This document shows, one piece after another, positions 1 through 64,000 of a DNA stretch of 64,000 bases. The stretch is from Pseudomonas lalkuanensis (GTDB taxonomy: Bacteria > Pseudomonadota > Gammaproteobacteria > Pseudomonadales > Pseudomonadaceae): NCBI RefSeq assembly GCF_008807375.1, contig NZ_CP043311.1, forward strand, positions 1,902,001 through 1,966,000, written 5' to 3'. The notes under the pieces were generated by a model, which was given only the letters and a program-made list of their open reading frames with translations, was not told where the DNA came from and ran no database searches. Position 1 is the stretch's first letter. Each line of letters opens with the position of its first letter. Made by a program: the position numbers and the translations under genes.

Positions 1-105
1 CTGCGCCATGCTGGAGGGCAGCATGATGATGCCCGAGCCCATCATGTTCACCGCCACCAGGGTCGTTAGCCCGGTCAGGCCCATTTTCTTGCCGGAAGCC
101 GCCAT
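1..105 (-). CDS. potE: PotE-like putrescine/ornithine antiporter, N-terminal fragment
   Basis: Only the first 35 codons lie in the window; the gene runs off the left edge. The visible start resembles the N-terminus of basic amino acid/polyamine antiporters of the APC family: a short polar lead, then the first membrane segment with the motif VNMMGSGIIMLP, which matches the conserved GSGI segment of PotE/ArcD/CadB-type exchangers. The ATG at 105 follows AAGGA at a suitable distance. PotE in E. coli exchanges putrescine and ornithine at the inner membrane. The family is clear from this segment, but substrate cannot be told from 35 residues; an arginine/ornithine or other APC antiporter is possible. 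Confidence 0.6.
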   Translation of the reverse strand, partial: MAASGKKMGLTGLTTLVAVNMMGSGIIMLPSSMAQ

Positions 106-218
106 TGCCGAATCCTTCTTGGGAAAACGTTTCCAGAAAGATAGGCGGCGTCCGGCGTTGTTGCCGGCACGCGAGGAGTAGAATTCACCTTCCTGCAACG
201 CACCGCACAGAGCAGCCC

Positions 219-851
219 ATGCCCCTGCAGCCTGAAGACCTCGCCAGCATCACGGCCACCACCCTCGACGACTACAATCGCAATGCCGAAGGATTCCGCG
301 AAGGCACCCGCGACCACGATGTGAGCCAGAACATCGAGGCGCTGTTGCGGCATATCCGGGGTGAAGCGCCTTTCACCATCCTCGACTTCGGCTGCGGCCC
401 TGGCCGCGACCTGCGCACCTTCACCCGGCTCGGCCACCAGGCCATCGGCCTGGACGGTGCGGAAAGCTTCGTCGTCATGGCTCGTGCCGATTCCGCTTGC
501 GAGGTCTGGCACCAGGATTTCCTCAACCTCGACCTGCCCGCCGCGCGCTTCGACGGCATCTTCGCCAACGCCAGCCTGTTCCACGTCCCGCGCCAGGAAC
601 TGCCCCGCGTCCTGCGCCAGCTCTGTGGCACCCTGAAGCCCGGCGGCGTGCTCTTCAGCTCCAATCCCCGTGGCGAGAACGACGAAGGCTGGAATGGCAG
701 CCGCTACGGTTCCTGGCACGACTACCAGAGCTGGAAGGCACTGCTGGAAGAGGCGGGCTTCGACGCCCTGGAACACTACTACCGCCCAGCTGGCCTGCCA
801 CGGGAGCAGCAGCCCTGGCTGGCGAGCGTGTGGCGCAAGCGCGCCTCGTAA
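219..851 (+). CDS. Class I SAM-dependent methyltransferase
   Basis: A 210-residue protein with the Rossmann-type methyltransferase motif I ILDFGCGPG at residues 54-62, followed by an acidic residue in GLDGAE (motif II) and a later LKPGGVLFSS segment typical of post-motif III. It should transfer a methyl group from S-adenosylmethionine to a small molecule; the acceptor is unknown. The frame is open further upstream to 105, but that extension overlaps the start of the divergent antiporter and looks non-coding, so the ATG at 219 is preferred although its ribosome-binding site is weak. No operon partner is evident. Confidence 0.75.
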   Translation: MPLQPEDLASITATTLDDYNRNAEGFREGTRDHDVSQNIEALLRHIRGEAPFTILDFGCGPGRDLRTFTRLGHQAIGLDGAESFVVMARADSACEVWHQDFLNLDLPAARFDGIFANASLFHVPRQELPRVLRQLCGTLKPGGVLFSSNPRGENDEGWNGSRYGSWHDYQSWKALLEEAGFDALEHYYRPAGLPREQQPWLASVWRKRAS

Positions 852-873
852 GAGTGTTGTCGAGGCCGGGCCG

Positions 874-948
874 GTAGGGTGCGCCGTGCGCACCGGCGGT
901 TTGCGGCGGTGGGTTGACCTTGGAGTCGGTACAGGTGGTGCACCCTAC
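874..948. repeat. Inverted repeat of the GTAGGGTGC type
   Basis: GTAGGGTGC at 874-882 pairs with GTGCACCCTAC at 938-948, and a nested perfect stem GGTGCGC/GCGCACC lies at 878-894. It fills the gap between the methyltransferase and the metal exporter. Such GTAGGGTGC hairpins recur in intergenic DNA of many pseudomonads; here it may act as a transcription stop or mRNA stabiliser for the upstream gene. Confidence 0.55.
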
Positions 949-1042
949 GGTCAGACAGGTGCAAGGGGTATGCCCCGCATGGCAGCGCAGCCACTATCCT
1001 GTGCGGTCTCGGCTAATTCAAATTTTCTGGAGCATGATTGGC

Positions 1043-1999
1043 ATGACCACGCGCAACCCGGAACACTGGGTGCACTCCCACCAATTCCACCAGAGCAACC
1101 TGTCGGCTGAGCGCAAGACGCGCCTGGTGATGTGGATTACCGCGGTGATGATGCTGGCCGAGATCGCCGGTGGCTGGTTCTTCAACTCCATGGCGCTGCT
1201 GGCCGATGGCTGGCACATGAGCTCCCACGCGCTGGCGCTTGGCCTTTCGCTGTTCGCCTATGCCGCCGCGCGCAACCTGGCCCACGATCGTCGCTTCGCC
1301 TTCGGGACCTGGAAGGTGGAGATACTGGGCGGCTATTCCAGCGCCATCCTGCTGCTGGGGGTGGCGGGGCTGATGGTGTTCCAGTCGGTGGAGCGCCTGC
1401 TGTCGCCGGGGCCGATCCACTACGACGAAGCCATCGCCATCGCGGTTCTGGGGTTGCTGGTGAACCTGCTCTGTGCCTGGCTGCTGCGCGATGACCACGA
1501 CCACCATCACCACGATCATGGTCACGGCCATGCTCATCACCATCACGCCCACCATCACCAAGACCTCAACCTGCGTTCGGCCTATTTGCACGTGGTCGCC
1601 GATGCCGCGACCTCGGTGCTCGCCATCGTTGCCCTGCTGGCAGGCAAATTCTGGGGTGCGGCCTGGCTCGACCCGGTTATGGGCCTGGTGGGCGCCGTGC
1701 TGGTGGCACGTTGGGCCAAGGGGCTTCTGCGCGACAGCGCCCGGGTGCTGCTGGACGCGGAGATGGACGCGCCGGTGGTGGAAGAGGTCCGCCAGGTGAT
1801 TGCTGCGTTGCCGGCGGCACCCACCATTACCGATCTGCATGTGTGGCGGGTCGGCAAGGACCGCTATGCCTGCGTCCTCACCCTGGCCACGACAGGGGCG
1901 GTGGATGCCGACTGCGTGCGGCAGGCGCTCGCCATCCATGAGGAGCTGGCGCACGTGACGGTGGAAATCAATCGGCTGGGCGCTTCGCTGCCAGTCTGA
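1043..1999 (+). CDS. dmeF: Cation diffusion facilitator, DmeF-type Co/Ni exporter
   Basis: A 318-residue CDF transporter that would export divalent metal from the cytosol by proton antiport. The N-terminus has the W-x-H-x-H-x-F signature seen in DmeF proteins, then six membrane segments. Metal site residues are visible as ADGWHMSSH in helix 2 (H58-xxx-H62) and HVVAD in helix 5 (H183-xxx-D187). A cytosolic loop at about residues 150-172 is extraordinarily His-rich (about 14 His), as expected for Co/Ni or Zn sensing. The C-terminal cytosolic domain carries ITDLHVWRVG. The ATG at 1043 has GGAG ten bases upstream; the ATG at 1034 is too close. No DmeR repressor gene is adjacent. Zn specificity remains possible. 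Confidence 0.8.
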   Translation: MTTRNPEHWVHSHQFHQSNLSAERKTRLVMWITAVMMLAEIAGGWFFNSMALLADGWHMSSHALALGLSLFAYAAARNLAHDRRFAFGTWKVEILGGYSSAILLLGVAGLMVFQSVERLLSPGPIHYDEAIAIAVLGLLVNLLCAWLLRDDHDHHHHDHGHGHAHHHHAHHHQDLNLRSAYLHVVADAATSVLAIVALLAGKFWGAAWLDPVMGLVGAVLVARWAKGLLRDSARVLLDAEMDAPVVEEVRQVIAALPAAPTITDLHVWRVGKDRYACVLTLATTGAVDADCVRQALAIHEELAHVTVEINRLGASLPV

Positions 2000-2019
2000 T
2001 TCGCTTCGTCGCAAGGAGA

Positions 2020-2046
2020 AACGCCGCACCTTGTGAGTGCGGCGTT
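2020..2046 (+). terminator. Rho-independent terminator after dmeF
   Basis: Ten-base perfect arms AACGCCGCAC and GTGCGGCGTT with a seven-base loop, followed by CTTG, start 21 bases after the dmeF stop codon. It could also serve the convergent lipoprotein gene. Confidence 0.75.
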
Positions 2047-2098
2047 CTTGCATCCGCTCAGCGGGTAAACATCCACGTTCGTGGAACGTGGACTTGCG

Positions 2099-2341
2099 TC
2101 AGCCCTTGCGCGGCAGTTCCTTGGGCAGGTCTTTCCCCGCCTCCGGAACCTTGGGGTGGATGAGGGCCTGGCGGACTTTCTCGTAGTCGTCGTAGGGCAG
2201 GCCGGCGCGGCTGAGCATTTCGAGGGCGAACTGCTTCACTTCGGCGTCCGTGTAGGGGCGTTGCTCGGGTTCCGGTTGGCTGGCACAGCCGGCGAGGATC
2301 AGCGCCATTACGGACAGCGCAAGGATGTGTGCGTGTTTCAT
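2099..2341 (-). CDS. Small lipoprotein of unknown function
   Basis: An 80-residue protein with a lipoprotein signal peptide: MKHAHIL, a hydrophobic stretch, and the lipobox LAGC with the lipidated cysteine at residue 19. The mature part is short, charged and without known motifs (PYTDAEVKQFALEMLSRAG region looks helical). It should be anchored in the inner or outer membrane, facing the periplasm. The residue after the cysteine is Ala, which does not signal inner membrane retention, so outer membrane is more likely. Function is not recognised. It stands alone, convergent with dmeF. Confidence 0.7.
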   Translation of the reverse strand: MKHAHILALSVMALILAGCASQPEPEQRPYTDAEVKQFALEMLSRAGLPYDDYEKVRQALIHPKVPEAGKDLPKELPRKG

Positions 2342-2496
2342 GGGTGTCCCCGGTGTGCATGGGTGAGTGCGTGCAGGCTACCAACCGACCGGGAGGGCGA
2401 AAAATCATCCTCGTAGATAATGACTATTGCCTCAACCGCAAGGATGCCGCGATTGCGGGGAGATAGTGAGCAGGCTAACCTTGGCCTTCTCAAAAT

Positions 2497-2507
2497 TCAT
2501 CGGATGA
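2497..2507. promoter_or_regulatory. Putative GntR operator (TCATCGGATGA)
   Basis: A perfect 11-base palindrome TCATC-G-GATGA lies directly upstream of the GntR gene start, within the likely ribosome-binding region. FCD-type GntR regulators often bind short palindromes of this kind and autoregulate; the assignment is an inference from position. Confidence 0.35.
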
Positions 2508-2520
2508 TTGGATGTTTGCC

Positions 2521-3171
2521 ATGTCCGCACCCGCCCTCAAGCGCTCCCTGGTGGATATTGCCCTGGAGCAGATTCGCCAGCGCATCGACAACGGCACCTG
2601 GCCTCTGGGCCAGCGCCTACCGCCGGAACCCGAACTGGCCGAGATCATCGGAATCAGCCGCAACACCGTGCGCGAGGCGGTGCGGGTGCTGACTTTCTCC
2701 GGCGTGCTGGACGTGCGCCAGGGCGACGGCACTTATGTGCGCGCCTGTGCCGACCCACTGGCCGCCATGCAGGCGCTGGCGCGCAGTTCGGTGGAGCAGG
2801 CGCTGGAAGCACGGGGGATGATCGAGATCGAGGCCTCGCGTCTGGCGGCCTCGCGTCGTACCGAGGATGACCTCGTGGACCTGCGCGTGGCCCTGGCCGC
2901 GTCCGCCGCGCGTTCCGGCCATGAGGACCTGGAGGACTACATCGTCCACGACCTGGCCTTCCACCAGCGGGTGGTGGACAGCGCCCATAACCCGGTGTTG
3001 AGCCAGCTGTACCGCTACTTCTCCCAGGTGATTCGCGTTGGCCTGGAACGCACCATCTCCGACCCCGAACGGCCGCAGCCGAGTTTCGATCTGCACCGTG
3101 ACCTTCTCGATGCCATCGAACGACAAGACGCGGACGCCGCCGCAGCGGCCAACCGTGCGTTGCTGATCTGA
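2521..3171 (+). CDS. GntR-family regulator, FadR/FCD type
   Basis: About 216 residues. The N-terminal winged helix-turn-helix is clear: IRQRIDNGTWPLGQRLPPE, then SRNTVREAVRVLTFSGVL and GDGTYV. The C-terminal half is all-helical FCD-like and contains conserved His/Asp positions (HDLAFHQRVV) that bind metal or a carboxylate effector in this family. It lies 28 bases upstream of the MFS transporter on the same strand and probably controls it. Two in-frame ATG codons exist (2512 and 2521); the second has GGA seven to eight bases upstream. A palindrome just upstream suggests autoregulation. Confidence 0.8.
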   Translation: MSAPALKRSLVDIALEQIRQRIDNGTWPLGQRLPPEPELAEIIGISRNTVREAVRVLTFSGVLDVRQGDGTYVRACADPLAAMQALARSSVEQALEARGMIEIEASRLAASRRTEDDLVDLRVALAASAARSGHEDLEDYIVHDLAFHQRVVDSAHNPVLSQLYRYFSQVIRVGLERTISDPERPQPSFDLHRDLLDAIERQDADAAAAANRALLI

Positions 3172-3199
3172 CTTTGCCCCCTCATTGGAGCTGCCTTGC

Positions 3200-4474
3200 A
3201 TGAACGCCCCGATCCCGATGGATGACCCCAAGCCGGCCTGCACGGCGGAAGAGCTGCTGATCGACGCCGAAGCCGACGACGAACCCCAACCCCATGTGCT
3301 GCGTGGCAGTTCCTGGCTGCTGCTGGCGGGGCTGGTGATGGTGGCGCTGAACCTGCGCCCGGCGCTGTCCAGCCTGGCGCCGATGCTGAACATGGTGCGC
3401 GAGGCCACGGGCCTGTCGGCTACCGGCGCCGGCCTGCTGACCACCTTGCCGGTGCTTTGCCTCGGCCTGTTCGCGCCGCTGGCGCCCATCCTGGCGCGGC
3501 GCCTGGGCAGCGAGCGCACGGTGCTGCTGATTCTCCTCACCCTGGCCGGCGGCATCGTGCTGCGCAGCCTGTTCCCGGTAGCGGGGCTGTTCTTCGGCAG
3601 CCTGGTGGCGGGGGCGAGCATCGGCATCATCGGCGTGCTGCTGCCCGGCATCGTCAAACGCGACTTTCCCCATGTCGCCGGCTTGATGACCGGGGTCTAC
3701 ACCATGGCCCTGTGCCTGGGCGCGGCGCTGGCCGCCGGCGCCACGGTGCCGATGGCCGAATTGATGGACCATGCCTGGCAGCCGGCGTTGGCCTTCTGGG
3801 CATTGCCGGCCATCCTCGCCGCGCTGATCTGGCTGCCCCAGACCCGCCAGGCCCAGCACGCCCACCGCCAGGCCTACAAGGTGACCGGCCTGTGGCGCGA
3901 TCCGCTGGCCTGGCAGGTGACCCTCTACATGGGTCTGCAATCGTCCCTGGCCTACATCGTGTTCGGCTGGCTGCCGTCGATCCTGATCGACCGTGGCCTC
4001 TCCGCGGTGGAAGCGGGGCTGGTGCTGTCCGGGTCGGTAATGGTTCAGCTGATCAGCGCCCTCGGCGCGCCCTGGCTGGCCACCCGTGGCCGCGACCAGC
4101 GCGCCGCCGTGGTGCTGGTGATGGGCCTGACCCTGGCTGGCCTGCTGGGCATGCTCTATGCGCCGCTGTCCGGTATCTGGGGCTGGGCCGGGGTGCTCGG
4201 CCTGGGGCAGGGCGGCACCTTCAGCATCGCCCTGGCCCTGATCGTGCTGCGCTCGCGGGATGCCCAGGTGGCCGCCAACCTTTCCGGCATGGCCCAGGGC
4301 GTGGGTTACACCCTGGCCGCCATGGGCCCGCTGATGGTGGGCGTGGTGCATGACCTGACCGAGGGCTGGAGCGCGGTGGGGATCATCTTCGTGGTGATCG
4401 GCCTGGCCGCCACGGCGTTTGGCCTCGGTGCCGGGCGCAACCTGCATGTGGCGGCCAAGAGCGAACACCTCTGA
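3200..4474 (+). CDS. MFS transporter, CynX/NimT type
   Basis: A 424-residue major facilitator protein with about twelve hydrophobic segments, preceded by an acidic N-terminal tail (EELLIDAEADDEP). The first membrane segment LVMVALNLRPALSSLAPML and the pattern of the second half match the cyanate/nitroimidazole (CynX/NimT) branch of the family, which moves small organic anions or drugs. It follows a GntR gene, so its substrate may be the effector of that regulator. GGAG at 3187-3190 supports the ATG at 3200 rather than the upstream in-frame codon. The substrate cannot be predicted. Confidence 0.8.
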   Translation: MNAPIPMDDPKPACTAEELLIDAEADDEPQPHVLRGSSWLLLAGLVMVALNLRPALSSLAPMLNMVREATGLSATGAGLLTTLPVLCLGLFAPLAPILARRLGSERTVLLILLTLAGGIVLRSLFPVAGLFFGSLVAGASIGIIGVLLPGIVKRDFPHVAGLMTGVYTMALCLGAALAAGATVPMAELMDHAWQPALAFWALPAILAALIWLPQTRQAQHAHRQAYKVTGLWRDPLAWQVTLYMGLQSSLAYIVFGWLPSILIDRGLSAVEAGLVLSGSVMVQLISALGAPWLATRGRDQRAAVVLVMGLTLAGLLGMLYAPLSGIWGWAGVLGLGQGGTFSIALALIVLRSRDAQVAANLSGMAQGVGYTLAAMGPLMVGVVHDLTEGWSAVGIIFVVIGLAATAFGLGAGRNLHVAAKSEHL

Positions 4475-4521
4475 CCGTCCCTACGACTTGCGAAACCCAT
4501 CGACGATGGTCATCCGTGCAA

Positions 4522-5454
4522 TCAGGGCCGCCAGTTGGCGCTGAATTTCTCCGCCAGCTTCTGCTCGCGGAAGCGTTCGACGATGAAGTCGATGAATACG
4601 CGGGTCTTGGCCGGCAGCAGCTTCTGCGCGCTGAAGTAGAGGGACAGGCTGCCGGTCTCCACGTACCAGTCCGGCAGCACCCGCTGCAGCGCTCCGCGTT
4701 GCAGGTGGGGCAGGGCGTGCACGGTGCTGACCAGGGTCACGCCCAGCCCCTGCATCGCCGCATGGCAGGCCGCTTCCGGGTCGCTCATGGCCATGCGCAG
4801 CTTAAGTTCGAAGGTGGCCTGGCGGTCGTCGCGGGAACGCAGCGGCCAGTTGCGCACGCGGCCGGTCTGGGGGGAGCGGATGAGGATGCCATCGTGCCGC
4901 GCCAGGTCGTCCGGTGATTCGATGGCCGGGTGCCGGGCCAGGTAGTCCTTCGACGCCAGCAGCACTCGGTGGCCCGGCGCCAGTTGCCGGGCGATCACCC
5001 CGGGCGGCAGCTCGAAACCGCCGCCGATGGCCGCGTCGAAACCTTCGCCGATCAGGTCCACCGGGCGATTGTCGAAGTGCCAGTCGGGGACTATCGCCGG
5101 GTAACGGGCGAGGAAGTCGGAAAGGTGCGGCAGGATGTAGTCGCGGCCGAAGGCAACGCCCATGCTCACCTTGAGGGTGCCCGCCGGCTGGCCCTGGCTG
5201 GTGGCCAGATTGGCCACGGCGCCCTGGATGGTCGCCAGGCCACCACTCACCTCCGTCAGGAAGCGCTCTCCCGCTTCGGTCAGGGTCAGGCGCCGGGTGC
5301 TGCGCAGGAACAGGCGGACACCCAGGCTGGACTCCAGCCTGGCCACGTTCTTGCCCACCGCTGCGGGCGTCAGGCCCAGGCGCCGCGCGGCTTCGGCGAA
5401 GCTGCCAGCCTCGGCGGCGCGTACGAAGGACTCGATGCTGCTGAGGGTTTCCAT
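4522..5454 (-). CDS. LysR-family transcriptional regulator
   Basis: A 310-residue LTTR. The N-terminal helix-turn-helix is textbook: SFVRAAEAGSFAEAARRLG, then VGKNVARLESSLGVRLFLRS and LTLTEAG, followed by a linker helix and the effector-binding domain (VSMGVAFGRDYILPHL). It belongs to the CrgA/AaeR-like group by this arrangement. It is divergent from a short-chain dehydrogenase gene 120 bases away, the classical layout for an LTTR and its target. No acid pathway context reveals the effector. Confidence 0.85.
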   Translation of the reverse strand: METLSSIESFVRAAEAGSFAEAARRLGLTPAAVGKNVARLESSLGVRLFLRSTRRLTLTEAGERFLTEVSGGLATIQGAVANLATSQGQPAGTLKVSMGVAFGRDYILPHLSDFLARYPAIVPDWHFDNRPVDLIGEGFDAAIGGGFELPPGVIARQLAPGHRVLLASKDYLARHPAIESPDDLARHDGILIRSPQTGRVRNWPLRSRDDRQATFELKLRMAMSDPEAACHAAMQGLGVTLVSTVHALPHLQRGALQRVLPDWYVETGSLSLYFSAQKLLPAKTRVFIDFIVERFREQKLAEKFSANWRP

Positions 5455-5476
5455 GGGCTCTCCGTAAACCTTTGGT

Positions 5477-5495
5477 ATCGACTGAATATAGCGAT
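5477..5495. promoter_or_regulatory. Putative LysR binding site ATCG-N11-CGAT
   Basis: ATCG at 5477-5480 and CGAT at 5492-5495 form a dyad with an eleven-base AT-rich centre, located in the divergent intergenic region 23 bases from the LysR start. This spacing is usual for LTTR sites, but the arms are short. Confidence 0.35.
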
Positions 5496-5573
5496 TGCCA
5501 GCTTATCGGTTTTGAATGCGAGGTGAATACTGGGGCCGTCTTCCACCCACTTCCCCGTTTCAGGAGACCTCGA

Positions 5574-6323
5574 ATGAGCACCAGCAAAACCCTCGAAGGC
5601 AAAGTCGCATTCATCCAGGGCGGTTCCCGTGGCATCGGTGCCGCCGTCGCCCTGCGCCTGGCCCGTGACGGCGCCTCCGTCGCCCTGACCTACGTCGCTT
5701 CCGCCGCCGGCGCGCTGGACGTGGTGCAGACCATCGAAGCCGCGGGCGGTCGCGCCATCGCCATCCAGGCCGACAGCCGCGACGAGCAGGCCATCCGTGC
5801 CGCCATCCACCACACCGTGGATACCTTCGGCCGTCTCGACATCCTGGTGAACAACGCCGGCGTACTGGCCGTGGCGCCCATCGAAGAATTCAGCATCGAG
5901 GACCTCGATCGCACGCTGGACGTGAACGTGCGCAGCGTGGTGATCGCCAGCCAGGAAGCCGCCCGCGTGATGGGCGAGGGCGGTCGCATCATCACCATCG
6001 GCAGTACCAATGCCGAACGCATGCCCTTCGCCGGTGGTTCGGTCTATGCCTTGAGCAAGGCGGCGGTGGCCGGTTTCACCAAGGGCCTGGCCCGCGACCT
6101 CGGCCCGCGCGGTATCACGGTCAACAACGTGCAGCCCGGCCCGGTGGATACCGACATGAACCCGGATCACGGCGATTTCGCCGACTCCCTCAAGCAGCTC
6201 ATGGCCCTGCCGCGCTATGGCAAGGCGGAGGAAATCGCCAGCTTCGTGGCCTACCTGGCCGGCCCGGAGTCGGGTTACATCACCGGGGCGAACCTGATGA
6301 TCGATGGCGGGTTCTCGGCCTGA
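5574..6323 (+). CDS. Short-chain dehydrogenase/reductase
   Basis: A 249-residue classical SDR that should oxidise or reduce a carbonyl/hydroxyl group with NAD(P). The cofactor motif reads QGGSRGIGAA (residues about 15-24; Gln replaces the usual Thr of TGGSRGIG), NNAG is present, and the catalytic Ser and YxxxK (VYALSKAA) are intact. The C-terminus IASFVAYLAGPESGYITGANLMIDGG is typical of FabG-like enzymes. CAGGAG at 5561-5566 fixes the ATG at 5574. The divergent LysR gene is its probable regulator. Substrate unknown. Confidence 0.85.
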   Translation: MSTSKTLEGKVAFIQGGSRGIGAAVALRLARDGASVALTYVASAAGALDVVQTIEAAGGRAIAIQADSRDEQAIRAAIHHTVDTFGRLDILVNNAGVLAVAPIEEFSIEDLDRTLDVNVRSVVIASQEAARVMGEGGRIITIGSTNAERMPFAGGSVYALSKAAVAGFTKGLARDLGPRGITVNNVQPGPVDTDMNPDHGDFADSLKQLMALPRYGKAEEIASFVAYLAGPESGYITGANLMIDGGFSA

Positions 6324-6332
6324 GGAAGGGTT

Positions 6333-6395
6333 GTAGGAGCGAGCTCTGCTCGCGAACGTTCAGTGCGAGGCTTCGTGAGCAGAGCTCGCTCCTAC
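6333..6395. repeat. GTAGGAGCGAGC-type inverted repeat (REP-like)
   Basis: Arms GTAGGAGCGAGCTCTGCTCG... at 6333-6356 and its reverse complement at 6372-6395 match over 24 bases with one mismatch, separated by 15 bases. A second copy family member is at 8764-8834. Elements of this family are dispersed in Pseudomonas genomes between genes; this one sits between convergent genes. Confidence 0.75.
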
Positions 6396-6424
6396 GAAAA
6401 CGCATAGACCGGGTTGGCACCGAT

Positions 6425-6450
6425 GGTGGAAATGAAGAGCGATTTCCACC
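6425..6450 (-). terminator. Hairpin after the aldo/keto reductase gene
   Basis: GGTGGAAAT at 6425-6433 and ATTTCCACC at 6442-6450 form a perfect nine-base stem one base beyond the reductase stop codon. There is no T tract, so it may be a processing or stability hairpin rather than a strong terminator. Confidence 0.45.
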
Positions 6451-7374
6451 CTACAAGAGACGGATCAACATCTTGCGTAGCGCTTGATCTGGCTCTTTCC
6501 CCCGTCCCGCCTGGAGGTTGTCCAGCATGTGGCGGGGGTTTCCCGTTCCGGGGATCACGCAGGTCACCGCCGGATGGCTCAGGCAGAACTTCAGCAGGAG
6601 TTGCGGCCAGCTTGTGCAACCGTACTCGCTGGCCCACTCCGGCAGCGGTTGCTGCAGCAGGTTGCGCAGCAGGTTGCCACCGCCGAAAGGTCGGTTGATC
6701 AGCACCGCCACGCCGCGCTCCTGTGCCAGGGGCAGGATGCGTTCTTCGGCATCGCGGTCGTTGAGGGCGTAGTCGATCTGCAGGAAGTCCAGCTTCTCGG
6801 CGCGCAGCACCCGCTCCAGTTCGTCATAGGCACTGGAGGTGTAATGGGTGACGCCCAGGTAGCGGATGCGGCCTTCCTCCTTCCACTGCCGCAGGGTCCT
6901 GAGGTGTTCCTGCCAGTCCACCAGGTTGTGCACCTGCATCAGGTCGACGCGCTGGCGCCGCAGCAGGCGCATGGAATGCCGCATCTGCTCGACGCCGCTC
7001 TGGCGACCCTGGGTCCAGACCTTGGTGGCAACGAAGGCCCGGTCCTGGGCCTTGAGCTCGTTCAGCAGGCCACCCACCACTTCTTCTGCCTGGCCATACA
7101 TGGGCGAGCTGTCGATCACCGAACCACCGGCGGCGAAGAGTGCGTCCAGCACCTTGCGACAATCCTCCCAGGCCGCGCCGGCGTCGCGGGAGATATCGAA
7201 TCCGCGGTAGGTGCCGACACCGATCACTGGCAGCTGCTCGCCGCTGGAGGGAATGGCGCGGCGGCGCACGGGCTGCTGGCCCATGTCGGCGCCGAGGCCG
7301 AAGGGGCTCATGGCCAGGAGCGCGGTGCCAGCACTCAGGCGAAGGAATTCGGCGCGGGTGATGCCGGTTCTCAT
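6451..7374 (-). CDS. Exported-type aldo/keto reductase
   Basis: A 307-residue AKR with a TIM-barrel fold. Catalytic tetrad residues are visible: Asp in SVIDSSPMYG, Tyr in the same motif, Lys in VATKVW and His in MQVHNLVDW. The N-terminus TRAEFLRLSAGTALLA resembles a Tat signal peptide, but the second arginine of the RR pair is Ala, so export by Tat is uncertain. Its ATG overlaps the stop of the upstream transporter gene (ATGA), so the two are translationally coupled. The natural substrate is unknown. The open frame continues upstream across the transporter gene but that part is a shadow. Confidence 0.8.
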   Translation of the reverse strand: MRTGITRAEFLRLSAGTALLAMSPFGLGADMGQQPVRRRAIPSSGEQLPVIGVGTYRGFDISRDAGAAWEDCRKVLDALFAAGGSVIDSSPMYGQAEEVVGGLLNELKAQDRAFVATKVWTQGRQSGVEQMRHSMRLLRRQRVDLMQVHNLVDWQEHLRTLRQWKEEGRIRYLGVTHYTSSAYDELERVLRAEKLDFLQIDYALNDRDAEERILPLAQERGVAVLINRPFGGGNLLRNLLQQPLPEWASEYGCTSWPQLLLKFCLSHPAVTCVIPGTGNPRHMLDNLQAGRGKEPDQALRKMLIRLL

Positions 7375-8663
7375 GGCTCGGTCTCCTGTGCGGGTGACGA
7401 GGACCCAGTGTGCTCGTGTCGGCGGCCGAGGCGCCAGCCCAGTGCGGACCAGGCCAGGGCCACGCCCGCGCCCACCAGCGCCACTGCGAAGGAGGCCAGG
7501 CCAATGCCGGTGAGCAGTGCATTGAGCCAGGCGCTCAGGGCGTCGCCACCGCGATAGACCACGGTATCGATGAAGTTCTTCGCCCGGTACTTCTCCTGGG
7601 CGCCGAGGGGGACGAAGAGCATTTCCCGACCCGGCCGCACGAAGGCGTATTCGCCGACCCGGCGCAGCACCATCACCGATGCCAGCACGGCGAATTGCGG
7701 CAGTAGCGCCAGGCCGAGAAAGCCCAGGGCCACCAGCAGCGGCACCACCGCCAGCAGCGCGCCAACGCCGAAGCGCTGCGCCACGCGCCCCGCGATGAAC
7801 AACTGGCAGGCGAGGGACAGGGCCTGCACGGTGAAGTCGATCAGGGCGAAGACGCGCACTTGCTGGTGACTGTCCGGAAACAGCGCCGCCACCAGCCGCG
7901 CCTGTTCGAAGTAGAGAAAGGTGCTGGTGCAGGACAGCAGCAGGACGAAGGCACAGATGCCCAGCAGGTAGCGCGAGCCCAGCACCTGGCTGATGCCGGC
8001 AAAGGGGTTGCCGGGCACTGGTCGTTCCGGTGGCTCGCTTTCCGCGCCGGGCCGCCCGGCACCGCCGCTTCCTCGCCAGTCCATCAGCACGCGGCGCAGG
8101 GCCAGGGTGGGCAGCAGCAGTATGGCGGCCAGTATCAGCAGTCCGACGGTTCCCAGATCGCTCACCAGCAGGCCGCCCGCGAGCGGGCCGATCAGCCCGC
8201 CGAGGCTGGCGCCAGCGGCGATGGAAGGGAACAACCGTTTGGCCTGGCGACGGTCGAACACGTCGGCCAGCAGGCTCCAGGCCAGGGACACCACGAACAG
8301 GTTGTAGACCGACAGCCAGACGTAGAAGGCCCGCGCCGCCCACAGTGGGTCAGGTGTGCGCCAGAGCAGCCAGGCGAAGCCCAGCAGGTTGCCGACGAAG
8401 AACAGGTAGACGCAGTCGAGGAAGATTCGCCGTGGCACCCGCGCGTTCAGCCAGCCGTAGGCCGGCACGGCCAGCAGCATGGCGATGAAGGTGGCGCTGA
8501 ACAGCCACTGCAGGTTCTCCACACCCCCGGCGATGCCCATGGACTCGCGCACCGGGCGCAGCATGAAGTAGCCGCCGAACAGGCACAGCAGCAGGGCGAA
8601 GGCGGCCAGGGCCGGAGCCAGTTCACCGGGCCTGGCATGGATGGCGCGGTGCAGGAGGGACAT
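7371..8663 (-). CDS. MFS-fold transporter, NTT (ATP/ADP translocase)-like
   Basis: A 430-residue integral membrane protein with about 12 hydrophobic helices. The first helices (FALLLCLFGGYFMLRPVRES, then WLFSATFIAML) resemble the NTP/NDP-exchange (TLC/Npt1-Npt2) group and related MFS proteins found in free-living bacteria. A glycine-rich second-half N-terminus (FPSIAAGASLGGLIGPLAG) follows DRRQAKR. In free-living bacteria the substrate of such proteins is not known. It overlaps by four bases the aldo/keto reductase gene. The family call is moderate; a generic MFS exporter is the alternative. Confidence 0.6.
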   Translation of the reverse strand: MSLLHRAIHARPGELAPALAAFALLLCLFGGYFMLRPVRESMGIAGGVENLQWLFSATFIAMLLAVPAYGWLNARVPRRIFLDCVYLFFVGNLLGFAWLLWRTPDPLWAARAFYVWLSVYNLFVVSLAWSLLADVFDRRQAKRLFPSIAAGASLGGLIGPLAGGLLVSDLGTVGLLILAAILLLPTLALRRVLMDWRGSGGAGRPGAESEPPERPVPGNPFAGISQVLGSRYLLGICAFVLLLSCTSTFLYFEQARLVAALFPDSHQQVRVFALIDFTVQALSLACQLFIAGRVAQRFGVGALLAVVPLLVALGFLGLALLPQFAVLASVMVLRRVGEYAFVRPGREMLFVPLGAQEKYRAKNFIDTVVYRGGDALSAWLNALLTGIGLASFAVALVGAGVALAWSALGWRLGRRHEHTGSSSPAQETEP

Positions 8664-8763
8664 GGTGGTGGTTCGTGTGGGGTGGTCTGGTGGTTTTAGA
8701 CCATGGGAGAGCGGGGCGCTGGCGTCAGCTGTTGCACGGTAATTGGCAGGGCAGTGTTTCTTC

Positions 8764-8834
8764 TAGGAGCGAATTCATTCGCGAAGGGCCGCGCCGCGGT
8801 CCGTTGGTCCGCATCGCGAATGAATTCGCTCCCA
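8764..8834. repeat. TAGGAGCGAATTCATTCGC-type inverted repeat
   Basis: TAGGAGCGAATTCATTCGCGA at 8764-8784 pairs with TCGCGAATGAATTCGCTCCCA at 8814-8834 (near perfect). It is a variant of the 6333-6395 family and lies just downstream of aauR. Confidence 0.7.
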
Positions 8835-8853
8835 CAGGGTTTGGGGCAGGCGC

Positions 8854-10176
8854 TCACAGCCCGTACTTCTTCACCTTGTCGAACAGCGTGGTCTTGGCCA
8901 TGCCGAGGGCGATGCAGGCCTGGCTGAGGTTGCCGCCGTGGCGTTCGAGGGCGGCGCTGAGGAGGGATTTTTCGAAGGCTTCCACCGCCTCGGCGAAGCG
9001 CGGTTCGTTGCCGTCCGGGGTCTGGCCGCTTTTCTTGAATACCGGCAGGCCGAGGGCGAAGCGTTCGGCCACGTTGCGCAGTTCGCGCACGTTACCGGGC
9101 CAGTCGTGGGCCATCAGGGCGGAGACGGTGGCGTTGTCCAGCTCCGGCGCGGCGCGATCGAAGCGCAGGGAGGCCAGCTGCAGGAAGTGCTCGAACAGCA
9201 GCAGGATGTCTTCGCGGCGGTCGCGCAGCGGTGGCAGTTCCAGGGTGACCACGTTGAGGCGGTAGTAGAGGTCGCTGCGGAAGCGCCCGGCCTTGCCTTC
9301 TTCGTTCAGGTCGAACTTGGTGGCGGCGATCACCCGGCAGTCCACCGGAATCGGCTGGTTGGAGCCCAGGCGCTCCAGGGTCTGCTCCTGCAGCACGCGG
9401 AGGAACTTGATCTGCAGGTTGATCGGCATGCTCTCGATCTCATCGAGGAACAGGGTGCCCTGGTGGGCATGCTCGATCTTGCCGATGCGCCGCTTGCCGG
9501 CACCGGTGAAGGCATGGGCTTCATGGCCGAAGATCTCGCTGTCGAACAGGTTCTCCGGCAGGCCGCCGCAGTTGAGGGCAACGAACTCGTGCGTGTGGCG
9601 CCGACTGGAATCGTGCAGGCAGCGGGCGACCAGTTCCTTGCCGGTGCCGGTCTCGCCTTCGATCAGCACGTTGGCCGAGGTGTCGGCGACGTTGGCGATG
9701 AGTTCGCGCAGGGCCTGGATGGCCGGCGAGCGGCCGATGATGCGCTGCTCCAGGGACTGGCGGCTGGCCAGCTGACGGCGCAGGCTGCTGACTTCGCGGT
9801 CCAGGCGGCGCTTCTCCAGGGCGCGGCGGGTGACGTCCACCAGTCGCTCGGGAGAGAACGGCTTCTCCATGAAGTCATAGGCGCCGCTGCGCATGGCGCC
9901 CACCGCCATGCTGATGTCGCCGTGGCCGGTGATCAGCACCACCGGCAACTGGCGGTCGCGGGCCTTGAGGCGCTCCAGCAGGGTCAGGCCATCCATGCCC
10001 GGCAGGCGGATGTCGCTGATGACGATACCGGCGAAGTCCTCGCCCACCTTGTCCAGGGCTTCTTCGGCACTGCCGACGCCGACGCTGGGGATGTCTTCCA
10101 GGGCCAGGGCCTGCTGGCAGCCGAGCAGGACATGGGGATCGTCTTCGACGATGAGGACGTTGAGCGGCTCGGTCAT
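8854..10176 (-). CDS. aauR: AauR, sigma-54 response regulator for acidic amino acids
   Basis: A 440-residue DctD/NtrC-type activator. The receiver domain has the acidic pocket EDD (11-13), phosphoacceptor D55 in ISDIRLPGMDG and K105. The AAA+ domain has Walker A GETGTGK (174-180), a GAFTGA-loop variant HAFTGA (221-226), Walker B LFLDEI and the arginine-finger region. The C-terminal Fis-like helix-turn-helix (HGGNLSQACIALGMAK) binds DNA. It should drive RNA polymerase with sigma-54 at the aatJ promoter when phosphorylated by AauS. It overlaps aauS by four bases and lies downstream of aatJQMP. Assignment to AauR rests on this linkage and on the AauR-type palindrome upstream of aatJ. Confidence 0.88.
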   Translation of the reverse strand: MTEPLNVLIVEDDPHVLLGCQQALALEDIPSVGVGSAEEALDKVGEDFAGIVISDIRLPGMDGLTLLERLKARDRQLPVVLITGHGDISMAVGAMRSGAYDFMEKPFSPERLVDVTRRALEKRRLDREVSSLRRQLASRQSLEQRIIGRSPAIQALRELIANVADTSANVLIEGETGTGKELVARCLHDSSRRHTHEFVALNCGGLPENLFDSEIFGHEAHAFTGAGKRRIGKIEHAHQGTLFLDEIESMPINLQIKFLRVLQEQTLERLGSNQPIPVDCRVIAATKFDLNEEGKAGRFRSDLYYRLNVVTLELPPLRDRREDILLLFEHFLQLASLRFDRAAPELDNATVSALMAHDWPGNVRELRNVAERFALGLPVFKKSGQTPDGNEPRFAEAVEAFEKSLLSAALERHGGNLSQACIALGMAKTTLFDKVKKYGL

Positions 10177-12092
10177 GGTCGGGGGCTCGCGTTCGAATCG
10201 GGGCTTTCCAGCAGTGGCAGGCTGAGCTCGAAGGTGGTACCGCCGCTGTCGGGGTGGTGCGCCGCGAGGCTGCCGCCGGCGGCGGTGGCAAGGCTGGCGG
10301 AGAGGGTCAGGCCCAGGCCGAGCCCGTGCTCGCCGGGCTTGGTGGTGAAGAAGGGCTCGAACAGGTGCACGCGGTTCTCCGGGTCGATGCCGGGGCCGTT
10401 GTCGCGCACCTGCAGGCGATAGACGCCGCCGTCGGCCCGGCCGCTGAGCCAGAGCTGGCAGTCGGTCTGGCCGCTCATGGCGTCCAGTGCGTTGGTGATG
10501 AGGTTGACCAGGATCTGCTCCAGGCGGGTCTGGTCGATGGCCAGGAGCACGTCGTCGACTTCCCGGTGCAGCCCCAGCGGCGAGCGTTCCAGGCGGGCGT
10601 TGAGGAGGAACAGGGCTGCGTCCACCGCCTTGCCCAGGCGCGCTTGCCCGTGGTCGTCGGAGCGTCGCGCGAAGGCCCGCAGGCTGGCGGTGATGCGACC
10701 CATGCGGTCCACCAGTTCGTTGATGGCGGAAAGGTTGGTGGTGGCGGTGTCCAGGGCGCCGCGTTCGAGGAAGCGCATGGCGTTGCCGGACAGGGTGCGC
10801 AGGGCGGCCAGGGGCTGGTTGAGTTCGTGGGCGATGCTGGTGGACATCTGCCCGATTACCGCCAGCTTGCCGGCCTGGACCAGGCGGTCCTGGGCCTTGC
10901 GCAGGTTGTCTTCGGTCTGTTTGCGCTCGCGGATTTCCGCCAGCAGGCGGCTGTTGCTGGCGCGCAGGTCCTGGGTGCGTTCGGCGATCTTGCGTTCCAG
11001 TTCGTTGTTGGCCGCCAGCAGCGCTTCACGGGCGGCCAGGCGCGTGGCGATAACCTTGCGGCGCTCGTTCCAGGCGATCAGCAGGAAGGCCAGCAGGGCG
11101 AAGCCGACGGCGGCGAGCATGCCCTGGATTACCGCTTCGCGGCGCAGGTCGGCCAGCGGTGAGAGCAGCGTGAAGTGCCAGGGCGTGTCGTTCAGGGGGC
11201 GGGTCTGCGCCAGGTAGGCGACGTCGCCTTCCGCCTCGCCCTGCGGGCCACTGGCGGCGAAGCTGATGGCTTCCAGGCCTTCGCCCAGTACCTCGCGGCT
11301 GCGTGGCTCCCATTCGTTCAGCGCCCACCAGTAGTACTGCAGGCTGCGGGCCAGGCGTTCCTTGTCTTCGGCGGAAAGCGGCCGTACCGCCTTCATGCGC
11401 AGGGCCGGATCGCTGGAGAGGATGATGATGCCGTTCTCATCACTGACGAAGGCTTGCAGGCGGGCCTTTTCCCAGCGTTCCTGCAGGGCTTCGAGCTTCA
11501 CCTTGACCACCGCGACGCCAATGATCCGGCCCTGGTAGCGCAGGCCGTGGGCCAGGTAGTAACCGGCCTCGCCGGTGGTGCTGCCGATGCCGTAGAAGCG
11601 GCCGGGGCGGCCCTGCACGGCCTCCTGGAAGTAGGCGCGGAAGGCCAGGTCTTCGCCCAGGTAGCTGTCGGCATCGCGCCAGTTGCTGGTGGCCAGCACG
11701 CGACCATTGGTGTCCAGCAGGTAGATGGCGCGGGCTCCGCTGCGGCGGTTAAGGCCTTCGAGGTAGTCGTTGACCAGGTTGCGCCGGTAGGGGGTGGGGT
11801 TGAGCAGCAGGTGGCTGACGCTGGATTCGAGCTCCAGCAGGCTGGGCAGGTAGGTATAGCGGTTGATCTCGCTTTCCACGGCGCGGGCGTGGAGTTCCAG
11901 CTGGCGCTCGCCGTTGACCCGCAACTGGCGGATGCCGGCTTCCTCACTCAGGTGAAAGCCGATGTAGCCGAAGCCCGCCATGCACAGGAGCAGCAGCAGG
12001 AACAGCAGCAGGTGGCGGGAAAGACGCGGTTTCACGGTCAGGGCTGGCGGCATGGCGCGGAAGCTGGCGGTGGGGCATTGCATCATAGACAT
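10173..12092 (-). CDS. aauS: AauS, sensor histidine kinase for acidic amino acids
   Basis: A DctB-type kinase of up to 639 residues. It has a membrane segment at about 28-46, a large periplasmic double-Cache sensor region (about 47-320, including the DTNGRVLATSNW segment), a second membrane segment at 322-341, a coiled coil (ELERKIAERTQDL...), the HisKA box with H422 in IAHELNQPLAAL, and HATPase motifs N (NLITNALDA), G1 (DNGPGI) and G2 (HGLGLGL). It would sense glutamate/aspartate outside and phosphorylate AauR. The start is uncertain: ATG codons at 12092, 12083 and 12053 are possible and none has a strong ribosome-binding site. The aatP stop lies 54 bases upstream. Confidence 0.85.
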   Translation of the reverse strand: MSMMQCPTASFRAMPPALTVKPRLSRHLLLFLLLLLCMAGFGYIGFHLSEEAGIRQLRVNGERQLELHARAVESEINRYTYLPSLLELESSVSHLLLNPTPYRRNLVNDYLEGLNRRSGARAIYLLDTNGRVLATSNWRDADSYLGEDLAFRAYFQEAVQGRPGRFYGIGSTTGEAGYYLAHGLRYQGRIIGVAVVKVKLEALQERWEKARLQAFVSDENGIIILSSDPALRMKAVRPLSAEDKERLARSLQYYWWALNEWEPRSREVLGEGLEAISFAASGPQGEAEGDVAYLAQTRPLNDTPWHFTLLSPLADLRREAVIQGMLAAVGFALLAFLLIAWNERRKVIATRLAAREALLAANNELERKIAERTQDLRASNSRLLAEIRERKQTEDNLRKAQDRLVQAGKLAVIGQMSTSIAHELNQPLAALRTLSGNAMRFLERGALDTATTNLSAINELVDRMGRITASLRAFARRSDDHGQARLGKAVDAALFLLNARLERSPLGLHREVDDVLLAIDQTRLEQILVNLITNALDAMSGQTDCQLWLSGRADGGVYRLQVRDNGPGIDPENRVHLFEPFFTTKPGEHGLGLGLTLSASLATAAGGSLAAHHPDSGGTTFELSLPLLESPDSNASPRP

Positions 12093-12146
12093 CCGGGCCG
12101 TGCCAGTCGCCGCCCAGCGCGGGAGCCGGGCGGCGGGGGAGGTGGA

Positions 12147-12881
12147 TCAGTGCTGGAGGATCTTGGCGAGGAACTGCTGGGCGCGGTCGGAACGGGCGTT
12201 GACGTCACCGAAGAACTCGTCCTTGGCGCAGTCTTCGACGATCTGCCCGCGGTCCATGAAGATCACGCGGTCGGCCACCTTGCGTGCGAAGCCCATCTCG
12301 TGGGTCACGCACATCATGGTCATGCCTTCCTGGGCCAGCTCGACCATCACATCCAGCACTTCGTTGACCATTTCCGGGTCCAGCGCTGAGGTGGGTTCGT
12401 CGAACAGCATCACCACCGGGTCCATGGCCAGGGCGCGGGCGATGGCGACGCGCTGCTGCTGGCCACCGGAGAGCTGGCCGGGGTGCTTGTGGGCGTGGGC
12501 CTTGAGGCCGACGCGGTCGAGCAGCTTCAGGCCTTTGTCCAGGGCTTCGTCCTTGTTGCGGCCGAGCACCCTGGTCTGGGCGATGGTCAGGTTCTCGGTG
12601 ATGGACAGGTGCGGGAACAGCTCGAAGTGCTGGAACACCATGCCGACGCGGGAACGCAGCCTGGGCAGGTTGGTGGCCTTGTCGGCGATGGAGGTGCCGT
12701 CGACCACGATGTCGCCCTTCTGGAAGGGTTCCAGGGCGTTCACGCACTTGATCAGGGTGGACTTGCCGGAGCCGGACGGGCCGCACACCACCACTACTTC
12801 GCCTTTCTTCACCTCGGTGCTGCAGTCGGTCAGCACCTGGAAGTCCCCGTACCACTTGTTGACGTTCTTGATGGAAATCAT
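12147..12881 (-). CDS. aatP: AatP, ABC ATPase for glutamate/aspartate uptake
   Basis: A 244-residue polar amino acid ABC ATPase (GltL family) that powers import through AatQM. Motifs: Walker [10 protein letters not shown] at residues 34-42, Q-loop [10 protein letters not shown], signature LSGGQQQR, Walker [15 protein letters not shown], switch His in VTHEMGFA. The ATG at 12881 overlaps the stop of aatM. An open frame extends far upstream across aatM, but the family N-terminus [12 protein letters not shown] fixes the start. Confidence 0.93.
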
Positions 12882-13546
12882 ACGGCTAACCTTTTCTGCA
12901 GGAGTTTGACCAGCTGGGAAGCGATGAAGCTGACGCTGAAGTAGACCAGGCCGGCGAAGATGAGGAACTCGTGGGGCTGGCCGATGATGTCGCCACGGGA
13001 GCGGGCGGCGTTGAGGAAGTCCATCAGGCCCACGGTGTAAACCAGCGAGGTGTCCTGGAACAGGATGATGCTCTGCTGCAGCAGCAGCGGGGTCATCTTG
13101 CGGAAGGCCTGGGGCAGGATGATTAGGCGCATGCTCTGGCCGTAGGTCATGCCGAGCGCCGAGGCCGCCCCCATCTGGCCTTTCGGTATGGCCTGGATGC
13201 CGGCGCGGACGATTTCGCAGAAGTACGCCGCCTCGAACATCATGAAGGCCACCAGGCACGAGGTGAAAGCGCCCACCGGCGTGTCTTCACCTGTGATGGC
13301 CCGCAGCAGGAAAGGCACCGCGAAGTAGAACCAGGTGATCACCAGCAGCAGCGGGATGGAACGGAAGTAGTTGACGTACAGCCCGGCGATCTTCGACAGC
13401 AGCGGGTTGTGCGACAGGCGCATCAGGGCCAGGACGGTGCCCAGGGCCACGCCGCCGAACACGCCGAGCACCATCAGCTTGAAGGTCATCAGCAGGCCGT
13501 CGGCCAGGCCCGGCAGGGCGGGGATGATTGCGGAGAAATCCATCAT
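12878..13546 (-). CDS. aatM: AatM, ABC permease for glutamate/aspartate
   Basis: A 222-residue inner membrane permease of the HisMQ/GltK type with about five helices. The EAA loop that contacts the ATPase is visible as [22 protein letters not shown]. The start overlaps the end of aatQ (ATGATG over TGA) and its stop overlaps the aatP ATG, so aatQMP are translationally coupled. Confidence 0.92.
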
Positions 13547-14289
13547 TTACCCCCTACGGAGATCAGGCCGGGCACCGCGACCTTCTTCTCCACCAGGCGC
13601 ATGAACAGCATCAGGCTCATGTTCAGGGTGAAGTAGATCAGGGTGGCCAGGGTGAAGGCTTCGAACAGGTTCGCGGAGAACTCGGCGGTCTGCTTGGTCT
13701 GCGCCAGCAGCTCCATCAGGCCGATCAGCGACGCCACGGAGGAGTTCTTGAAGATGTTCAGGAACTCGCTGGTGAGCGGCGGAATGATGATGCGGAAGGC
13801 CTGGGGCAGCAGCACGTAGCGGTAGATCTGCGGCAGGCGGAAGCCCATGGCGCGGGCGGCGCCGAGCTGACCCTTGGGCAGGGCCTGGATACCGGTGCGC
13901 ACTTGCTCGCAGACGCGGGAGGCGGTGAACAGGCCGAGGCACACCACCACGCTCAGGTAGGCCGAGGTGGCCGGGTTGAGGTCCTGCTTGAACCAGATTT
14001 CCAGCGGTTCGGGCAGCAGGTCCGGCACCAGGAAATACCAGAGGAACAGCTGCACCAGCAGCGGCACGTTGCGGAACACTTCCACGTAGACGGTAGCGAA
14101 GCCGGAAACCCAGCGGTTCGGTACGGTGCGCATCACGCCGAGCAGCGAGCCCAGCAGTAAGGCGATGATCCAGCCCGCCAGGGCGATGGCGATGGTCCAG
14201 CCCAGGCCGGTGACGAACCAGTCCAGGTAGATTTCGCTGCCGATCCCGGTGGACTTGAAGAACACGCCCCAGTCCCAGTTGTAATTCAT
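13543..14289 (-). CDS. aatQ: AatQ, ABC permease for glutamate/aspartate
   Basis: A 248-residue permease of the GltJ type. The N-terminal WDWGVFF segment is family-typical; the EAA loop reads EQVRTGIQALPKGQLGAARAMG. It pairs with AatM to form the membrane pore. It is separated from aatJ by 165 bases containing large hairpins, which probably lowers permease expression relative to the binding protein. Confidence 0.92.
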   Translation of the reverse strand: MNYNWDWGVFFKSTGIGSEIYLDWFVTGLGWTIAIALAGWIIALLLGSLLGVMRTVPNRWVSGFATVYVEVFRNVPLLVQLFLWYFLVPDLLPEPLEIWFKQDLNPATSAYLSVVVCLGLFTASRVCEQVRTGIQALPKGQLGAARAMGFRLPQIYRYVLLPQAFRIIIPPLTSEFLNIFKNSSVASLIGLMELLAQTKQTAEFSANLFEAFTLATLIYFTLNMSLMLFMRLVEKKVAVPGLISVGGK

Positions 14290-14348
14290 CAGGGTTGTCC
14301 CCTATCAGGTCGATCTGTCTGCGGTTGAAGGCAGTGGAAGGGGGAAAC

Positions 14349-14446
14349 GCCCTCTCCTTCTGGGAGAGGGCTGGGGGGAAGGCTGCATGACATTGCACGG
14401 AGCCCACCACCCTCACCCCCGGCCCCTCTCCCGGAAGGAGAGAGGA
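14349..14446. repeat. Intercistronic hairpins between aatJ and aatQ
   Basis: CCCTCTCC-TTCT-GGGAGAGGG at about 14350-14371 and a second GC-rich hairpin CCCCTCTCC...GGAGAGAGG at 14422-14446 are also complementary to each other (GGGAGAGGG with CCCTCTCC), so a long foldback is possible. This repeat type is common between Pseudomonas genes. Inside the operon it likely stabilises the aatJ mRNA 3' end or attenuates readthrough. Confidence 0.6.
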
Positions 14447-14454
14447 GCAAGGCG

Positions 14455-15363
14455 TCAGATTTCTTCAGCCGACTTGTCGGTGGGGCTGGCGACCAGCTTC
14501 TTCAGCTCTTCGCTCATGGGGAAGTTCAGGTTCAGGCCCTTCGGCGGGATGGGCTGGGTGAACCACTTGTCGTAGATGCCGTTGATCTCGCCGGAGGCGA
14601 AGGTGTCGGCGATGGCCTTGTCGACCACTTTCTTGAAGGCTTCGTCGTCCTTGCGAACCATGCAGCCGTAGATTTCGAAGGACTGCGGCTTGCCGGTCAC
14701 GACCCAGTCATCGGGCTTCTTGGCCTTGGCCATTTCGCCGTAGAGCAGGGCGTCGTCCATCATGAAGGCCACGGCGCGGCCCGACTCCAGCATCAGGAAG
14801 GACTCGCCGTGGTCCTTGGCCGAGATGATGTTCATGCCCATCTGCTTCTCGGCGTTCATGGACTTGAGCAGGCGCTCGGAGGTGGTGCCGGCGGTGGTCA
14901 CCACGTTCTTGCCTTTCAGGTCGTCGAACTCGTTGATGCTGGCGCTCTTCTTGGACAGCAGGCGGGTGCCCACTTCGAAGATGCCCACGGAGAAGCCGAC
15001 CTGCTTCTGGCGCTCCAGGTTGTTGGTGGTGGAGCCGCACTCCAGGTCCACGGTGCCGTTCTGCACCAGCGGGATACGGGTCTGGGAGGTCACCAGGTTG
15101 TAGCGGACCTTCAGCTCGGGCATACCCAGCTCCTGCTTGATGGCCTCGACCACTTTCAGCTGGATGTCATGGGAGTAGCCGATGGGCTTGCCCGGCTCGG
15201 TGCCGAGGTAGGAGAAGGGGATGGAAGCGTCACGGTGACCGAGGGTGATGGTGCCGGTCTCCTTGATCTTCTTCAGGGTACCGGTCAGCTCGGCGGCGAA
15301 GGCCGGAGCGGAAATCAGGGTTGCTGCGATAGCGGTGGCCAGAACCTTGGGGAGCATACGCAT
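14455..15363 (-). CDS. aatJ: AatJ, periplasmic glutamate/aspartate-binding protein
   Basis: A 302-residue solute-binding protein of the GltI family. A Sec signal peptide ends at SAPAFA-AEL (about residue 23). The mature protein opens with LTGTLKKIKETGTITLGHRDAS, typical of GltI, and includes the NNLERQKQVGFS segment that forms part of the acidic amino acid site. It is the first gene of the minus-strand operon aatJQMP, followed by aauSR. A sigma-54 promoter and an AauR-type palindrome lie upstream. Confidence 0.93.
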   Translation of the reverse strand: MRMLPKVLATAIAATLISAPAFAAELTGTLKKIKETGTITLGHRDASIPFSYLGTEPGKPIGYSHDIQLKVVEAIKQELGMPELKVRYNLVTSQTRIPLVQNGTVDLECGSTTNNLERQKQVGFSVGIFEVGTRLLSKKSASINEFDDLKGKNVVTTAGTTSERLLKSMNAEKQMGMNIISAKDHGESFLMLESGRAVAFMMDDALLYGEMAKAKKPDDWVVTGKPQSFEIYGCMVRKDDEAFKKVVDKAIADTFASGEINGIYDKWFTQPIPPKGLNLNFPMSEELKKLVASPTDKSAEEI

Positions 15364-15434
15364 GAACGACAGTCCTCGATGTTGTTTGTTCTTATCGGCG
15401 CGAGCAGGAGATCGCGTCCGTCGGGATCTGTATT

Positions 15435-15450
15435 GGCAGAATGCGTGCCA
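15435..15450 (-). promoter_or_regulatory. Sigma-54 promoter of aatJ
   Basis: On the minus strand the site reads TGGCACG-N4-CTGCC: the -24 GG and -12 GC have exactly the consensus spacing and 12 of 14 specified positions agree with TGGCACG-N4-TTGCW. It lies 72 bases upstream of the aatJ start codon, giving a leader of about 60 bases. Confidence 0.8.
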
Positions 15451-15567
15451 GCTGTATGGTGACCTGATTATTTATTCAACTTGTTGATATTTAAGGATTT
15501 TATGTCGATAGAAGGCTATCTTGATTGGCGCCGTGTCCGGGCTTCCGAATATGCGCTCCGACTGTCG

Positions 15568-15581
15568 TTCGGATTTCCGAA
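15568..15581. promoter_or_regulatory. AauR enhancer site TTCGG-N4-CCGAA
   Basis: A perfect inverted repeat TTCGG-ATTT-CCGAA (extended by one pair to GTTCGG/CCGAAC) lies about 118-133 bases upstream of the sigma-54 promoter, a proper enhancer distance. It equals the AauR recognition sequence reported for P. putida as I recall it. Confidence 0.75.
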
Positions 15582-15626
15582 CGAGTGACCTTGTAGTCAT
15601 CTTGAGAGAGGGGCGTGCTAGTGAGC

Positions 15627-15651
15627 GTTGGGCTTCGTTCCTCTGCCCAAC
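15627..15651. repeat. GTTGGGC hairpin repeat
   Basis: GTTGGGC at 15627-15633 and GCCCAAC at 15645-15651 form a stem with an eleven-base loop, followed by CTACGG. This motif recurs in Pseudomonas intergenic regions. It lies upstream of the AauR site and downstream of the minus-strand SDR gene. Confidence 0.5.
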
Positions 15652-15682
15652 CTACGGCAGTACTGCGTCCTGCTTCGCGAAA

Positions 15683-15699
15683 GGGCTGCGAAGCAGCCC
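15683..15699 (-). terminator. Hairpin terminator after the SDR/BVMO operon
   Basis: GGGCTGC-GAA-GCAGCCC forms a perfect seven-base stem six bases beyond the SDR stop on the minus strand, followed by CTTTCGCG. The T tract is weak. Confidence 0.5.
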
Positions 15700-15705
15700 C
15701 TCGGG

Positions 15706-16590
15706 TCAATCAGTTGCCTTGGACACTTCCACCGCCCTCGGCTTGGGCGCGAACTTCGCCGCCAGGCGCATGGAGGTGGTGACCAGGCGCTGGTAGAGGG
15801 TGGGCAGCAGACGCTGCATGCCATCCAGCGCCCAGGCATCGGCGCCGATGAGGATGCGGCGGCTGTCGCGCAGCACGCCACGCAGGATCACCGCGGCGGC
15901 CTTGTCCGGGCTGGTCCGCAGCAACTGGTCGTTGAACTGCTGGCGGGCACGGCTGGATTCCTGGCCGGTGACCTTGGCCAGGCTGTCGTTCATCCGCGCG
16001 GTCTTGGCGATGTTGGTGCGGATGCCGCCGGGGTGCACGCAGCTGGCGGAAACGCCGCAGCCTTCCATGTCCAGTTCCTGGCGCAGCGACTCGGTGAAAC
16101 CGCGTACGGCGAACTTGGTGGCGTTGTAGGCGCTCATGCCCGGCTGGGCAAACAGGCCGAACACGCTGGAAACGTTGACCACATGACCTTCGCCGCTGGC
16201 CTTGAGGTGGGGCAGGAAGGCCTTGGTGCCGTACACCACGCCCCAGAAGTTGATGTTCATGATCCACTCGTATTCCGAGTAGTCGCTGCCATCCACCGTG
16301 CCGGCGTGGGCGACGCCGGCGTTGTTGAAGACCAGGTTGACCCGGCCATGGTCCAGCACCACCTGTTCGGCCCAGGCGTGAACGGCGTCGCGGTTGGCGA
16401 CATCGACGCGGGTTTCGGTGACTTGCACACCCAGCTTGCGCGCCATGGCGGCGGTTTCCGCCAGGCCGTCGGTGTTCACGTCGGCCAGGGCCAGGTGGCA
16501 GCCCTGGCGGGCGAGGGCACAGGCCAGGGCGCGGCCGATGCCGGAGCCGGCACCGGTGACTGCAGCGACTTTGTTCTCGAAGGATTTCAT
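15706..16590 (-). CDS. Short-chain dehydrogenase paired with a monooxygenase
   Basis: A 294-residue SDR. It shows the cofactor motif TGAGSGIG near the N-terminus, the D in LADVN that selects NAD, NNAG, and the catalytic Ser/YxxxK (VSSVFGLF... and YNATK). The C-terminal extension beyond residue 240 (AWALDGMQRLLPTLYQ) is like SDRs encoded next to Baeyer-Villiger monooxygenases in actinobacteria and pseudomonads. Its ATG overlaps the monooxygenase stop by four bases. A likely role is oxidising an alcohol to the ketone used by the partner, which is an inference. Confidence 0.85.
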   Translation of the reverse strand: MKSFENKVAAVTGAGSGIGRALACALARQGCHLALADVNTDGLAETAAMARKLGVQVTETRVDVANRDAVHAWAEQVVLDHGRVNLVFNNAGVAHAGTVDGSDYSEYEWIMNINFWGVVYGTKAFLPHLKASGEGHVVNVSSVFGLFAQPGMSAYNATKFAVRGFTESLRQELDMEGCGVSASCVHPGGIRTNIAKTARMNDSLAKVTGQESSRARQQFNDQLLRTSPDKAAAVILRGVLRDSRRILIGADAWALDGMQRLLPTLYQRLVTTSMRLAAKFAPKPRAVEVSKATD

Positions 16591-18131
16591 GCCGGCACCT
16601 CCTGGGTGGACATTTGCAGCGGGCCCTGGGCGGTGTGCACCGGCACGCTGCGGCTGAAGTGATAGGCCGCCGGGTCGAAGTTGCGGGTCAGCAGGCGGAA
16701 GCGCCAGGTGAAGCCGGGCCAGACGGTGCAGTTACGGCCGCTTACCGGGTGCAGGTACCAGCTCATGCAGCCGCCGGCATTCCACACGGTCTTGCCCAGG
16801 CTGCCCTGGAGCTTGCCGTTGAACTTGTCCTGCACGTCACGCTTGACCTCCAGGCTGCGCAGGCGGCGGGCATCGAGCAGGTCCAGGGCGCCGAGCACGT
16901 AATGGATCTGCGATTCGATCATGTAGACCATGGAGTTGTGGCCCAGGCCCGTGTTCGGTCCCATGAGGAAGAACAGGTTGGGGAAGCCCGCGGTCAGGGT
17001 GCCCTTGTAGGCTTCCGGACCTTGCGGCCAGGTGTCCAGCAGGTCGACACCGTTACGGCCGAAGACCACGCCACGGGGCAGCGGGTCGCTGGGGGTGAAG
17101 CCCGTGCCGAAGATGATGGCGTCGATCTCGCGTTCCTTGCCGTCGGCGGTGACGATGCTGTTCTTGCGGATTTCCTGGATGCCGTCGGTGATCACGTCGA
17201 CGTTGGGCTGGGTCAGCGCCGGGTAATAGTCGTTGGAGATCAGCACACGCTTGCAGCCCATGGTGTAGTCGGGCGTGACCTTGGCGCGCAGGACCGGGTC
17301 CTTGATCTTGCGCTTGATGTAACCCCTGGCGACCCATTCGGCGAGCTTCATCACCTTCGGCGTCAGGGCGAAGCCAATCACGCGGCTTTCGAGGACGGTG
17401 TAGATGGCGCCGCGCCAGAGTTGCTGCAGGAAGGGGAAGCGCTTGAAGCGGGAGCGCTCGCCCTCGCTGATGGCGCGGTCCGGCTTGGGCATGATCCAGG
17501 GCGCGGTGCGCTGGTAGAGGTCGAGCTGGGCGACCTGCTTCTGGATCTGCGGCACGAACTGGATGCTGGAAGCGCCGGTACCGACCACGGCGACGCGTTT
17601 GCCGGTGAGGTCGTAGTCGTGATTCCACTGCTGGGAATGGAAGGTTTCGCCCTTGAAGTTACTCAGGCCGTTCAGCGGCGGGATCGACGGGGTGGACAGG
17701 GCGCCCATGCCGGAGACCACGAACTGCGCGCTGTAGCGGTTGCCGGCGGCGTCTTCGATCTGCCACAGCTCGTCCACGTCGTTCCAGGCCAGGCGGGTGA
17801 TCTCGGTGCCCAGCAGGGTCTTGTCCTGCAGGCGGTACTTTTCCCAGCAGCCTTCCAGGTAGGCCTTGATCTCTTCCTGCTTGGCGAACATCCGCGTCCA
17901 GTTCGGGTTCGGCTCGAAGGAGAAGGAATAGAGATGGGATTGCACGTCGCAGCCACAGCCCGGGTAGTTGTTCACTCGCCAGGTGCCGCCGATGCCGGGC
18001 TCCTTCTCGAACATGAGGAAATCGTTCTCGCCTTTCTGCTTCAGGCGGATCGCCATGCCGAGGCCGGAGAAGCCGGAACCTATGATGGCGATCTTGCAAT
18101 GGCGGGCAGAGGGTCGGGGTGACGCAGTCAT
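16587..18131 (-). CDS. Baeyer-Villiger-type flavin monooxygenase
   Basis: A 514-residue FAD- and NADPH-dependent monooxygenase. The FAD Rossmann motif GSGFSGLG is at about 18-25, the Baeyer-Villiger fingerprint FKGETFHSQQW at 159-169 and the NADPH motif GTGASS at 184-189; GTGFTPSDPL is the later conserved segment. It should insert oxygen next to a ketone carbonyl, or oxidise a heteroatom. The first gene of a two-gene operon with the SDR, it diverges from a TetR regulator across two palindromic operators. The substrate is unknown; long-chain or cyclic ketones are plausible for this class. Confidence 0.88.
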   Translation of the reverse strand: MTASPRPSARHCKIAIIGSGFSGLGMAIRLKQKGENDFLMFEKEPGIGGTWRVNNYPGCGCDVQSHLYSFSFEPNPNWTRMFAKQEEIKAYLEGCWEKYRLQDKTLLGTEITRLAWNDVDELWQIEDAAGNRYSAQFVVSGMGALSTPSIPPLNGLSNFKGETFHSQQWNHDYDLTGKRVAVVGTGASSIQFVPQIQKQVAQLDLYQRTAPWIMPKPDRAISEGERSRFKRFPFLQQLWRGAIYTVLESRVIGFALTPKVMKLAEWVARGYIKRKIKDPVLRAKVTPDYTMGCKRVLISNDYYPALTQPNVDVITDGIQEIRKNSIVTADGKEREIDAIIFGTGFTPSDPLPRGVVFGRNGVDLLDTWPQGPEAYKGTLTAGFPNLFFLMGPNTGLGHNSMVYMIESQIHYVLGALDLLDARRLRSLEVKRDVQDKFNGKLQGSLGKTVWNAGGCMSWYLHPVSGRNCTVWPGFTWRFRLLTRNFDPAAYHFSRSVPVHTAQGPLQMSTQEVPA

Positions 18132-18162
18132 TGGCCGGGCTCCTGTTCTTGTTTGTTTCGGC

Positions 18163-18198
18163 GTATACAGCTGTATACCAAGGTAGACATCTGTATAC
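18163..18198. promoter_or_regulatory. Twin TetR operators
   Basis: A perfect 16-base palindrome GTATACAGCTGTATAC (18163-18178) and a degenerate copy GTAGACATCTGTATAC (18183-18198) have centres exactly 20 bases apart, about two helical turns. They lie between the divergent monooxygenase and TetR genes and should bind two TetR dimers on one DNA face. Confidence 0.7.
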
Positions 18199-18246
18199 TC
18201 GCCGGCAATCCAGCGTCGTCACAACCAACCTTAGGTAGGGCCAGAG

Positions 18247-18954
18247 ATGAATTCCGCCAGCGGCGACGAGCTCCAGTCGCCAGAACGAGCTCCCGATGCC
18301 CCCGGCAAGCGCCTGCTCATGGAAGCCGCGCTGCGCCTGGGTTCCCAGAGTCGCAGCCTGGGCAGCCTGGGGTTGCGCGAACTGGCGCGGGAGGCCGGGC
18401 TGAACCCCAATACCTTCTACCGTCACTTCAAGGATGTGGATGACCTGGGGCTGGCCATCATCCGCAGCATCTCCACCCAGTTGCGCCAGCCCTTGCGTGA
18501 CCTGCGCCGGGAAGCGGCGCTGCGCGCCGTGCAGGGCGACGGCGGTGTGTTGCCGAAGCTGATGGGCATCGACCTGGGCCGCGGCCGGCGCGTCTGCCAT
18601 GAGACGGTGCAGCTGTTCTTCGACTTCGTCGATGGCAACACCGAGGCCTTCATCATCGGCGTGCGCGAATTGCACGGCGCATCCCCGGTACTGCGCGAGG
18701 CGCTTCAGGAGGTGATGGAGGGCTTCGCCGCCGACATGGCCGAGGACGTGCGCGAATACAAACTGCTGCCGGCGCTGGTCTCGGAACCGGTGGTGCGGCG
18801 CGTCGCGCGCCTGATCAGCCGCAACCTGTTCCAGATGTCCCTGGACTACATCGGCGAGCCGGATCGCCGGGCGGCGATCCGCGCGGAGGCAGAGGAGCAG
18901 GTGCTGTTCCTCTTCACCGGCGCCAGCGTGCTGCAAGCGGTGGGGGCGGTGTAG
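18247..18954 (+). CDS. TetR-family regulator, FabR/DesT-like HTH
   Basis: A 235-residue regulator. The helix-turn-helix LGLRELAREAGLNPNTFYRHFKDVDDLGLA resembles that of FabR and DesT, regulators that bind fatty acyl-CoA. The ligand domain is otherwise unlike. It lies divergent from the monooxygenase/SDR operon with two palindromic operators between, so it most likely represses that operon and itself. An acyl or lipid-like inducer is possible by similarity of the DNA-binding domain, but not shown. Confidence 0.82.
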   Translation: MNSASGDELQSPERAPDAPGKRLLMEAALRLGSQSRSLGSLGLRELAREAGLNPNTFYRHFKDVDDLGLAIIRSISTQLRQPLRDLRREAALRAVQGDGGVLPKLMGIDLGRGRRVCHETVQLFFDFVDGNTEAFIIGVRELHGASPVLREALQEVMEGFAADMAEDVREYKLLPALVSEPVVRRVARLISRNLFQMSLDYIGEPDRRAAIRAEAEEQVLFLFTGASVLQAVGAV

Positions 18955-18962
18955 GGGGTTCT

Positions 18963-19050
18963 GTAGGGGCGAGTTCATTTGCCAAGGGGCGCGTAGCGTC
19001 CTCAATGGATCAGGGCAGGCCTTCTGCCGGCTTGGCGAATGAATTGGCTC
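18963..19050. repeat. Degenerate GTAGGGGCGAGTTCATT inverted repeat
   Basis: GAGTTCATTTGCCAAG at 18971-18986 is complementary, with mismatches, to CTTGGCGAATGAATTGGCTC at 19031-19050. It is a decayed member of the family at 8764-8834. The region 18955-19193 holds no gene. Confidence 0.5.
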
Positions 19051-19193
19051 TGTCTCTGTTAGCCGTTGCCAAGAGGGGCAGGTCGGGGCTCGGAGTCTTG
19101 TGGGGTTGGCTTTAGCCCACGCTGACCACGAGATGGAGGGTTGAAGCCCACCCTATTGGGTACCACCGGCAGACCTGGCCAATGATTTCACCC

Positions 19194-21443
19194 CTACAGG
19201 GAATCGATGCTCCACCAGGATGGCAGGAGTCGCTGGACCTCCGGCCGCGCGAAGCGGTCGTCGATCAGGTGCACCACGCCCCGGTCCTCGGTGGTGCGGA
19301 TGACCCGACCAGCCGCCTGCACCACCTTCTGCATCCCGGGATAGAGGTAGGTGTAGTCGTAGCCGGCGCCGAACAGCGTGCCCATGCGCAGCTTCAGTTG
19401 TTCGTTCACCGCATTCAGCTGCGGCAGGCCAAGGGTGGCGACAAAGGCACCGATAAGGCGCTCTCCGGGCAGGTCGATGCCTTCGCCGAAGGCGCCGCCG
19501 AGCACGGCGAAACCGATTCCCCGGCCACCGGCCTCGAAGCGCTGGATGAAAGCCTGGCGCGCGGCTTCGTCCATCTGCCGCCCCTGTAACCAGATGGGCA
19601 CCTGCGGGTGCTCGCGGGCAAAGCGCTCGGCTGCCTGCTGCAAATAGTCGTAGCTGCTGAAGAAGGCCAGGTAGTTTCCCGGGCGTTCCGTGAATTGCCG
19701 GGCCATCAGTTCGGCGATGGGACCAAGCGAGGCGCTGCGGTGCCGGTAGCGCGTGGATACATTGGCCGCAACCCGTACCTGAAGCTGATCGGTGCGGAAG
19801 GGCGAGTCCACTTCCAGCCAGGGCGTGTTGTGCGCCAGGCCCAGCAGGTCGCTGTAGTAGCGGCTCGGGTTGAGGGTGGCGGAGAACAGCACGGTGGAGC
19901 GGCTGGCGGCGAAGCGTGGGGCGAGGAAGGTGGCCGGCACGAGGTTGCGCAGGCACAGGCGCGACAGGCTGCTGCCCGCCTTGCCGGGGCGTTTGCCTAT
20001 ATCGAACAGGGAATGCCTGTCGAACTGCTCGGCCATGCGACCGAACTGCATGGCCCCGAAGTAGAAGTCCTGCAGCGCGACGTCCATGGCAGTGGGGTTG
20101 TCGGTGAGGTAGTCGGTGATGGCCACGACCGCGCCCTGCAGCGCATTCAACAGCTTCTGTGGAGGGGCGTCGTAGGCGCGGTAGTCCTCGACCTGCTCCT
20201 TGTTCAGCTCGCTCCAGGCGCGACCGACCCGCTCCAGGGGCTTCTTCAGAACCGTCGGCGCAGCCTTGCGCAGGGCTTTGAGGCTGAGTTGGTCGAGTTC
20301 GGCCGAGTACATCTTGCGTGCCCGTTCGACGAGGTTGTGGGCTTCGTCCACCAGCACCGCCACGCGCCACTGGTTGGCGCTGGCCAGGCCGTGGAGCAGG
20401 GCACTGGAGTCGAAGTAGTAGTTGTAGTCACCCACCACCACGTCGCTCCAGCGTGCCATTTCCTGGGCCAGGTAGTACGGGCAGACCTGATGGGCGAGGG
20501 CGACCTCGCGAATGGCTTCGCGGTCCAGCCAGCGGCGTTCCGCTGCCGCCTTGCGGGCGGCAGGCAGGCGTTCGTAGAAGCCTCGGGCCAGTGGGCAGGA
20601 CTCGCCGTGGCAGGCGTTTTCCGGGTGCTCGCAGGCCTTGTCGCGGGCCACCAGTTCCAGCACTCGCAGCGGCTCTGCACGGGTTTGCGCCAGAGCATCC
20701 AGGGCCAATTGCCGACCGGGTGTTTTCGCGGCGAGGAAGAAGACCTTGTCCAGCCCCTGGCGCGGCACGGCCTTGAGCAGGGGGAACAACGTGCCCAGGG
20801 TCTTGCCGATGCCGGTGGGCGCCTGGGCCATCAGGCAGCAGCCGGTGCTGACGGCCTTGTACACCGCTTCGGCGAGCTGGCGCTGGCCGTGGCGGAACTG
20901 CGCGTGGGGGAAGCCGAGGGCTTCGAGGGCGGTGTTGCGTGCACCGGCGTGGGCGAGTTCCTGTTCGGCCCAGGCAATGAAGCGCAGGCACTGCTCTTCG
21001 AAGAACTGGCGCAAGTCTTCTGCTCGATGACGCTCGGTGAGCAGGGTTTCTTTCTGGCTGCCGATGTCGAAATACACCAGTGCCAGTTCGATCTCCGACA
21101 GGCCGTTCTGCTGACAGAGCAGCCAGCCATAGACCTTCACCTGTGCCCAGTGAAGCTGCCGATGGTTGTCCGGCATGCGCTGGAGATCACCACGGTAGGT
21201 CTTCACTTCTTCCAGGCGCGTCAGCGCCGGGTCATAGCCGTCGGCGCGGCCGCGAACACGCAACGGCCCGTACTCACCGCTCAGGGCGACTTCCGTCTGG
21301 TAGCCCTCGCCGCGGCGAGCGGCTACCAGGGCGTGACCGACGATGCCTTCCTGTGCGGTGGGGGCCGGGGTGAAACGCAGGTCGAGGTCGCCGCCCTTGG
21401 CGGTGAACTCGCAGAGCGCGCGCACGGCGACGCTATACGTCAT
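19194..21443 (-). CDS. XPD/DinG-type helicase with PD-(D/E)XK-like N-terminus
   Basis: About 749 residues. The N-terminal ~130 residues show a RecB-like nuclease pattern (GRADGYDP, then LEEVKTYRGD and Q in the next helix: D68, E79, K81), unusual for DinG. The helicase core has Walker A APTGIGKT (208-215), four cysteines at about 271, 278, 283 and 321 that fit an Fe-S cluster, the DEAH box VDEAHN (366-371), and motif VI QAAGRVIRT near the end. It should unwind DNA 5'-3', probably in repair. Start: ATG at 21443 lies two bases after the FAN1 stop; ATG at 21461 is an alternative with a 16-base overlap. Coupled to the FAN1 gene. Confidence 0.82.
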   Translation of the reverse strand: MTYSVAVRALCEFTAKGGDLDLRFTPAPTAQEGIVGHALVAARRGEGYQTEVALSGEYGPLRVRGRADGYDPALTRLEEVKTYRGDLQRMPDNHRQLHWAQVKVYGWLLCQQNGLSEIELALVYFDIGSQKETLLTERHRAEDLRQFFEEQCLRFIAWAEQELAHAGARNTALEALGFPHAQFRHGQRQLAEAVYKAVSTGCCLMAQAPTGIGKTLGTLFPLLKAVPRQGLDKVFFLAAKTPGRQLALDALAQTRAEPLRVLELVARDKACEHPENACHGESCPLARGFYERLPAARKAAAERRWLDREAIREVALAHQVCPYYLAQEMARWSDVVVGDYNYYFDSSALLHGLASANQWRVAVLVDEAHNLVERARKMYSAELDQLSLKALRKAAPTVLKKPLERVGRAWSELNKEQVEDYRAYDAPPQKLLNALQGAVVAITDYLTDNPTAMDVALQDFYFGAMQFGRMAEQFDRHSLFDIGKRPGKAGSSLSRLCLRNLVPATFLAPRFAASRSTVLFSATLNPSRYYSDLLGLAHNTPWLEVDSPFRTDQLQVRVAANVSTRYRHRSASLGPIAELMARQFTERPGNYLAFFSSYDYLQQAAERFAREHPQVPIWLQGRQMDEAARQAFIQRFEAGGRGIGFAVLGGAFGEGIDLPGERLIGAFVATLGLPQLNAVNEQLKLRMGTLFGAGYDYTYLYPGMQKVVQAAGRVIRTTEDRGVVHLIDDRFARPEVQRLLPSWWSIDSL

Positions 21444-21445
21444 GG

Positions 21446-23077
21446 TCAGGCGTCCGCCCATTGCACGTAGCAGACTTCCACGGGAATCCCGTGCTGGGCG
21501 CAGAACTCCAGCCAGCGTAGCTGGTTGTCCTGCAGGCGGTCGCCTGGGCCTTTCACTTCGATCAGGCGAAAGCGTCGTTCTTCAGGCCAGAACTGGATCA
21601 GGTCCGGGAGGCCGGCGCGATTGGACTTGATGTCCGCGAGGATGCGCTGGAAGCAGGCTCTCAGCTGTGCCGCCGGCAGGCAGGCAAGGGCCTGCTCGAG
21701 CAGGGTTTCATCCAGGTTGCCCCAATGGACGAAGGGCGATAGCAGCCCCTGCTTGGTGGCGTAGGTCCGACGGATGCTGGCCTGGTAGGCGCCGCTGTCC
21801 AGTTGCGCCAGGCAGGCGTCGAACAGTTCGGCGCGGCGTGCATGGAAGTCGGGGCTGAGCAGGTCCGCCGGGCCGTTGTGGAATGGGTGGAAGAAGGCAC
21901 CGGGAAGCGCGGCGAAGATGGCGTCCCAGCAGAGCAGGCCGAACAGCGAATTGAACAGGGTGTTCTCCACGTAGTGCACGGGCGCGCCGTCTTCGTGCAA
22001 GTGCAGCAGCACAGCGTGCTCCACCGAGAGCGGCTCCGGTGGCTGCGGCAGTACCAGGTCGATGCGCTGCACGGGGGACCTGGTGGCTGGCGACTCCTTG
22101 GGCAGGCCCAGCTTGCGTCGCAGGCGCGGCAGGATACGGCCAAGGTGCTGCTCTTCCTCTTCGCTCTCGGGCCCTGCGCAGGCGTGCTGCGCGAGGTCGA
22201 AGGCTTCTGCATTGGCGTCCAGTCGCTCCAGAACGCGGATTCGCCGTACCCGTGCGCCCGGGTAGTCGCACAGGCCGTACAGACCCAGGGCGGCTTCCAG
22301 CAGTTCGCTGCGCTCGCATTGCTGGCCGACCTGGAACAGCAGCTTGCGCCGACGCGCATCCAGCCAGGGATTCGAGTGGGGTTGCAAGGGGAGTTCGGGG
22401 AACAATTGGTCCAGTGCTTCGCCGGCTTCGAAGCGCTCCCGCCAGCGGTGCAGTTGCAGGTAGTAGTCCAGGTCGGCGCGCTCGCGGAAGCCCCGTGCCG
22501 AGGCGTCGATCTCCACTTTTTCGTACTGGTAGATACCGAGGTCGGCGAGGACGAATTCGGACCAGTCCTGATAGAGGTTGCCGAAGAACATCAGGCGCAG
22601 GCGGTCGCAGACATCCATCAGGCCGAGGGCGTACACGCAGTCGCCGCTTGCCGGGTACCAGGCGGCGAAGGTACGGGGTTCGACGTGTTCGCACATCAGG
22701 GCTTCCAGCCGCTCGGCCTTGCGTCCCGGTGCCTTGCCGAAGCAGGCGTCCACTTCGCCCAGGGTGAGCAGGCCGAAGAGTTGCGGCAGTTCGAGTTCCG
22801 GCGCGTCATCCACCCAACCCAGGGCCACCAGGGGTTCCGCCGCAGCGCGGGTTTCGCCGATTTCGGCGTAGTTCAGCTTGCTGGCGCGAAACAGCGTGCC
22901 TTTGCGCATCACCATGCGTACCAGCAGCGCCTGGGAGGCGCGGGGCAGGGCGTGGAAATCCTCGATGAAGGCCTGCTCCTCGGCATCCAGCAGGTCGCTG
23001 TAACGTTCGCGAATCCAGTCCAGCAGGGTGTGGAAGTTGTTCAGGTAATAGAAAGGGTCTTCGAGGGCTGCGGGCAT
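21446..23077 (-). CDS. FAN1-type VRR-NUC structure-specific nuclease
   Basis: A 543-residue protein with the C-terminal VRR-NUC domain: GLPDLIQFW (Asp492) and RLIEVKGPGDRLQDNQ (Glu507, Lys509, Gln518 region), the PD-(D/E)XK catalytic set. The N-terminal half (DPFYYLNNFHTLLDWI, then RMVMRKGTLFRASKLNYAEIG) fits the SAP/winged-helix part of bacterial FAN1, and the middle is a TPR-like helical region. FAN1 cuts 5' flaps and helps unhook interstrand crosslinks; the P. aeruginosa homologue has that activity. The gene overlaps or abuts the helicase gene, implying joint action in repair. Confidence 0.85.
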   Translation of the reverse strand: MPAALEDPFYYLNNFHTLLDWIRERYSDLLDAEEQAFIEDFHALPRASQALLVRMVMRKGTLFRASKLNYAEIGETRAAAEPLVALGWVDDAPELELPQLFGLLTLGEVDACFGKAPGRKAERLEALMCEHVEPRTFAAWYPASGDCVYALGLMDVCDRLRLMFFGNLYQDWSEFVLADLGIYQYEKVEIDASARGFRERADLDYYLQLHRWRERFEAGEALDQLFPELPLQPHSNPWLDARRRKLLFQVGQQCERSELLEAALGLYGLCDYPGARVRRIRVLERLDANAEAFDLAQHACAGPESEEEEQHLGRILPRLRRKLGLPKESPATRSPVQRIDLVLPQPPEPLSVEHAVLLHLHEDGAPVHYVENTLFNSLFGLLCWDAIFAALPGAFFHPFHNGPADLLSPDFHARRAELFDACLAQLDSGAYQASIRRTYATKQGLLSPFVHWGNLDETLLEQALACLPAAQLRACFQRILADIKSNRAGLPDLIQFWPEERRFRLIEVKGPGDRLQDNQLRWLEFCAQHGIPVEVCYVQWADA

Positions 23078-23164
23078 GGGAGGAGGGCGGATTGGGCTTT
23101 TACTGTGGATTTATACAGATATCAGGCGCGGCCGGGCACCGGCAAATGGATTTCGATCAATGGG

Positions 23165-24067
23165 TCAGGCGGCCGCGACCTGCACTTGGCCACGCAGCCA
23201 GTCCAGCGCCGGGTCGCCAAGGGTGCGTTGGTGCCAGGCCAGATCGAAGGTGATCCCCGGCAGCTCGAACGGTGGCGGCACCACGGCCAGGTGATCCATG
23301 TCGATCCGGCGCAGGACGCGACTGGCAACGGTGAGGATGAGGTCGGTGCCGGCGATCAATTGCGGGGCCACGCTCCAGTGGGGCAGGCGCACGGCAATGC
23401 GGCGGCGCTCGCGGATGCGGGTCAGTGCGCGCTCGATCTCGGCGGCGCCACCGCCGCTCATCTCGACCAGCACATGGGGGCGCGCCAGGTAGCTGGCGAG
23501 GTCGAGCTCTTGCGCGGGCAGGCTGTTGCGGTCCACCAGGCAGGCGAAGCCTTCCTCGAACAGGCTGGTGCTGCGCAGGTTGTCGGGCAGTTCCGGGAAA
23601 ACCCCGGCGGCCAGGTCGATCTCGCCATTCTGCAGTTGTTCCAGCATGGTCTCGCGGCTGCCCTGGCTGATTTCCAGGTCGATTCCGGGCGCCTGCTCGC
23701 GCAGGGCGCGGGTCAGGGTCGGCAGCAGGCTGGCGGCGCCGTAATCGGACATGGCCAGGCGAAAGCTGCGCTGGGCAGTGCCGGGATCGAAGCCTTGGGG
23801 AGCCAGCAGCGCCTGGACCCTTCCCAGGGCCTCGGCCAGTGGGCGCTGCAATTCCAGGGCGCGTGGGGTGGGCGTCAGACCGCCGCCAACGCGAACCAGC
23901 AATGGATCGGCGAGCAGGTCGCGCAAGCGTCCCAGGGCGTGGCTGACCGCCGGTTGGCTGAGGTGCAGGCGTTCGGCGGCGCGGGTGACGTGCTGCTCGG
24001 CCAGTAGGGCGTCGAGGATGACCAGCAGGTTCAGGTCGATGCGGCGAAGATCATTCATTTGCTGCAT
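23165..24067 (-). CDS. LysR-family regulator, NodD-like
   Basis: A 300-residue LTTR. The N-terminus RRIDLNLLVILDALLAEQHVTRAAERLHLSQPAVSHALGRLRDLL is the NodD/PcpR-like subgroup pattern, and the effector domain starts at FRLAMSDYG. It is divergent from a small YdcZ-type transporter gene, its likely target. ATG at 24067 or 24058 may be used. A 7-7-7 dyad lies in the intergenic region. Confidence 0.85.
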   Translation of the reverse strand: MQQMNDLRRIDLNLLVILDALLAEQHVTRAAERLHLSQPAVSHALGRLRDLLADPLLVRVGGGLTPTPRALELQRPLAEALGRVQALLAPQGFDPGTAQRSFRLAMSDYGAASLLPTLTRALREQAPGIDLEISQGSRETMLEQLQNGEIDLAAGVFPELPDNLRSTSLFEEGFACLVDRNSLPAQELDLASYLARPHVLVEMSGGGAAEIERALTRIRERRRIAVRLPHWSVAPQLIAGTDLILTVASRVLRRIDMDHLAVVPPPFELPGITFDLAWHQRTLGDPALDWLRGQVQVAAA

Positions 24068-24080
24068 GTTCTATAGATAA

Positions 24081-24101
24081 AAACAGAATTTAAATCTGTT
24101 T
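24081..24101. promoter_or_regulatory. LysR-type dyad AAACAGA-N7-TCTGTTT
   Basis: Perfect seven-base arms (24081-24087 and 24095-24101) flank ATTTAAA between the divergent LysR and transporter genes. Position and symmetry suit the LTTR recognition site. Confidence 0.6.
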
Positions 24102-24146
24102 CATGGATTGCATAGAGTCCAGGAAAAGTTTCCTGGAGTACCTGTC

Positions 24147-24641
24147 ATGCCATCGATCCAAACGCTTCTTCTGCTGTTGCTGGCCCTGGGCGCCGGGGCC
24201 GTAGTGCCACTTCAGGCCGGCACCAATGCCCTGTTGGGCCGGGGTCTGGGGCATCCGCTCTGGGCGACGCTGGTGTCTTTGCTGGTGAGCATCGCTGTGT
24301 TGCTGCCGCTGTTGCTGGCGCTGCGTGTGCCGATGCCGTCCTTCGCCTTTGCCGCCAAGGCGCCGATCTGGGTGTGGAGCGGCGGCACCTATGGTGTCTG
24401 CTTCATTTCCCTGGCGTTGATCCTTGCGCCCAAGCTGGGGGTGAGCGGTTTCGTAGCGGCGGCGGTGGCAGGGCAGATGCTGGCGTCCCTGGCCCTGGAT
24501 CACTTCGGTCTGATGGGGCTGACGGAGCGACCGCTGAATCCGGGCAAGGCGCTGGGTGCACTGTTGCTGGTTGCGGGTGTCGTGGTGTTGCAGGTGTTCA
24601 GCAGCGAGGTGGCGCCAGTGGTGCAGCGCGCCGGGGCCTAG
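24147..24641 (+). CDS. DMT-superfamily transporter, YdcZ (DUF606) type
   Basis: A 164-residue membrane protein with about five helices. The opening helix containing GAVVPLQAGTNALLGR and the later YGVCFISLALILAPKLG and LALDHFGLMG segments fit the five-TM DUF606/YdcZ group of drug/metabolite transporters, which probably act as dimers. CTGGAG at 24133-24138 fixes the ATG at 24147. Divergent LysR regulator; substrate unknown. Confidence 0.82.
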   Translation: MPSIQTLLLLLLALGAGAVVPLQAGTNALLGRGLGHPLWATLVSLLVSIAVLLPLLLALRVPMPSFAFAAKAPIWVWSGGTYGVCFISLALILAPKLGVSGFVAAAVAGQMLASLALDHFGLMGLTERPLNPGKALGALLLVAGVVVLQVFSSEVAPVVQRAGA

Positions 24642-24898
24642 TCGAGAGAATCAGTCGAGCCAGCCGGTGCCAGGCGCGCGCAGGGCCATCAAATATGTCG
24701 TGCCTGACGCTAAAAAATCTATATCTGAAGCCTTGTGCCGCGCGGTCCCTGGGGTTTTCCGCGCGTGCAGCTTTTTCCTAGCCAGCGACTACAAAAATCA
24801 TAATTTCGCGAATCCCTGCCTCTGAACAGAATGCGGCCAACCCCAACAAATAGCCGCATCAGCAGAACAACAAAGATCAGAGTCAGAGGAGGCAAGCC

Positions 24899-26218
24899 AT
24901 GACCGACCTGAACCAAGCCGCCTTTCAAAAGCACATGGGCGTGACGGTTGAACAAATGGAAATAGATACGCTTGTTGTCGGTGCCGGCCAGGCCGGCGTG
25001 GCCATGAGCGAGCACCTTAGCAAGCTCGGCGTGCCCCACCTGGTTCTCGAGCGCAACCGCATTGCCGAAGCCTGGCGCACGGGGCGTTGGGATTCGCTGG
25101 TGGCCAATGGCCCGGCCTGGCACGACCGCTTCCCCGGGCTGGAATTCGAAGGCCTCGACCCTGACGCCTTCGCCCCGAAGGAGCAGGTTGCGGCGTACTT
25201 CGAGGCCTATGCGAAGAAATTCGACGCCCCCATCCGCACTGGGGTGGAAGTGAAGAGCGTGGTTCGCAATTCCGATCGCCCGGGCTTCACGATCGAAACC
25301 TCCGAAGGTGTGATCCAGGCCCGCCGCGTGGTATCTGCCACCGGCCCCTTCCAGCGTCCGGTCATTCCGCCGATCGCGCCCAAGGATGATCGGCTCATGC
25401 AGATCCACTCCGCCCAGTACCGCAATCCGGAGCAGATGCCTGAGGGCGCCGTCCTGGTAGTGGGTGCGGGCTCGTCGGGGGTGCAGATCGCAGATGAACT
25501 GATGCGCGCCGGCCGGAAGGTCTACCTGTCGGTCGGGCCGCATGATCGTCCTCCGCGCGCCTACCGCAACCGTGATTTCTGCTGGTGGCTGGGCGTTCTT
25601 GGCGAGTGGGATGCCGAGGCGGCCAGGCCGGGCAAGGAGCACGTCACCATTGCGGTGAGCGGTGCCCGCGGCGGCAAGACAGTCGATTTCCGCGAACTGG
25701 CCCAGGAGGGCATGACGCTGGTCGGCCTGACGAAATCCTTCAATGACGGTGTGGTGACCTTTCAGGCCGATCTTGCGGAAAACCTCGCTCGCGGCGACGA
25801 AAACTACCTGTCGCTGCTGGATGCTGCGGATGCCTACATCGCCCGCAATGGTCTCGACCTTCCGGAAGAACCCGAAGCTCGCAAGACCTTCCCGGAACCG
25901 GAATGCGTGGCCAATCCGATTCTGGACCTCGACCTCGCCGAGGCTGGCGTCACTTCGATCATCTGGGCCACCGGCTATTCCGTAGATTTCAGCTGGCTGC
26001 AGGTCAACGCCTTCGACGCGAACGGCAAGCCAAAGCATCAGCGCGGTGTTTCCAGCGAGCCTGGCGTGTATTTCCTCGGGCTGCCCTGGCTGTCCCGTCG
26101 CGGCTCCACCTTCATCTGGGGGGTCTGGCACGACGCCAAGCACATCGCCGACCACATCGCCACGCAGCGCAAATACCTCGCCTATCGCGACGCCGCGCAG
26201 CGCCAGGCCGAGGACTGA
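24899..26218 (+). CDS. Flavin-containing monooxygenase (CzcO/YUC-like)
   Basis: A 439-residue FAD/NAD(P)H enzyme. FAD motif GAGQAGVAMSEHL at about residues 28-40, ATGPFQRP (FATGY-like), NADPH motif VGAGSSGVQIADEL near 188, and IIWATGYSVDFSWL in the C-terminal part. It should oxygenate a nitrogen, sulfur or carbon atom of a small substrate. A strong AGGAGG site precedes the ATG. It is the first gene of a run with a Rid protein, DUF1028 and an ArgE-like hydrolase; all four face the same way with short gaps. Substrate unknown; an N-containing compound is likely given the partners. Confidence 0.85.
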   Translation: MTDLNQAAFQKHMGVTVEQMEIDTLVVGAGQAGVAMSEHLSKLGVPHLVLERNRIAEAWRTGRWDSLVANGPAWHDRFPGLEFEGLDPDAFAPKEQVAAYFEAYAKKFDAPIRTGVEVKSVVRNSDRPGFTIETSEGVIQARRVVSATGPFQRPVIPPIAPKDDRLMQIHSAQYRNPEQMPEGAVLVVGAGSSGVQIADELMRAGRKVYLSVGPHDRPPRAYRNRDFCWWLGVLGEWDAEAARPGKEHVTIAVSGARGGKTVDFRELAQEGMTLVGLTKSFNDGVVTFQADLAENLARGDENYLSLLDAADAYIARNGLDLPEEPEARKTFPEPECVANPILDLDLAEAGVTSIIWATGYSVDFSWLQVNAFDANGKPKHQRGVSSEPGVYFLGLPWLSRRGSTFIWGVWHDAKHIADHIATQRKYLAYRDAAQRQAED

Positions 26219-26287
26219 TTGAAGGATCAGTCCCGCATGCGCGCCCCGATTCGCACCCTCAACGCACTATTCAAAGGAAGCCAGTAG

Positions 26288-26719
26288 ATGCCTACCCATA
26301 CCCGCATCCGCATGTTCAATACAAAAGACACCTACCCGAACCAGACCCTGAACAACGACCTGTGCCAAGCAGTGCGCGCCGGCAATACGGTCTATGTTCG
26401 CGGTCAGGTCGGCACCGATTTCGAGGGACGGCTGGTGGGCCTCGGCGACCCGCGCGCCCAGACCGAGCAGGCGATGAAGAACGTCAAGCAACTGCTGGAA
26501 GAGGCTGGCAGCGACCTTTCCCACATCGTCAAGACCACCACCTACCTGATCGATCCGCGCTATCGCGAGCCCGTCTACCAGGAAGTCGGCAAGTGGCTGA
26601 AGGGCGTGTTCCCCATCTCCACCGGATTGGTGGTATCGGCACTCGGTCAGCCCCAGTGGCTCATGGAGATCGACGTCATCGCGGTGATTCCGGACGACTG
26701 GCAGCCGGAGCAGGTATAA
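26288..26719 (+). CDS. Rid-family (YjgF/UK114) protein lacking the catalytic Arg
   Basis: A 143-residue member of the YjgF/YER057c/UK114 fold, with the typical VYVRGQVGTDFEGRLVG start region and a C-terminal MEIDVIAVIP strand. The archetypal RidA hydrolyses reactive enamines/imines using an Arg (Arg105 in E. coli) in the segment before the last strand (EVARLP). Here that segment reads VVSALG, so the arginine is absent. It therefore belongs to a Rid subgroup without proven deaminase activity and probably acts on an intermediate of the pathway encoded by its neighbours. Confidence 0.85.
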   Translation: MPTHTRIRMFNTKDTYPNQTLNNDLCQAVRAGNTVYVRGQVGTDFEGRLVGLGDPRAQTEQAMKNVKQLLEEAGSDLSHIVKTTTYLIDPRYREPVYQEVGKWLKGVFPISTGLVVSALGQPQWLMEIDVIAVIPDDWQPEQV

Positions 26720-26730
26720 GGAGCAGGGTC

Positions 26731-27408
26731 ATGACGTTCTCCATTATCGGTCGCTGCCCCGAAACCGGGCAGCTCGGCATCGCCATCAGTTCTTCCAGCA
26801 TCGCCGTTGGCGCCCGTTGCCCCTGGGTGCGGGCCGGGGTCGGCGCGGTCGCGACCCAGAACGTCACCCTGCCGGCCCTGGGGCCGCAGATCCTCGACCT
26901 GCTCGACTCGCAGCAACTGGAACCGGCGGCCGCTCTCGACCGGGCACTCAGCACCAACGGCTGGAGCCAGTACCGGCAGGTGACCGTGATCGACGCCCAG
27001 GGTCGCACTGCGCTGTTCAGCGGCAGCGAGGCACTGGGGGTCCACAACGCGGTAGCCGGTGAGCAATGCGTCGCTGCCGGGAACCTGCTGTCCGGCACTC
27101 AGGTGATCCAGGTCATGGTGCAGGCCTTCGAAGCAACGCCCGGCGTGCTGGCCGATCGTCTGCTGGCGGCCATGCGTGCCGCGATGGCGGCCGGTGGTGA
27201 AGCCGGTCCCGTGCATTCGGCGGCGCTGAAAGTGATGGGGGACCTCACCTGGCCGATCATCGACCTTCGCGTCGACTGGGCGGAAGAGGATCCCATCGGG
27301 CAACTGGATACCCTATGGCAGGCATATCGGCCGCAGATGCAGGACTACCTGACCCGGGCGCTGAATCCGACCGCCGCGCCCAGCTACGGGGTGCCGGGCG
27401 ATGAGTGA
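26731..27408 (+). CDS. DUF1028 protein (Ntn-hydrolase-like)
   Basis: A 225-residue DUF1028 protein. The start MTFSIIGRCPETGQLGIAISS and the following VGARCPWVRAGVGAVATQ are the family hallmark. DUF1028 proteins have an Ntn-hydrolase-like fold, so amide hydrolysis is a reasonable guess, with Thr2 as a possible nucleophile (inference). AAGGAG precedes the ATG at 26731. It overlaps the next gene by eight bases. An open frame extends upstream through the Rid gene but is a shadow. Confidence 0.85.
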   Translation: MTFSIIGRCPETGQLGIAISSSSIAVGARCPWVRAGVGAVATQNVTLPALGPQILDLLDSQQLEPAAALDRALSTNGWSQYRQVTVIDAQGRTALFSGSEALGVHNAVAGEQCVAAGNLLSGTQVIQVMVQAFEATPGVLADRLLAAMRAAMAAGGEAGPVHSAALKVMGDLTWPIIDLRVDWAEEDPIGQLDTLWQAYRPQMQDYLTRALNPTAAPSYGVPGDE

Positions 27409-28573
27409 GTCGTCCAGTCGCGAGTTGCTCGAGCGGCTGATCGGCTTTGCGACGGTCAGTCGTGACTCCAACCTCGAGCTGATCGCGTTCATCCGGGACT
27501 ACCTCGCCGGGCTGGGGGTGGAGTGCGAGCTCTTTCATAACCCGGAACGCACCAAGGCCAACCTGTTCGCCACCATCGGTCCTCGCGACCGGGGTGGCGT
27601 CGTGCTTTCCGGGCATACGGACGTGGTGCCGGTGGATGGGCAGTCATGGACGGTAGAGCCTTTCCAGCTGACGGAGAGAGAAGGGCGGCTATATGGGCGC
27701 GGTACAGCGGATATGAAGGGCTTCATCGCATCAGTGCTGGCCGCGGTGCCTGCCTTTCTGGGGAGACCGCTGACGCTGCCGGTTCATCTGGCCTTCTCCT
27801 ATGACGAGGAGGTGGGCTGCCTGGGCGTGCGTCCTATGCTGGCGGAGCTGGAGCGGCGGCCCCACAAGCCGCGCCTGTGCCTGATCGGTGAGCCTACCGA
27901 GCTGAAACCGGTGCTGGGCCACAAGGGCAAGCTGGCGGTGCGCTGCCAGGTCCAGGGCGCCGCCTGTCATTCCGCCTATGCGCCCTATGGCGTCAATGCC
28001 ATCGAATACGCGGCGCGGCTGATCGGCAAGCTGGGGGATATCGGCGCGGAACTGGCGCGCCCCGAGCGTCATGACGAGCGTTTCGATCCACCGTTTTCCA
28101 CAGTCCAGACCGGGACCATCAAGGGCGGGCGTGCCCTGAACATCGTACCGGCGGAGTGCGAGTTCGATTTCGAGGTGCGTGCACTGCCGGACTTCGATGC
28201 CCGGCAGGTGGTGGATGAGCTGCAAGCTTACGCGGAGACCGAACTGGCGCCGCGGATGCGCGCCGTCCAGCCGGAAACGGGTATCAGCCTGAAGCCGTTG
28301 AGCGCCTATCCGGGGCTGGCCACTTCGCCGGACAGCGAGGCCGCGCGACTGCTCGCACTGCTCAGCGGTTCAACGGAGTTCGGCACGGTGGCCTTCGGTA
28401 CCGAGGGCGGTTTGTTCGAGCAAGCGGGCATTCCCACTGTGGTATGTGGTCCGGGAAGCATGGAGCAGGGGCACAAGCCGGACGAATTCATCAGCCGCGA
28501 GCAACTGGCCGGATGCGATGCGATGCTGCGCCGTCTGGCGCTTCATCTGCAGGGTGAAGGCGGTTCGGCGTAG
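27401..28573 (+). CDS. argE: ArgE-like M20 deacylase
   Basis: A 390-residue M20 metallohydrolase of the acetylornithine deacetylase/DapE group. Metal ligands: His in LSGHTDVVPVDG, Asp in GRGTADMKG, the general-base pair EE in SYDEEVGCLG, Glu in IGEPTELKP and His in MEQGHKPDEF. It would cleave an N-acyl group from an amino acid. Pseudomonads make arginine by the ArgJ transacetylation cycle and do not need ArgE, and this copy sits in an operon with a flavin monooxygenase, Rid and DUF1028, so a catabolic N-acyl substrate is more likely than N-acetylornithine. Confidence 0.82.
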   Translation: MSESSSRELLERLIGFATVSRDSNLELIAFIRDYLAGLGVECELFHNPERTKANLFATIGPRDRGGVVLSGHTDVVPVDGQSWTVEPFQLTEREGRLYGRGTADMKGFIASVLAAVPAFLGRPLTLPVHLAFSYDEEVGCLGVRPMLAELERRPHKPRLCLIGEPTELKPVLGHKGKLAVRCQVQGAACHSAYAPYGVNAIEYAARLIGKLGDIGAELARPERHDERFDPPFSTVQTGTIKGGRALNIVPAECEFDFEVRALPDFDARQVVDELQAYAETELAPRMRAVQPETGISLKPLSAYPGLATSPDSEAARLLALLSGSTEFGTVAFGTEGGLFEQAGIPTVVCGPGSMEQGHKPDEFISREQLAGCDAMLRRLALHLQGEGGSA

Positions 28574-28608
28574 ACTGCCGACCCTCTGGAATGGGGCGGG
28601 ATGCGCGA

Positions 28609-28637
28609 TTGACGGGCGTCTACCCCATTGCTACCAT
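28609..28637 (+). promoter_or_regulatory. Candidate sigma-70 promoter of rpsA
   Basis: TTGACG (28609-28614), 17-base spacer, TACCAT (28632-28637). It would give a leader of about 208 bases before rpsA. The leader (28644-28852) contains a 34-codon ORF (ATG at 28682, preceded by GGAGG) that may be chance. Position after argE suggests that rpsA has its own transcription unit here. Confidence 0.5.
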
Positions 28638-28852
28638 TCCAGCCCTTATGTTGGCTCGATTCCTCCGTCCGGAGGTTGAAAATGCCAATGTCAACACCGA
28701 GATTCGCGTCGCTTTTCGCATTTGTGGGAAGCGTCGCAACCGGGGTGGCGCAGGATACCAGCTTCGATCCTCGTTGCTTCTATTGATGACTTGACCGCAT
28801 TGGCTGGAGTGCGGAATAGGGCCTTTCCTGGCCTTTGACTACAGGTATGAAC

Positions 28853-30532
28853 ATGAGCGAAAGCTTTGCAGAACTTTTTGAAGAAAGCCTGAAATCCCTC
28901 GACATGCAGCCCGGTGCCATCATCACCGGCATCGTGGTCGACATTGATGGTGACTGGGTCACCGTCCATGCTGGCCTGAAATCCGAGGGCGTCATCCCGG
29001 TCGAGCAGTTCTTCAACGAACAAGGCGAACTGACCATCAAAGTGGGTGACGAGGTCCACGTAGCGCTTGACGCAGTGGAAGACGGCTTCGGTGAAACCAA
29101 GCTGTCCCGCGAGAAAGCCAAGCGCGCCGAGTCCTGGCTGGTTCTGGAAGCCGCCTTCAACGCCGAAGAAGTGGTCAAGGGCGTTATCAATGGCAAGGTC
29201 AAGGGCGGTTTCACCGTCGACGTCAGCGGCATCCGCGCGTTCCTGCCGGGCTCCCTGGTCGACGTGCGTCCCGTACGCGACACCACCCACCTGGAAGGCA
29301 AGGAACTCGAGTTCAAGGTCATCAAGCTGGACCAGAAGCGCAACAACGTTGTCGTTTCCCGTCGCAGCGTCCTGGAAGCCGAGAACAGCGCCGAGCGCGA
29401 AGCTCTGCTGGAATCCCTGCAGGAAGGCCAGCAAGTCAAAGGTATCGTCAAGAACCTCACCGACTACGGTGCGTTCGTTGACCTGGGCGGCGTAGACGGC
29501 CTGCTGCACATCACCGACATGGCCTGGAAGCGCATCAAGCATCCGTCCGAGATCGTCAACGTTGGTGACGAGATCGACGTGAAGGTCCTGAAGTTCGACC
29601 GCGAGCGCAACCGCGTTTCCCTGGGCCTGAAGCAACTGGGCGAAGACCCATGGGTTGCCATCAAGGCTCGTTACCCGGAAGGCACTCGCGTGACCGCCCG
29701 TGTAACCAACCTCACCGACTACGGCTGCTTCGCCGAGCTGGAAGAGGGCGTGGAAGGCCTGGTGCACGTTTCCGAAATGGACTGGACCAACAAGAACATC
29801 CACCCGTCGAAAGTCGTTCAGGTTGGCGACGAAGTGGAAGTTCAGGTTCTGGACATCGACGAAGAGCGTCGTCGTATCTCCCTGGGCATCAAGCAGTGCA
29901 AGTCCAACCCGTGGGAAGACTTCTCCAGCCGCTTCAACAAGGGCGACAAGATCTCCGGCACCATCAAGTCGATCACCGATTTCGGTATCTTCATCGGCCT
30001 GGAAGGCGGTATCGATGGTCTGGTTCACCTGTCCGACATCTCCTGGAACGAAGTTGGCGAAGAAGCCGTACGCCGCTTCAAGAAGGGCGACGAGCTGGAA
30101 ACCGTCATCCTCTCCGTTGATCCGGAGCGTGAGCGCATCTCCCTGGGCATCAAGCAACTGGAAGACGATCCGTTCTCCAGCTACGCCTCCATGCACGAGA
30201 AGGGCAGCATCGTTCGCGGCACCGTGAAAGAAGTTGACGCCAAGGGCGCTGTAATCAGCCTCGGCGGCGAGATCGAAGGTGTTCTGAAGGCTTCCGAAAT
30301 CAGCCGTGACCGCGTTGAAGACGCTCGTAACGTGCTGAAGGAAGGCGAAGAAGTCGAAGCCAAGATCATCAGCATCGACCGCAAGAGCCGCGTAATCAGC
30401 CTCTCCATCAAGTCCAAGGACGTTGATGACGAGAAGGACGCCATGAAGGAACTGCGCAAGCAGGAAGTCGAGTCCACCGGCCCGACCACCATTGGTGACC
30501 TGATCCGTGCTCAGATGGAGAACCAGGGTTAA
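28853..30532 (+). CDS. rpsA: 30S ribosomal protein S1
   Basis: A 559-residue protein with six S1/OB repeats; the highly conserved forms [49 protein letters not shown] and [25 protein letters not shown] mark repeats 3 to 5. S1 brings mRNA to the 30S subunit and is essential for translation of structured or leaderless-poor messages. The start [13 protein letters not shown] matches Pseudomonas S1, so the ATG at 28853 is preferred over ATG at 28847. Codon use is strongly optimised. It is followed by a strong terminator and ihfB. The usual upstream neighbour cmk is absent here. Confidence 0.97.
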
Positions 30533-30550
30533 TTACCCTGCTCCATCAGC

Positions 30551-30578
30551 AAAAAGGGCGGCCTAGGCCGCCCTTTTT
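30551..30578 (+). terminator. rpsA terminator
   Basis: A perfect 28-base palindrome: AAAAAGGGCGGCC followed by TAGGCCGCCC and five T, ending in GTTTT, starts 18 bases after the rpsA stop. Textbook Rho-independent structure. Confidence 0.92.
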
Positions 30579-30680
30579 GTTTTCTGCGATTTCCCTTCCG
30601 GCTTTGGGCTGTTCAAAGCCTTCCTGGCGTGCTAAAAACTCAATGAGCTGATCTAGCCGCTTGAATTAGAAGGGAAAACC

Positions 30681-30965
30681 ATGACCAAGTCGGAGTTGAT
30701 CGAACGAATCGTCACTCATCAGGGCCAGCTTTCGTCCAAGGATGTCGAGCTTGCCATCAAGACCATGCTCGAGCAGATGTCCCAGGCATTGGCCACAGGA
30801 GATCGGATCGAGATTCGTGGCTTCGGTAGTTTTTCCCTTCATTTCCGCGCACCGCGCGTCGGACGTAATCCCAAGACAGGTGAGTCAGTCAGGTTGGACG
30901 GTAAATTTGTACCGCATTTCAAGCCTGGGAAGGAACTCCGAGACAGGGTCAACGAACCCGAATAG
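30681..30965 (+). CDS. ihfB: Integration host factor beta subunit
   Basis: A 94-residue HU/IHF-fold protein. [11 protein letters not shown] starts the family, the body [14 protein letters not shown] and the DNA-intercalating [10 protein letters not shown] loop with the Pro are intact. IHF bends DNA as an alpha/beta heterodimer and helps sigma-54 promoters and recombination; here it may also assist AauR at aatJ. It marks the conserved left flank of the Pseudomonas O-antigen locus. Confidence 0.96.
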
Positions 30966-31054
30966 TTGCTAGATTCTTGTAAGGCGGGCAGAGGCGAGTT
31001 GCGCCGAGCATCCGCATGTCCGCATCTCGAGTTTTCAATCTAACAGTTTAGCAG

Positions 31055-31069
31055 GACACTGATAGTGTC
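31055..31069 (+). terminator. Weak hairpin after ihfB
   Basis: GACACT-GAT-AGTGTC with TTCTCTTTTT a few bases later, 90 bases beyond ihfB. The stem is short and the T run is offset, so termination would be partial. The surrounding 30966-31214 is AT-rich and holds no gene; no JUMPStart/ops element (GGCGGTAG) was seen. Confidence 0.35.
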
Positions 31070-31214
31070 GGTGTTCTCTTTTTAGTTTTCACGAGTTGTA
31101 CCATCGCTAGATGAGTGATAGCTGAGTTTACAAGAGTCCAGTGTATGAGGCTGGGTAATTTGATTCTAAGATAATTAACCATTTTATTTGTTTTTTTGCT
31201 TTTTAGGAGTTTCT

Positions 31215-32231
31215 GTGAGCAACGACTGCCAAGGGAAAATGGTTCAGGACGAAATTGGCCTATTGACTATTTTCTGTGCATTCTGGGAGCGAAAGCTTTG
31301 GGTGGCCCTTGTTACTGCCACGTGCACTATTGTTTCTGTTTTGTATGCCTCTAGCGGGAAGCCGATTTATCAGGCCAGGGCCACTCTTTTGCCACCGACA
31401 GAGCTCCAAATTTCCTCACTTAATGTGGGTCGGGGAGTGGGTACTGAGTTTGCTCCTTACACTAGTGATAAGGTTTTTTCTTTACTAAAGAAGAATCTAG
31501 TGTCGGCTTACGCACGTCAGGAATATTATAAGACAATATCTGAAACTGGGCGGAAAACCGGAGTGGTTGATTCCGTTGATAGGGTTTCATTTTCAGTGGA
31601 ACCGCTGCCGGAGCGGTTGGTTCTGGTTGTTTCTGGCGAGAGCCCCGAGTCGATAGTTAAGCACGCAAAAGGTTTTTTGGACGTTGTTGATTCTTTAGCC
31701 AAGAAGGAAGTTGTCGGAAACTCCAATGAAGAGTTTGACGTCAAAAGGAAAAGCATAAAGCTGGAGATGGCTGCGCTACGCAAAATTGCGAAACTGAGAC
31801 GAATTGATCAGATCCATCGGTTGCAGGAGGCTCTGAGTATTGCTGAATCAATAAAATTGGTGAAGATGCCGGTTCTGCAGGGTGCATCTTTTTCTGCGAG
31901 CGAGGCAGCGGGCGCCATGGTTGATAGCATGATGTATTTGAAAGGCGTTGAGGTCTTGAAAGCCGAACTGCACGTTTTGGAAAACAGGGTGTCTGACGAT
32001 CCATACATTCCGGCACTGAGGACCTTGCAGGAAGAACTTGAGGTTCTTAGTGTGAGAGACGTGAATGTGGAAGATATAACTATCTTCAATATGGATGGTA
32101 GAGTTGCTTCTTCCGAAATATCATCAGGTCCTAGGAAGTTTGTTGTAGTGCTATGTGGATTCATTTTTGGGGTTGGGCTTGGCGCTTTCCTTGCGTTGGC
32201 TCATTTTCTGATTAAGCGTGGGCGTTTGTAA
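31215..32231 (+). CDS. wzz: Wzz, O-antigen chain length regulator
   Basis: About 338 residues, a polysaccharide co-polymerase of the Wzz family. An N-terminal membrane helix (WVALVTATCTIVSVLY) is followed by a long periplasmic coiled-coil region and a C-terminal helix (VVVLCGFIFGVGLGAFLALAHF) preceded by a Pro-containing segment. It sets the length of O-antigen made by Wzy. A GTG at 31215 follows AGGAG with five bases and is taken as the start; the open frame reaches further upstream with poorer signals. Base composition is much more AT-rich than rpsA/ihfB, marking the start of transferred DNA. Stop and next ATG overlap by one base. Confidence 0.85.
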   Translation: MSNDCQGKMVQDEIGLLTIFCAFWERKLWVALVTATCTIVSVLYASSGKPIYQARATLLPPTELQISSLNVGRGVGTEFAPYTSDKVFSLLKKNLVSAYARQEYYKTISETGRKTGVVDSVDRVSFSVEPLPERLVLVVSGESPESIVKHAKGFLDVVDSLAKKEVVGNSNEEFDVKRKSIKLEMAALRKIAKLRRIDQIHRLQEALSIAESIKLVKMPVLQGASFSASEAAGAMVDSMMYLKGVEVLKAELHVLENRVSDDPYIPALRTLQEELEVLSVRDVNVEDITIFNMDGRVASSEISSGPRKFVVVLCGFIFGVGLGAFLALAHFLIKRGRL

Positions 32232-33406
32232 TGGGCGAGCGTCGTCTTTTAAGTATTGTAATACCTACGCATAATAGATCGAAATATGCGATAGAGTGTG
32301 TAAAGAGCATTCTCGAGACTAATTCGAACGAGTTTGAAGTTGTTGTTCATGACACCAGTGACGATAGCTGTGAGTTGAAAGCGTGGGCAGTTTCTGTTTC
32401 TGATGATCGACTACGCTACGTTCATTGGGGAGAATCACTGTCGATGACGCAGAATCACGAGAAGGCGATTGCGTTGGCTTCCGGTGAGTTTGTTTGTCTG
32501 ATTGGCGACGATGATAGTGTTTCCAGTCAAATTATTTTGGCGGCAAAATTTGCAGATAGAATGGGAATTGATATTCTCACTCCTGAAATAAAGGCGATGT
32601 ATTCATGGCCTGACTTCAAGACCCGATTCTATGGGCGCGCTCATGCTGGAAAACTCTATCTTGGGAAAATCAGTAGGAAAATAGTAAAGAAAAATTCGGC
32701 TCAGGCACTAAAGATCTCGTTGGATAATGCTTGTCAAGGGACAGAAGGTCTACCTAAGCTCTATCATGGGTTAGTTAGAAAAACGCTACTGGACGAACTT
32801 AGGAAAAGCACCGGTTTGGTGTTCTATGGAACGAGCCCTGACATATCTGCCTCGTTGGGGCTTGCGCTCGTGAGTACGCACTTTTATGTAGTTGATTTTC
32901 CTTTCACGATCCCGGGGGCGTCAGGGGGTAGCAATACAGGGCGTAGTGCCGTTAACAGGCACAAAGGGGACATCAAGAATGATCCGCACATGCGGCCATT
33001 CAAAAATCTGACTTGGCCAAAAGAACTTCCATTCTTTTTCAGTGTTGAAACCGTTTGGGCGCACGCAGCTTGGGAAACTTTGAGTTTTCGCGCTCCTGAG
33101 TTACTTGTTGATTTCAACTTGAGTCGGTTAATTGCAGTATGCAAGGCGCGGCACTCGGATTTTCGAGCGCCAATTGAGCAGGCTGAAACATACCTGTTCG
33201 GTGTTGAGGGGAGAAGATACTCCTCAGAAGCAGTAAGACTTGCTCGGTTGGGATTTTTCTTTGAGCGTCTGGTAGGAAAAATTAAACGTATGCTTCATCC
33301 GTTACCGAACAATGGGATGAAAGCGTACGGCCCGTATGAGAATGTTCGGTATGCTAGGCTCAAGGCTGAACAACTATTGGGTAATGATCCGGTGTTCAAG
33401 GAATAG
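32231..33406 (+). CDS. Glycosyltransferase family 2
   Basis: A 391-residue GT-A fold enzyme. LSIVIPTHNRSKYAIECVKSIL is the nucleotide-binding N-terminus, and GDDDS at about residue 92-96 is the metal-binding DxD. The C-terminal half is unlike common families. It should add one sugar of the O-unit at the cytoplasmic face of the inner membrane. TAATG junction with wzz. Low GC and rare codons point to acquisition with the cluster. Donor and acceptor sugars are unknown. Confidence 0.8.
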   Translation: MGERRLLSIVIPTHNRSKYAIECVKSILETNSNEFEVVVHDTSDDSCELKAWAVSVSDDRLRYVHWGESLSMTQNHEKAIALASGEFVCLIGDDDSVSSQIILAAKFADRMGIDILTPEIKAMYSWPDFKTRFYGRAHAGKLYLGKISRKIVKKNSAQALKISLDNACQGTEGLPKLYHGLVRKTLLDELRKSTGLVFYGTSPDISASLGLALVSTHFYVVDFPFTIPGASGGSNTGRSAVNRHKGDIKNDPHMRPFKNLTWPKELPFFFSVETVWAHAAWETLSFRAPELLVDFNLSRLIAVCKARHSDFRAPIEQAETYLFGVEGRRYSSEAVRLARLGFFFERLVGKIKRMLHPLPNNGMKAYGPYENVRYARLKAEQLLGNDPVFKE

Positions 33407-33414
33407 GTGCGTTT

Positions 33415-34608
33415 GTGCATGGAGCAATAGCGGAATACAAAACAACAAAGACTTCATTTCAGAAGTCTTTGTTTTTATTTTTTCCTTATTTTCTCGTCCT
33501 CGGAAATCTCAAGATCTGGTTAGGTGCTAGTTCGGTTACGTTACCGCTTGCCCTATTCGTCGTTTTACCGGTTCTGGTCGTTGAGGTTTTCAGGCGAAGT
33601 GATACGCGATCGACTTTGTTCTTGTTGGTTTACGGGTTCTTGCTTTTCTTGGGTTTAGTTTCTTCAGCTTATAACCCACAAACGTCTTGGGGAAGGCATG
33701 TTGCAAGCTTGATTCCTGTTGGGGTTGGTGGGGTAGTGCTGCTGTGTTTCAAAGGCGTTTCATATAGTCCTAAACTCTCAGTCTCCATTCGGAATGCTGG
33801 AATACTTCTTGGGGGGCTGGTTTGGTGTAAGTTTTTATATGGAATCCTCCAAGTGTTTCTCAAGGGAGGGGGGTTCTATGAGTTAAAATCTCATATGAGT
33901 TTGCCACTGGGGGATTCAAACTTTCTTGCGGTTTATTTGGTGTTCTTTCTGGCTTTTACCGTTGAAAAAAGTCGGCTCTGGAGTTCCTTGTTTATTTTCT
34001 CTTCAGTTTTATTGACCATGTCCCGGTTTGGTGCAGTATTCTCTGTGCTTACATTTTTGTTCGCATATGGGATTGTCCGTTTTACGGTTACGGCACTTGT
34101 ACTGCCTCTGGCTGTAATTTGTTTTTCCGTTTTCCTTCTGTTCATTTTTAACATGGAAGGTGCGCTTGCGCTGCTGAAGGATGGATTTTTCCCCTCTCTC
34201 CTCGCAAGAGTTGAGTTGTGGGACCAAGGTAGGAATATAGTCCAAAGCTCGCCGGTTCTCGGGGATGGGCCAGGAGGATTTACCACCTATCTTGAAGTCG
34301 TCCAGTGGCCGAGGTCTGAGTGGGGGAACCATAGCTGGATCCTGTCTATTTGGATCGAGTATGGATTTACAGGGCTCTTGTTGTATTTGTTTTTGATCTC
34401 GCTTTTTTTCTTGCAGACTCCAGTCGAGAATAGGTTGATCGGCAAGAGAATTAAGCTTGGAGTTGCAATGACCTTGATCTATGGTCTGTTTGAGAATGTC
34501 ACTGGAGTATCTTCTTATGAAGCCCTCTTTGCGTTCTCGATCTGTGTTCTGCTTAGCTTGCGACGACTTGATCAGCAACACATCGTAGAAAATAGGCTTG
34601 CAACATGA
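33415..34608 (+). CDS. wzy: Wzy, O-antigen polymerase
   Basis: A 397-residue membrane protein with about eleven hydrophobic helices and a large periplasmic loop around residues 265-310 (ARVELWDQGRNIVQSSPVLGDGPGGF), the O-antigen ligase/polymerase (PF04932-like) signature region. It polymerises O-units in the periplasm. Starts at GTG 33415 after TAGGTG. It lies between a glycosyltransferase and the flippase; Wzy sequences are serotype-specific, so identity rests on topology and position. A WaaL ligase is the alternative but is normally encoded elsewhere. Confidence 0.78.
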   Translation: MHGAIAEYKTTKTSFQKSLFLFFPYFLVLGNLKIWLGASSVTLPLALFVVLPVLVVEVFRRSDTRSTLFLLVYGFLLFLGLVSSAYNPQTSWGRHVASLIPVGVGGVVLLCFKGVSYSPKLSVSIRNAGILLGGLVWCKFLYGILQVFLKGGGFYELKSHMSLPLGDSNFLAVYLVFFLAFTVEKSRLWSSLFIFSSVLLTMSRFGAVFSVLTFLFAYGIVRFTVTALVLPLAVICFSVFLLFIFNMEGALALLKDGFFPSLLARVELWDQGRNIVQSSPVLGDGPGGFTTYLEVVQWPRSEWGNHSWILSIWIEYGFTGLLLYLFLISLFFLQTPVENRLIGKRIKLGVAMTLIYGLFENVTGVSSYEALFAFSICVLLSLRRLDQQHIVENRLAT

Positions 34609-36101
34609 GTCAAATGCGGCTGTCTCTTTTTGCGAGCTTGGTCAGTAAGCTTTCTTACGCAATCTCAAACTTTCTGGCACTTCCCCTATATACAAAATTC
34701 CTTGGCATGGAATCGGTTGGTCTTATAGGTTTTTTTGTGATGTTGCAAATGATATTAATGGCTTTGGATGGGGGAATGACAAGCGCATTCACCAGGAAGC
34801 TATCGAGTATGAAAAGATTTCATTCATATGCGCCGGTGCGTTATCTCTCCCTATCAAGCGCTTCGCTCTCCGCTCATTTTCTGATATTTGGAATCTTAGG
34901 AATGTTTTTCGGTGGTGGGGTCTATTTTTTTGCAAGGGATATTTCAGAAGAGTGGTTGGTTATTCAGGGGCTTGAATTTGATCTTGTTGTCCGTTGTGTA
35001 GAGTGGATGGGCGGGGTGGTATTTCTTGGATTCATCTCTCTAATACTGCAAGCTTATCTGGTGGCTCGCGAGATGCTTGTTATAAATGGTATTTTGTTTT
35101 CAGTTTATTCTATTTCTAGAACTCTAGGTGTTGTTTTATTTGTTTATGCTTTTGAGATTGATTCCAGTGAGCTGAACCGGTTCTTTGAGGCGCAATTCCT
35201 TGTTCATCTCTTTTATGTAGTTGCTTTGGTTGTAGTTTGCTTGCGCTCAAGCGAAAGGGTTTTTATATTTAGACCTTCATTTGGCTCCGTATTTCGTGAT
35301 GGTAGATTCCAGTTGGGGGTTTTTTTTGTCTCTATTTCATCTATTGTTGTTGTTCAGATCGACAAAATTTATCTGAGTAAGATGATTGATTTGACTGGGT
35401 ATGGCTATTATACGCTCGCCGCTAGCCTTGCAAGTCTACCCTACATATTTTCCTCTGCGTTGTATCCGGTTATCTACCCGAAATTCTCCGCCTTGGTCAG
35501 TGCGGGTGAGCAGGTTCGTATTCTTAGAATCTACACGGCCAGTTCATGTGCGTTGATCATTACTCTCTTATTGGCCTCTCTTTTTGTTTTTTGTTACTCT
35601 GCCTCAGTGTTAGAGCTGTTCTTTTCCGATGAAATAATATCGAATATTGCTCCCTTGCTCTCGCCTTTGTTTCTGGGTACCGCCATTCAGTCGCTGTTGA
35701 TAGTTCCATTTGCACTTCAGTTGGCACATGGCTTGACAGCTTTTTCGCTTAACCTGAATCTGGTGCTGGCGCCCATAATGGCCATGGCTCTTTTTTATTT
35801 GGTTGGTCGCTATGGCGTCGCCGGAGCTGCCTGGGTTTGGCTTGGGTATAACGTGCTGTCTTTCATAGTGACTTGTATCTACGTAGTGTCTCGATTGCAG
35901 TATATTCAATCTGCAGCGAAAACTATGTTTCTGGCTACCGTAAGCTGTGTCGTCGCGTTTCTGTTTTTTAATGTGGTGTACGAGAAAATATCACCGATGT
36001 TGTCTAATGTTGAGTCGCTTCTATTACTTTTCGTTTCGGCAGTACTCCTCATGCTTTCCCAGTTCTTCATTTTTAGAAAGACCTTGGCAGGTTTTAATTG
36101 A
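34605..36101 (+). CDS. wzx: Wzx, O-unit flippase
   Basis: A 498-residue MATE/MOP-type membrane protein with about 14 hydrophobic helices (ASLVSKLSYAISNFLALPLYTKFLG at the start is typical of Wzx). It moves undecaprenyl-diphosphate O-units to the periplasmic face. The ATG overlaps the wzy stop (ATGA). AT-rich with many rare codons. It overlaps the next gene by a TTG start. Confidence 0.85.
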   Translation: MSQMRLSLFASLVSKLSYAISNFLALPLYTKFLGMESVGLIGFFVMLQMILMALDGGMTSAFTRKLSSMKRFHSYAPVRYLSLSSASLSAHFLIFGILGMFFGGGVYFFARDISEEWLVIQGLEFDLVVRCVEWMGGVVFLGFISLILQAYLVAREMLVINGILFSVYSISRTLGVVLFVYAFEIDSSELNRFFEAQFLVHLFYVVALVVVCLRSSERVFIFRPSFGSVFRDGRFQLGVFFVSISSIVVVQIDKIYLSKMIDLTGYGYYTLAASLASLPYIFSSALYPVIYPKFSALVSAGEQVRILRIYTASSCALIITLLLASLFVFCYSASVLELFFSDEIISNIAPLLSPLFLGTAIQSLLIVPFALQLAHGLTAFSLNLNLVLAPIMAMALFYLVGRYGVAGAAWVWLGYNVLSFIVTCIYVVSRLQYIQSAAKTMFLATVSCVVAFLFFNVVYEKISPMLSNVESLLLLFVSAVLLMLSQFFIFRKTLAGFN

Positions 36102-37225
36102 ATAATGCTTATGGGGCCTCTGGTGTCCAGGTTTTTAATTTAATTAGGGATGCTCGGAATACCGGTGGGGGAGTGACACAAGCAGTGCTGCCATTGCATC
36201 GCGAGTTGCTCCGCAGCTACGGCAACTCGAGCTTGCTTGTTGGATATATGCCTGAATTGCCGCCAGAAAACACCATTTGCATCGGTGTTAAGGCCGAACT
36301 ACTGGGGCGGGAAGTTTCTGTTTCTGCAGCGGCACTTGCCCACATTCATGGCCTGTGGACGCCATTCGAGTGGCGTGCAAGCAAGTTCTTTCTCGACCGG
36401 TCTGTTCCGTTGATCATGAGTCCTCATGGGATGCTGGAACCTTGGGCCATGGCCCACAAGAGGCTGAAGAAAGTCCTCGCTTGGCACCTCTATCAGAGGC
36501 GAATCCTGTCCAAGGCCAGGCTGTTGATCGTCAATTCTGAGCGGGAGTTGGGAAGCATCAGGCGGTTGGAGATAGCCAATCCTGTCGCGGTCATAGAGAA
36601 CGGAGTTGATGTTCCTGCAGGGTTTGATCCGGGCTATGCAGATGGAACTCGTGAGAAGATCGTCCTCTTTCTTTCACGCTTGGCCCCCGTGAAAGGCATC
36701 ATGGATCTGTTGGAGGCGTGGGCTCAAGTGCCTAACCTTAATGGATATCAATTGCATTTGTATGGGAATGCGGAGCCGGGGTACGAGGAGAAGGTCAATG
36801 CCTGTATTCGTGAACTCTCACTGGAATCCAGCGTTCGGGTGCTAGGGCCGGTTTATGGTGATGGTAAGTGGCAGGTCTATCGGTCTGCTGATGTTTTCGT
36901 CTTGCCGTCATACAGTGAGAACTTCGGTATCGTAGTGGCAGAAGCCATGCTGGCAGGGCTTCCAGTAATTACCACCGACGCTACCCCTTGGGGACATCTT
37001 CGCGAGCGGGGGTACGGTTGGATAGTTAAGAATGATGTGAATCAGTTGACCAATGCATTATCGCAGGCGATGGAACTGTCCCCATCCCGCAAGCGGGAGA
37101 TGGGGAAGGCTGCTAGCCAATTTGCCATGGCACGGTACTCATGGAAAAATATAGGAGAGAAGTACTTAGCTGCTTACGAATGGGCCAAGAATCAGGGGAA
37201 TGCTCCGGACTTTATTGATCTTTGA
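36098..37225 (+). CDS. Glycosyltransferase family 4
   Basis: A 375-residue GT-B enzyme. The N-terminal segment shows GGGVTQAVLPLHREL (donor/acceptor loop) and HIHGLWTPFEW, the C-terminal domain has FLSRLAPVKGIMDLLEAW and the E-x7-E motif SENFGIVVAEAMLAGLPVI. It should transfer a sugar to the lipid-linked O-unit with retention. The start is a TTG overlapping the wzx stop (TTGA), with no better in-frame ATG nearby. Sugar unknown. Confidence 0.82.
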   Translation: MNNAYGASGVQVFNLIRDARNTGGGVTQAVLPLHRELLRSYGNSSLLVGYMPELPPENTICIGVKAELLGREVSVSAAALAHIHGLWTPFEWRASKFFLDRSVPLIMSPHGMLEPWAMAHKRLKKVLAWHLYQRRILSKARLLIVNSERELGSIRRLEIANPVAVIENGVDVPAGFDPGYADGTREKIVLFLSRLAPVKGIMDLLEAWAQVPNLNGYQLHLYGNAEPGYEEKVNACIRELSLESSVRVLGPVYGDGKWQVYRSADVFVLPSYSENFGIVVAEAMLAGLPVITTDATPWGHLRERGYGWIVKNDVNQLTNALSQAMELSPSRKREMGKAASQFAMARYSWKNIGEKYLAAYEWAKNQGNAPDFIDL

Positions 37226-37381
37226 TTCTTGCTTTTTGGCATTCTACCGTCCCGTGGTATTGACATGTATATTAGCTTATATGAAGTGTGACCACGGTGG
37301 CCAGTTTGTTGGGATTTTATAAAAGTAAAGTGGAAATGGTTTTTGTGAACCCAAGATAGCGAATTTAGCTCAGGGCGCTTG

Positions 37382-38611
37382 ATGAAAATACTCATTGTAA
37401 CTCAGTACTTTTGGCCTGAGTTTTTTATTATAAATGCATTGAGCCGGAATCTTCATGAGCAAGGTTGCGAGGTCACTATTGCGACTGGGAAGCCTAACTA
37501 CCCGGATGGTCAAGTGTTTCCAGGTTATACGGAAGAAGGGGTGTTGCGGGAAAATTGGAAAGGGCTTGAGATTATAAGAATCCCATTGCGTGCTAGGCGT
37601 CATGGTGGAGCTGTGAATCTTTTTCTTAATTACTTTTCCTTCGTCTTGTCTGGTATCAAGCATTTGCCAGGGTTGCTACGTGATCGTCGCTTCGATGTGA
37701 CCATTGTGTTTGCGCCCTCGCCCTTGACCTCGGCTATTCCCGCCATATTCCTTAAGTCGCGCACGAAGTCCCATCTTGCAATCTGGGTGCAGGATCTATG
37801 GCCGGAAAGCCTATCTGCCACTGGCTTCATAAAAAATAGATTTCTTCTTGCTTGGGCCTCACTGGGAGTGAGATGGATATATTCCAAGGCTGATACGCTG
37901 TTGGTACAGTCCAAGGCGTTTATTGGCCCGGTCTCAAAATATTCAGAGCTTTCGAAGGTGGTTTATTATCCAAACTCCATTGATGATGGGGAAATTCATT
38001 CATCTGCGGAAAATGAATTGCCCTCGGAGTTGATAAAGCATCTAGATGAAAATTTCTGCGTAGTGTTCGCAGGAAATATAGGTAAGGCCCAAGCAGTCGA
38101 GACACTTATTGCAGCTGCAGCACAGCTTCAGCATCTGGATAACTTCAAGCTCGTTCTAGTCGGTAGCGGTAGTATGTCCGATTTTGTAACGGAGGAGGTG
38201 GCGCGCTTGGGGTTGAACAACGTTGTTGCTCCGGGACGTTTTCCGATCTCGCAGATGGAACACATATTTTCGCGCGCCTCAGCTTTGATCGTATCGTTGC
38301 GCTATGAGGAAATCCTTTCTTATACAATTCCGGGTAAAGTGCAAGCCTATCTGGCTTCTGGTAAGCCTATAATTGCTTGTATGAATGGAGAAGGGGCCCG
38401 GGTTGTGCTGGAGTCTCAGGCCGGTCTGGCATGCGCTGCCGAAGATCCTAACCAACTGGCTGAGACTATTGAAAAGCTCTACTCAATGCCGGCCGATATC
38501 TTGGATGAAATGGGAAAAAATGGACGGCAATACTTTTTGGAAAACTTTGAGATGACCCATCAGGCCAAGAACCTTATTAGCATCTTGGCTTCGCGGGTCA
38601 GTAAGGACTGA
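37382..38611 (+). CDS. wbuB: WbuB/WbjE-like GT4, 2,6-dideoxy-L-hexosamine transferase
   Basis: A 409-residue GT-B glycosyltransferase. MKILIVTQYFWPEFFIINALSRNL, KPNYPDGQ, WVQDLWPESLSATGF and the C-terminal VSLRYEEILSYTIPGKVQAYLASGKP match the WbuB/WbjE group, which uses UDP-L-FucNAc or UDP-L-QuiNAc and accompanies the fnl/qnl genes. It lies directly before the pathway genes for such a sugar. A 156-base non-coding gap separates it from the preceding gene, so a promoter may lie there. The ribosome-binding site is weak. Confidence 0.82.
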   Translation: MKILIVTQYFWPEFFIINALSRNLHEQGCEVTIATGKPNYPDGQVFPGYTEEGVLRENWKGLEIIRIPLRARRHGGAVNLFLNYFSFVLSGIKHLPGLLRDRRFDVTIVFAPSPLTSAIPAIFLKSRTKSHLAIWVQDLWPESLSATGFIKNRFLLAWASLGVRWIYSKADTLLVQSKAFIGPVSKYSELSKVVYYPNSIDDGEIHSSAENELPSELIKHLDENFCVVFAGNIGKAQAVETLIAAAAQLQHLDNFKLVLVGSGSMSDFVTEEVARLGLNNVVAPGRFPISQMEHIFSRASALIVSLRYEEILSYTIPGKVQAYLASGKPIIACMNGEGARVVLESQAGLACAAEDPNQLAETIEKLYSMPADILDEMGKNGRQYFLENFEMTHQAKNLISILASRVSKD

Positions 38612-38617
38612 AGCGAA

Positions 38618-39475
38618 ATGAAGATCCTGATTCTCGGTGTTACTGGCATGCTCGGTAGTGCGATGTTTAATGTGCTGTCCGGAAGCGGTCGTCACGAAGT
38701 ATACGGCACGCTGCGCTCGACGGCTGGCAAGAGGTATTTCGATGCTAATTGTCACGCGCGACTGATCGATGGGGTTGATGTCCTAGAGCATGAATCTCTT
38801 GTTCGTGTGCTGGCTGTAGTGAGGCCGGATGTGGTGGTTAATTGTGTTGGGCTTATTAAGCAACTGGCAGATGCGAAGGACCCGCTATCTGCATTGCCGA
38901 TCAATGCAATGTTACCGCATCGCCTGGCGAATCTATGCGCGCTGATTCGTGCTAGGTTGGTGCATATTAGTACTGATTGTGTATTTTCCGGAAGGATCGG
39001 AAACTATCTTGAGTCCGATGTTTCTGATGCACAAGACCTCTATGGTAAGTCAAAGTACATTGGGGAAATACATGATCGCCCAGAGGTCATTACTCTCAGG
39101 ACTTCAATAATTGGACATGAACTGAACTCTAACTATTCGCTTGTAGACTGGTTTCTTAGTCAATATGGTGAGGTCAAGGGGTTTAGAAAGGCTGTCTTCT
39201 CAGGGTTGCCTACAGTAGTGTTGGCGGATTTGATTGAGAAATATGTACTGCCTAACCCGGGGCTGAACGGTCTCTACCATGTTTCGGCTGATGCTATCGA
39301 TAAGTACTCCTTGCTTAATATTATTTCTGAAGTTTATGGCAAGGAGATTACCATCGTTCCAGATGATACGCTGAAAATTGATAGATCGCTGGATTCTTCT
39401 AGATTTAGAGTTGCGACAGGGTTCAAGCCGCCGGCTTGGCGTGAGCTCGTCACTATTATGTTTGAACGATATTGA
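38618..39475 (+). CDS. RmlD-like reductase of UDP-L-QuiNAc/FucNAc synthesis
   Basis: A 285-residue extended SDR. MKILILGVTGMLGSAM is the NAD(P) site (GxxGxxG), the catalytic Ser/Tyr/Lys are in ISTDCVFSG and LYGKSKYIGE. It should reduce the 4-keto-L-hexosamine intermediate from the FnlA-type enzyme. FnlB/WbjC of the L-FucNAc pathway is near 370 residues, while the reductase of the UDP-L-QuiNAc pathway (WbvR/QnlB) is a short RmlD-like protein of about this length. Size therefore favours L-QuiNAc (or L-RhaNAc intermediate). Six bases separate it from the glycosyltransferase gene. Confidence 0.75.
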   Translation: MKILILGVTGMLGSAMFNVLSGSGRHEVYGTLRSTAGKRYFDANCHARLIDGVDVLEHESLVRVLAVVRPDVVVNCVGLIKQLADAKDPLSALPINAMLPHRLANLCALIRARLVHISTDCVFSGRIGNYLESDVSDAQDLYGKSKYIGEIHDRPEVITLRTSIIGHELNSNYSLVDWFLSQYGEVKGFRKAVFSGLPTVVLADLIEKYVLPNPGLNGLYHVSADAIDKYSLLNIISEVYGKEITIVPDDTLKIDRSLDSSRFRVATGFKPPAWRELVTIMFERY

Positions 39476-39490
39476 TCGGAATATGTAATC

Positions 39491-40501
39491 ATGTTTGATG
39501 GCAAGGTTCTACTAATTACTGGTGGTACAGGTTCTTTTGGTAATACCGTCCTGAGGCGTTTTCTCGATACAAATGTGAAAGAGATTCGTGTATTCAGTCG
39601 GGACGAAAAGAAGCAAGAGGACATGCGAATTGACCTCGCTAACGACAAGGTCAAGTTCTATATAGGTGATGTGAGGGATTACGATAGTCTCTCTCAAGCT
39701 ATGATAGGGGTGGACTACATATTTCACGCCGCCGCACTAAAGCAGGTGCCCTCTTGTGAGTTTTATCCTATGGAGGCAGTTAGGACCAATGTGCTTGGCA
39801 CTGAGAATGTGCTGAATGCAGCAATTGCTTCTGGAGTAAAACGAGTTGTAATACTAAGTACGGACAAGGCTGTATATCCTATCAATGCTATGGGGATTTC
39901 TAAGGCCATGGCGGAAAAGTTGGTGGTTGCCAAATCTCGAATTATCCCAGCGGGTGGGCCGGTTCTTTGCTCGACTCGTTACGGTAACGTTATGGCGTCT
40001 CGTGGTTCGGTAATCCCGTTGTTCGTTTCCCAGATAAAGAAATCCGAGCCCATGACGGTAACCGACCCGAATATGACTCGCTTTCTCATGTCTCTCGAGG
40101 ACTCGGTCGATCTCGTTTTGCATGCGTTTGAGCACGCGCAGCAAGGCGATATTTTTGTCCAGAAAGCTCCGGCTGCAACGGTTGCCGACCTTGCGGCCGC
40201 ACTCAAGAGGCTTTTCTCTAGCGATTCGGCTATCAAGGTAATTGGTACTCGCCATGGTGAAAAGCTGTATGAGTCGCTAATTTCCAGAGAGGAAATGGCA
40301 AAGGCTGAGGATATGGGGCGATATTATAGAATTCCTGCAGATAATCGTGACCTCAACTACAAAAAGTACTTTGTTGAGGGGGAGGCGGAGATATCTGCAT
40401 TGGATGATTATACCTCTCACAATACTGAGCGATTGGCAGTTGAAGAGATTTGCGAGGTTCTTCTTAAGCTCGATTATATCCAGGATGAGCTCAATGCTTA
40501 A
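39491..40501 (+). CDS. fnlA: UDP-GlcNAc 4,6-dehydratase/5-epimerase, FnlA/WbjB type
   Basis: A 336-residue extended SDR. NAD motif TGGTGSFG at residues 10-17, and a Met in place of the catalytic Tyr (AMGISK, MxxxK), shared with FnlA, CapE, PseB and WbpM dehydratases. It removes water from UDP-GlcNAc and inverts C5 (and C3), giving the L-arabino keto sugar used by the neighbouring reductase. The RDEKKQEDMR segment is characteristic of the FnlA/CapE branch. Stop overlaps the next gene. Confidence 0.9.
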   Translation: MFDGKVLLITGGTGSFGNTVLRRFLDTNVKEIRVFSRDEKKQEDMRIDLANDKVKFYIGDVRDYDSLSQAMIGVDYIFHAAALKQVPSCEFYPMEAVRTNVLGTENVLNAAIASGVKRVVILSTDKAVYPINAMGISKAMAEKLVVAKSRIIPAGGPVLCSTRYGNVMASRGSVIPLFVSQIKKSEPMTVTDPNMTRFLMSLEDSVDLVLHAFEHAQQGDIFVQKAPAATVADLAAALKRLFSSDSAIKVIGTRHGEKLYESLISREEMAKAEDMGRYYRIPADNRDLNYKKYFVEGEAEISALDDYTSHNTERLAVEEICEVLLKLDYIQDELNA

Positions 40502-41621
40502 GGTAATGACATTGGTTGGCACACGGCCTGAGTTGATAAAGCTTAGTCGGGTAATCGCTGAGCTAGATGAACATATTGATCATGTGCTTGTGCATTCTGG
40601 GCAGAATTATGATTATGAGTTGAATCAAGTCTTCTTTGATGAACTGGCAATCAGGCGACCTGATCACTTTCTTGGTGTTACAGGTGGGTCAGCTGCGAAG
40701 GTAATCGGCGACGTAATTTCCAGAGCTGACGATATTCTGGCTCTTGAGAAGCCTGATGCTCTGCTTCTTTATGGTGATACCAATACGTGCTTGGCAGTGG
40801 TTGCGGCCAAGCGGCGAAAGATCCCGGTATTTCATATGGAGGCGGGAAACCGCTGCTTTGATCAGCGAGTCCCGGAAGAATTGAATCGCAAGGTGCTGGA
40901 CCACCTGAGCGATATTAATATGGTGCTTACTGAGCACGCGCGCCGCTATTTAATTGCTGAAGGTATTCGACCTGAGACGATCATAAAGACTGGATCGCAC
41001 ATGGAGGAAGTGCTGGATTACTATATGGAAAGTATCCTTGCTTCCGATGTTTTGGTTCGTGAAGAGTTGGCAGATGGAAACTTCTTTCTCGTCAGCACTC
41101 ATCGAGAAGAGAACGTTGATTCGGTTGAGAATCTTCAGGATTTGTTGTGTACATTGAGGGTGCTAGCAGATACTTATCAGTTTCCAGTGGTGGTTTCCAC
41201 TCATCCGCGGACTCGCAAGCGCTTGGAGGCTATGGAAGAAGGGTTCGACCATCCTCTGGTTCGCTTTGTCAAGCCTTATGGATTCCTTGACTACATCAAG
41301 CTTCAGATGTCTGCATTCTGTGTATTGTCTGATAGCGGAACTATTACCGAGGAGGCATCACTCCTGAACTTGCCTGCGATAACGATTCGAAATGCCCACG
41401 AAAGGCCTGAGGGCATGGATGAGGGTACGTTGATCATGAGCGGTCTGAAAGCGGATCGGGTACTGGAAGCAGTTAGCGTCGTCACGAAGCAGTACACCCG
41501 GGATCGTCGAATTATTCCTATCGTCCCTGATTATCAAGGGGGGGCGGTCTCAAAACAGGTTCTGCGAATATTGCTCAGTTACACTGACTACATTAATAGA
41601 ACTGTTTGGTCGAAACCCTGA
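40494..41621 (+). CDS. fnlC: UDP-N-acetyl-sugar 2-epimerase, FnlC/WbjD type
   Basis: A 375-residue WecB-fold epimerase. VMTLVGTRPELIKLSRVI is the N-terminal signature, HMEAGNRCFDQRVPEELNRK carries the catalytic Asp/Glu/His set, STHREENVD and SDSGTITEEA the UDP pocket. It inverts C2 at the last step to UDP-L-FucNAc or UDP-L-QuiNAc. GNRCFD (in place of GLRS of true WecB) is typical of FnlC/WbjD. ATG at 40494 has AGGA nine bases upstream; ATG at 40485 is possible. Overlaps the end of fnlA. Confidence 0.88.
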   Translation: MLKVMTLVGTRPELIKLSRVIAELDEHIDHVLVHSGQNYDYELNQVFFDELAIRRPDHFLGVTGGSAAKVIGDVISRADDILALEKPDALLLYGDTNTCLAVVAAKRRKIPVFHMEAGNRCFDQRVPEELNRKVLDHLSDINMVLTEHARRYLIAEGIRPETIIKTGSHMEEVLDYYMESILASDVLVREELADGNFFLVSTHREENVDSVENLQDLLCTLRVLADTYQFPVVVSTHPRTRKRLEAMEEGFDHPLVRFVKPYGFLDYIKLQMSAFCVLSDSGTITEEASLLNLPAITIRNAHERPEGMDEGTLIMSGLKADRVLEAVSVVTKQYTRDRRIIPIVPDYQGGAVSKQVLRILLSYTDYINRTVWSKP

Positions 41622-41640
41622 TGGTGTATTGGGCAGCGTT

Positions 41641-42603
41641 ATGCGTATCTTATTGACTGGCGCCTCTGGCTTCATTGGTTCTGCGCTATTGGTGCGTATC
41701 TCCATGGCGGCTGATTTCCAGTTGACAGTCGCAACTCGGAGGCCTCTATCAGATCTCTCGCCTGAGGTGAAGTCAAGACTGGTTCCGTCTCTGGATGCCG
41801 AAGCTGATTGGCGGCCTGCCTTGAGCGGCGTCGATGTCGTCATTCATGCAGCTGCGCGCGTGCATGTCATGAACGAACGTTCGGATGACCCGCTAGCTGA
41901 ATTTCGCAAGGTCAATGTCGACGGAACCATGTGTCTGGCTCGCCAATCTGCGGCAGCTGGTGTGCGGCGTTTCATCTTTTTAAGTTCGATCAAGGTAAAT
42001 GGTGAGTGGACTTCATCTGGCTCTCCCTTTATCGCGGATGCCAAGCCGGCACCCAGCGACCCCTATGGCGTTTCAAAGATGGAAGCGGAGCAGGCCTTGA
42101 AAGACCTAGCCTCTGAAACCGGTATGGAAATAGTGATTATCCGTCCGCCTTTGGTGTATGGCCCTGGGGTAAGAGCCAATTTCCTGAGCATGATGCGCTG
42201 GCTATACAAGGGCATTCCGCTGCCGTTCGGTGCTATCAATAATCGACGTAGCCTCGTCGCACTGGACAATTTGGTGGACTTGATCCTCGCGTGCGTTCGG
42301 CATCCCGGTGCGGCGAACCAGACGTTTCTGGTCAGCGATGGAGAGGATCTTTCCACTACCCAACTACTCCGGCGAATGGGAGCATCGCTGGGAAGGCCAG
42401 CGCGCTTGCTGCCGATACCTGAACATCTGTTAAGCATCGCTGCCAGATTGCTCGGTCGTAAGGCATTGGCACAGAGGCTTTGCGGATCCCTTCAAGTGGA
42501 TATCAGTAAGACTCGTGAATTGCTCAGTTGGTCTCCTCCAGTCAGCGTCGAGCAGGCGCTGAACCAGACCGCTAAGCATTTTCTGGATAATCGACTCAAA
42601 TGA
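41641..42603 (+). CDS. WbpV/WbpK-like 4-keto-sugar reductase
   Basis: A 320-residue extended SDR. MRILLTGASGFIGSAL binds NAD(P); catalytic Ser in FLSSIKVNG and YxxxK in YGVSKMEAEQ. By position directly before wbpL and wbpM and by sequence type it should reduce the WbpM product UDP-4-keto-6-deoxy-GlcNAc to UDP-D-QuiNAc (WbpV) or UDP-D-FucNAc (WbpK/WbjF), the sugar that WbpL places first on the lipid carrier. WbpV is slightly favoured by memory of the N-terminal sequence; assay is needed to tell. GC rises towards the chromosomal level from this gene on. Confidence 0.8.
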   Translation: MRILLTGASGFIGSALLVRISMAADFQLTVATRRPLSDLSPEVKSRLVPSLDAEADWRPALSGVDVVIHAAARVHVMNERSDDPLAEFRKVNVDGTMCLARQSAAAGVRRFIFLSSIKVNGEWTSSGSPFIADAKPAPSDPYGVSKMEAEQALKDLASETGMEIVIIRPPLVYGPGVRANFLSMMRWLYKGIPLPFGAINNRRSLVALDNLVDLILACVRHPGAANQTFLVSDGEDLSTTQLLRRMGASLGRPARLLPIPEHLLSIAARLLGRKALAQRLCGSLQVDISKTRELLSWSPPVSVEQALNQTAKHFLDNRLK

Positions 42604-43610
42604 TCATCTTGTGGTTATTGCTGGCAGTCGTTGGTGTTTCGCTCGTCATGACTGGCGTGCTGCGTAAGTACGCCCTATCCCGTAGCCTGCTGGACGTACC
42701 CAATTCCCGTAGCTCCCACGCAGTGCCTACTCCTCGCGGGGGAGGAGTGGCTATCGTGCTCGCGTTTCTGGCGGTACTTCCTATTCTGGGATGGATGTCA
42801 ATTCTCACTTGGCCTGTAGTTGTTGCGCTGCTTGGAGCGGGACTGCTGGTGGCAATGGTTGGATTTCTCGACGATCACGGCCACGTTCCTGCTCGTTGGC
42901 GGCTGTTAGGCCATTTTTCCGCCGCGGTCTGGGCTCTGTGGTGGTTCGGGGGGCTTCCGCAGTTCGTCATCTTCGGTACCTTGATTGATCCGGGTTGGTT
43001 CGGGAATGTCGTTGCAACGATCTATCTTGTGTGGCTGTTGAATCTCTATAACTTCATGGATGGGATTGATGGCATAGCTTCCGTCGAAGCCGTCTGTACC
43101 TGCTTGGGTGGCGCAATGCTCTATTGGCTGGTGGGACGAGCTGACCTGGCAATTGTCCCGCTGCTGCTCGGATTGGCAACCGCGGGTTTTCTGTATTGGA
43201 ACTTCCCGCCAGCACGGATCTTCATGGGCGACGCGGGTAGCGGATTCCTTGGAATTTCTCTGGGCCTGCTGTCCATCCAGGCAGCTTGGGTTTCTCCTGA
43301 TCTGCTTTGGAGTTGGATCATTCTGCTTGGTGTATTCGTGGTGGACTCCACCTGGACCCTGATGCGTCGCTTGCTGCGGGGGGATAAGGTTTATGAAGCG
43401 CACCGCAGTCACGCGTATCAATACGCTGCACGCAAACTAGGGAAACACCTTCCAGTTACTCTGGCTGTAGCGGGAATCAATTTGTTCTGGTTGCTTCCTA
43501 TTTCGCTGTGGGTTGCGGTAGGAACGTTGGATGGTCTTGTGGGAGTGGTGCTGGCGTACCTCCCGCTCCATGTGCTGGCTATTCGCTATCGAGCTGGGGA
43601 GAAGGAATGA
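42600..43610 (+). CDS. wbpL: WbpL, initiating sugar-1-phosphate transferase
   Basis: A 336-residue integral membrane MraY/WecA-type transferase with about ten helices. Functional motifs: NSRSSHAVPTPRGGG near the N-terminus, GFLDDHG (DD box), NLYNFMDGIDGIAS, FMGDAGSGFLG and the His motif EAHRSHAYQ. It links D-QuiNAc-1-P, D-FucNAc-1-P or GlcNAc-1-P to undecaprenyl phosphate, starting both the B-band and the common polysaccharide. ATGA overlap with the previous gene. Confidence 0.93.
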   Translation: MIILWLLLAVVGVSLVMTGVLRKYALSRSLLDVPNSRSSHAVPTPRGGGVAIVLAFLAVLPILGWMSILTWPVVVALLGAGLLVAMVGFLDDHGHVPARWRLLGHFSAAVWALWWFGGLPQFVIFGTLIDPGWFGNVVATIYLVWLLNLYNFMDGIDGIASVEAVCTCLGGAMLYWLVGRADLAIVPLLLGLATAGFLYWNFPPARIFMGDAGSGFLGISLGLLSIQAAWVSPDLLWSWIILLGVFVVDSTWTLMRRLLRGDKVYEAHRSHAYQYAARKLGKHLPVTLAVAGINLFWLLPISLWVAVGTLDGLVGVVLAYLPLHVLAIRYRAGEKE

Positions 43611-43862
43611 AGGTCGTCGCAGTTTGTCACCCTTCCCGAATTGAAAACTGTCTTCCTCTAGGGGTGGCTAGGTAGTGCCATCTAAGTAGATGAAGAATGG
43701 TGAGTGTATTTGGCAGATAGAATCAGTCGGGAGTGATCAGCAAATCATTGGAGATTGCGATTCTTCAGAGATGAACTTCTCGACGTAACGAAAGGCGAGA
43801 ACTAAATTGAAGGATCTGTTATTGTTCAAGTGTTCTGAGAAAGAACCGGAGTGCTGGAAGGG

Positions 43863-45875
43863 ATGACGGACATGCTGCGCGTATGGCTATTAGGTTTACC
43901 GCGCCGATACAAGCGGTTGCTCCAGGTGGCCACCGACATTGTTTTGGTGTTTGTGGCCTTATGGCTAGCATTCATTGTTAGGTTGGGTATAGACGAGCCG
44001 TTGGACGCTTTCACTCGACATGCTTGGCTATTTCTGGCTGCTCCACTCGTCGCAATCCCAGTGTTTATCAAGTTTGGAATGTACCGCGCAGTGATGCGCT
44101 ATTTCGGTAATGACGCACTCATCGCCATATTCAAAGCGGTGAGTCTCTCATCCCTGGTACTCTCATTGATCGTATATTGGTATCGGGATGCTACTGCGGT
44201 CGTGCCGCGATCAATCGTATTCAATTACTGGTGGCTCAGCATGATACTGATTGGAGGCCTTCGCTTGGCTATTCGTCAGTACTTCATGGGCGACTGGTAT
44301 GTGGCGAGCCAACAGGTGCCTTTCATCAACAAGTCTGACTCTTTGCCAAAGGTAGCGATTTATGGCGCCGGCGCAGCGGGGAATCAACTGGTTGCCGCTT
44401 TGCGGATGGGTAGGGCCATGCGCCCGGTCGCATTCATCGATGATGACAGCGACATTGCTACGCGGGTGATAGCGGGATTGCAGGTGTATAAGCCGAAGCA
44501 TATCCAGCAGATGATCGAGCAGACAGGGGCCGAAGAGGTGTTGCTGGCTATACCGTCCGTGTCGCGTGGGCGGCGTAGGGAGATTCTTGAGGAGCTCGAA
44601 AGTTTCCCCCTGCATGTGCGCAGTGTTCCGGGTTTCATGGACCTGGCCAGCGGGCGCGTGAAAGTCGATGACATTCAGGAAGTGGATATTGCAGACCTGC
44701 TGGGGCGTGATTCGGTTCCGCCGCGACAGGAGCTCTTCGAGCGCTGCATCCGCGGGAATGTTGTGATGGTGACTGGTGCCGGGGGTTCCATTGGTTCCGA
44801 GCTTTGCCGGCAGATCATGGGGTGTGGCGCGAAAACGCTCCTGCTCTTCGAGCACAGCGAATTCAATCTCTACAACATCCAGATCGAACTCGAGGGGCGA
44901 ATCCTTCGCGAGTCGCTGAGCATCAAGTTGGTTCCGATCCTGGGGTCCGTCCGCAATCTGGGTCGCCTCATAGACGTCATGCGAACCTGGAAGGTGGATA
45001 CTGTCTATCACGCTGCTGCCTACAAACACGTGCCGATGGTCGAGCACAACGTGGCAGAGGGTGTGCTCAACAACGTGATGGGAACCTTGTACACCGCCCA
45101 GGCTGCGGTGCAGGTCGGTGTCGAGAACTTCGTATTGATCTCCACGGACAAGGCTGTTCGCCCGACCAACGTCATGGGGAGCACGAAGCGCCTGTCCGAA
45201 ATGGTCCTGCAGGCTCTCAGCAAGGAATCCGCGCCAGTACTGTTTGGCGACAGTGAGGCCGTTCATCGTGTCAACAAGACCCGCTTCACCATGGTTCGAT
45301 TCGGCAATGTCCTTGGCTCCTCCGGCTCTGTCATTCCGCTGTTCCGCGAGCAGATCAGGCGTGGGGGGCCGGTTACGGTGACCCATCCCAATATCACCCG
45401 CTACTTCATGACGATTCCGGAGGCTGCCCAATTGGTTATCCAGGCCGGCTCGATGGGGCAGGGCGGGGACGTGTTCGTGCTGGATATGGGGCAGCCAGTG
45501 AAGATCGCCGAGTTGGCCGAGAAGATGATCCATCTGTCCGGTCTGACGGTTCGCTCCGAGCGCAACCCCAATGGCGATATTGCCATTGAGTTCACGGGGC
45601 TGCGGCCGGGCGAGAAGCTGTACGAAGAACTCCTCATTGGCGACAACGTAAGCCCTACCGAGCACCCGATGATCATGCGGGCCAATGAAGAGCACCTGCC
45701 CTGGGATTCCTTCAGACGAGTGCTTTCCGAGTTGTTCAGCGCTGTCGAGGGCGACGACTACGTCCGTGTGCGCCAGCTCCTACGCGAAACTGTCAACGGT
45801 TACACCCCCGAAGAGGAAATTGTTGACTGGATTCATCAGCAACGTCGGATTGAGCCCTCCAGCTCCAGGAATTAG
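43863..45875 (+). CDS. wbpM: WbpM, UDP-GlcNAc 4,6-dehydratase
   Basis: A 670-residue membrane-anchored enzyme, near the length of P. aeruginosa WbpM. Four N-terminal membrane helices (about 15-140), a first Rossmann-like domain (YGAGAAGNQLVAAL), then the catalytic SDR domain with TGAGGSIGSELCRQI and the Ser-Met-Lys triad (STDKAVRP...NVMGSTK). It produces UDP-4-keto-6-deoxy-D-GlcNAc. ATG at 43863 aligns with the known WbpM start; GTG 43851 and ATG 43872 (best spaced from GAAGGG) are alternatives. It is the conserved right end of the O-antigen locus. The 252 bases upstream are non-coding and may hold a promoter. Confidence 0.94.
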   Translation: MTDMLRVWLLGLPRRYKRLLQVATDIVLVFVALWLAFIVRLGIDEPLDAFTRHAWLFLAAPLVAIPVFIKFGMYRAVMRYFGNDALIAIFKAVSLSSLVLSLIVYWYRDATAVVPRSIVFNYWWLSMILIGGLRLAIRQYFMGDWYVASQQVPFINKSDSLPKVAIYGAGAAGNQLVAALRMGRAMRPVAFIDDDSDIATRVIAGLQVYKPKHIQQMIEQTGAEEVLLAIPSVSRGRRREILEELESFPLHVRSVPGFMDLASGRVKVDDIQEVDIADLLGRDSVPPRQELFERCIRGNVVMVTGAGGSIGSELCRQIMGCGAKTLLLFEHSEFNLYNIQIELEGRILRESLSIKLVPILGSVRNLGRLIDVMRTWKVDTVYHAAAYKHVPMVEHNVAEGVLNNVMGTLYTAQAAVQVGVENFVLISTDKAVRPTNVMGSTKRLSEMVLQALSKESAPVLFGDSEAVHRVNKTRFTMVRFGNVLGSSGSVIPLFREQIRRGGPVTVTHPNITRYFMTIPEAAQLVIQAGSMGQGGDVFVLDMGQPVKIAELAEKMIHLSGLTVRSERNPNGDIAIEFTGLRPGEKLYEELLIGDNVSPTEHPMIMRANEEHLPWDSFRRVLSELFSAVEGDDYVRVRQLLRETVNGYTPEEEIVDWIHQQRRIEPSSSRN

Positions 45876-45934
45876 TTTGGTTCGGGCGGTTTATGAAGAG
45901 CCGCCCTTCCCCTTACTGATGACAAGGAGTGTTC

Positions 45935-46261
45935 ATGATGTTTCGCGTTCGACTCGCCCCGTTGCTTCTGGTTCTCTGTTCACTCTGCATCGGCTATGCC
46001 CAAGTTGCTACCGCAGCGAAAAACGAGCCGGCGGCGGCAGTCGCAAGTGCTTCCACCGACTCTGGCAAGCTGAACATCAATACGGCAGATGAGGCCGCGT
46101 TGCAGGGTCAGATGATTGGTATTGGCGCGACGAAGGCCCGGGCGATCGTGCAGTATCGTGAGGAAAACGGACCATTCTCCTCGGTGGACGACCTGCTGGA
46201 AGTCAAGGGTATCGGCGTCAAGACGCTGGAGAAGAGCCGCGACAAACTGACAACGGAGTGA
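45935..46261 (+). CDS. ComEA-like exported helix-hairpin-helix protein
   Basis: A 108-residue protein with a signal peptide ([23 protein letters not shown], cleavage probably after ATAA) and a C-terminal double helix-hairpin-helix: [44 protein letters not shown]. ComEA proteins bind DNA in the periplasm during uptake. AAGGAG at 45924-45929 supports ATG 45935 or 45938. A gene of this type regularly follows wbpM in Pseudomonas. A strong terminator follows. Confidence 0.85.
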
Positions 46262-46280
46262 TTGACGAGTGATACCAGGA

Positions 46281-46308
46281 AAGCCGGCCTATCAAGGCCG
46301 GCTTTTTT
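46281..46308 (+). terminator. Terminator after the ComEA-like gene
   Basis: AAGCCGGCCT-ATCA-AGGCCGGCTT with six T forms a ten-base stem 20 bases past the stop codon. Confidence 0.9.
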
Positions 46309-46369
46309 GTGGCTGTCTGGTTGACGCGATTGGGCGTTACGACGCTTTGAGAGCGGGATTTCTTGGGTA

Positions 46370-46431
46370 CAAAGAAAAAGCCCCCGGCATTTGCCGAGGG
46401 CTTTCAATTTGGCTCCGCGACCTGGACTCGA
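46370..46431. repeat. 62-bp direct repeat, copy 1 (tRNA-Asn 3' end plus terminator)
   Basis: This stretch repeats at 46528-46589 with one difference (GAGGG versus GAGGA). It holds the tRNA-Asn transcription terminator and the last 22 bases of the tRNA. Offset between copies is 158 bases. Confidence 0.85.
46410..46431 (-). pseudogene. tRNA-Asn 3' fragment
   Basis: Twenty-two bases identical to the 3' end, with CCA, of the tRNA-Asn at 46568-46643, followed by unrelated DNA. It is either a remnant of a second tandem tRNA-Asn or an attachment-site scar left by an integrated element. Confidence 0.7.
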
Positions 46432-46527
46432 CGGCGAATGCCGAACGCGCTTCAGCGCGGCCCCGAAGGGGTGAGGGACGTAGGACCGAATAACCTGGGA
46501 CGAAGTCCCTGGTGAGAGTTCAGCGCC

Positions 46528-46589
46528 CAAAGAAAAAGCCCCCGGCATTTGCCGAGGACTTTCAATTTGGCTCCGCGACCTGGACTCGA
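46528..46589. repeat. 62-bp direct repeat, copy 2
   Basis: Second copy of the repeat at 46370-46431; its right end is inside the intact tRNA-Asn gene. Confidence 0.85.
46533..46562 (-). terminator. tRNA-Asn terminator
   Basis: On the minus strand AAGTCCTCGGC-AAAT-GCCGGGGGCTTTTT follows the tRNA by five bases; the stem includes G-U pairs and ends in a T run. A better paired copy is in the upstream repeat at 46375-46404. Confidence 0.65.
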
Positions 46590-46643
46590 ACCAGGGACCC
46601 AATGATTAACAGTCATTTGCTCTACCGACTGAGCTATCGCGGA
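46568..46643 (-). tRNA. tRNA-Asn (GTT)
   Basis: A 76-base cloverleaf read on the minus strand: acceptor TCCGCGA/TCGCGGA, D-arm with AGCTCAGTCGGTAGAGC, anticodon loop CTGTTAA with anticodon GTT, T-arm GGTTCGAGTCC, encoded CCA. It delivers asparagine to AAC/AAT codons. Confidence 0.97.
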
Positions 46644-46656
46644 TCTGATGCGGCGT

Positions 46657-46684
46657 ATCTTACTGATTAGAAAGGAGAAGTCAA
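46657..46684 (-). promoter_or_regulatory. tRNA-Asn promoter
   Basis: Minus strand TTGACT (46684-46679), 16-base spacer, TAAGAT (46662-46657), followed by a GC-rich discriminator. The start would be about seven bases before the tRNA. Confidence 0.75.
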
Positions 46685-46713
46685 GCATTTGCCTGAGCTT
46701 CTCCCAATTCTTT

Positions 46714-47910
46714 TCAGAGGACCTGGGTGATGGCGCGGGTCACGCTTTCCAGGTTGCTGTTGTTCAGTGCGGCAACGCAGATGCGGCCGGTGCTGACGGC
46801 GTAGATACCGAACTCGTTCTTCAGGCGCTCCACCTGCTCGGCGGTGAGGCCGGAGTAGGAGAACATGCCGCGCTGGCGAGCTACAAAGCTGAAGTCGCGC
46901 TTGGCGCCCTGGGCAGCCAGTTGCTCGACCATGGCCAGGCGCATGCTGTGGATGCGGGTGCGCATTTCGCCCAGTTCCTCTTCCCACATTGCACGCAGTT
47001 CCGGGCTGTTCAGCACCGAAGCCACCACGGTGGCACCGTGGGTCGGCGGGTTGGAATAGTTGGTGCGGATTACGCGCTTGACCTGGGAGAGCACGCGGCC
47101 GGCTTCTTCCTTCGAGCTGGTCACCACGGACAGGGCGCCAACGCGCTCACCGTACAGGGAGAAGGACTTGGAGAAGGAGCTGGATACGAAGAACTGCAGG
47201 CCAGACTGGGCGAACAGGCGCACTGCGAAGGCGTCTTCATCGATACCGGAGCCGAAGCCCTGGTAGGCGATATCGAGGAACGGCACGTGCTCGCGCTCAC
47301 GCAGGACTTCCAGGACGGCTTTCCAGTCGTCCAGCTCCAGGTCTACGCCGGTGGGGTTGTGGCAGCAGGCGTGCAGGACCACGATGGAGCGGGTGGGCAG
47401 GGCTCTGAGGTCTTCCAGCAGGCCGGCACGATTCACGCCATTGGTGGCGGCATCGTAGTAACGGTAGTTCTGCACCGGGAAGCCGGCGGATTCGAACAAG
47501 GCGCGATGGTTTTCCCAGCTCGGGTCGCTGATGGCGACCACTGCGTTGGGCAGCAGGCGCTTGAGGAAGTCGGCGCCGGTCTTCAGGGCGCCGGTGCCAC
47601 CTACGGCCTGGGTAGTTACCACACGGCCCTGGGCCAGCAGTTCGGAATCGGCACCGAACAGCAGCTTCTGCACGGCCTGATCGTAGGCGGCGATGCCTTC
47701 GATCGGCAGGTAACCGCGCGGGGCGTGCGCTTCGATGCGGGCCTTTTCCGCTTCAGCTACAGCGCGCAGGAGCGGGATACGACCTTGCTCGTTGTAGTAA
47801 ACGCCCACGCCCAGATTGACCTTGTTGGCACGGGTGTCGGCGTTGAACGCTTCGTTGAGACCCAGGATGGGGTCGCGCGGAGCCATTTCGACGGCAGAAA
47901 ACAGACTCAT
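46714..47910 (-). CDS. Aromatic/aspartate aminotransferase
   Basis: A 398-residue fold-type I aminotransferase of subgroup I-alpha (TyrB/AspC/PhhC). N-terminus MSLFSAVEMAPRDPILGLNEAFNAD is typical. PLP Lys is in SSSFSKSFSLYGERVG, the Asp that binds the pyridine nitrogen in FLDIAYQGF and the carboxylate-binding Arg in GRICVAALN. It converts aromatic amino acids and aspartate with 2-oxoglutarate. It is divergent from uvrB, as in P. aeruginosa. Whether tyrosine or aspartate is the main substrate cannot be told by reading. Confidence 0.92.
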   Translation of the reverse strand: MSLFSAVEMAPRDPILGLNEAFNADTRANKVNLGVGVYYNEQGRIPLLRAVAEAEKARIEAHAPRGYLPIEGIAAYDQAVQKLLFGADSELLAQGRVVTTQAVGGTGALKTGADFLKRLLPNAVVAISDPSWENHRALFESAGFPVQNYRYYDAATNGVNRAGLLEDLRALPTRSIVVLHACCHNPTGVDLELDDWKAVLEVLREREHVPFLDIAYQGFGSGIDEDAFAVRLFAQSGLQFFVSSSFSKSFSLYGERVGALSVVTSSKEEAGRVLSQVKRVIRTNYSNPPTHGATVVASVLNSPELRAMWEEELGEMRTRIHSMRLAMVEQLAAQGAKRDFSFVARQRGMFSYSGLTAEQVERLKNEFGIYAVSTGRICVAALNNSNLESVTRAITQVL

Positions 47911-48093
47911 GATGCGGCAGCTCGGAGGAGGAAGGTGAGGATGGGACGTAACCCCGAACGATGTGCGCTAGGGGTTGCGCAATCGGGCCGGTATTATAGC
48001 GGCCCAGACGGCTTGCGGCGACATCGCTCGCAAGCTTTCCGCCAGGTATGACGCCCGTTCTGCGCAGGTGTCACATCAAAAGTCGAGGTCAGC

Positions 48094-50109
48094 ATGTCGG
48101 AGTTCCAGCTTGTCACCCGCTTCAAGCCCGCCGGCGACCAGCCGGAGGCCATTCGCCAGATGGTGGAAGGGCTGGAAGCTGGCCTTTCGCACCAGACCCT
48201 GCTGGGTGTGACGGGGTCGGGGAAGACCTTCAGCATCGCCAACGTCATTTCCCAGGTTCAGCGTCCCACGCTGGTCCTGGCGCCCAACAAGACATTGGCT
48301 GCCCAGCTTTACGGCGAGTTCCGAGCCTTCTTCCCGAACAACTCGGTCGAGTATTTCGTTTCGTACTACGACTACTACCAGCCGGAAGCCTACGTGCCGT
48401 CCTCCGATACCTATATCGAGAAGGACGCCTCAATCAACGACCACATCGAACAGATGCGCTTGTCGGCTACCAAGGCCCTGCTGGAGCGGCCCGATGCCAT
48501 CATCGTTGCCACCGTTTCCTCCATCTACGGCCTGGGCGATCCCGCGTCCTACCTGAAGATGGTGTTGCACATCGATCGCGGCGACCGCATCGACCAACGC
48601 ACCCTGCTGCGGCGCCTGGCTGAACTGCAGTACACCCGCAATGACATGGATTTCGCCCGTGCCACTTTCCGTGTTCGGGGCGATGTCATCGATATCTTTC
48701 CGGCGGAATCCGATCTGGAGGCCATTCGCGTCGAGCTGTTCGATGATGAGGTGGAAAGCCTGGCGGCCTTCGATCCGCTGACCGGCGAAGTGATTCGCAA
48801 GTTGCCGCGCTTCACCTTCTACCCGAAGAGCCACTACGTGACGCCCCGCGAGGTCCTGCTGGGTGCGGTGGATCAGATCAAGGAGGAGCTGAAGGAGCGC
48901 CTGGAGCAGCTGCGATCCGCCAACAAGCTGGTGGAGGCGCAGCGCCTTGAGCAGCGCACGCGTTTCGACCTGGAGATGATCCTCGAGCTGGGTTACTGCA
49001 ACGGCATCGAGAACTATTCCCGCTATCTTTCTGGTCGCGCGCCGGGCGAGGCACCGCCGACGCTCTACGATTACCTGCCGGCCAATGCCCTGCTGGTCAT
49101 CGACGAATCCCACGTCACCGTTCCCCAGGTTGGCGCCATGTTCAAGGGGGACCGCTCGCGCAAGGAAACCCTGGTGGAATACGGCTTCCGCCTGCCGTCG
49201 GCGCTGGATAACCGTCCGTTGCGTTTTGACGAGTGGGAGGCGATCAGTCCGCAGACCATCTTCGTGTCGGCAACGCCCGGCCCTTACGAAGGCGAGCACT
49301 CTGGCCGGGTGATCGAGCAGGTGGTGCGGCCCACCGGCCTGGTGGATCCGGAAGTCGAAGTGCGCCCGGCCACTACCCAGGTCGATGATCTGCTCTCGGA
49401 AATCCGCAAGCGCGTGGCAGTCGAGGAGCGGGTGCTGGTCACCACCCTGACCAAGCGCATGGCCGAGGACCTCACCGACTACCTGGCCGATCACGACGTC
49501 AGGGTGCGTTACCTGCACTCGGACATCGATACCGTGGAGCGCGTGGAGATCATTCGTGACCTGCGTATTGGCACGTTCGACGTGCTGGTCGGTATCAACC
49601 TGCTCCGTGAAGGCCTGGACATGCCGGAGGTGTCGCTGGTCGCCATTCTGGACGCCGACAAGGAAGGCTTCCTGCGTTCCGAGCGCTCGCTGATCCAGAC
49701 CATTGGCCGGGCGGCGCGAAACCTGAATGGCAAGGCGATCCTCTACGCGGATAACGTCACTGGCTCCATGCAGCGTGCCCTGGGTGAGACCGAGCGGCGG
49801 CGTAACAAGCAGATGGCCTTCAACGAAGCCCATGGCATCGTGCCGAAGGGCGTGAAGAAGGATATCCAGGACATCCTCGAAGGTGCCACCGTGCCCGGCT
49901 CGCGCAGCAACAAGCGCAAGGCCATGGCCAAGGCGGCCGAGGAGAGTGCGCGCTACGAGGCCGAGTTGCGTTCGCCCAGCGAGATCACCAAGCGCATTCG
50001 CCAGATGGAAGAGAAAATGTTCCAACTGGCTCGCGACCTGGAGTTCGAAGCCGCGGCGCAAATGCGCGACGAGATCCAGAAGCTGCGCGAGCGGCTGATA
50101 AATCTCTAA
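48094..50109 (+). CDS. uvrB: UvrABC excision nuclease subunit B
   Basis: A 671-residue DNA repair helicase-like protein. Walker A GVTGSGKT at about 39-46, the beta-hairpin [25 protein letters not shown] that probes the damaged strand, DESHVTVPQ (motif II), SATPGPYE, and a C-terminal UVR motif ([27 protein letters not shown]) for UvrC. It verifies lesions delivered by UvrA and positions UvrC. No LexA-like CTGT-N8-ACAG box was noticed in the 183-base gap upstream. Confidence 0.97.
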
Positions 50110-50110
50110 G

Positions 50111-50136
50111 AAAAAGGCGCCGGAGGGCGCCTTTTT
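50111..50136 (+). terminator. uvrB terminator (bidirectional)
   Basis: AAAAAGGCGCC-GGAG-GGCGCCTTTTT is symmetrical with A and T tracts on both sides, two bases after the uvrB stop, and can also serve the convergent EamA gene. Confidence 0.92.
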
Positions 50137-50145
50137 CATGGGGCT

Positions 50146-51045
50146 TCAGCGTCTGCCGAAAATGATCATCACCACCCCTATGAGGGTCGCCAGACAGGCC
50201 AGCAGGGCGGCGACCTCCAGCCGTTCGCCCAGGATCAGGAACCCCAGCAGAAGTGCCACGACAGGGTTCACGAAGGCGAAAGTGGACACCAGGCTCGGCT
50301 TCACTTCGCGCAACAGCCAGAAGTACGCGGGGTAGACGCCCAGGCTGACGGGAATCACCAGGTAGGCCATCCACAGCCAGGCGTCGAAGCTTACGTTGGC
50401 GAGCTCAACGCCGTGCCAATCTCCGCGCCAGAGGCCGAAGATTGCCAGGATCACTGTGCCGGTCAGCATCTGCAGGCTGAGGCCCATCCAACTGGAGCGG
50501 AAGGGGGGGCGCTGGCGCAGCAGCCAGGCGCCGATCGCCCAGAGCAGGGTGGCCAGCACGACCAGGCCGCCGGCGAACCATTGCTCGAAGCCGGCGTCGC
50601 TGCCAAGGCCATTTCCCATCAGCATCACGATGCCGCCGCTCGCCAGGGCCAGGCCGCAGAGGATCCACAGCGGTGGGCGTTGATCCAGTAGCCATTCCAG
50701 GGCGACGCTCCAGAGGGGCAGCGTGGTGTAGAGCATGGCCAGCATGCCGGTCGGCAGGAATTGGTTGGCGTAGATCAGCGCTCCCTGTCCCACGGCAATC
50801 AGCATTACGCCGCCGATCAGCGCGCCGCCCAGGTCACTGCGCTGGACCTGGGCCTTGCCGCTGGCGAGCACCCAGCCCAGGGCCAGGATGCCGGCGAACA
50901 GGAAGCGCAGGGTGGCGATGACGAAGGGCGGCAGTTCGCGGAGGAGGAAATGGTTGGCCAGGTAGGTGGTGCCCCAGCCGATGTAAATCATGGCGAAGGC
51001 ACCGATCAGCAGAAGGGTGCGGCGGGTCGAGGCGTGGGAAGACAT
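50146..51045 (-). CDS. EamA-family (DMT) exporter, YedA-like
   Basis: A 299-residue protein with ten membrane helices in two EamA repeats. FAMIYIGWGTTYLANHFLLRELPPFVIATLRFLFAG opens the first repeat and LVIPVSLGVYPAYFWLLREVKPSLVSTFAFVNPVVALLLG the second, as in YedA/RhaT relatives. It probably exports a metabolite or amino acid. The 41-base gap to the emrB start suggests possible cotranscription with no firm evidence. Confidence 0.85.
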   Translation of the reverse strand: MSSHASTRRTLLLIGAFAMIYIGWGTTYLANHFLLRELPPFVIATLRFLFAGILALGWVLASGKAQVQRSDLGGALIGGVMLIAVGQGALIYANQFLPTGMLAMLYTTLPLWSVALEWLLDQRPPLWILCGLALASGGIVMLMGNGLGSDAGFEQWFAGGLVVLATLLWAIGAWLLRQRPPFRSSWMGLSLQMLTGTVILAIFGLWRGDWHGVELANVSFDAWLWMAYLVIPVSLGVYPAYFWLLREVKPSLVSTFAFVNPVVALLLGFLILGERLEVAALLACLATLIGVVMIIFGRR

Positions 51046-51086
51046 GTACAGCCTGAAACGAATCGCGCCGGTTGTCCGGCGCGGGA

Positions 51087-52646
51087 TTAGTGGGCGGCGG
51101 CGCTGGTGTCGCCGGTAGAACCGGCGGGCAGGGCGCGGGTGAGCAGCACGGCCAGCATGCTGACGCCGAGGGCGATGCCGATGAAATGGAAGGCGTCATT
51201 GTAGGCCATGATGCTGGCCTGCTGGTGGGCGATCTCGCTGAGCTTGCCGAGGGCTGCCTGTTCGCTGCCAAGCTTCTCGCTCAGCAGAGCCAGGCGCTCG
51301 GCGACTTGCGGGTTGCTTGGGACCAGGGATTCGCGCAGGTAGTCGAAGTAGACCTTGGCGCGTGCATCCAGCAGGGTGGCGAGCAGGGCGATGCCGATGG
51401 CGCCGCCGAGGTTGCGCAGGATGTTGAACAGGCTGGAGGCCGAGCCTGCGTCCTGGGGCTGGATGTAGGCGGTGGCGATCAGCGACACCGTTACCATCAC
51501 CAGCGGCTGGCCGAGAGCGCGGATGATCTGGATCTGGTTGAACTGTGGTCCGGCGAAGTCCGGGTTGAGAATGCCCGAGGCGAAACTGGCATAGCCGAAC
51601 AGACCGAAGCCCAGCGCACAGAGGAACTTGGGCGGAATCACCTTCATCAGCTTGGGTACCAGCGGAATCAGGAACAGCTGCGGAACGCCCATCCACATGA
51701 TCACTTCGCCGATCTGCAGCGCGTTGTAGCCCTGGATTTGTGCCAGGTACAGCGGCAGCACATAGATGGAGCCGTACAGGCCCATGCCGAGGCCGACGCT
51801 GGAAATGCTCGACAGGCCGAAGTTGCGGTTCTTCAGGATGCCCAGATTGATCAGCGGGTTGGGGCGCGAGACCTGGAGGATGACAAAGAGAATCAGGCTC
51901 ACCAGGGCGACGCTGCCCAGGCCGACGATCAGCTGGGACTCCAGCCAGTCCTTGCGGTGCCCTTCCTCGAGGAATACTTGCAGGCAGCCCAGCCCTAGGC
52001 CGAGGGTGACGATGCCTGCGTAGTCGGTGCGCTTCAGCAGCTCCCAGTGCGGGGCTTTCTTTTCCAGCCCGTACATCAGGCCGGCAATCATCAGCAGGCC
52101 CGGCGGCACGTTGATGTAGAAGATGTATTCCCAACCGAAGTTCTCCGTCAGCCAGCCACCCAGGGTCGGACCGATGGACGGGGCGAAGGTAGCGGTGATG
52201 GCGAACAACGCCATGCCCTTGGCGCGATGGTGTTCCGGCAGCTTGATCAGTGTGAGGGTGAAGGCCAGCGGGATCAGCGCGCCACCGGTGAAACCCTGCA
52301 TGGCGCGGAACACGATCATGCTCTCCAGGCTCCAGGCCAGGGAGCAGAGCAGGGAGGAAATCAGGAAGCCGATGGAGACCCAGACCGCCAGGCGTCGCGC
52401 GGAGAGCAGCTGCACCAGCCAGGCGGTGAGGGGAATCATGATGATTTCCGCCACCAGGTAGGAAGTGGAAATCCACGAACCCTCTTCCAGGGTGGCGGAG
52501 AGCGCCCCCTGGATGTCCTTGAGCGAGGAGTTGGTGATCTGGATGTCGAGGACCGCCATGAAGGCGCCGAGCATGGCGCTCATCACGGCGATCCAGTCGC
52601 GCCGGGTGGGTTCGCCGCTAGGGCGAACCAGTGCATCAGCCGCCAT
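51087..52646 (-). CDS. emrB: EmrB/QacA-type MFS multidrug exporter (DHA2)
   Basis: A 519-residue 14-helix MFS protein. Motif D1 GAFMAVLDIQITNSSLKDIQGAL in helix 1, motif A/C region FRAMQGFTGGALIPLAF, and APSIGPTLGGWLTENFGWEYIFYINVPPG (motif C, antiporter) are clear. With the HlyD-type partner encoded upstream and an outer membrane channel it forms a tripartite pump for hydrophobic drugs or uncouplers. It overlaps emrA by eleven bases. Confidence 0.92.
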   Translation of the reverse strand: MAADALVRPSGEPTRRDWIAVMSAMLGAFMAVLDIQITNSSLKDIQGALSATLEEGSWISTSYLVAEIIMIPLTAWLVQLLSARRLAVWVSIGFLISSLLCSLAWSLESMIVFRAMQGFTGGALIPLAFTLTLIKLPEHHRAKGMALFAITATFAPSIGPTLGGWLTENFGWEYIFYINVPPGLLMIAGLMYGLEKKAPHWELLKRTDYAGIVTLGLGLGCLQVFLEEGHRKDWLESQLIVGLGSVALVSLILFVILQVSRPNPLINLGILKNRNFGLSSISSVGLGMGLYGSIYVLPLYLAQIQGYNALQIGEVIMWMGVPQLFLIPLVPKLMKVIPPKFLCALGFGLFGYASFASGILNPDFAGPQFNQIQIIRALGQPLVMVTVSLIATAYIQPQDAGSASSLFNILRNLGGAIGIALLATLLDARAKVYFDYLRESLVPSNPQVAERLALLSEKLGSEQAALGKLSEIAHQQASIMAYNDAFHFIGIALGVSMLAVLLTRALPAGSTGDTSAAAH

Positions 52647-53682
52647 GGTTCTCGGCCTTCAGGTGTACCTTGACCAGAACGGACATGCCGGGACGGATAC
52701 GGCCCTGGAGCGGGTTGTCGGCGGTGAAGGTCAGTTTCACCGGAATGCGCTGTACCACCTTGGTGAAGTTGCCGGTGGCGTTGTCCGGCGGCAGCAGACT
52801 GAACTGGGCGCCGGACGCCGCGAACAGGCTGTCCACACGGGCTTCGATCGGAGTGTCGGGGAAGCTGTCGAACACCAGTTCGGCGGTCTGGCCAGGCACC
52901 ATGCGCTCGATCTGGGTCTCCTTGAAGTTGGCCTGGACCCAGATGTCGCTGTCCGGCACAAGGGACAGCAGGTGGGCGCCGACCTGGACGTACTGGCCGT
53001 TGCGCGCGGCGCGCTGTCCGACGCGGCCGTCCACAGGGGAGCGGATCTCGGTGCGCCCGAGGTTGATTTCGGCCTGGGCCACTTCGGCGCGGGCAGTGGC
53101 GATCTGCGCTTCCAGGCGCTTGACCTCGGCATTTAGGGCATCGATCTGCTGGCGCTGGGCCTTGAGGTCGGCCTCGGCCTTGGCGACCTGCGAACGTGCC
53201 ACGCGGGAGTCGGCGGACAGGGTGGTGACTCGCTCTTCCGAGATGTAGCCGGGCTTGCGCAGGGTCTGGGCGCGGGACAGGTCGATCTGGGTGCGGCCAA
53301 GGGTTGCCTGGCTGGCTGCCACGTCGGCCTGGCTGGCGGCGATCAGGCTGGACTGCTGGATCAGCTTGCTCTGTGCCTGGGTCAGTTCCGCCTCACGGGT
53401 CGCGAGCTGGGCGCGGGCACGTTCCAGGGCCAGTTTGAAGTCGTCGGCTTCGAGGCGTACCAGCAGGTCGCCCTTCTTCACTTGCTGGTTGTCGGTGACC
53501 AGGACTTCGTCGATTCGGGCGCCCAGTTGGCTGGAGATGCGAGTGATTTCACCCTGGACATAAGCGTTGTCGGTGGACTCGACGAAGCGGCCGATCAGCA
53601 GCCAGTGGGCAAAGAAGCCGGCGATGACCAGTGCCACCAGGGCGATGAAGATGAACAGGCGGCGTTGCAATTTTGCAGGCAT
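52636..53682 (-). CDS. emrA: EmrA-type membrane fusion protein
   Basis: A 348-residue HlyD/EmrA adaptor. One N-terminal membrane helix (RRLFIFIALVALVIAGFFAHWLL) is followed by the lipoyl half motif (TDNAYVQGEITRISSQLGARIDEVLVTDNQQVKKGDLLVRLE), a long coiled-coil hairpin and a beta-barrel (TEIRSPVDGRVGQ). It bridges EmrB to an outer membrane channel. Start is set at the MPAKLQRR methionine (53682); the frame is open to 53745. The LysR gene is divergent and likely regulates the pair. Confidence 0.9.
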   Translation of the reverse strand: MPAKLQRRLFIFIALVALVIAGFFAHWLLIGRFVESTDNAYVQGEITRISSQLGARIDEVLVTDNQQVKKGDLLVRLEADDFKLALERARAQLATREAELTQAQSKLIQQSSLIAASQADVAASQATLGRTQIDLSRAQTLRKPGYISEERVTTLSADSRVARSQVAKAEADLKAQRQQIDALNAEVKRLEAQIATARAEVAQAEINLGRTEIRSPVDGRVGQRAARNGQYVQVGAHLLSLVPDSDIWVQANFKETQIERMVPGQTAELVFDSFPDTPIEARVDSLFAASGAQFSLLPPDNATGNFTKVVQRIPVKLTFTADNPLQGRIRPGMSVLVKVHLKAENHGG

Positions 53683-53790
53683 ATGAAAACCGGGCTCGAA
53701 GTCTTTGCAGAATGTTGCGAATCTAGCAGTGTTCCGTCCTCGCAAATAGACAGTACAATTCAGAAACTTTGTTGCTTATAGGGAACAATC

Positions 53791-54711
53791 ATGGGGCTGG
53801 ATGATGCGCTGATCTTCACCCGCGTGGTCGAGTGCCACAGCTTCACCCAGGCCGCGCAGAGCCTGGGCATGCAGAAATCCACCGTCAGCCGGCGCATAGC
53901 CCTGCTTGAAGAACGACTTGGCGTCCGCCTGCTCAATCGCACCACTCGCAAGCTGCGCCTGACCGAAGTGGGGCTGGCCTATTACGAGCGCTGCCGGCAG
54001 ATCATGCTGGACTTCGCCGAGGCCGAGCAGGCGGTGATGCAACTGCAGCAGGAACCGTCCGGCCTGCTGCGGGTGACGGCGCCCATCGAGTTTGGTCAGC
54101 TGTTCCTCGGCAAGGTGCTGGGCAGTTTCATGCGCCAGTATCCGCAGATCACCGCCGAGGTGGAGATCACCTCGCGAAACGTCGATCCGCTGGAGGAGGG
54201 CGTGGATATCGCCATCATGATCGGCCAGCCCCAGGATTCCACGCTGATCGCCCGCAAGCTTTTCGAGAGCGCCCGGCGCCTTTGCGCCAGTCCGGCCTAT
54301 CTGGCAGCTCACGGCACTCCGCGTACGGTAGAGGCACTGGCCGGCCATCGCGCCGTGCTGCTGCCGCAGGATTCCCAGCGCTACTGGATGCTGCAGGGGG
54401 AAAGCGTGCCCTGCCAGCGCGTGCTCTATTGCAACAACATCACCTTCGCCCGGGAAGCGGTACTGGCTGGCGCCGGCATCGCTGCGCTGCCCCTGATGTT
54501 CACCGAGCCCGCCGTGCGGCGAGGCGAGCTGATCGAACTCCTGCCTGAGGCGCGTCTGCCCAGTGGCGAGATCTATGCTGTGTATCCGTCGAGGCGCTTC
54601 CAGGCGATGAAGGTCAAGGCCTTCCTCGACTTCCTGATGCGCAGCCTGCCGGTTCAGGAAGGTCACTTGCTGGAGCCCGCGGCGGCCAGCCTGATAAGAT
54701 CGCGCCTTTGA
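53791..54711 (+). CDS. LysR-family regulator, divergent from emrAB
   Basis: A 306-residue LTTR of the CrgA/DsdC-like group: [53 protein letters not shown] is the DNA-binding domain and [19 protein letters not shown] starts the ligand domain. Its 108-base divergent promoter region with emrA suggests control of efflux. The stop lies 26 bases before gltX. Confidence 0.88.
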
Positions 54712-54737
54712 TCGTCCCTCTGTTTCGAGAACAATCC

Positions 54738-56219
54738 ATGACCACCGTCCGTACCCGTATCGCGCCGTCGCCCACCGGCGACCCGCACGTGGGCACTGCC
54801 TACATTGCCCTGTTCAACCTGTGTTTCGCGCGCCAGCACGGCGGTCAGTTCATCCTGCGCATCGAAGACACCGACCAACTGCGCTCCACCCGTGAGTCCG
54901 AGCAGCAGATCTTCGACGCCCTGCGTTGGCTCGGTATCGAGTGGGACGAAGGCCCCGACGTCGGCGGCCCGCACGGCCCCTATCGCCAGAGCGAGCGTGG
55001 CGAGATCTACAAGAAGTACTCCCAGGAGCTGGTGGACAAGGGGCATGCGTTCCCCTGTTTCTGCACCGCCGAGCGGCTGGACAAGCTGCGCGCCGAGCAG
55101 ACCGAGCGCAAGGAAACCCCGCGCTACGACGGCCACTGCATGCACCTGTCCAAGGACGAGGCCGACAAGCGGATCGCCGCCGGCGAGCCTCACGTAGTGC
55201 GCATGAAGGTGCCGAGCGAAGGCGTCTGCGTGGTGCCGGACATGCTCCGCGGCGACGTGGAAATTCCCTGGGATCGCATGGACATGCAGGTCCTGATGAA
55301 GACCGACGGCCTGCCCACCTACTTCCTTGCCAACGTGGTGGACGACCACCTGATGGGCATCACCCACGTGCTGCGTGGCGAAGAGTGGCTGCCCTCGGCG
55401 CCCAAGCTGATCAAACTCTACGAGTATTTCGGCTGGGAGCAGCCCAAGCTCTGCTACATGCCGCTGCTTCGCAATCCGGACAAGAGCAAGCTGTCCAAGC
55501 GCAAGAACCCCACCTCCATCACCTTCTACGAGCGCATGGGCTTCCTCCCCGAGGCGATGCTCAACTATCTGGGCCGCATGGGCTGGTCCATGCCGGACGA
55601 GCGCGAGAAGTTCTCCCTGGCGGAGATGGTCGAGCACTTCGATCTGTCGCGTATCTCGCTGGGGGGGCCGATCTTCGATCTGGAGAAGCTGTCCTGGCTG
55701 AACGGCCAGTGGATTCGTGAGCTTCCGGTGGAGCGCTTCGCCGCCGAAGTGCAGAAGTGGGCACTCAACCCCGAATACCTGATGCGCATAGCGCCGCACG
55801 TGCAGGGCAGGGTGGAAACCTTCAGCCAGATCGCCCCGCTGGCGGGGTTCTTCTTCTCCGGCGCCGTGCCGCTGGATGCCAGGCTGTTCGAGCACAAGAA
55901 GCTGAGTCCGGACCAGGTTCGCCAGGTCATGCAGCTCGTGCTGTGGAAGCTGGAGTCCCTGCGCCAGTGGGAGAAGGACCGCATCACCGGTTGCATTCAG
56001 GCAGTGGCCGAGAGCCTGGAGCTCAAGCTGCGTGATGTCATGCCGCTGATGTTCCCGGCCATCACCGGCCAGGCCAGCTCGGTCTCCGTGCTGGATGCTA
56101 TGGAAATCCTTGGTGCCGACCTCAGCCGCTTCCGGCTGCGCCAGGCCATCGAGTTGCTCGGTGGTGTGTCGAAGAAGGAAACCAAGGAGTGGGAGAAACT
56201 GCTCGCGGCCATCGCCTGA
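54738..56219 (+). CDS. gltX: Glutamyl-tRNA synthetase
   Basis: A 493-residue class I synthetase. HIGH-type motif [13 protein letters not shown] at residues 8-20, [13 protein letters not shown] pocket [10 protein letters not shown], and KMSKS-type [10 protein letters not shown]. It charges tRNA-Glu (and perhaps tRNA-Gln, to be amidated). Its cognate tRNA-Glu genes lie immediately downstream. The ATG at 54738 gives the family N-terminus [15 protein letters not shown]. Confidence 0.96.
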
Positions 56220-56318
56220 TGGCCCTTCGGTCGGTGCGGGTCAGGGCCCGCGTTGGCCGAGGTCGGGTAAGTGTTTGTTCTTCCAGATAAAAAAGTTCGG
56301 TTCGTAGAAAAAATATTG

Positions 56319-56347
56319 TTGACAGCGGGAGGGGGCGCCCCTAATAT
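56319..56347 (+). promoter_or_regulatory. Strong sigma-70 promoter of the tRNA array
   Basis: Perfect TTGACA (56319-56324), 17-base spacer, TAATAT (56342-56347), then a GC-rich discriminator GCGCCCC typical of stringently controlled stable RNA genes. A preceding A/T-rich block (56288-56316) resembles an UP element. Confidence 0.9.
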
Positions 56348-56365
56348 GCGCCCCGTCCTCGCGAC

Positions 56366-56441
<76 letters not shown>

Positions 56442-56480
56442 CTCCTTCAAGAGTGGGTCGCGAAAAGGCATGAAGGTTTC

Positions 56481-56556
56481 GTCCCCTTCGTCTAGTGGCC
56501 TAGGACACCGCCCTTTCACGGCGGTAACAGGGGTTCGAGTCCCCTAGGGGACGCCA
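56481..56556 (+). tRNA. tRNA-Glu (TTC), copy 1
   Basis: A 76-base cloverleaf with encoded CCA; anticodon loop CTTTCAC gives anticodon TTC. Substrate of the upstream gltX product. Also the precursor source for haem synthesis through GluTR. Confidence 0.97.
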
Positions 56557-56599
56557 TTTTCCAGCAGTATCGGTCATGCCGGTACGGCCGAAGCAGTTC

Positions 56600-56675
<76 letters not shown>

Positions 56676-56738
56676 AATACGATGCGCCACGCATCACGAG
56701 GGCCAGCTTGAGAGCTGGCCCTGTTGTCAGAAGGTTTT

Positions 56739-56814
56739 GTCCCCTTCGTCTAGTGGCCTAGGACACCGCCCTTTCACGGCGGTAACAGGGGTTCGAGTCC
56801 CCTAGGGGACGCCA
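56739..56814 (+). tRNA. tRNA-Glu (TTC), copy 2
   Basis: Identical to copy 1. Confidence 0.97.
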
Positions 56815-56857
56815 CTTTCCAGCAGCATCGGCCGGGCCGGTGCAGCCGAAGCAATTC

Positions 56858-56933
<76 letters not shown>

Positions 56934-56995
56934 AATCGATGCTTTGCGCATCACACAGGGCCAGCCTAGCGCTGGCCCTGCTGTTCGAAGGTTAT

Positions 56996-57071
56996 GTCCC
57001 CTTCGTCTAGTGGCCTAGGACACCGCCCTTTCACGGCGGTAACAGGGGTTCGAGTCCCCTAGGGGACGCCA
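56996..57071 (+). tRNA. tRNA-Glu (TTC), copy 3
   Basis: Identical to copies 1 and 2; last gene of the array. Confidence 0.97.
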
Positions 57072-57100
57072 CTTTCAATTTCCCGCTCTGCGGGCTTTTC

Positions 57101-57135
57101 AAGGGTCATTCCAACTTGGGGTGGCCCTTTTGTTT
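57101..57135 (+). terminator. tRNA array terminator
   Basis: AAGGGTCATTCC pairs over twelve positions, with G-U pairs, to GGGGTGGCCCTT around AACTT; TTTGTTTTT follows. A smaller CCCGC-TCT-GCGGG-CTTTT hairpin lies just before at 57082-57094. Confidence 0.8.
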
Positions 57136-57193
57136 TTCCGCCCGAAAATTTCCAGCTCCGACGAATGGTCTCGCAGGCGGCTTGCCAAATTGT

Positions 57194-57221
57194 ATTACGC
57201 AAATAATATTATGGCTGTAAT
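57194..57221. promoter_or_regulatory. TetR operator dyad
   Basis: ATTAC-N4-ATAATATTAT-N4-GTAAT: twenty of 28 positions are symmetrical. It is 18 bases upstream of the TetR start codon and should be its autoregulatory operator, overlapping the promoter. Confidence 0.65.
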
Positions 57222-57239
57222 TCAAATGAGGAAGCCGCC

Positions 57240-57779
57240 ATGAGCGACAAGAAAGCCCAGACCCGCGAGCGCATCCTGCAGGCCGCCGCTTCAGCCATGT
57301 TGCAGCAGGGCCCGCAGGAGCCGGGCGTGGCTGATGTGATGGGTGCCGCCGGACTCACGGTTGGGGGCTTCTACGCCCATTTCGCCAGCAAGGACGCGCT
57401 GATGCTGGAGGTGTTCGAGCAATTGCTGCGCAAGCGCCGGGACCTCATGGCGTTGATTGATTCGAGTCTGCCCGCGCCGGAACGCCGTGCTCTTGCAGCC
57501 GGTTTCTATCTGTCGCGCAAGCACCGGGATGCCACACGCTCCGGTTGTCCGCTGCCCAGCTCCCTGGGTGCGGTACCGAAGCTTCCAGAGGCTTACCGGA
57601 CACTGCTGGTCGAGCATCTGGAAGTGCTCAGTGCAGCGATGTGCGACAGCCCGGAAGAGGCCGACATGGCCCTCGCCGACATCGCCCTGATGGTGGGTGG
57701 CCTGGCCCTGGCTCGCGCCCTGGGTGAGGGAGACCTGTCTGACCGCGTGCTGCGCGCCGCCAAGTCGGCGGTCATCTGA
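57240..57779 (+). CDS. TetR-family regulator
   Basis: A 179-residue repressor. The helix-turn-helix region is TRERILQAAASAMLQQGPQEPGVADVMGAAGLTVGGFYAHFASKDALMLEVF. It resembles AcuR/NemR-like regulators that sense electrophiles; the ligand domain carries a Cys (SGCPLPSSLG) at the place where such regulators have a conserved GCP motif. GAGGAAG precedes the ATG. It is 11 bases upstream of a hydrolase gene, which it probably controls. Confidence 0.85.
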   Translation: MSDKKAQTRERILQAAASAMLQQGPQEPGVADVMGAAGLTVGGFYAHFASKDALMLEVFEQLLRKRRDLMALIDSSLPAPERRALAAGFYLSRKHRDATRSGCPLPSSLGAVPKLPEAYRTLLVEHLEVLSAAMCDSPEEADMALADIALMVGGLALARALGEGDLSDRVLRAAKSAVI

Positions 57780-57790
57780 GGAGCCTGATC

Positions 57791-58633
57791 ATGAATAGCC
57801 TGAGCCTCATCCGTGGCATCAACGCCACCCTCGGCCGCCTGGCCCCGCGGGTCATCGCCCGGCGCATGCGTCGTCAGTTCATGACGCCCCGCAACCTGCC
57901 TCCGCGGGATTGGGAGATGCCGATGCTCGGCAGCTCCGAACGCATCACCCTGCGCTTCGGTCTTTCCGCGCTGCGCTGGGGCAGTGGCCCGACCGTCCTG
58001 CTGATGCATGGCTGGGAAGGGCGCCCAACCCAGTTCGCCAGCCTGATCCAGGCTCTGGTGGATGCCGGTTACGGTGTGGTGGCGCTGGATGCGCCGGCCC
58101 ACGGCCGCTCGCCGGGGCGTGAAGCCAATGTCGTGCTATTCGCCCGGGCCTTGCTGGAGGCGGCGGGTGAGCTGCCGCCCTTGCATGCGGTGATCGGGCA
58201 CTCCATGGGTGGCGCCAGTGCCTTGCTGGCCAGCCAGATGGGTCTGCAGGCGCGTGCGTTGGTGAGCATTTCAGCGCCCAGCCGTATCCTCGGGCCGCTG
58301 CGCAGCTTCGCCCGTTACATGGGGCTGCCACCCAGGGCGCGGGCGCATTTCGTCAGCCAGGTGGAGGCCCATGCGGGGATTCCCGCGGCGAGTCTCGACG
58401 TGCAGCGCTACCAATTGGATATCCCGGGGCTGGTGGTGCACGCCGCCGACGATCCGGTGGTACCCGCTGGAGACGCCCAGATCATTCACGATGCCTGGTT
58501 CGACAGCCAGTTGCTGCGCCTGGAGCTGGGTGGACATCAGCGCCTGTTGTCCGATCCCCGGCTGATCAGTGCCGTGCTCGGGTTGCTGGCGCAGGTTCGC
58601 GAGCCTTCCAGCGCTTCGCGAGCCCTGCGTTGA
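57791..58633 (+). CDS. Alpha/beta hydrolase
   Basis: A 280-residue serine hydrolase. HGWEGRPTQ (oxyanion region), nucleophile elbow GHSMGGAS (Ser about residue 138), acid Asp in HAADDPVVP and His in LGGHQRLL form the catalytic triad. The N-terminal ~45 residues are basic and helical rather than a clear signal peptide. Probably an esterase or lipase acting in the cytosol; cotranscribed with the TetR gene. Substrate unknown. Confidence 0.85.
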   Translation: MNSLSLIRGINATLGRLAPRVIARRMRRQFMTPRNLPPRDWEMPMLGSSERITLRFGLSALRWGSGPTVLLMHGWEGRPTQFASLIQALVDAGYGVVALDAPAHGRSPGREANVVLFARALLEAAGELPPLHAVIGHSMGGASALLASQMGLQARALVSISAPSRILGPLRSFARYMGLPPRARAHFVSQVEAHAGIPAASLDVQRYQLDIPGLVVHAADDPVVPAGDAQIIHDAWFDSQLLRLELGGHQRLLSDPRLISAVLGLLAQVREPSSASRALR

Positions 58634-58747
58634 GCCTCGGCGGGGCTGGCGGGTGACCCGCCGTCAGTGCTCTACTTCCAAGGTTCATCGGCCCGGCGCT
58701 GTCGGCTTCGGCGCGGGGCCGGGAACTTTGCAACGTGGAGAACTGAC

Positions 58748-59398
58748 ATGAGCCTGACGATGGATGTGGTGCTGCAGCGGGCGCGACCGGTTCTGCCCGT
58801 GCTGGTGATCGAAGATACCGGGCTGGCACTGGATCTTGCCGGGGCGCTCAGCGCCGGCGGCATCGAAGTGCTGGAAGTGACCCTGCGCACGCCGCGCGCG
58901 CTCGATGCGCTATCGGCGATCCGCAAGGAGTTCCCGGACCTGCTGGTGGGCGCCGGCACCCTGATCCATACCGAACAGTTCCTCGAAGCGCGGGACGCCG
59001 GAGCGCACTTCGCCGTCAGCCCCGGTTGCACCGAGCGTCTCGCGGCGGCTGCCGATGATTCCGGTCTGCCGTACCTGCCCGGTGTGATGACGCCGTCGGA
59101 GGTGCTGCTGGCGCTGGAGTACGGCTACCGTTCGCTGAAGCTGTTCCCGGCCAATGGCAATGGCAGCGTGAAGATGCTGAAAACCCTCAAGGGCCCGTTC
59201 ACCGGCATCCGCTTCTGCCCCACCGGCGGGGTGACGCCGGATAACCTGCTGAGCTTCCTGCGCCTGCCCAACGTGGCTTGCGTGGGCGGTACCTGGATCG
59301 CGCCGTCGAGCCTGATCCGCGCCCGCGCCTGGGACCAGATCACCCAACTCGCCAGTGAAGCCCGCGAACTGGCCAGCAGCCTGGAGCACCATTCATGA
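58748..59398 (+). CDS. eda: KDPG aldolase (Entner-Doudoroff)
   Basis: A 216-residue class I aldolase. Glu in LEVTLRTP, the Schiff-base Lys in SLKLFPAN, and FCPTGGV for phosphate binding are all present. It splits 2-keto-3-deoxy-6-phosphogluconate to pyruvate and glyceraldehyde-3-phosphate, the last Entner-Doudoroff step. No edd, zwf or hexR is near, unlike the usual Pseudomonas zwf-pgl-eda operon; a second eda elsewhere is possible. The ATG at 58748 gives the family start; stop overlaps the next gene by four bases. Confidence 0.92.
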   Translation: MSLTMDVVLQRARPVLPVLVIEDTGLALDLAGALSAGGIEVLEVTLRTPRALDALSAIRKEFPDLLVGAGTLIHTEQFLEARDAGAHFAVSPGCTERLAAAADDSGLPYLPGVMTPSEVLLALEYGYRSLKLFPANGNGSVKMLKTLKGPFTGIRFCPTGGVTPDNLLSFLRLPNVACVGGTWIAPSSLIRARAWDQITQLASEARELASSLEHHS

Positions 59399-59844
59399 CC
59401 TGGGACATGTCCAACCCGTTCGTCATCGACATCAAGGTCGGTGCCGACGACATCGATGGCCTCGGCCATGCCAACAACGCGGTCTACGTCAGCTGGCTGG
59501 AACGCTGCGCCTGGCGCCACTCCCAGAGCCTGGGGCTGGACCTTGCCGAATATCGCCGTCTGGATCGCGCGATGGCGGTGCTCCGGCATGAGATCGATTA
59601 CCTCGCCGCCGCCTACGAAGACCAGGAGCTGCAGATGGGGACCTGGATCGTCGAGTCGGATCAGAAACTGAAGATGGACCGGCGCTTCCAGCTGGTTCGG
59701 CCGGAGGATGGCGCCACGCTGCTGCGGGCGAAGACCACCTTCGTCTGCATCGAGCTGTCCTCCGGCCGGCCCAAGCGGATGCCGAGCGAGTTCGTCGAAG
59801 GTTACGGCAGAGCGCTGCAGCCGCCGTTCCCTCTGGAGCTCTGA
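59395..59844 (+). CDS. Hotdog-fold acyl-CoA thioesterase (4HBT/YbgC-like)
   Basis: A 149-residue hotdog protein. The segment DDIDGLGHANNAVYVSWLERCAW holds the catalytic Asp/His-Asn set of 4-hydroxybenzoyl-CoA thioesterase-like enzymes. It hydrolyses acyl-CoA thioesters; the substrate is unknown. Its ATG overlaps the eda stop (ATGA), so the two are coupled. Confidence 0.85.
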   Translation: MTWDMSNPFVIDIKVGADDIDGLGHANNAVYVSWLERCAWRHSQSLGLDLAEYRRLDRAMAVLRHEIDYLAAAYEDQELQMGTWIVESDQKLKMDRRFQLVRPEDGATLLRAKTTFVCIELSSGRPKRMPSEFVEGYGRALQPPFPLEL

Positions 59845-59847
59845 GCG

Positions 59848-60237
59848 TCAGTCCGCCGCGGGCGCGAGGAATACCTCGTGCTCGACCTGCACGATGCGCA
59901 GATGGCGGACCTCGCCGGGCTCGATGATCGCTGACTGGGAGGTGCCGACGAACTGACCTGCGCAGTGACTGGAGCCGTGCTGCGCAACCCGCAGGCTCAC
60001 TTCGCCAGCGGGGACCGGAATGCTCACGGACTGGCCCGGCGCGACCCGCGCCACCAGCTCGTTCTGTACGTAAAGTTCGATATCGCAGGCGTTCGGGGCG
60101 TTCACGTCTCGGCTGATCAGCAACTCGCCGAAGGCCTCTGGCACCGATTGCGGCGGCGCCAGTATCGCCTCGCTGGCAGCGAAAACCGCAGTAGTGGCCA
60201 GCATGAGTGCGGCGAGGACGGGTACGAGCGAATTCAT
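59848..60237 (-). CDS. Small exported protein of unknown function
   Basis: A 129-residue protein with a signal peptide (SLVPVLAALMLATTAVFA-A, cleaved near residue 20). The rest is predicted beta-rich (CDIELYVQNELVARVAPGQSVSIPVPAGEVSLRVA), similar in pattern to small PEGA-like or immunoglobulin-like periplasmic domains; two Cys residues (NACDIE, SHCAGQ) may form a disulfide. AGGAG precedes the ATG at 60237 at ten bases. Function not recognised. Convergent with the thioesterase gene, only three bases apart. Confidence 0.7.
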   Translation of the reverse strand: MNSLVPVLAALMLATTAVFAASEAILAPPQSVPEAFGELLISRDVNAPNACDIELYVQNELVARVAPGQSVSIPVPAGEVSLRVAQHGSSHCAGQFVGTSQSAIIEPGEVRHLRIVQVEHEVFLAPAAD

Positions 60238-60363
60238 CCGGGCAGTTCTCCTGCACTGAAACGGTGAAATTTCGACCACCAGTCCCGTCGTACGCTCCCC
60301 GGGATATTCGCCGTCCGTCATGCTGCGTAAACTACGCGCCTTTTTCCTGTGAGCCTTTCCCCC

Positions 60364-61338
60364 ATGCAAATCGCCCTGGCCCCGATGGAGGGGCTGGTCG
60401 ACGAGATCCTTCGCGATGTGCTGACCCGTGTCGGCGGCATCGACTGGTGTGTGACCGAATTCATCCGGGTCTGCGATCGCCTGTTGGCGGCCAGCACCTT
60501 CGAGAAGCTGGCCCCTGAACTGGCCGATGGCGCCCGCACCCGCGCCGGCACGCCCATGCGCGTGCAATTGCTCGGTTCCGACCCGGTCTGCCTGGGCGAC
60601 AACGCGGCGTTTGCCTGTGAGCTCGGAGCCCCGGTGGTCGACCTCAATTTCGGTTGCCCGGCCAAAACGGTGAACAAGTCCCGTGGCGGTGCCGTGCTGC
60701 TCAAGGAGCCTGAGCTTCTGCATGCGATCGTTCGCGAGGTGCGCCGCGCCGTGCCGGCGGACATTCCGGTGACCGCGAAGATGCGCCTTGGCTTCGAAAG
60801 CCCTGACGGCGCCCTGGATTGCGCGCGGGCCCTGGCCGACGCTGGTGCCCAGCAGATCGTGGTGCATGCGCGAACCAAGGTCGAAGGTTACAAGCCGCCT
60901 GCGCATTGGGAGTGGGTGGCGCGGGTGCAGGAAGCGGTCAAGGTGCCGGTATTCGCCAACGGCGAAGTCTGGACCCTGGATGACTGGCGTCGCTGCCGCG
61001 AAGTGAGTGGTGTGGAAGACATCATGCTTGGCCGGGGCCTGGTATCCCGTCCCGACCTCGCCCGGCAGATCGCCGCCGCGCGCGGCGGCGAGCCGGTGCA
61101 GGAAATGACCTGGACCGAACTCCAGCCCTTGCTCCAGGACTTCTGGCGCCAGGCCCGCAGGAAGTTGGCGCCGCGTTATGCGCCCGGCCGCCTGAAGCAG
61201 TGGCTGGGTATGCTTACCCGCAGCTACCCCGAGGCGGTCGCGCTGTTCGCCGAGGTGCGCCGTGAAAACGACTGCGCGCGGATCGATTCGCTGCTTTGGG
61301 TGCCTGACCTGAGCCGGGAATGGGCTGAAGCGGTCTGA
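60364..61338 (+). CDS. dusC: tRNA-dihydrouridine(16) synthase DusC
   Basis: A 324-residue FMN enzyme. [36 protein letters not shown] at the start is typical of DusC, the catalytic Cys lies in [19 protein letters not shown], the substrate-binding residues in [11 protein letters not shown] and [18 protein letters not shown]. It reduces U16 in the D-loop of tRNAs. It is transcribed alone; a small hairpin GCGTA-AAC-TACGC lies in front. Confidence 0.93.
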
Positions 61339-61359
61339 ACTTCCCGTGGGGGCGGGGCG

Positions 61360-62103
61360 CTAGCGCCCGCCCGCTACATCCAGAAATGCCCCGCTGGTGT
61401 AGGACGCCTCTTCGCTGGCCAGCCAGAGGATCGCGCTGGCGACTTCCTCGGCTTCGCCGCCACGCCCCATGGGCACCGACTGGCTCACCCGCCGGACCCG
61501 GTCCGGCTCGCCGCCGCTGGCGTGGATCTCGGTGCGGATCACGCCGGGACGCACCGCGTTGACCCGAATCCCCTCCGTCGCCAGTTCCTTGGCCAGGCCC
61601 AGGGTCATGCTGTCGACGGCGCCCTTGGCGGCCGCGTAGTCGATGTATTCGTTGGGCGCGCCGATGCGCGCGGCGATGGAGGACAGGTTGACGATGGCGC
61701 CGCCCTGTCCGCCATGGCGGGTGGACATGCGCTTGATGGCTTCCCGTGCGCAGAGGAAGCTGCCGGTCACGTTGGCCCGCAAAACCCGCTCGAAACGGGC
61801 GACGTCCATGTCTTCCAGGCGCATCTGGCGTTCCAGCATGCCGGCGTTGTTGACCAGCACGTCCAGCCGCCCGTATGCCTGGTCAAGTCGTTCGAACATC
61901 GCCAGTACCTGGGCTTCGTCGCCGACATCCGCGCAGAGGGCCAGGGCGCGGCCGCCAGCGGCCTCGATTTCACGCACCAGCGCTTCGGCCGAGTCCCGCT
62001 GCTGCCGATAGTTGATTCCCAGGGCGTAGCCGCGCTGCGCGGCGAGGCGCGCCGTGGCGGCGCCGATGCCCCGGCTGGCGCCGGTGATCAGCATGACTTT
62101 CAT
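61360..62103 (-). CDS. Short-chain dehydrogenase/reductase (YgfF-like)
   Basis: A 247-residue SDR. TGASRGIGAATA binds the cofactor, Arg in NYRQQRDSAE suggests NADPH, NNAG and YAAAK with a Ser upstream complete the active site, and the C-terminus shows ILWLASEEASYTSGAFLDVAGG. It resembles the glucose dehydrogenase/YgfF group. It is divergent from the Hsp20 gene with 113 bases between. Substrate unknown. Confidence 0.85.
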   Translation of the reverse strand: MKVMLITGASRGIGAATARLAAQRGYALGINYRQQRDSAEALVREIEAAGGRALALCADVGDEAQVLAMFERLDQAYGRLDVLVNNAGMLERQMRLEDMDVARFERVLRANVTGSFLCAREAIKRMSTRHGGQGGAIVNLSSIAARIGAPNEYIDYAAAKGAVDSMTLGLAKELATEGIRVNAVRPGVIRTEIHASGGEPDRVRRVSQSVPMGRGGEAEEVASAILWLASEEASYTSGAFLDVAGGR

Positions 62104-62120
62104 GAGTTTTTCCTCGGGGT

Positions 62121-62149
62121 CTTGAAATGTTTTCGAGCGTCCATATCTA
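62121..62149 (+). promoter_or_regulatory. Sigma-32 promoter of hsp20
   Basis: CTTGAAA (62121-62127), 13-base spacer, CCATATCTA (62141-62149), close to the heat-shock consensus CTTGAAA-N11-16-CCCATnT. It sets a leader of about 62 bases. Confidence 0.8.
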
Positions 62150-62154
62150 GGTTG

Positions 62155-62219
62155 CTGCGGGACGCCGAAGTCGGGTCCCGCTCTCGAAATACTTGCTGAT
62201 TATTCAGGAGATCAACATG
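62155..62219 (+). promoter_or_regulatory. ROSE-like RNA thermometer in the hsp20 leader
   Basis: The leader folds into GCGGGAC...GTCCCGC (62157-62182) and a 3' hairpin in which CUUGCUGA (62192-62199) pairs with the Shine-Dalgarno segment UCAGGAG across UUAU. The pairing places a G opposite G inside the SD stem, the trademark of ROSE elements, which melt at heat-shock temperature. Confidence 0.75.
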
Positions 62220-62663
62220 AGCACTGCATTTTCCCTCGCCCCTCTGTTCCGTCATTCCGTGGGCTTCGACCGCTTCAACGACCTGTTCGAATCCGCCCTG
62301 CGCAATGAAGGTGGCAGCACCTATCCGCCCTACAACGTCGAGAAGCACGGTGACGACCAGTACCGCATCGTCATCGCCGTAGCCGGCTTCCAGGAAGAAG
62401 ACCTGGATATCCAGGTGGAGCGCGGCGTGCTGGCCGTCAGCGGCGGCAAGCGCGAGAGGAGCGACGAGTCTGTCACCTACCTGCACCATGGCATCGCCCA
62501 GCGCGCCTTCAAGCTGTCGTTCCGCCTGGCCGACCACATCGAGGTCAAGGCCGCCGCTCTGCAGAACGGCCTGCTGAATATCGACCTGGTGCGTGTGGTG
62601 CCGGAAGAGGCGAAGGCCAAGCGTATCCCGATCAACGGCCAGCGCGCAGTGCTGGAAAACTGA
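62217..62663 (+). CDS. ibpA: Small heat shock protein Hsp20 (IbpA)
   Basis: A 148-residue alpha-crystallin-domain chaperone. The N-terminal FSLAPLFRHSVGFDRFNDLFESAL is typical of IbpA; the ACD spans about 35-125 with YRIVIAVAGFQEEDLDIQVE and ending in LLNIDLVRVVPEE, followed by the short tail KRIPI carrying the I-x-I motif (IPI) used in oligomer contacts. It holds unfolded proteins for DnaK/ClpB. The start follows CAGGAG at 62205-62210; transcription by sigma-32 and translation by a RNA thermometer. Confidence 0.94.
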   Translation: MSTAFSLAPLFRHSVGFDRFNDLFESALRNEGGSTYPPYNVEKHGDDQYRIVIAVAGFQEEDLDIQVERGVLAVSGGKRERSDESVTYLHHGIAQRAFKLSFRLADHIEVKAAALQNGLLNIDLVRVVPEEAKAKRIPINGQRAVLEN

Positions 62664-62688
62664 TCTCCGGGCTTTACCGGAAAAGAAG

Positions 62689-62712
62689 AGGGCGCCCATG
62701 GGCGCCCTTTTT
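62689..62712 (+). terminator. Bidirectional terminator between hsp20 and the EAL gene
   Basis: AGGGCGCC-CATG-GGCGCCCT followed by TTTTT, 25 bases after the hsp20 stop and touching the end of the convergent GGDEF-EAL gene. Confidence 0.85.
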
Positions 62713-64000
62713 CATGGTCCACCTTCAGGCGGTCGTTGCTGGCTCTGGGCGAGCAGGGCGCGGAACTCGGCCAGCGGTACGGGCTTGCTGTACAGGTACC
62801 CCTGGTACAAGTGGCAGCCCTGCTGTTCGAGGAAGTCCAATTGCTCCCTGCGCTCGACGCCCTCGGCGATCATTTCCAGACCCAGGCTGCGGGCCATGGC
62901 GACGATGGCACGAATGATCTCTGCATCGTTGGGGTCCTGGGTGGCATCGCGGACGAAGGACTGGTCGATCTTCAGCGCATCCACCGGCAGGCGCTTGAGG
63001 TAGGTCAGCGAGGAGTAGCCGGTGCCGAAGTCGTCCATGGCAAAGCTGGCCCCCAGTTTCTTCAGGCGACGCATCTTGCCGATGGTGTCCTCGATGTTCT
63101 GGATGACGATGCCTTCGGTGACTTCCAGTTTCAGCAGTTGGGCGGGGAGTTGGCTCCGTTGCAGGGCGCGCTCCACACGCTCGACGAAGTCGCTCTGGCG
63201 GAACTGCCGGGGACTGATGTTCACGCAGAGTCCGAAATCCCTCGCATTGACCAGTCCCTCGGCGAGCAACTGTTCGCAGGCGTTGCAGGCTTCGTCCAGC
63301 ACCCAGGCACCGACGTCGAGGATCAGGCCGCTCTCTTCCAGCACCTGGATGAAGTGGCCGGGGGACTGAGGTCCCAAAGTCGGATGTTGCCAGCGGAGCA
63401 GGGCTTCGGCGCCAACGATGCGGTTGTTGCGAGCATCCACCTGGGGCTGGAAGTGCAGTTCGAACTCACCGCGGGCCAATGCCATGCGCAGGTCGTTCTC
63501 CAGTCGCAGGCGTTCGCTTGCCGCCTCCTGCATGGTGCTGCGGAAAATCTGTATCGCGTTGCGGCCGGAGTCCTTGGCGCGGTAGAGGGCGATGTCGGCG
63601 CGCTTGAGCAGGTCCGCCGGGCTCGCGCCGTGGTCCGGGATCAGGGCAATGCCGATGCTGGGGGTGACCTGAAGGCGATGCCCGTCCAGGAGCATGGGTT
63701 CGGCCAGCAGCTTGCGCAGCTTGTCGGCGATTTCCCGAACCTGGTGGGTGACTTCCGAGCGCTTGCCTTCGAGTCCGGTCAGCAGCACCACGAATTCGTC
63801 GCCGCCCAGTCGTGCAACTGTGTCTTCCAGACGCACGCTGGCTTCCAGGCGGGCGGTGACCATCTTGAGCACGGCATCGCCGAGGGGATGGCCGAGCGAG
63901 TCGTTGATGTGCTTGAAGTGGTCGAGGTCGAGGAAGAGCAGCGCTCCGCGCATCTTGTGGCGCTGGAGCAGGGCGATCTGCTGGGTCAGGCGGTCGGTCA
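62712..64000 (-). CDS. GGDEF-EAL cyclic-di-GMP protein, C-terminal part
   Basis: Partial gene; the reading frame is open to the right edge (LTDRLTQQIALLQRHK precedes the first internal Met at 63953). The GGDEF domain has LDLDHFKHINDSLGHPLGD and RLGGDEFVVLL, so the diguanylate cyclase site is intact. The EAL domain has GAEALLRWQHP, the loop 6 DDFGTGYSSLTYL and EGVERREQLDFL, so all main metal-binding residues for phosphodiesterase activity are present. The N-terminal sensory part lies outside. It controls c-di-GMP, hence biofilm or motility; direction of the activity cannot be predicted. Confidence 0.92.
   Translation of the reverse strand, partial: TDRLTQQIALLQRHKMRGALLFLDLDHFKHINDSLGHPLGDAVLKMVTARLEASVRLEDTVARLGGDEFVVLLTGLEGKRSEVTHQVREIADKLRKLLAEPMLLDGHRLQVTPSIGIALIPDHGASPADLLKRADIALYRAKDSGRNAIQIFRSTMQEAASERLRLENDLRMALARGEFELHFQPQVDARNNRIVGAEALLRWQHPTLGPQSPGHFIQVLEESGLILDVGAWVLDEACNACEQLLAEGLVNARDFGLCVNISPRQFRQSDFVERVERALQRSQLPAQLLKLEVTEGIVIQNIEDTIGKMRRLKKLGASFAMDDFGTGYSSLTYLKRLPVDALKIDQSFVRDATQDPNDAEIIRAIVAMARSLGLEMIAEGVERREQLDFLEQQGCHLYQGYLYSKPVPLAEFRALLAQSQQRPPEGGP

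Follow-up and report, generated by a model that had tools for sequence, protein, structure and literature searches.

A four-gene operon of Pseudomonas lalkuanensis very probably corresponds to the published hinFLHG, which leads from imidazole acetate to aspartate

We analyzed a 64-kb stretch of the Pseudomonas lalkuanensis chromosome (the window), in which four close-packed genes on the plus strand, at positions 24899-28573, encode a flavin monooxygenase, a Rid protein, a DUF1028 protein and an M20 deacylase, as assigned from the ORF list and Pfam. The spacing between them is 69 bases, 11 bases and then an 8-base overlap; this is the arrangement that the initial annotation had described, and the ORF coordinates and Pfam confirm it. 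The genes and a putative upstream element are as follows.

24769-24809, plus strand: putative HinK (LysR) operator/promoter element, a motif common to hinD promoters.
24899-26218, plus strand: hinF, 439 aa, Pfam Pyr_redox_3/FMO-like, predicted imidazoleacetate 4-monooxygenase (EC 1.14.13.5).
26288-26719, plus strand: hinL, 143 aa, Pfam Ribonuc_L-PSP (Rid), predicted to act on an imidazolone/formimino C=N.
26731-27408, plus strand: hinH, 225 aa, Pfam DUF1028, Ntn-hydrolase fold, predicted imidazolone ring amidase with Thr2 as candidate nucleophile.
27401-28573, plus strand: hinG, 390 aa, Pfam Peptidase_M20 and M20_dimer, ArgE-like, predicted N-formyl-L-aspartate deformylase (EC 3.5.1.8).

The refuting condition named in the initial annotation, no co-occurrence beyond the source genome, did not hold. 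At the thresholds used (at least 65% identity for hinF, E≤1e-100 for hinG), all four proteins were confined to the identical 24 of 57 genomes, which are related and do not represent 57 independent events. Among 85 fetched loci, which are not a random sample (80 came through gene 1 similarity, as the best 80 of 588 listed, and 5 through whole-operon similarity to plasmid records), the four genes were contiguous in unchanged order in 63, while hinF and hinL were adjacent in 83 and hinH and hinG in 81. HinL was found in every one of these loci, at 66-99% identity (median 93%). The genes are grouped more than by chance.

The four genes are almost certainly hinFLHG (hin2), the lower half of histamine catabolism, an assignment based on gene order, protein family and the locus of P. 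aeruginosa PA7 rather than on direct alignment to the tested proteins. This is an operon that leads from imidazole acetate, a breakdown product of histamine, to aspartate, and it is already described rather than new: hinFLHG was published in 2018 (de la Torre et al., as cited in passages of PMC8231116 and PMC6467879), which overturns the proposal of a candidate undescribed system. The scheme attached to that proposal fared better, since oxygenation of an N-heterocycle, ring or imine handling by Rid/DUF1028 and deacylation of an N-acyl product to free an amino acid all match the published hin route, and only "undescribed" was wrong. Published passages equate hin2 of P. putida U with hinFLHG, which converts imidazole-4-acetate to aspartate, and label HinF as an FAD monooxygenase (EC 1.14.13.5), HinL as an enamine deaminase, HinH as an amidase and HinG as EC 3.5.1.8; the P. 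aeruginosa PAO1 counterparts, PA5393-PA5390, are there induced by histamine with log2 values of 7.9 to 11.1.

The window likewise encodes an FAD monooxygenase, a Rid protein, a predicted amidase and a predicted N-acyl amidase on one strand in this order. Compared with hinFLHG of P. putida U and PA5393-PA5390 of PAO1, the four families and their order, the type of regulator, the remote hinD/A/C cluster and the promoter element common to hinD are alike, and we found no difference in kind. We equate HinH with the DUF1028 protein and HinL with the Rid protein on the basis of gene order and labels rather than of aligned sequences. The P. putida U Hin proteins are AWA45227-AWA45230; as their stand-in for comparison we used the PA7 locus, where the order FMO-Rid-DUF1028-M20 is identical and the products share 81, 96, 79 and 76% identity with the window proteins, respectively. 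The PA7 operon adjoins genes for a choline-type binding protein and a 3-hydroxyacyl-CoA dehydrogenase, surroundings that correspond to the carnitine region in which PA5390 lies in PAO1. Among the ORFs scanned beside the PA7 operon we recognised no AraC-type gene, although PAO1 has cdhR there; we count this against the identity.

The expected partners hinA, hinC and hinD and the LysR gene hinK are also present in the genome. A hinK-hinD-hinA-hinC-like cluster lies on the same chromosome about 38-49 kb upstream of the operon, outside the window (G000:C1:1877725-1889039), with a LysR gene divergent from an aldehyde dehydrogenase gene, followed by genes for a solute-binding protein, an APC permease, NMT1-type and ABC proteins, a class-III aminotransferase and an NCS1 permease. 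This cluster resembles PA0218-PA0222, as presented in passages of PMC8231116 and PMC2542419; unlike in P. putida U and PAO1, the NMT1-type, ABC and NCS1 permease genes accompany the hin1-like genes, at this distance from the operon. The HinC-like protein is 88% identical to its homologue at locus L048. HinC-like proteins (at least 77% identity) occurred in 20 of the 57 genomes and HinK-like proteins (scored among at most 39 candidates per genome) in 23, every one of them among the 24 that bear the operon. HinC and HinD were found together in the fetched stretch of 18 of the 85 loci. Counted against the identity are four of the 24 operon genomes (G018, G022, G029 and G035), which gave no HinC-like match at 77% or above, and 21 of the 85 loci, in whose fetched stretch none of the six hin1-type proteins was found at the set identity limits.

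An operator common to the hinD and hinF promoters was found with a motif derived here, binding by HinK being putative. The motif model was built from 17 distinct hinD-upstream sites, the genome's own hinD site included: of 23 stretches collected upstream of hinD, L147 was a second copy of the genome's own stretch and L090, which had no site (16/41), was dropped, and the 21 others yielded the 17 sites. The top match in the window (both strands) was 24769-24809, beginning 130 bases ahead of the hinF ATG, with 30.6 bits against 14.3 for the next; the left 20 motif columns alone gave 23.1 against 17.5 bits. Only 11 of 4972 random window stretches reached 10 bits and none reached 14.3. A control with AT-rich stretches gave 14.2 bits or more in 37 of 3068, consistent with the lone site at 32675 (14.298 bits, just below 14.3). 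Upstream of hinF, 35 of the 85 loci reached at least 14.3 bits; the 50 that fell below are counted against the identity. A sigma-70/terminator scan returned two promoter-like and two terminator-like sites, none of them useful.

For relatives, the pathway, its end product and its regulation are published, and this copy is presumably active in the hin pathway as well. HinF, with NAD(P)H and O2, would hydroxylate imidazole-4-acetate to hydroxyimidazole or imidazolone acetate. HinH, as an Ntn amidase with Thr2 as nucleophile, and HinL, as a Rid protein without the arginine, would carry out the next two steps, ring opening, which yields N-formimino-aspartate, and replacement of its imino group, which produces N-formyl-aspartate. 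From the latter HinG would take off formate to leave L-aspartate; the detailed intermediates between imidazolone and aspartate come from general chemical background. A HinK-type LysR regulator responsive to imidazole-4-acetate would induce the operon and the remote hinD cluster together, and the use of the motif by HinK is predicted. The logic is that of the Hut histidine pathway (HutI-HutF-HutG), in which imidazolone ring opening, formimino loss and deformylation yield an acidic amino acid. The Hut product is glutamate, and its enzymes belong to families other than those of hin; hinFLHG, unlike Hut, employs an Ntn-fold protein, an Arg-less Rid protein and an M20 enzyme.

How the two middle steps are divided is less firm, and a literature search found no paper on the mechanism of HinL or HinH. 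The most likely division, which we hold at about even, would have the ring amide cut by HinH and the C=N group handled by HinL. HinL belongs to the Rid family (PF01042) together with the RutC and RidA deaminases, and its Glu127 aligns with a glutamate that is conserved in RidA; RutC and RidA carry a catalytic arginine, whereas Ser111 occupies this column in all 86 HinL sequences, in which Arg38 is likewise invariant. According to passages of PMC4433059 and PMC8113886, Arg105 is required for a RidA-type imine deaminase, roughly 10% of the RidA subfamily reportedly has Ser at its column, and the Arg-less Rid proteins assayed so far showed no imine hydrolysis, their functions being said to be unknown. 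We therefore rejected HinL as an ordinary RidA deaminase, and its published label of enamine deaminase appears doubtful because of this serine, a mismatch that is also counted against the identity. These same features favor a second account of hinFLHG, in which HinL would be a tautomerase, an isomerase or a hydroxyimidazole chaperone while HinH performs both hydrolyses, or else HinL would open the ring and HinH deiminate; nothing direct speaks against it apart from the published label, and we rate it somewhat short of an even chance. The operon offers a defined pathway for testing a Rid protein that lacks the catalytic arginine.

HinH has a predicted Ntn hydrolase fold. Its candidate nucleophile Thr2 is invariant (86 of 86 sequences) and, in a structure comparison of the model, lies near the place of the proteasomal Thr1; judged by their ranges, alignments such as those with 1pma and 1m4y begin with residue 2 of the model and residue 1 of the chain. 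The DUF1028 structure 2imh (SPO2555) shares family and fold with HinH (32-33% identity, TM 0.81-0.84); it was deposited as a hypothetical protein, and its crystallised chain has Leu before the matching Thr. HinH had no match in PHROGs, and a literature text search on DUF1028 found no paper. Public models leave parts of the operon unnamed, with DUF1028 of unknown function, "acetylornithine deacetylase" and even "major pilin protein fimA", and a known pathway therefore reads as unknown. Linking the names would define one role inside a large DUF1028 family, for which at least 7,999 homologues were scored.

A Rieske oxygenase gene and ABC transporter genes lie beside the operon in eight of the 85 loci, all from Burkholderiaceae, and neither hinC nor hinD was found in the fetched stretch of these eight. 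Five of them (L031, L053, L072, L094 and L096) are among the eight lowest motif scores; the other three Rieske loci are L042, L080 and L089. A joint reading, tentative and rather unlikely to hold in full, would have Ser-for-Arg Rid proteins, with Arg38 binding the substrate, act on amidine-type C=N groups of imidazolone or formimino compounds and not on 2-imino acids, and DUF1028 proteins serve as Thr-nucleophile lactam/ring amidases; the Burkholderiaceae module would be fed by the Rieske oxygenase and the ABC transporter, perhaps through demethylation of N-methylated imidazole acetates in place of histamine. These loci, together with the four operon genomes in which no close HinC was found, also favor the view of the initial annotation, an undescribed operon for another N-heterocycle, a cyclic amide or an N-acyl amino acid; we consider this very improbable here, since gene set, gene order and regulator type are those of hinFLHG in the published passages, the promoter element is common to hinD and the HinC, HinD and HinK partners are present.

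The deacylase had been expected to serve the pathway rather than arginine synthesis, which agrees with the published hin route and HinG as EC 3.5.1.8. That it is a true arginine-pathway ArgE placed there by chance is scarcely credible: HinG does pass the NCBIfam acetylornithine deacetylase equivalog TIGR01892 (406.7 against a cut-off of 297.7), a sequence-level match that we count against the identity and that the context contradicts, as HinG adjoins hinH in most loci and occurs in precisely the genomes holding the other three proteins, and another M20 homologue, 49% identical, is encoded elsewhere in the source genome. HinG residues H72, D74, D104, E136/E137, E164 and H358, which we take from family knowledge to be catalytic, are conserved in at least 97% of 84 sequences.

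Other genes and clusters were considered and set aside. An MSMEG_0569-type cluster as home of the monooxygenase was rejected, HinF scoring 382.7 bits with TIGR04046, below the curated cut-off of 498.35, as a related non-member. The upstream LysR gene (23165-24067), whose product is nearest to BsrA, below the cut-off, and the YdcZ permease gene (24108-24641) were rejected as operon partners, since few loci, all from close relatives, have both next to the operon: among 97 loci, the two adjoin it only in L002, L003 and L007 in addition to the source genome (L001), and YdcZ alone does so in L005 and L014.

Re-reading of the window confirmed the four ORFs of the initial annotation on one strand, with gaps of 69 and 11 bases followed by an 8-base overlap (Pfam families in brackets):

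24899-26218, plus strand, hinF, flavin monooxygenase (Pyr_redox_3/FMO-like)
26288-26719, plus strand, hinL, Rid protein (Ribonuc_L-PSP)
26731-27408, plus strand, hinH, DUF1028 protein (DUF1028)
27401-28573, plus strand, hinG, M20 deacylase (Peptidase_M20)

When NCBIfam models were searched, HinG passed two for acetylornithine deacetylase, HinL attained no cut-off and HinH gave no match; the nearest model for HinF, MSMEG_0569 flavin oxidoreductase, scored under its cut-off and was rejected. Several records name DUF1028 proteins 'major pilin protein fimA' (related locus L097, 10726-11400; UniRef names), probably a carried-over misnaming.

The review PMC8231116 describes the hin2 operon (hinFLHG) of P. 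putida U, with PA5393-PA5390 as its PAO1 counterpart, as converting imidazole-4-acetate to aspartate. The comparison table of PMC6467879 lists HinF as an FAD monooxygenase (EC 1.14.13.5), HinL as an enamine deaminase, HinH as an amidase and HinG as EC 3.5.1.8. An earlier screen (PMC2542419) proposed that histamine is converted to imidazole-4-acetate, then to imidazolone acetate and N-formyl-aspartate. It also reported a LysR gene transcribed divergently from genes for an aldehyde dehydrogenase, a permease and an aminotransferase. The P. aeruginosa PA7 locus shares our four-gene order, at 81, 96, 79 and 76% identity for HinF, HinL, HinH and HinG. The proposal of an undescribed catabolic system therefore fails, since the hinFLHG pathway and operon are already published (PMC8231116, PMC6467879), and in that sense the operon is ordinary; the likeness runs through families, gene order and the PA7 locus, not through sequences of the tested strains. 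What remains of value is a name for this DUF1028 branch and the question of a Rid protein lacking the arginine.

Gene presence and order were scored by tblastn in 85 loci, comprising 80 genome-contig loci, the best 80 of 588 relatives listed in a search with gene 1, and five plasmid regions. Within this set, genes 1-3 are present in all 85 loci and gene 4 in 83; all four are contiguous in this order in 63, the F-L pair is kept in 83 and the H-G pair in 81. Median identities for genes 1-4 are 81, 93, 77 and 74%, the Rid protein being the most conserved. Seventeen of the 22 non-contiguous loci carry F-L and H-G as two pairs apart from each other, gene 1 is separated from the rest in L021, and gene 4 in L059. 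In Paraburkholderia tropica (L061), hinF is present and the top-scoring hits for the Rid, DUF1028 and M20 proteins are dispersed, at no more than 50-66% identity; HinC-like (aminotransferase) and HinD-like (aldehyde dehydrogenase) genes lie in the same stretch as hinF. Two SAR324 bins (L026, L088) have hinF-L-H and no recognisable hinG in the stretch examined, on short contigs.

Co-occurrence of the four families beyond this genome was borne out in a panel of 57 genomes, made up of this one and others from its genus, family and order. HinF (at least 65% identity), DUF1028 (over cut-off), HinG (E<=1e-100) and HinL (E<=1e-20) each occur in the same 24. None of the four was found at these thresholds in G012, of the same genus. 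Entirely inside the 24 fall the HinC-like aminotransferase (at least 77%, 20 genomes; next genome 56%), the HinK-like LysR regulator (E<=1e-90, 23 genomes; up to 39 candidates scored per genome) and the HinA-like permease (at least 74%, 16 genomes); weaker HinA-like matches (~50%) occur in other genomes too, such as G012 and G026. Because the genomes are related, these co-occurrences are not independent events. HinG retains the M20 metal and catalytic positions, whose roles we take from family knowledge, and owes its arginine-pathway name to sequence models. Its gene neighbourhood and the genomes in which it occurs link it to the other hin genes, in agreement with the suggestion that the ArgE-like deacylase serves the pathway of its operon.

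The genome's own HinC-like match lies at G000:C1:1886114. Around it (1876000-1895000, locus L130), a LysR gene is divergent from an aldehyde dehydrogenase gene, which is followed by genes for a solute-binding protein, an APC permease, an NMT1-type protein, an ABC ATPase region, a class-III aminotransferase and an NCS1 permease. The NMT1-type and ABC ATPase genes (L130:7210-9909) sit between the hinA- and hinC-like genes. Compared with the P. alcaligenes cluster (L048), identities are 90% for the aldehyde dehydrogenase, 89% for the solute-binding protein, 72% for the permease and 89% for the aminotransferase. This partner cluster (1877725-1889039) falls outside the window: the operon, which starts at 1926899, lies ~38-49 kb further downstream.

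A 41-base element, 105-134 bases before the hinD start, is conserved in 22 of the 23 stretches found. A model of 17 distinct hinD sites, including this genome's own, gave a single clear top match in the window, at 24769-24809, 130 bases 5' of hinF (30.6 bits vs 14.3 for the runner-up); the left 20 columns alone gave a narrower margin (23.1 vs 17.5). Scores of at least 14.3 bits were reached 50-219 bases before the start in 35 of 85 hinF upstream stretches (best 80 of 588 plus five plasmid loci) and in 0 of 4972 random window stretches. HinK is reported (PMC8231116) to take imidazole-4-acetate as its signal and to bind the promoters of both hinD and hinF, and we infer that the genome's own LysR protein binds the putative site at 24769-24809.

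The genome encodes seven PF01042 proteins. The HinL alignment took in five of the other six; L136, which gave no usable ORF match, was left out. At the HinL Ser111 column, RidA-like L132 and L137 have Arg and L138 has Ser, as in HinL; L133 and L134 have Arg one column further, where the alignment is uncertain. By motif, we take L132 to be RidA and its Arg to be Arg105. L132 has Ser at the HinL Arg38 column, and Ser111 and Arg38 are both invariant in 86 of 86 HinL sequences. Imine hydrolysis requires the RidA arginine (PMC4433059; PMC8113886), and serine occupies its position in ~10% of RidA-subfamily proteins (PMC4433059). Since Ser111 replaces this arginine, the label 'enamine deaminase' should be held loosely; at a guess, Arg38 might substitute.

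Rieske oxygenase, ABC ATPase and permease genes flank hinFLHG in 8 of the 85 loci (best 80 of 588 plus five plasmid), all from Burkholderiaceae genera (L031, L042, L053, L072, L080, L089, L094, L096). The best solved relative by sequence of the L096 Rieske protein is the carnitine monooxygenase oxygenase subunit, and a PotD-like binding protein was called in seven of the eight. No HinC or HinD match lies within the eight locus stretches examined. Six of these genomes were searched whole: five have an aminotransferase 60-63% identical to HinC, and the sixth has no HinC-related aminotransferase at E<=1e-100. Five of the eight are among the eight lowest HinK-type motif scores of the 85 hinF upstream stretches. 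A reasonable guess is that this variant is fed by a different compound. Elsewhere in the window, a second FMO/Baeyer-Villiger-type monooxygenase and a divergent TetR regulator (nearest FabR, under cut-off) occupy 16587-18131 and 18247-18954.
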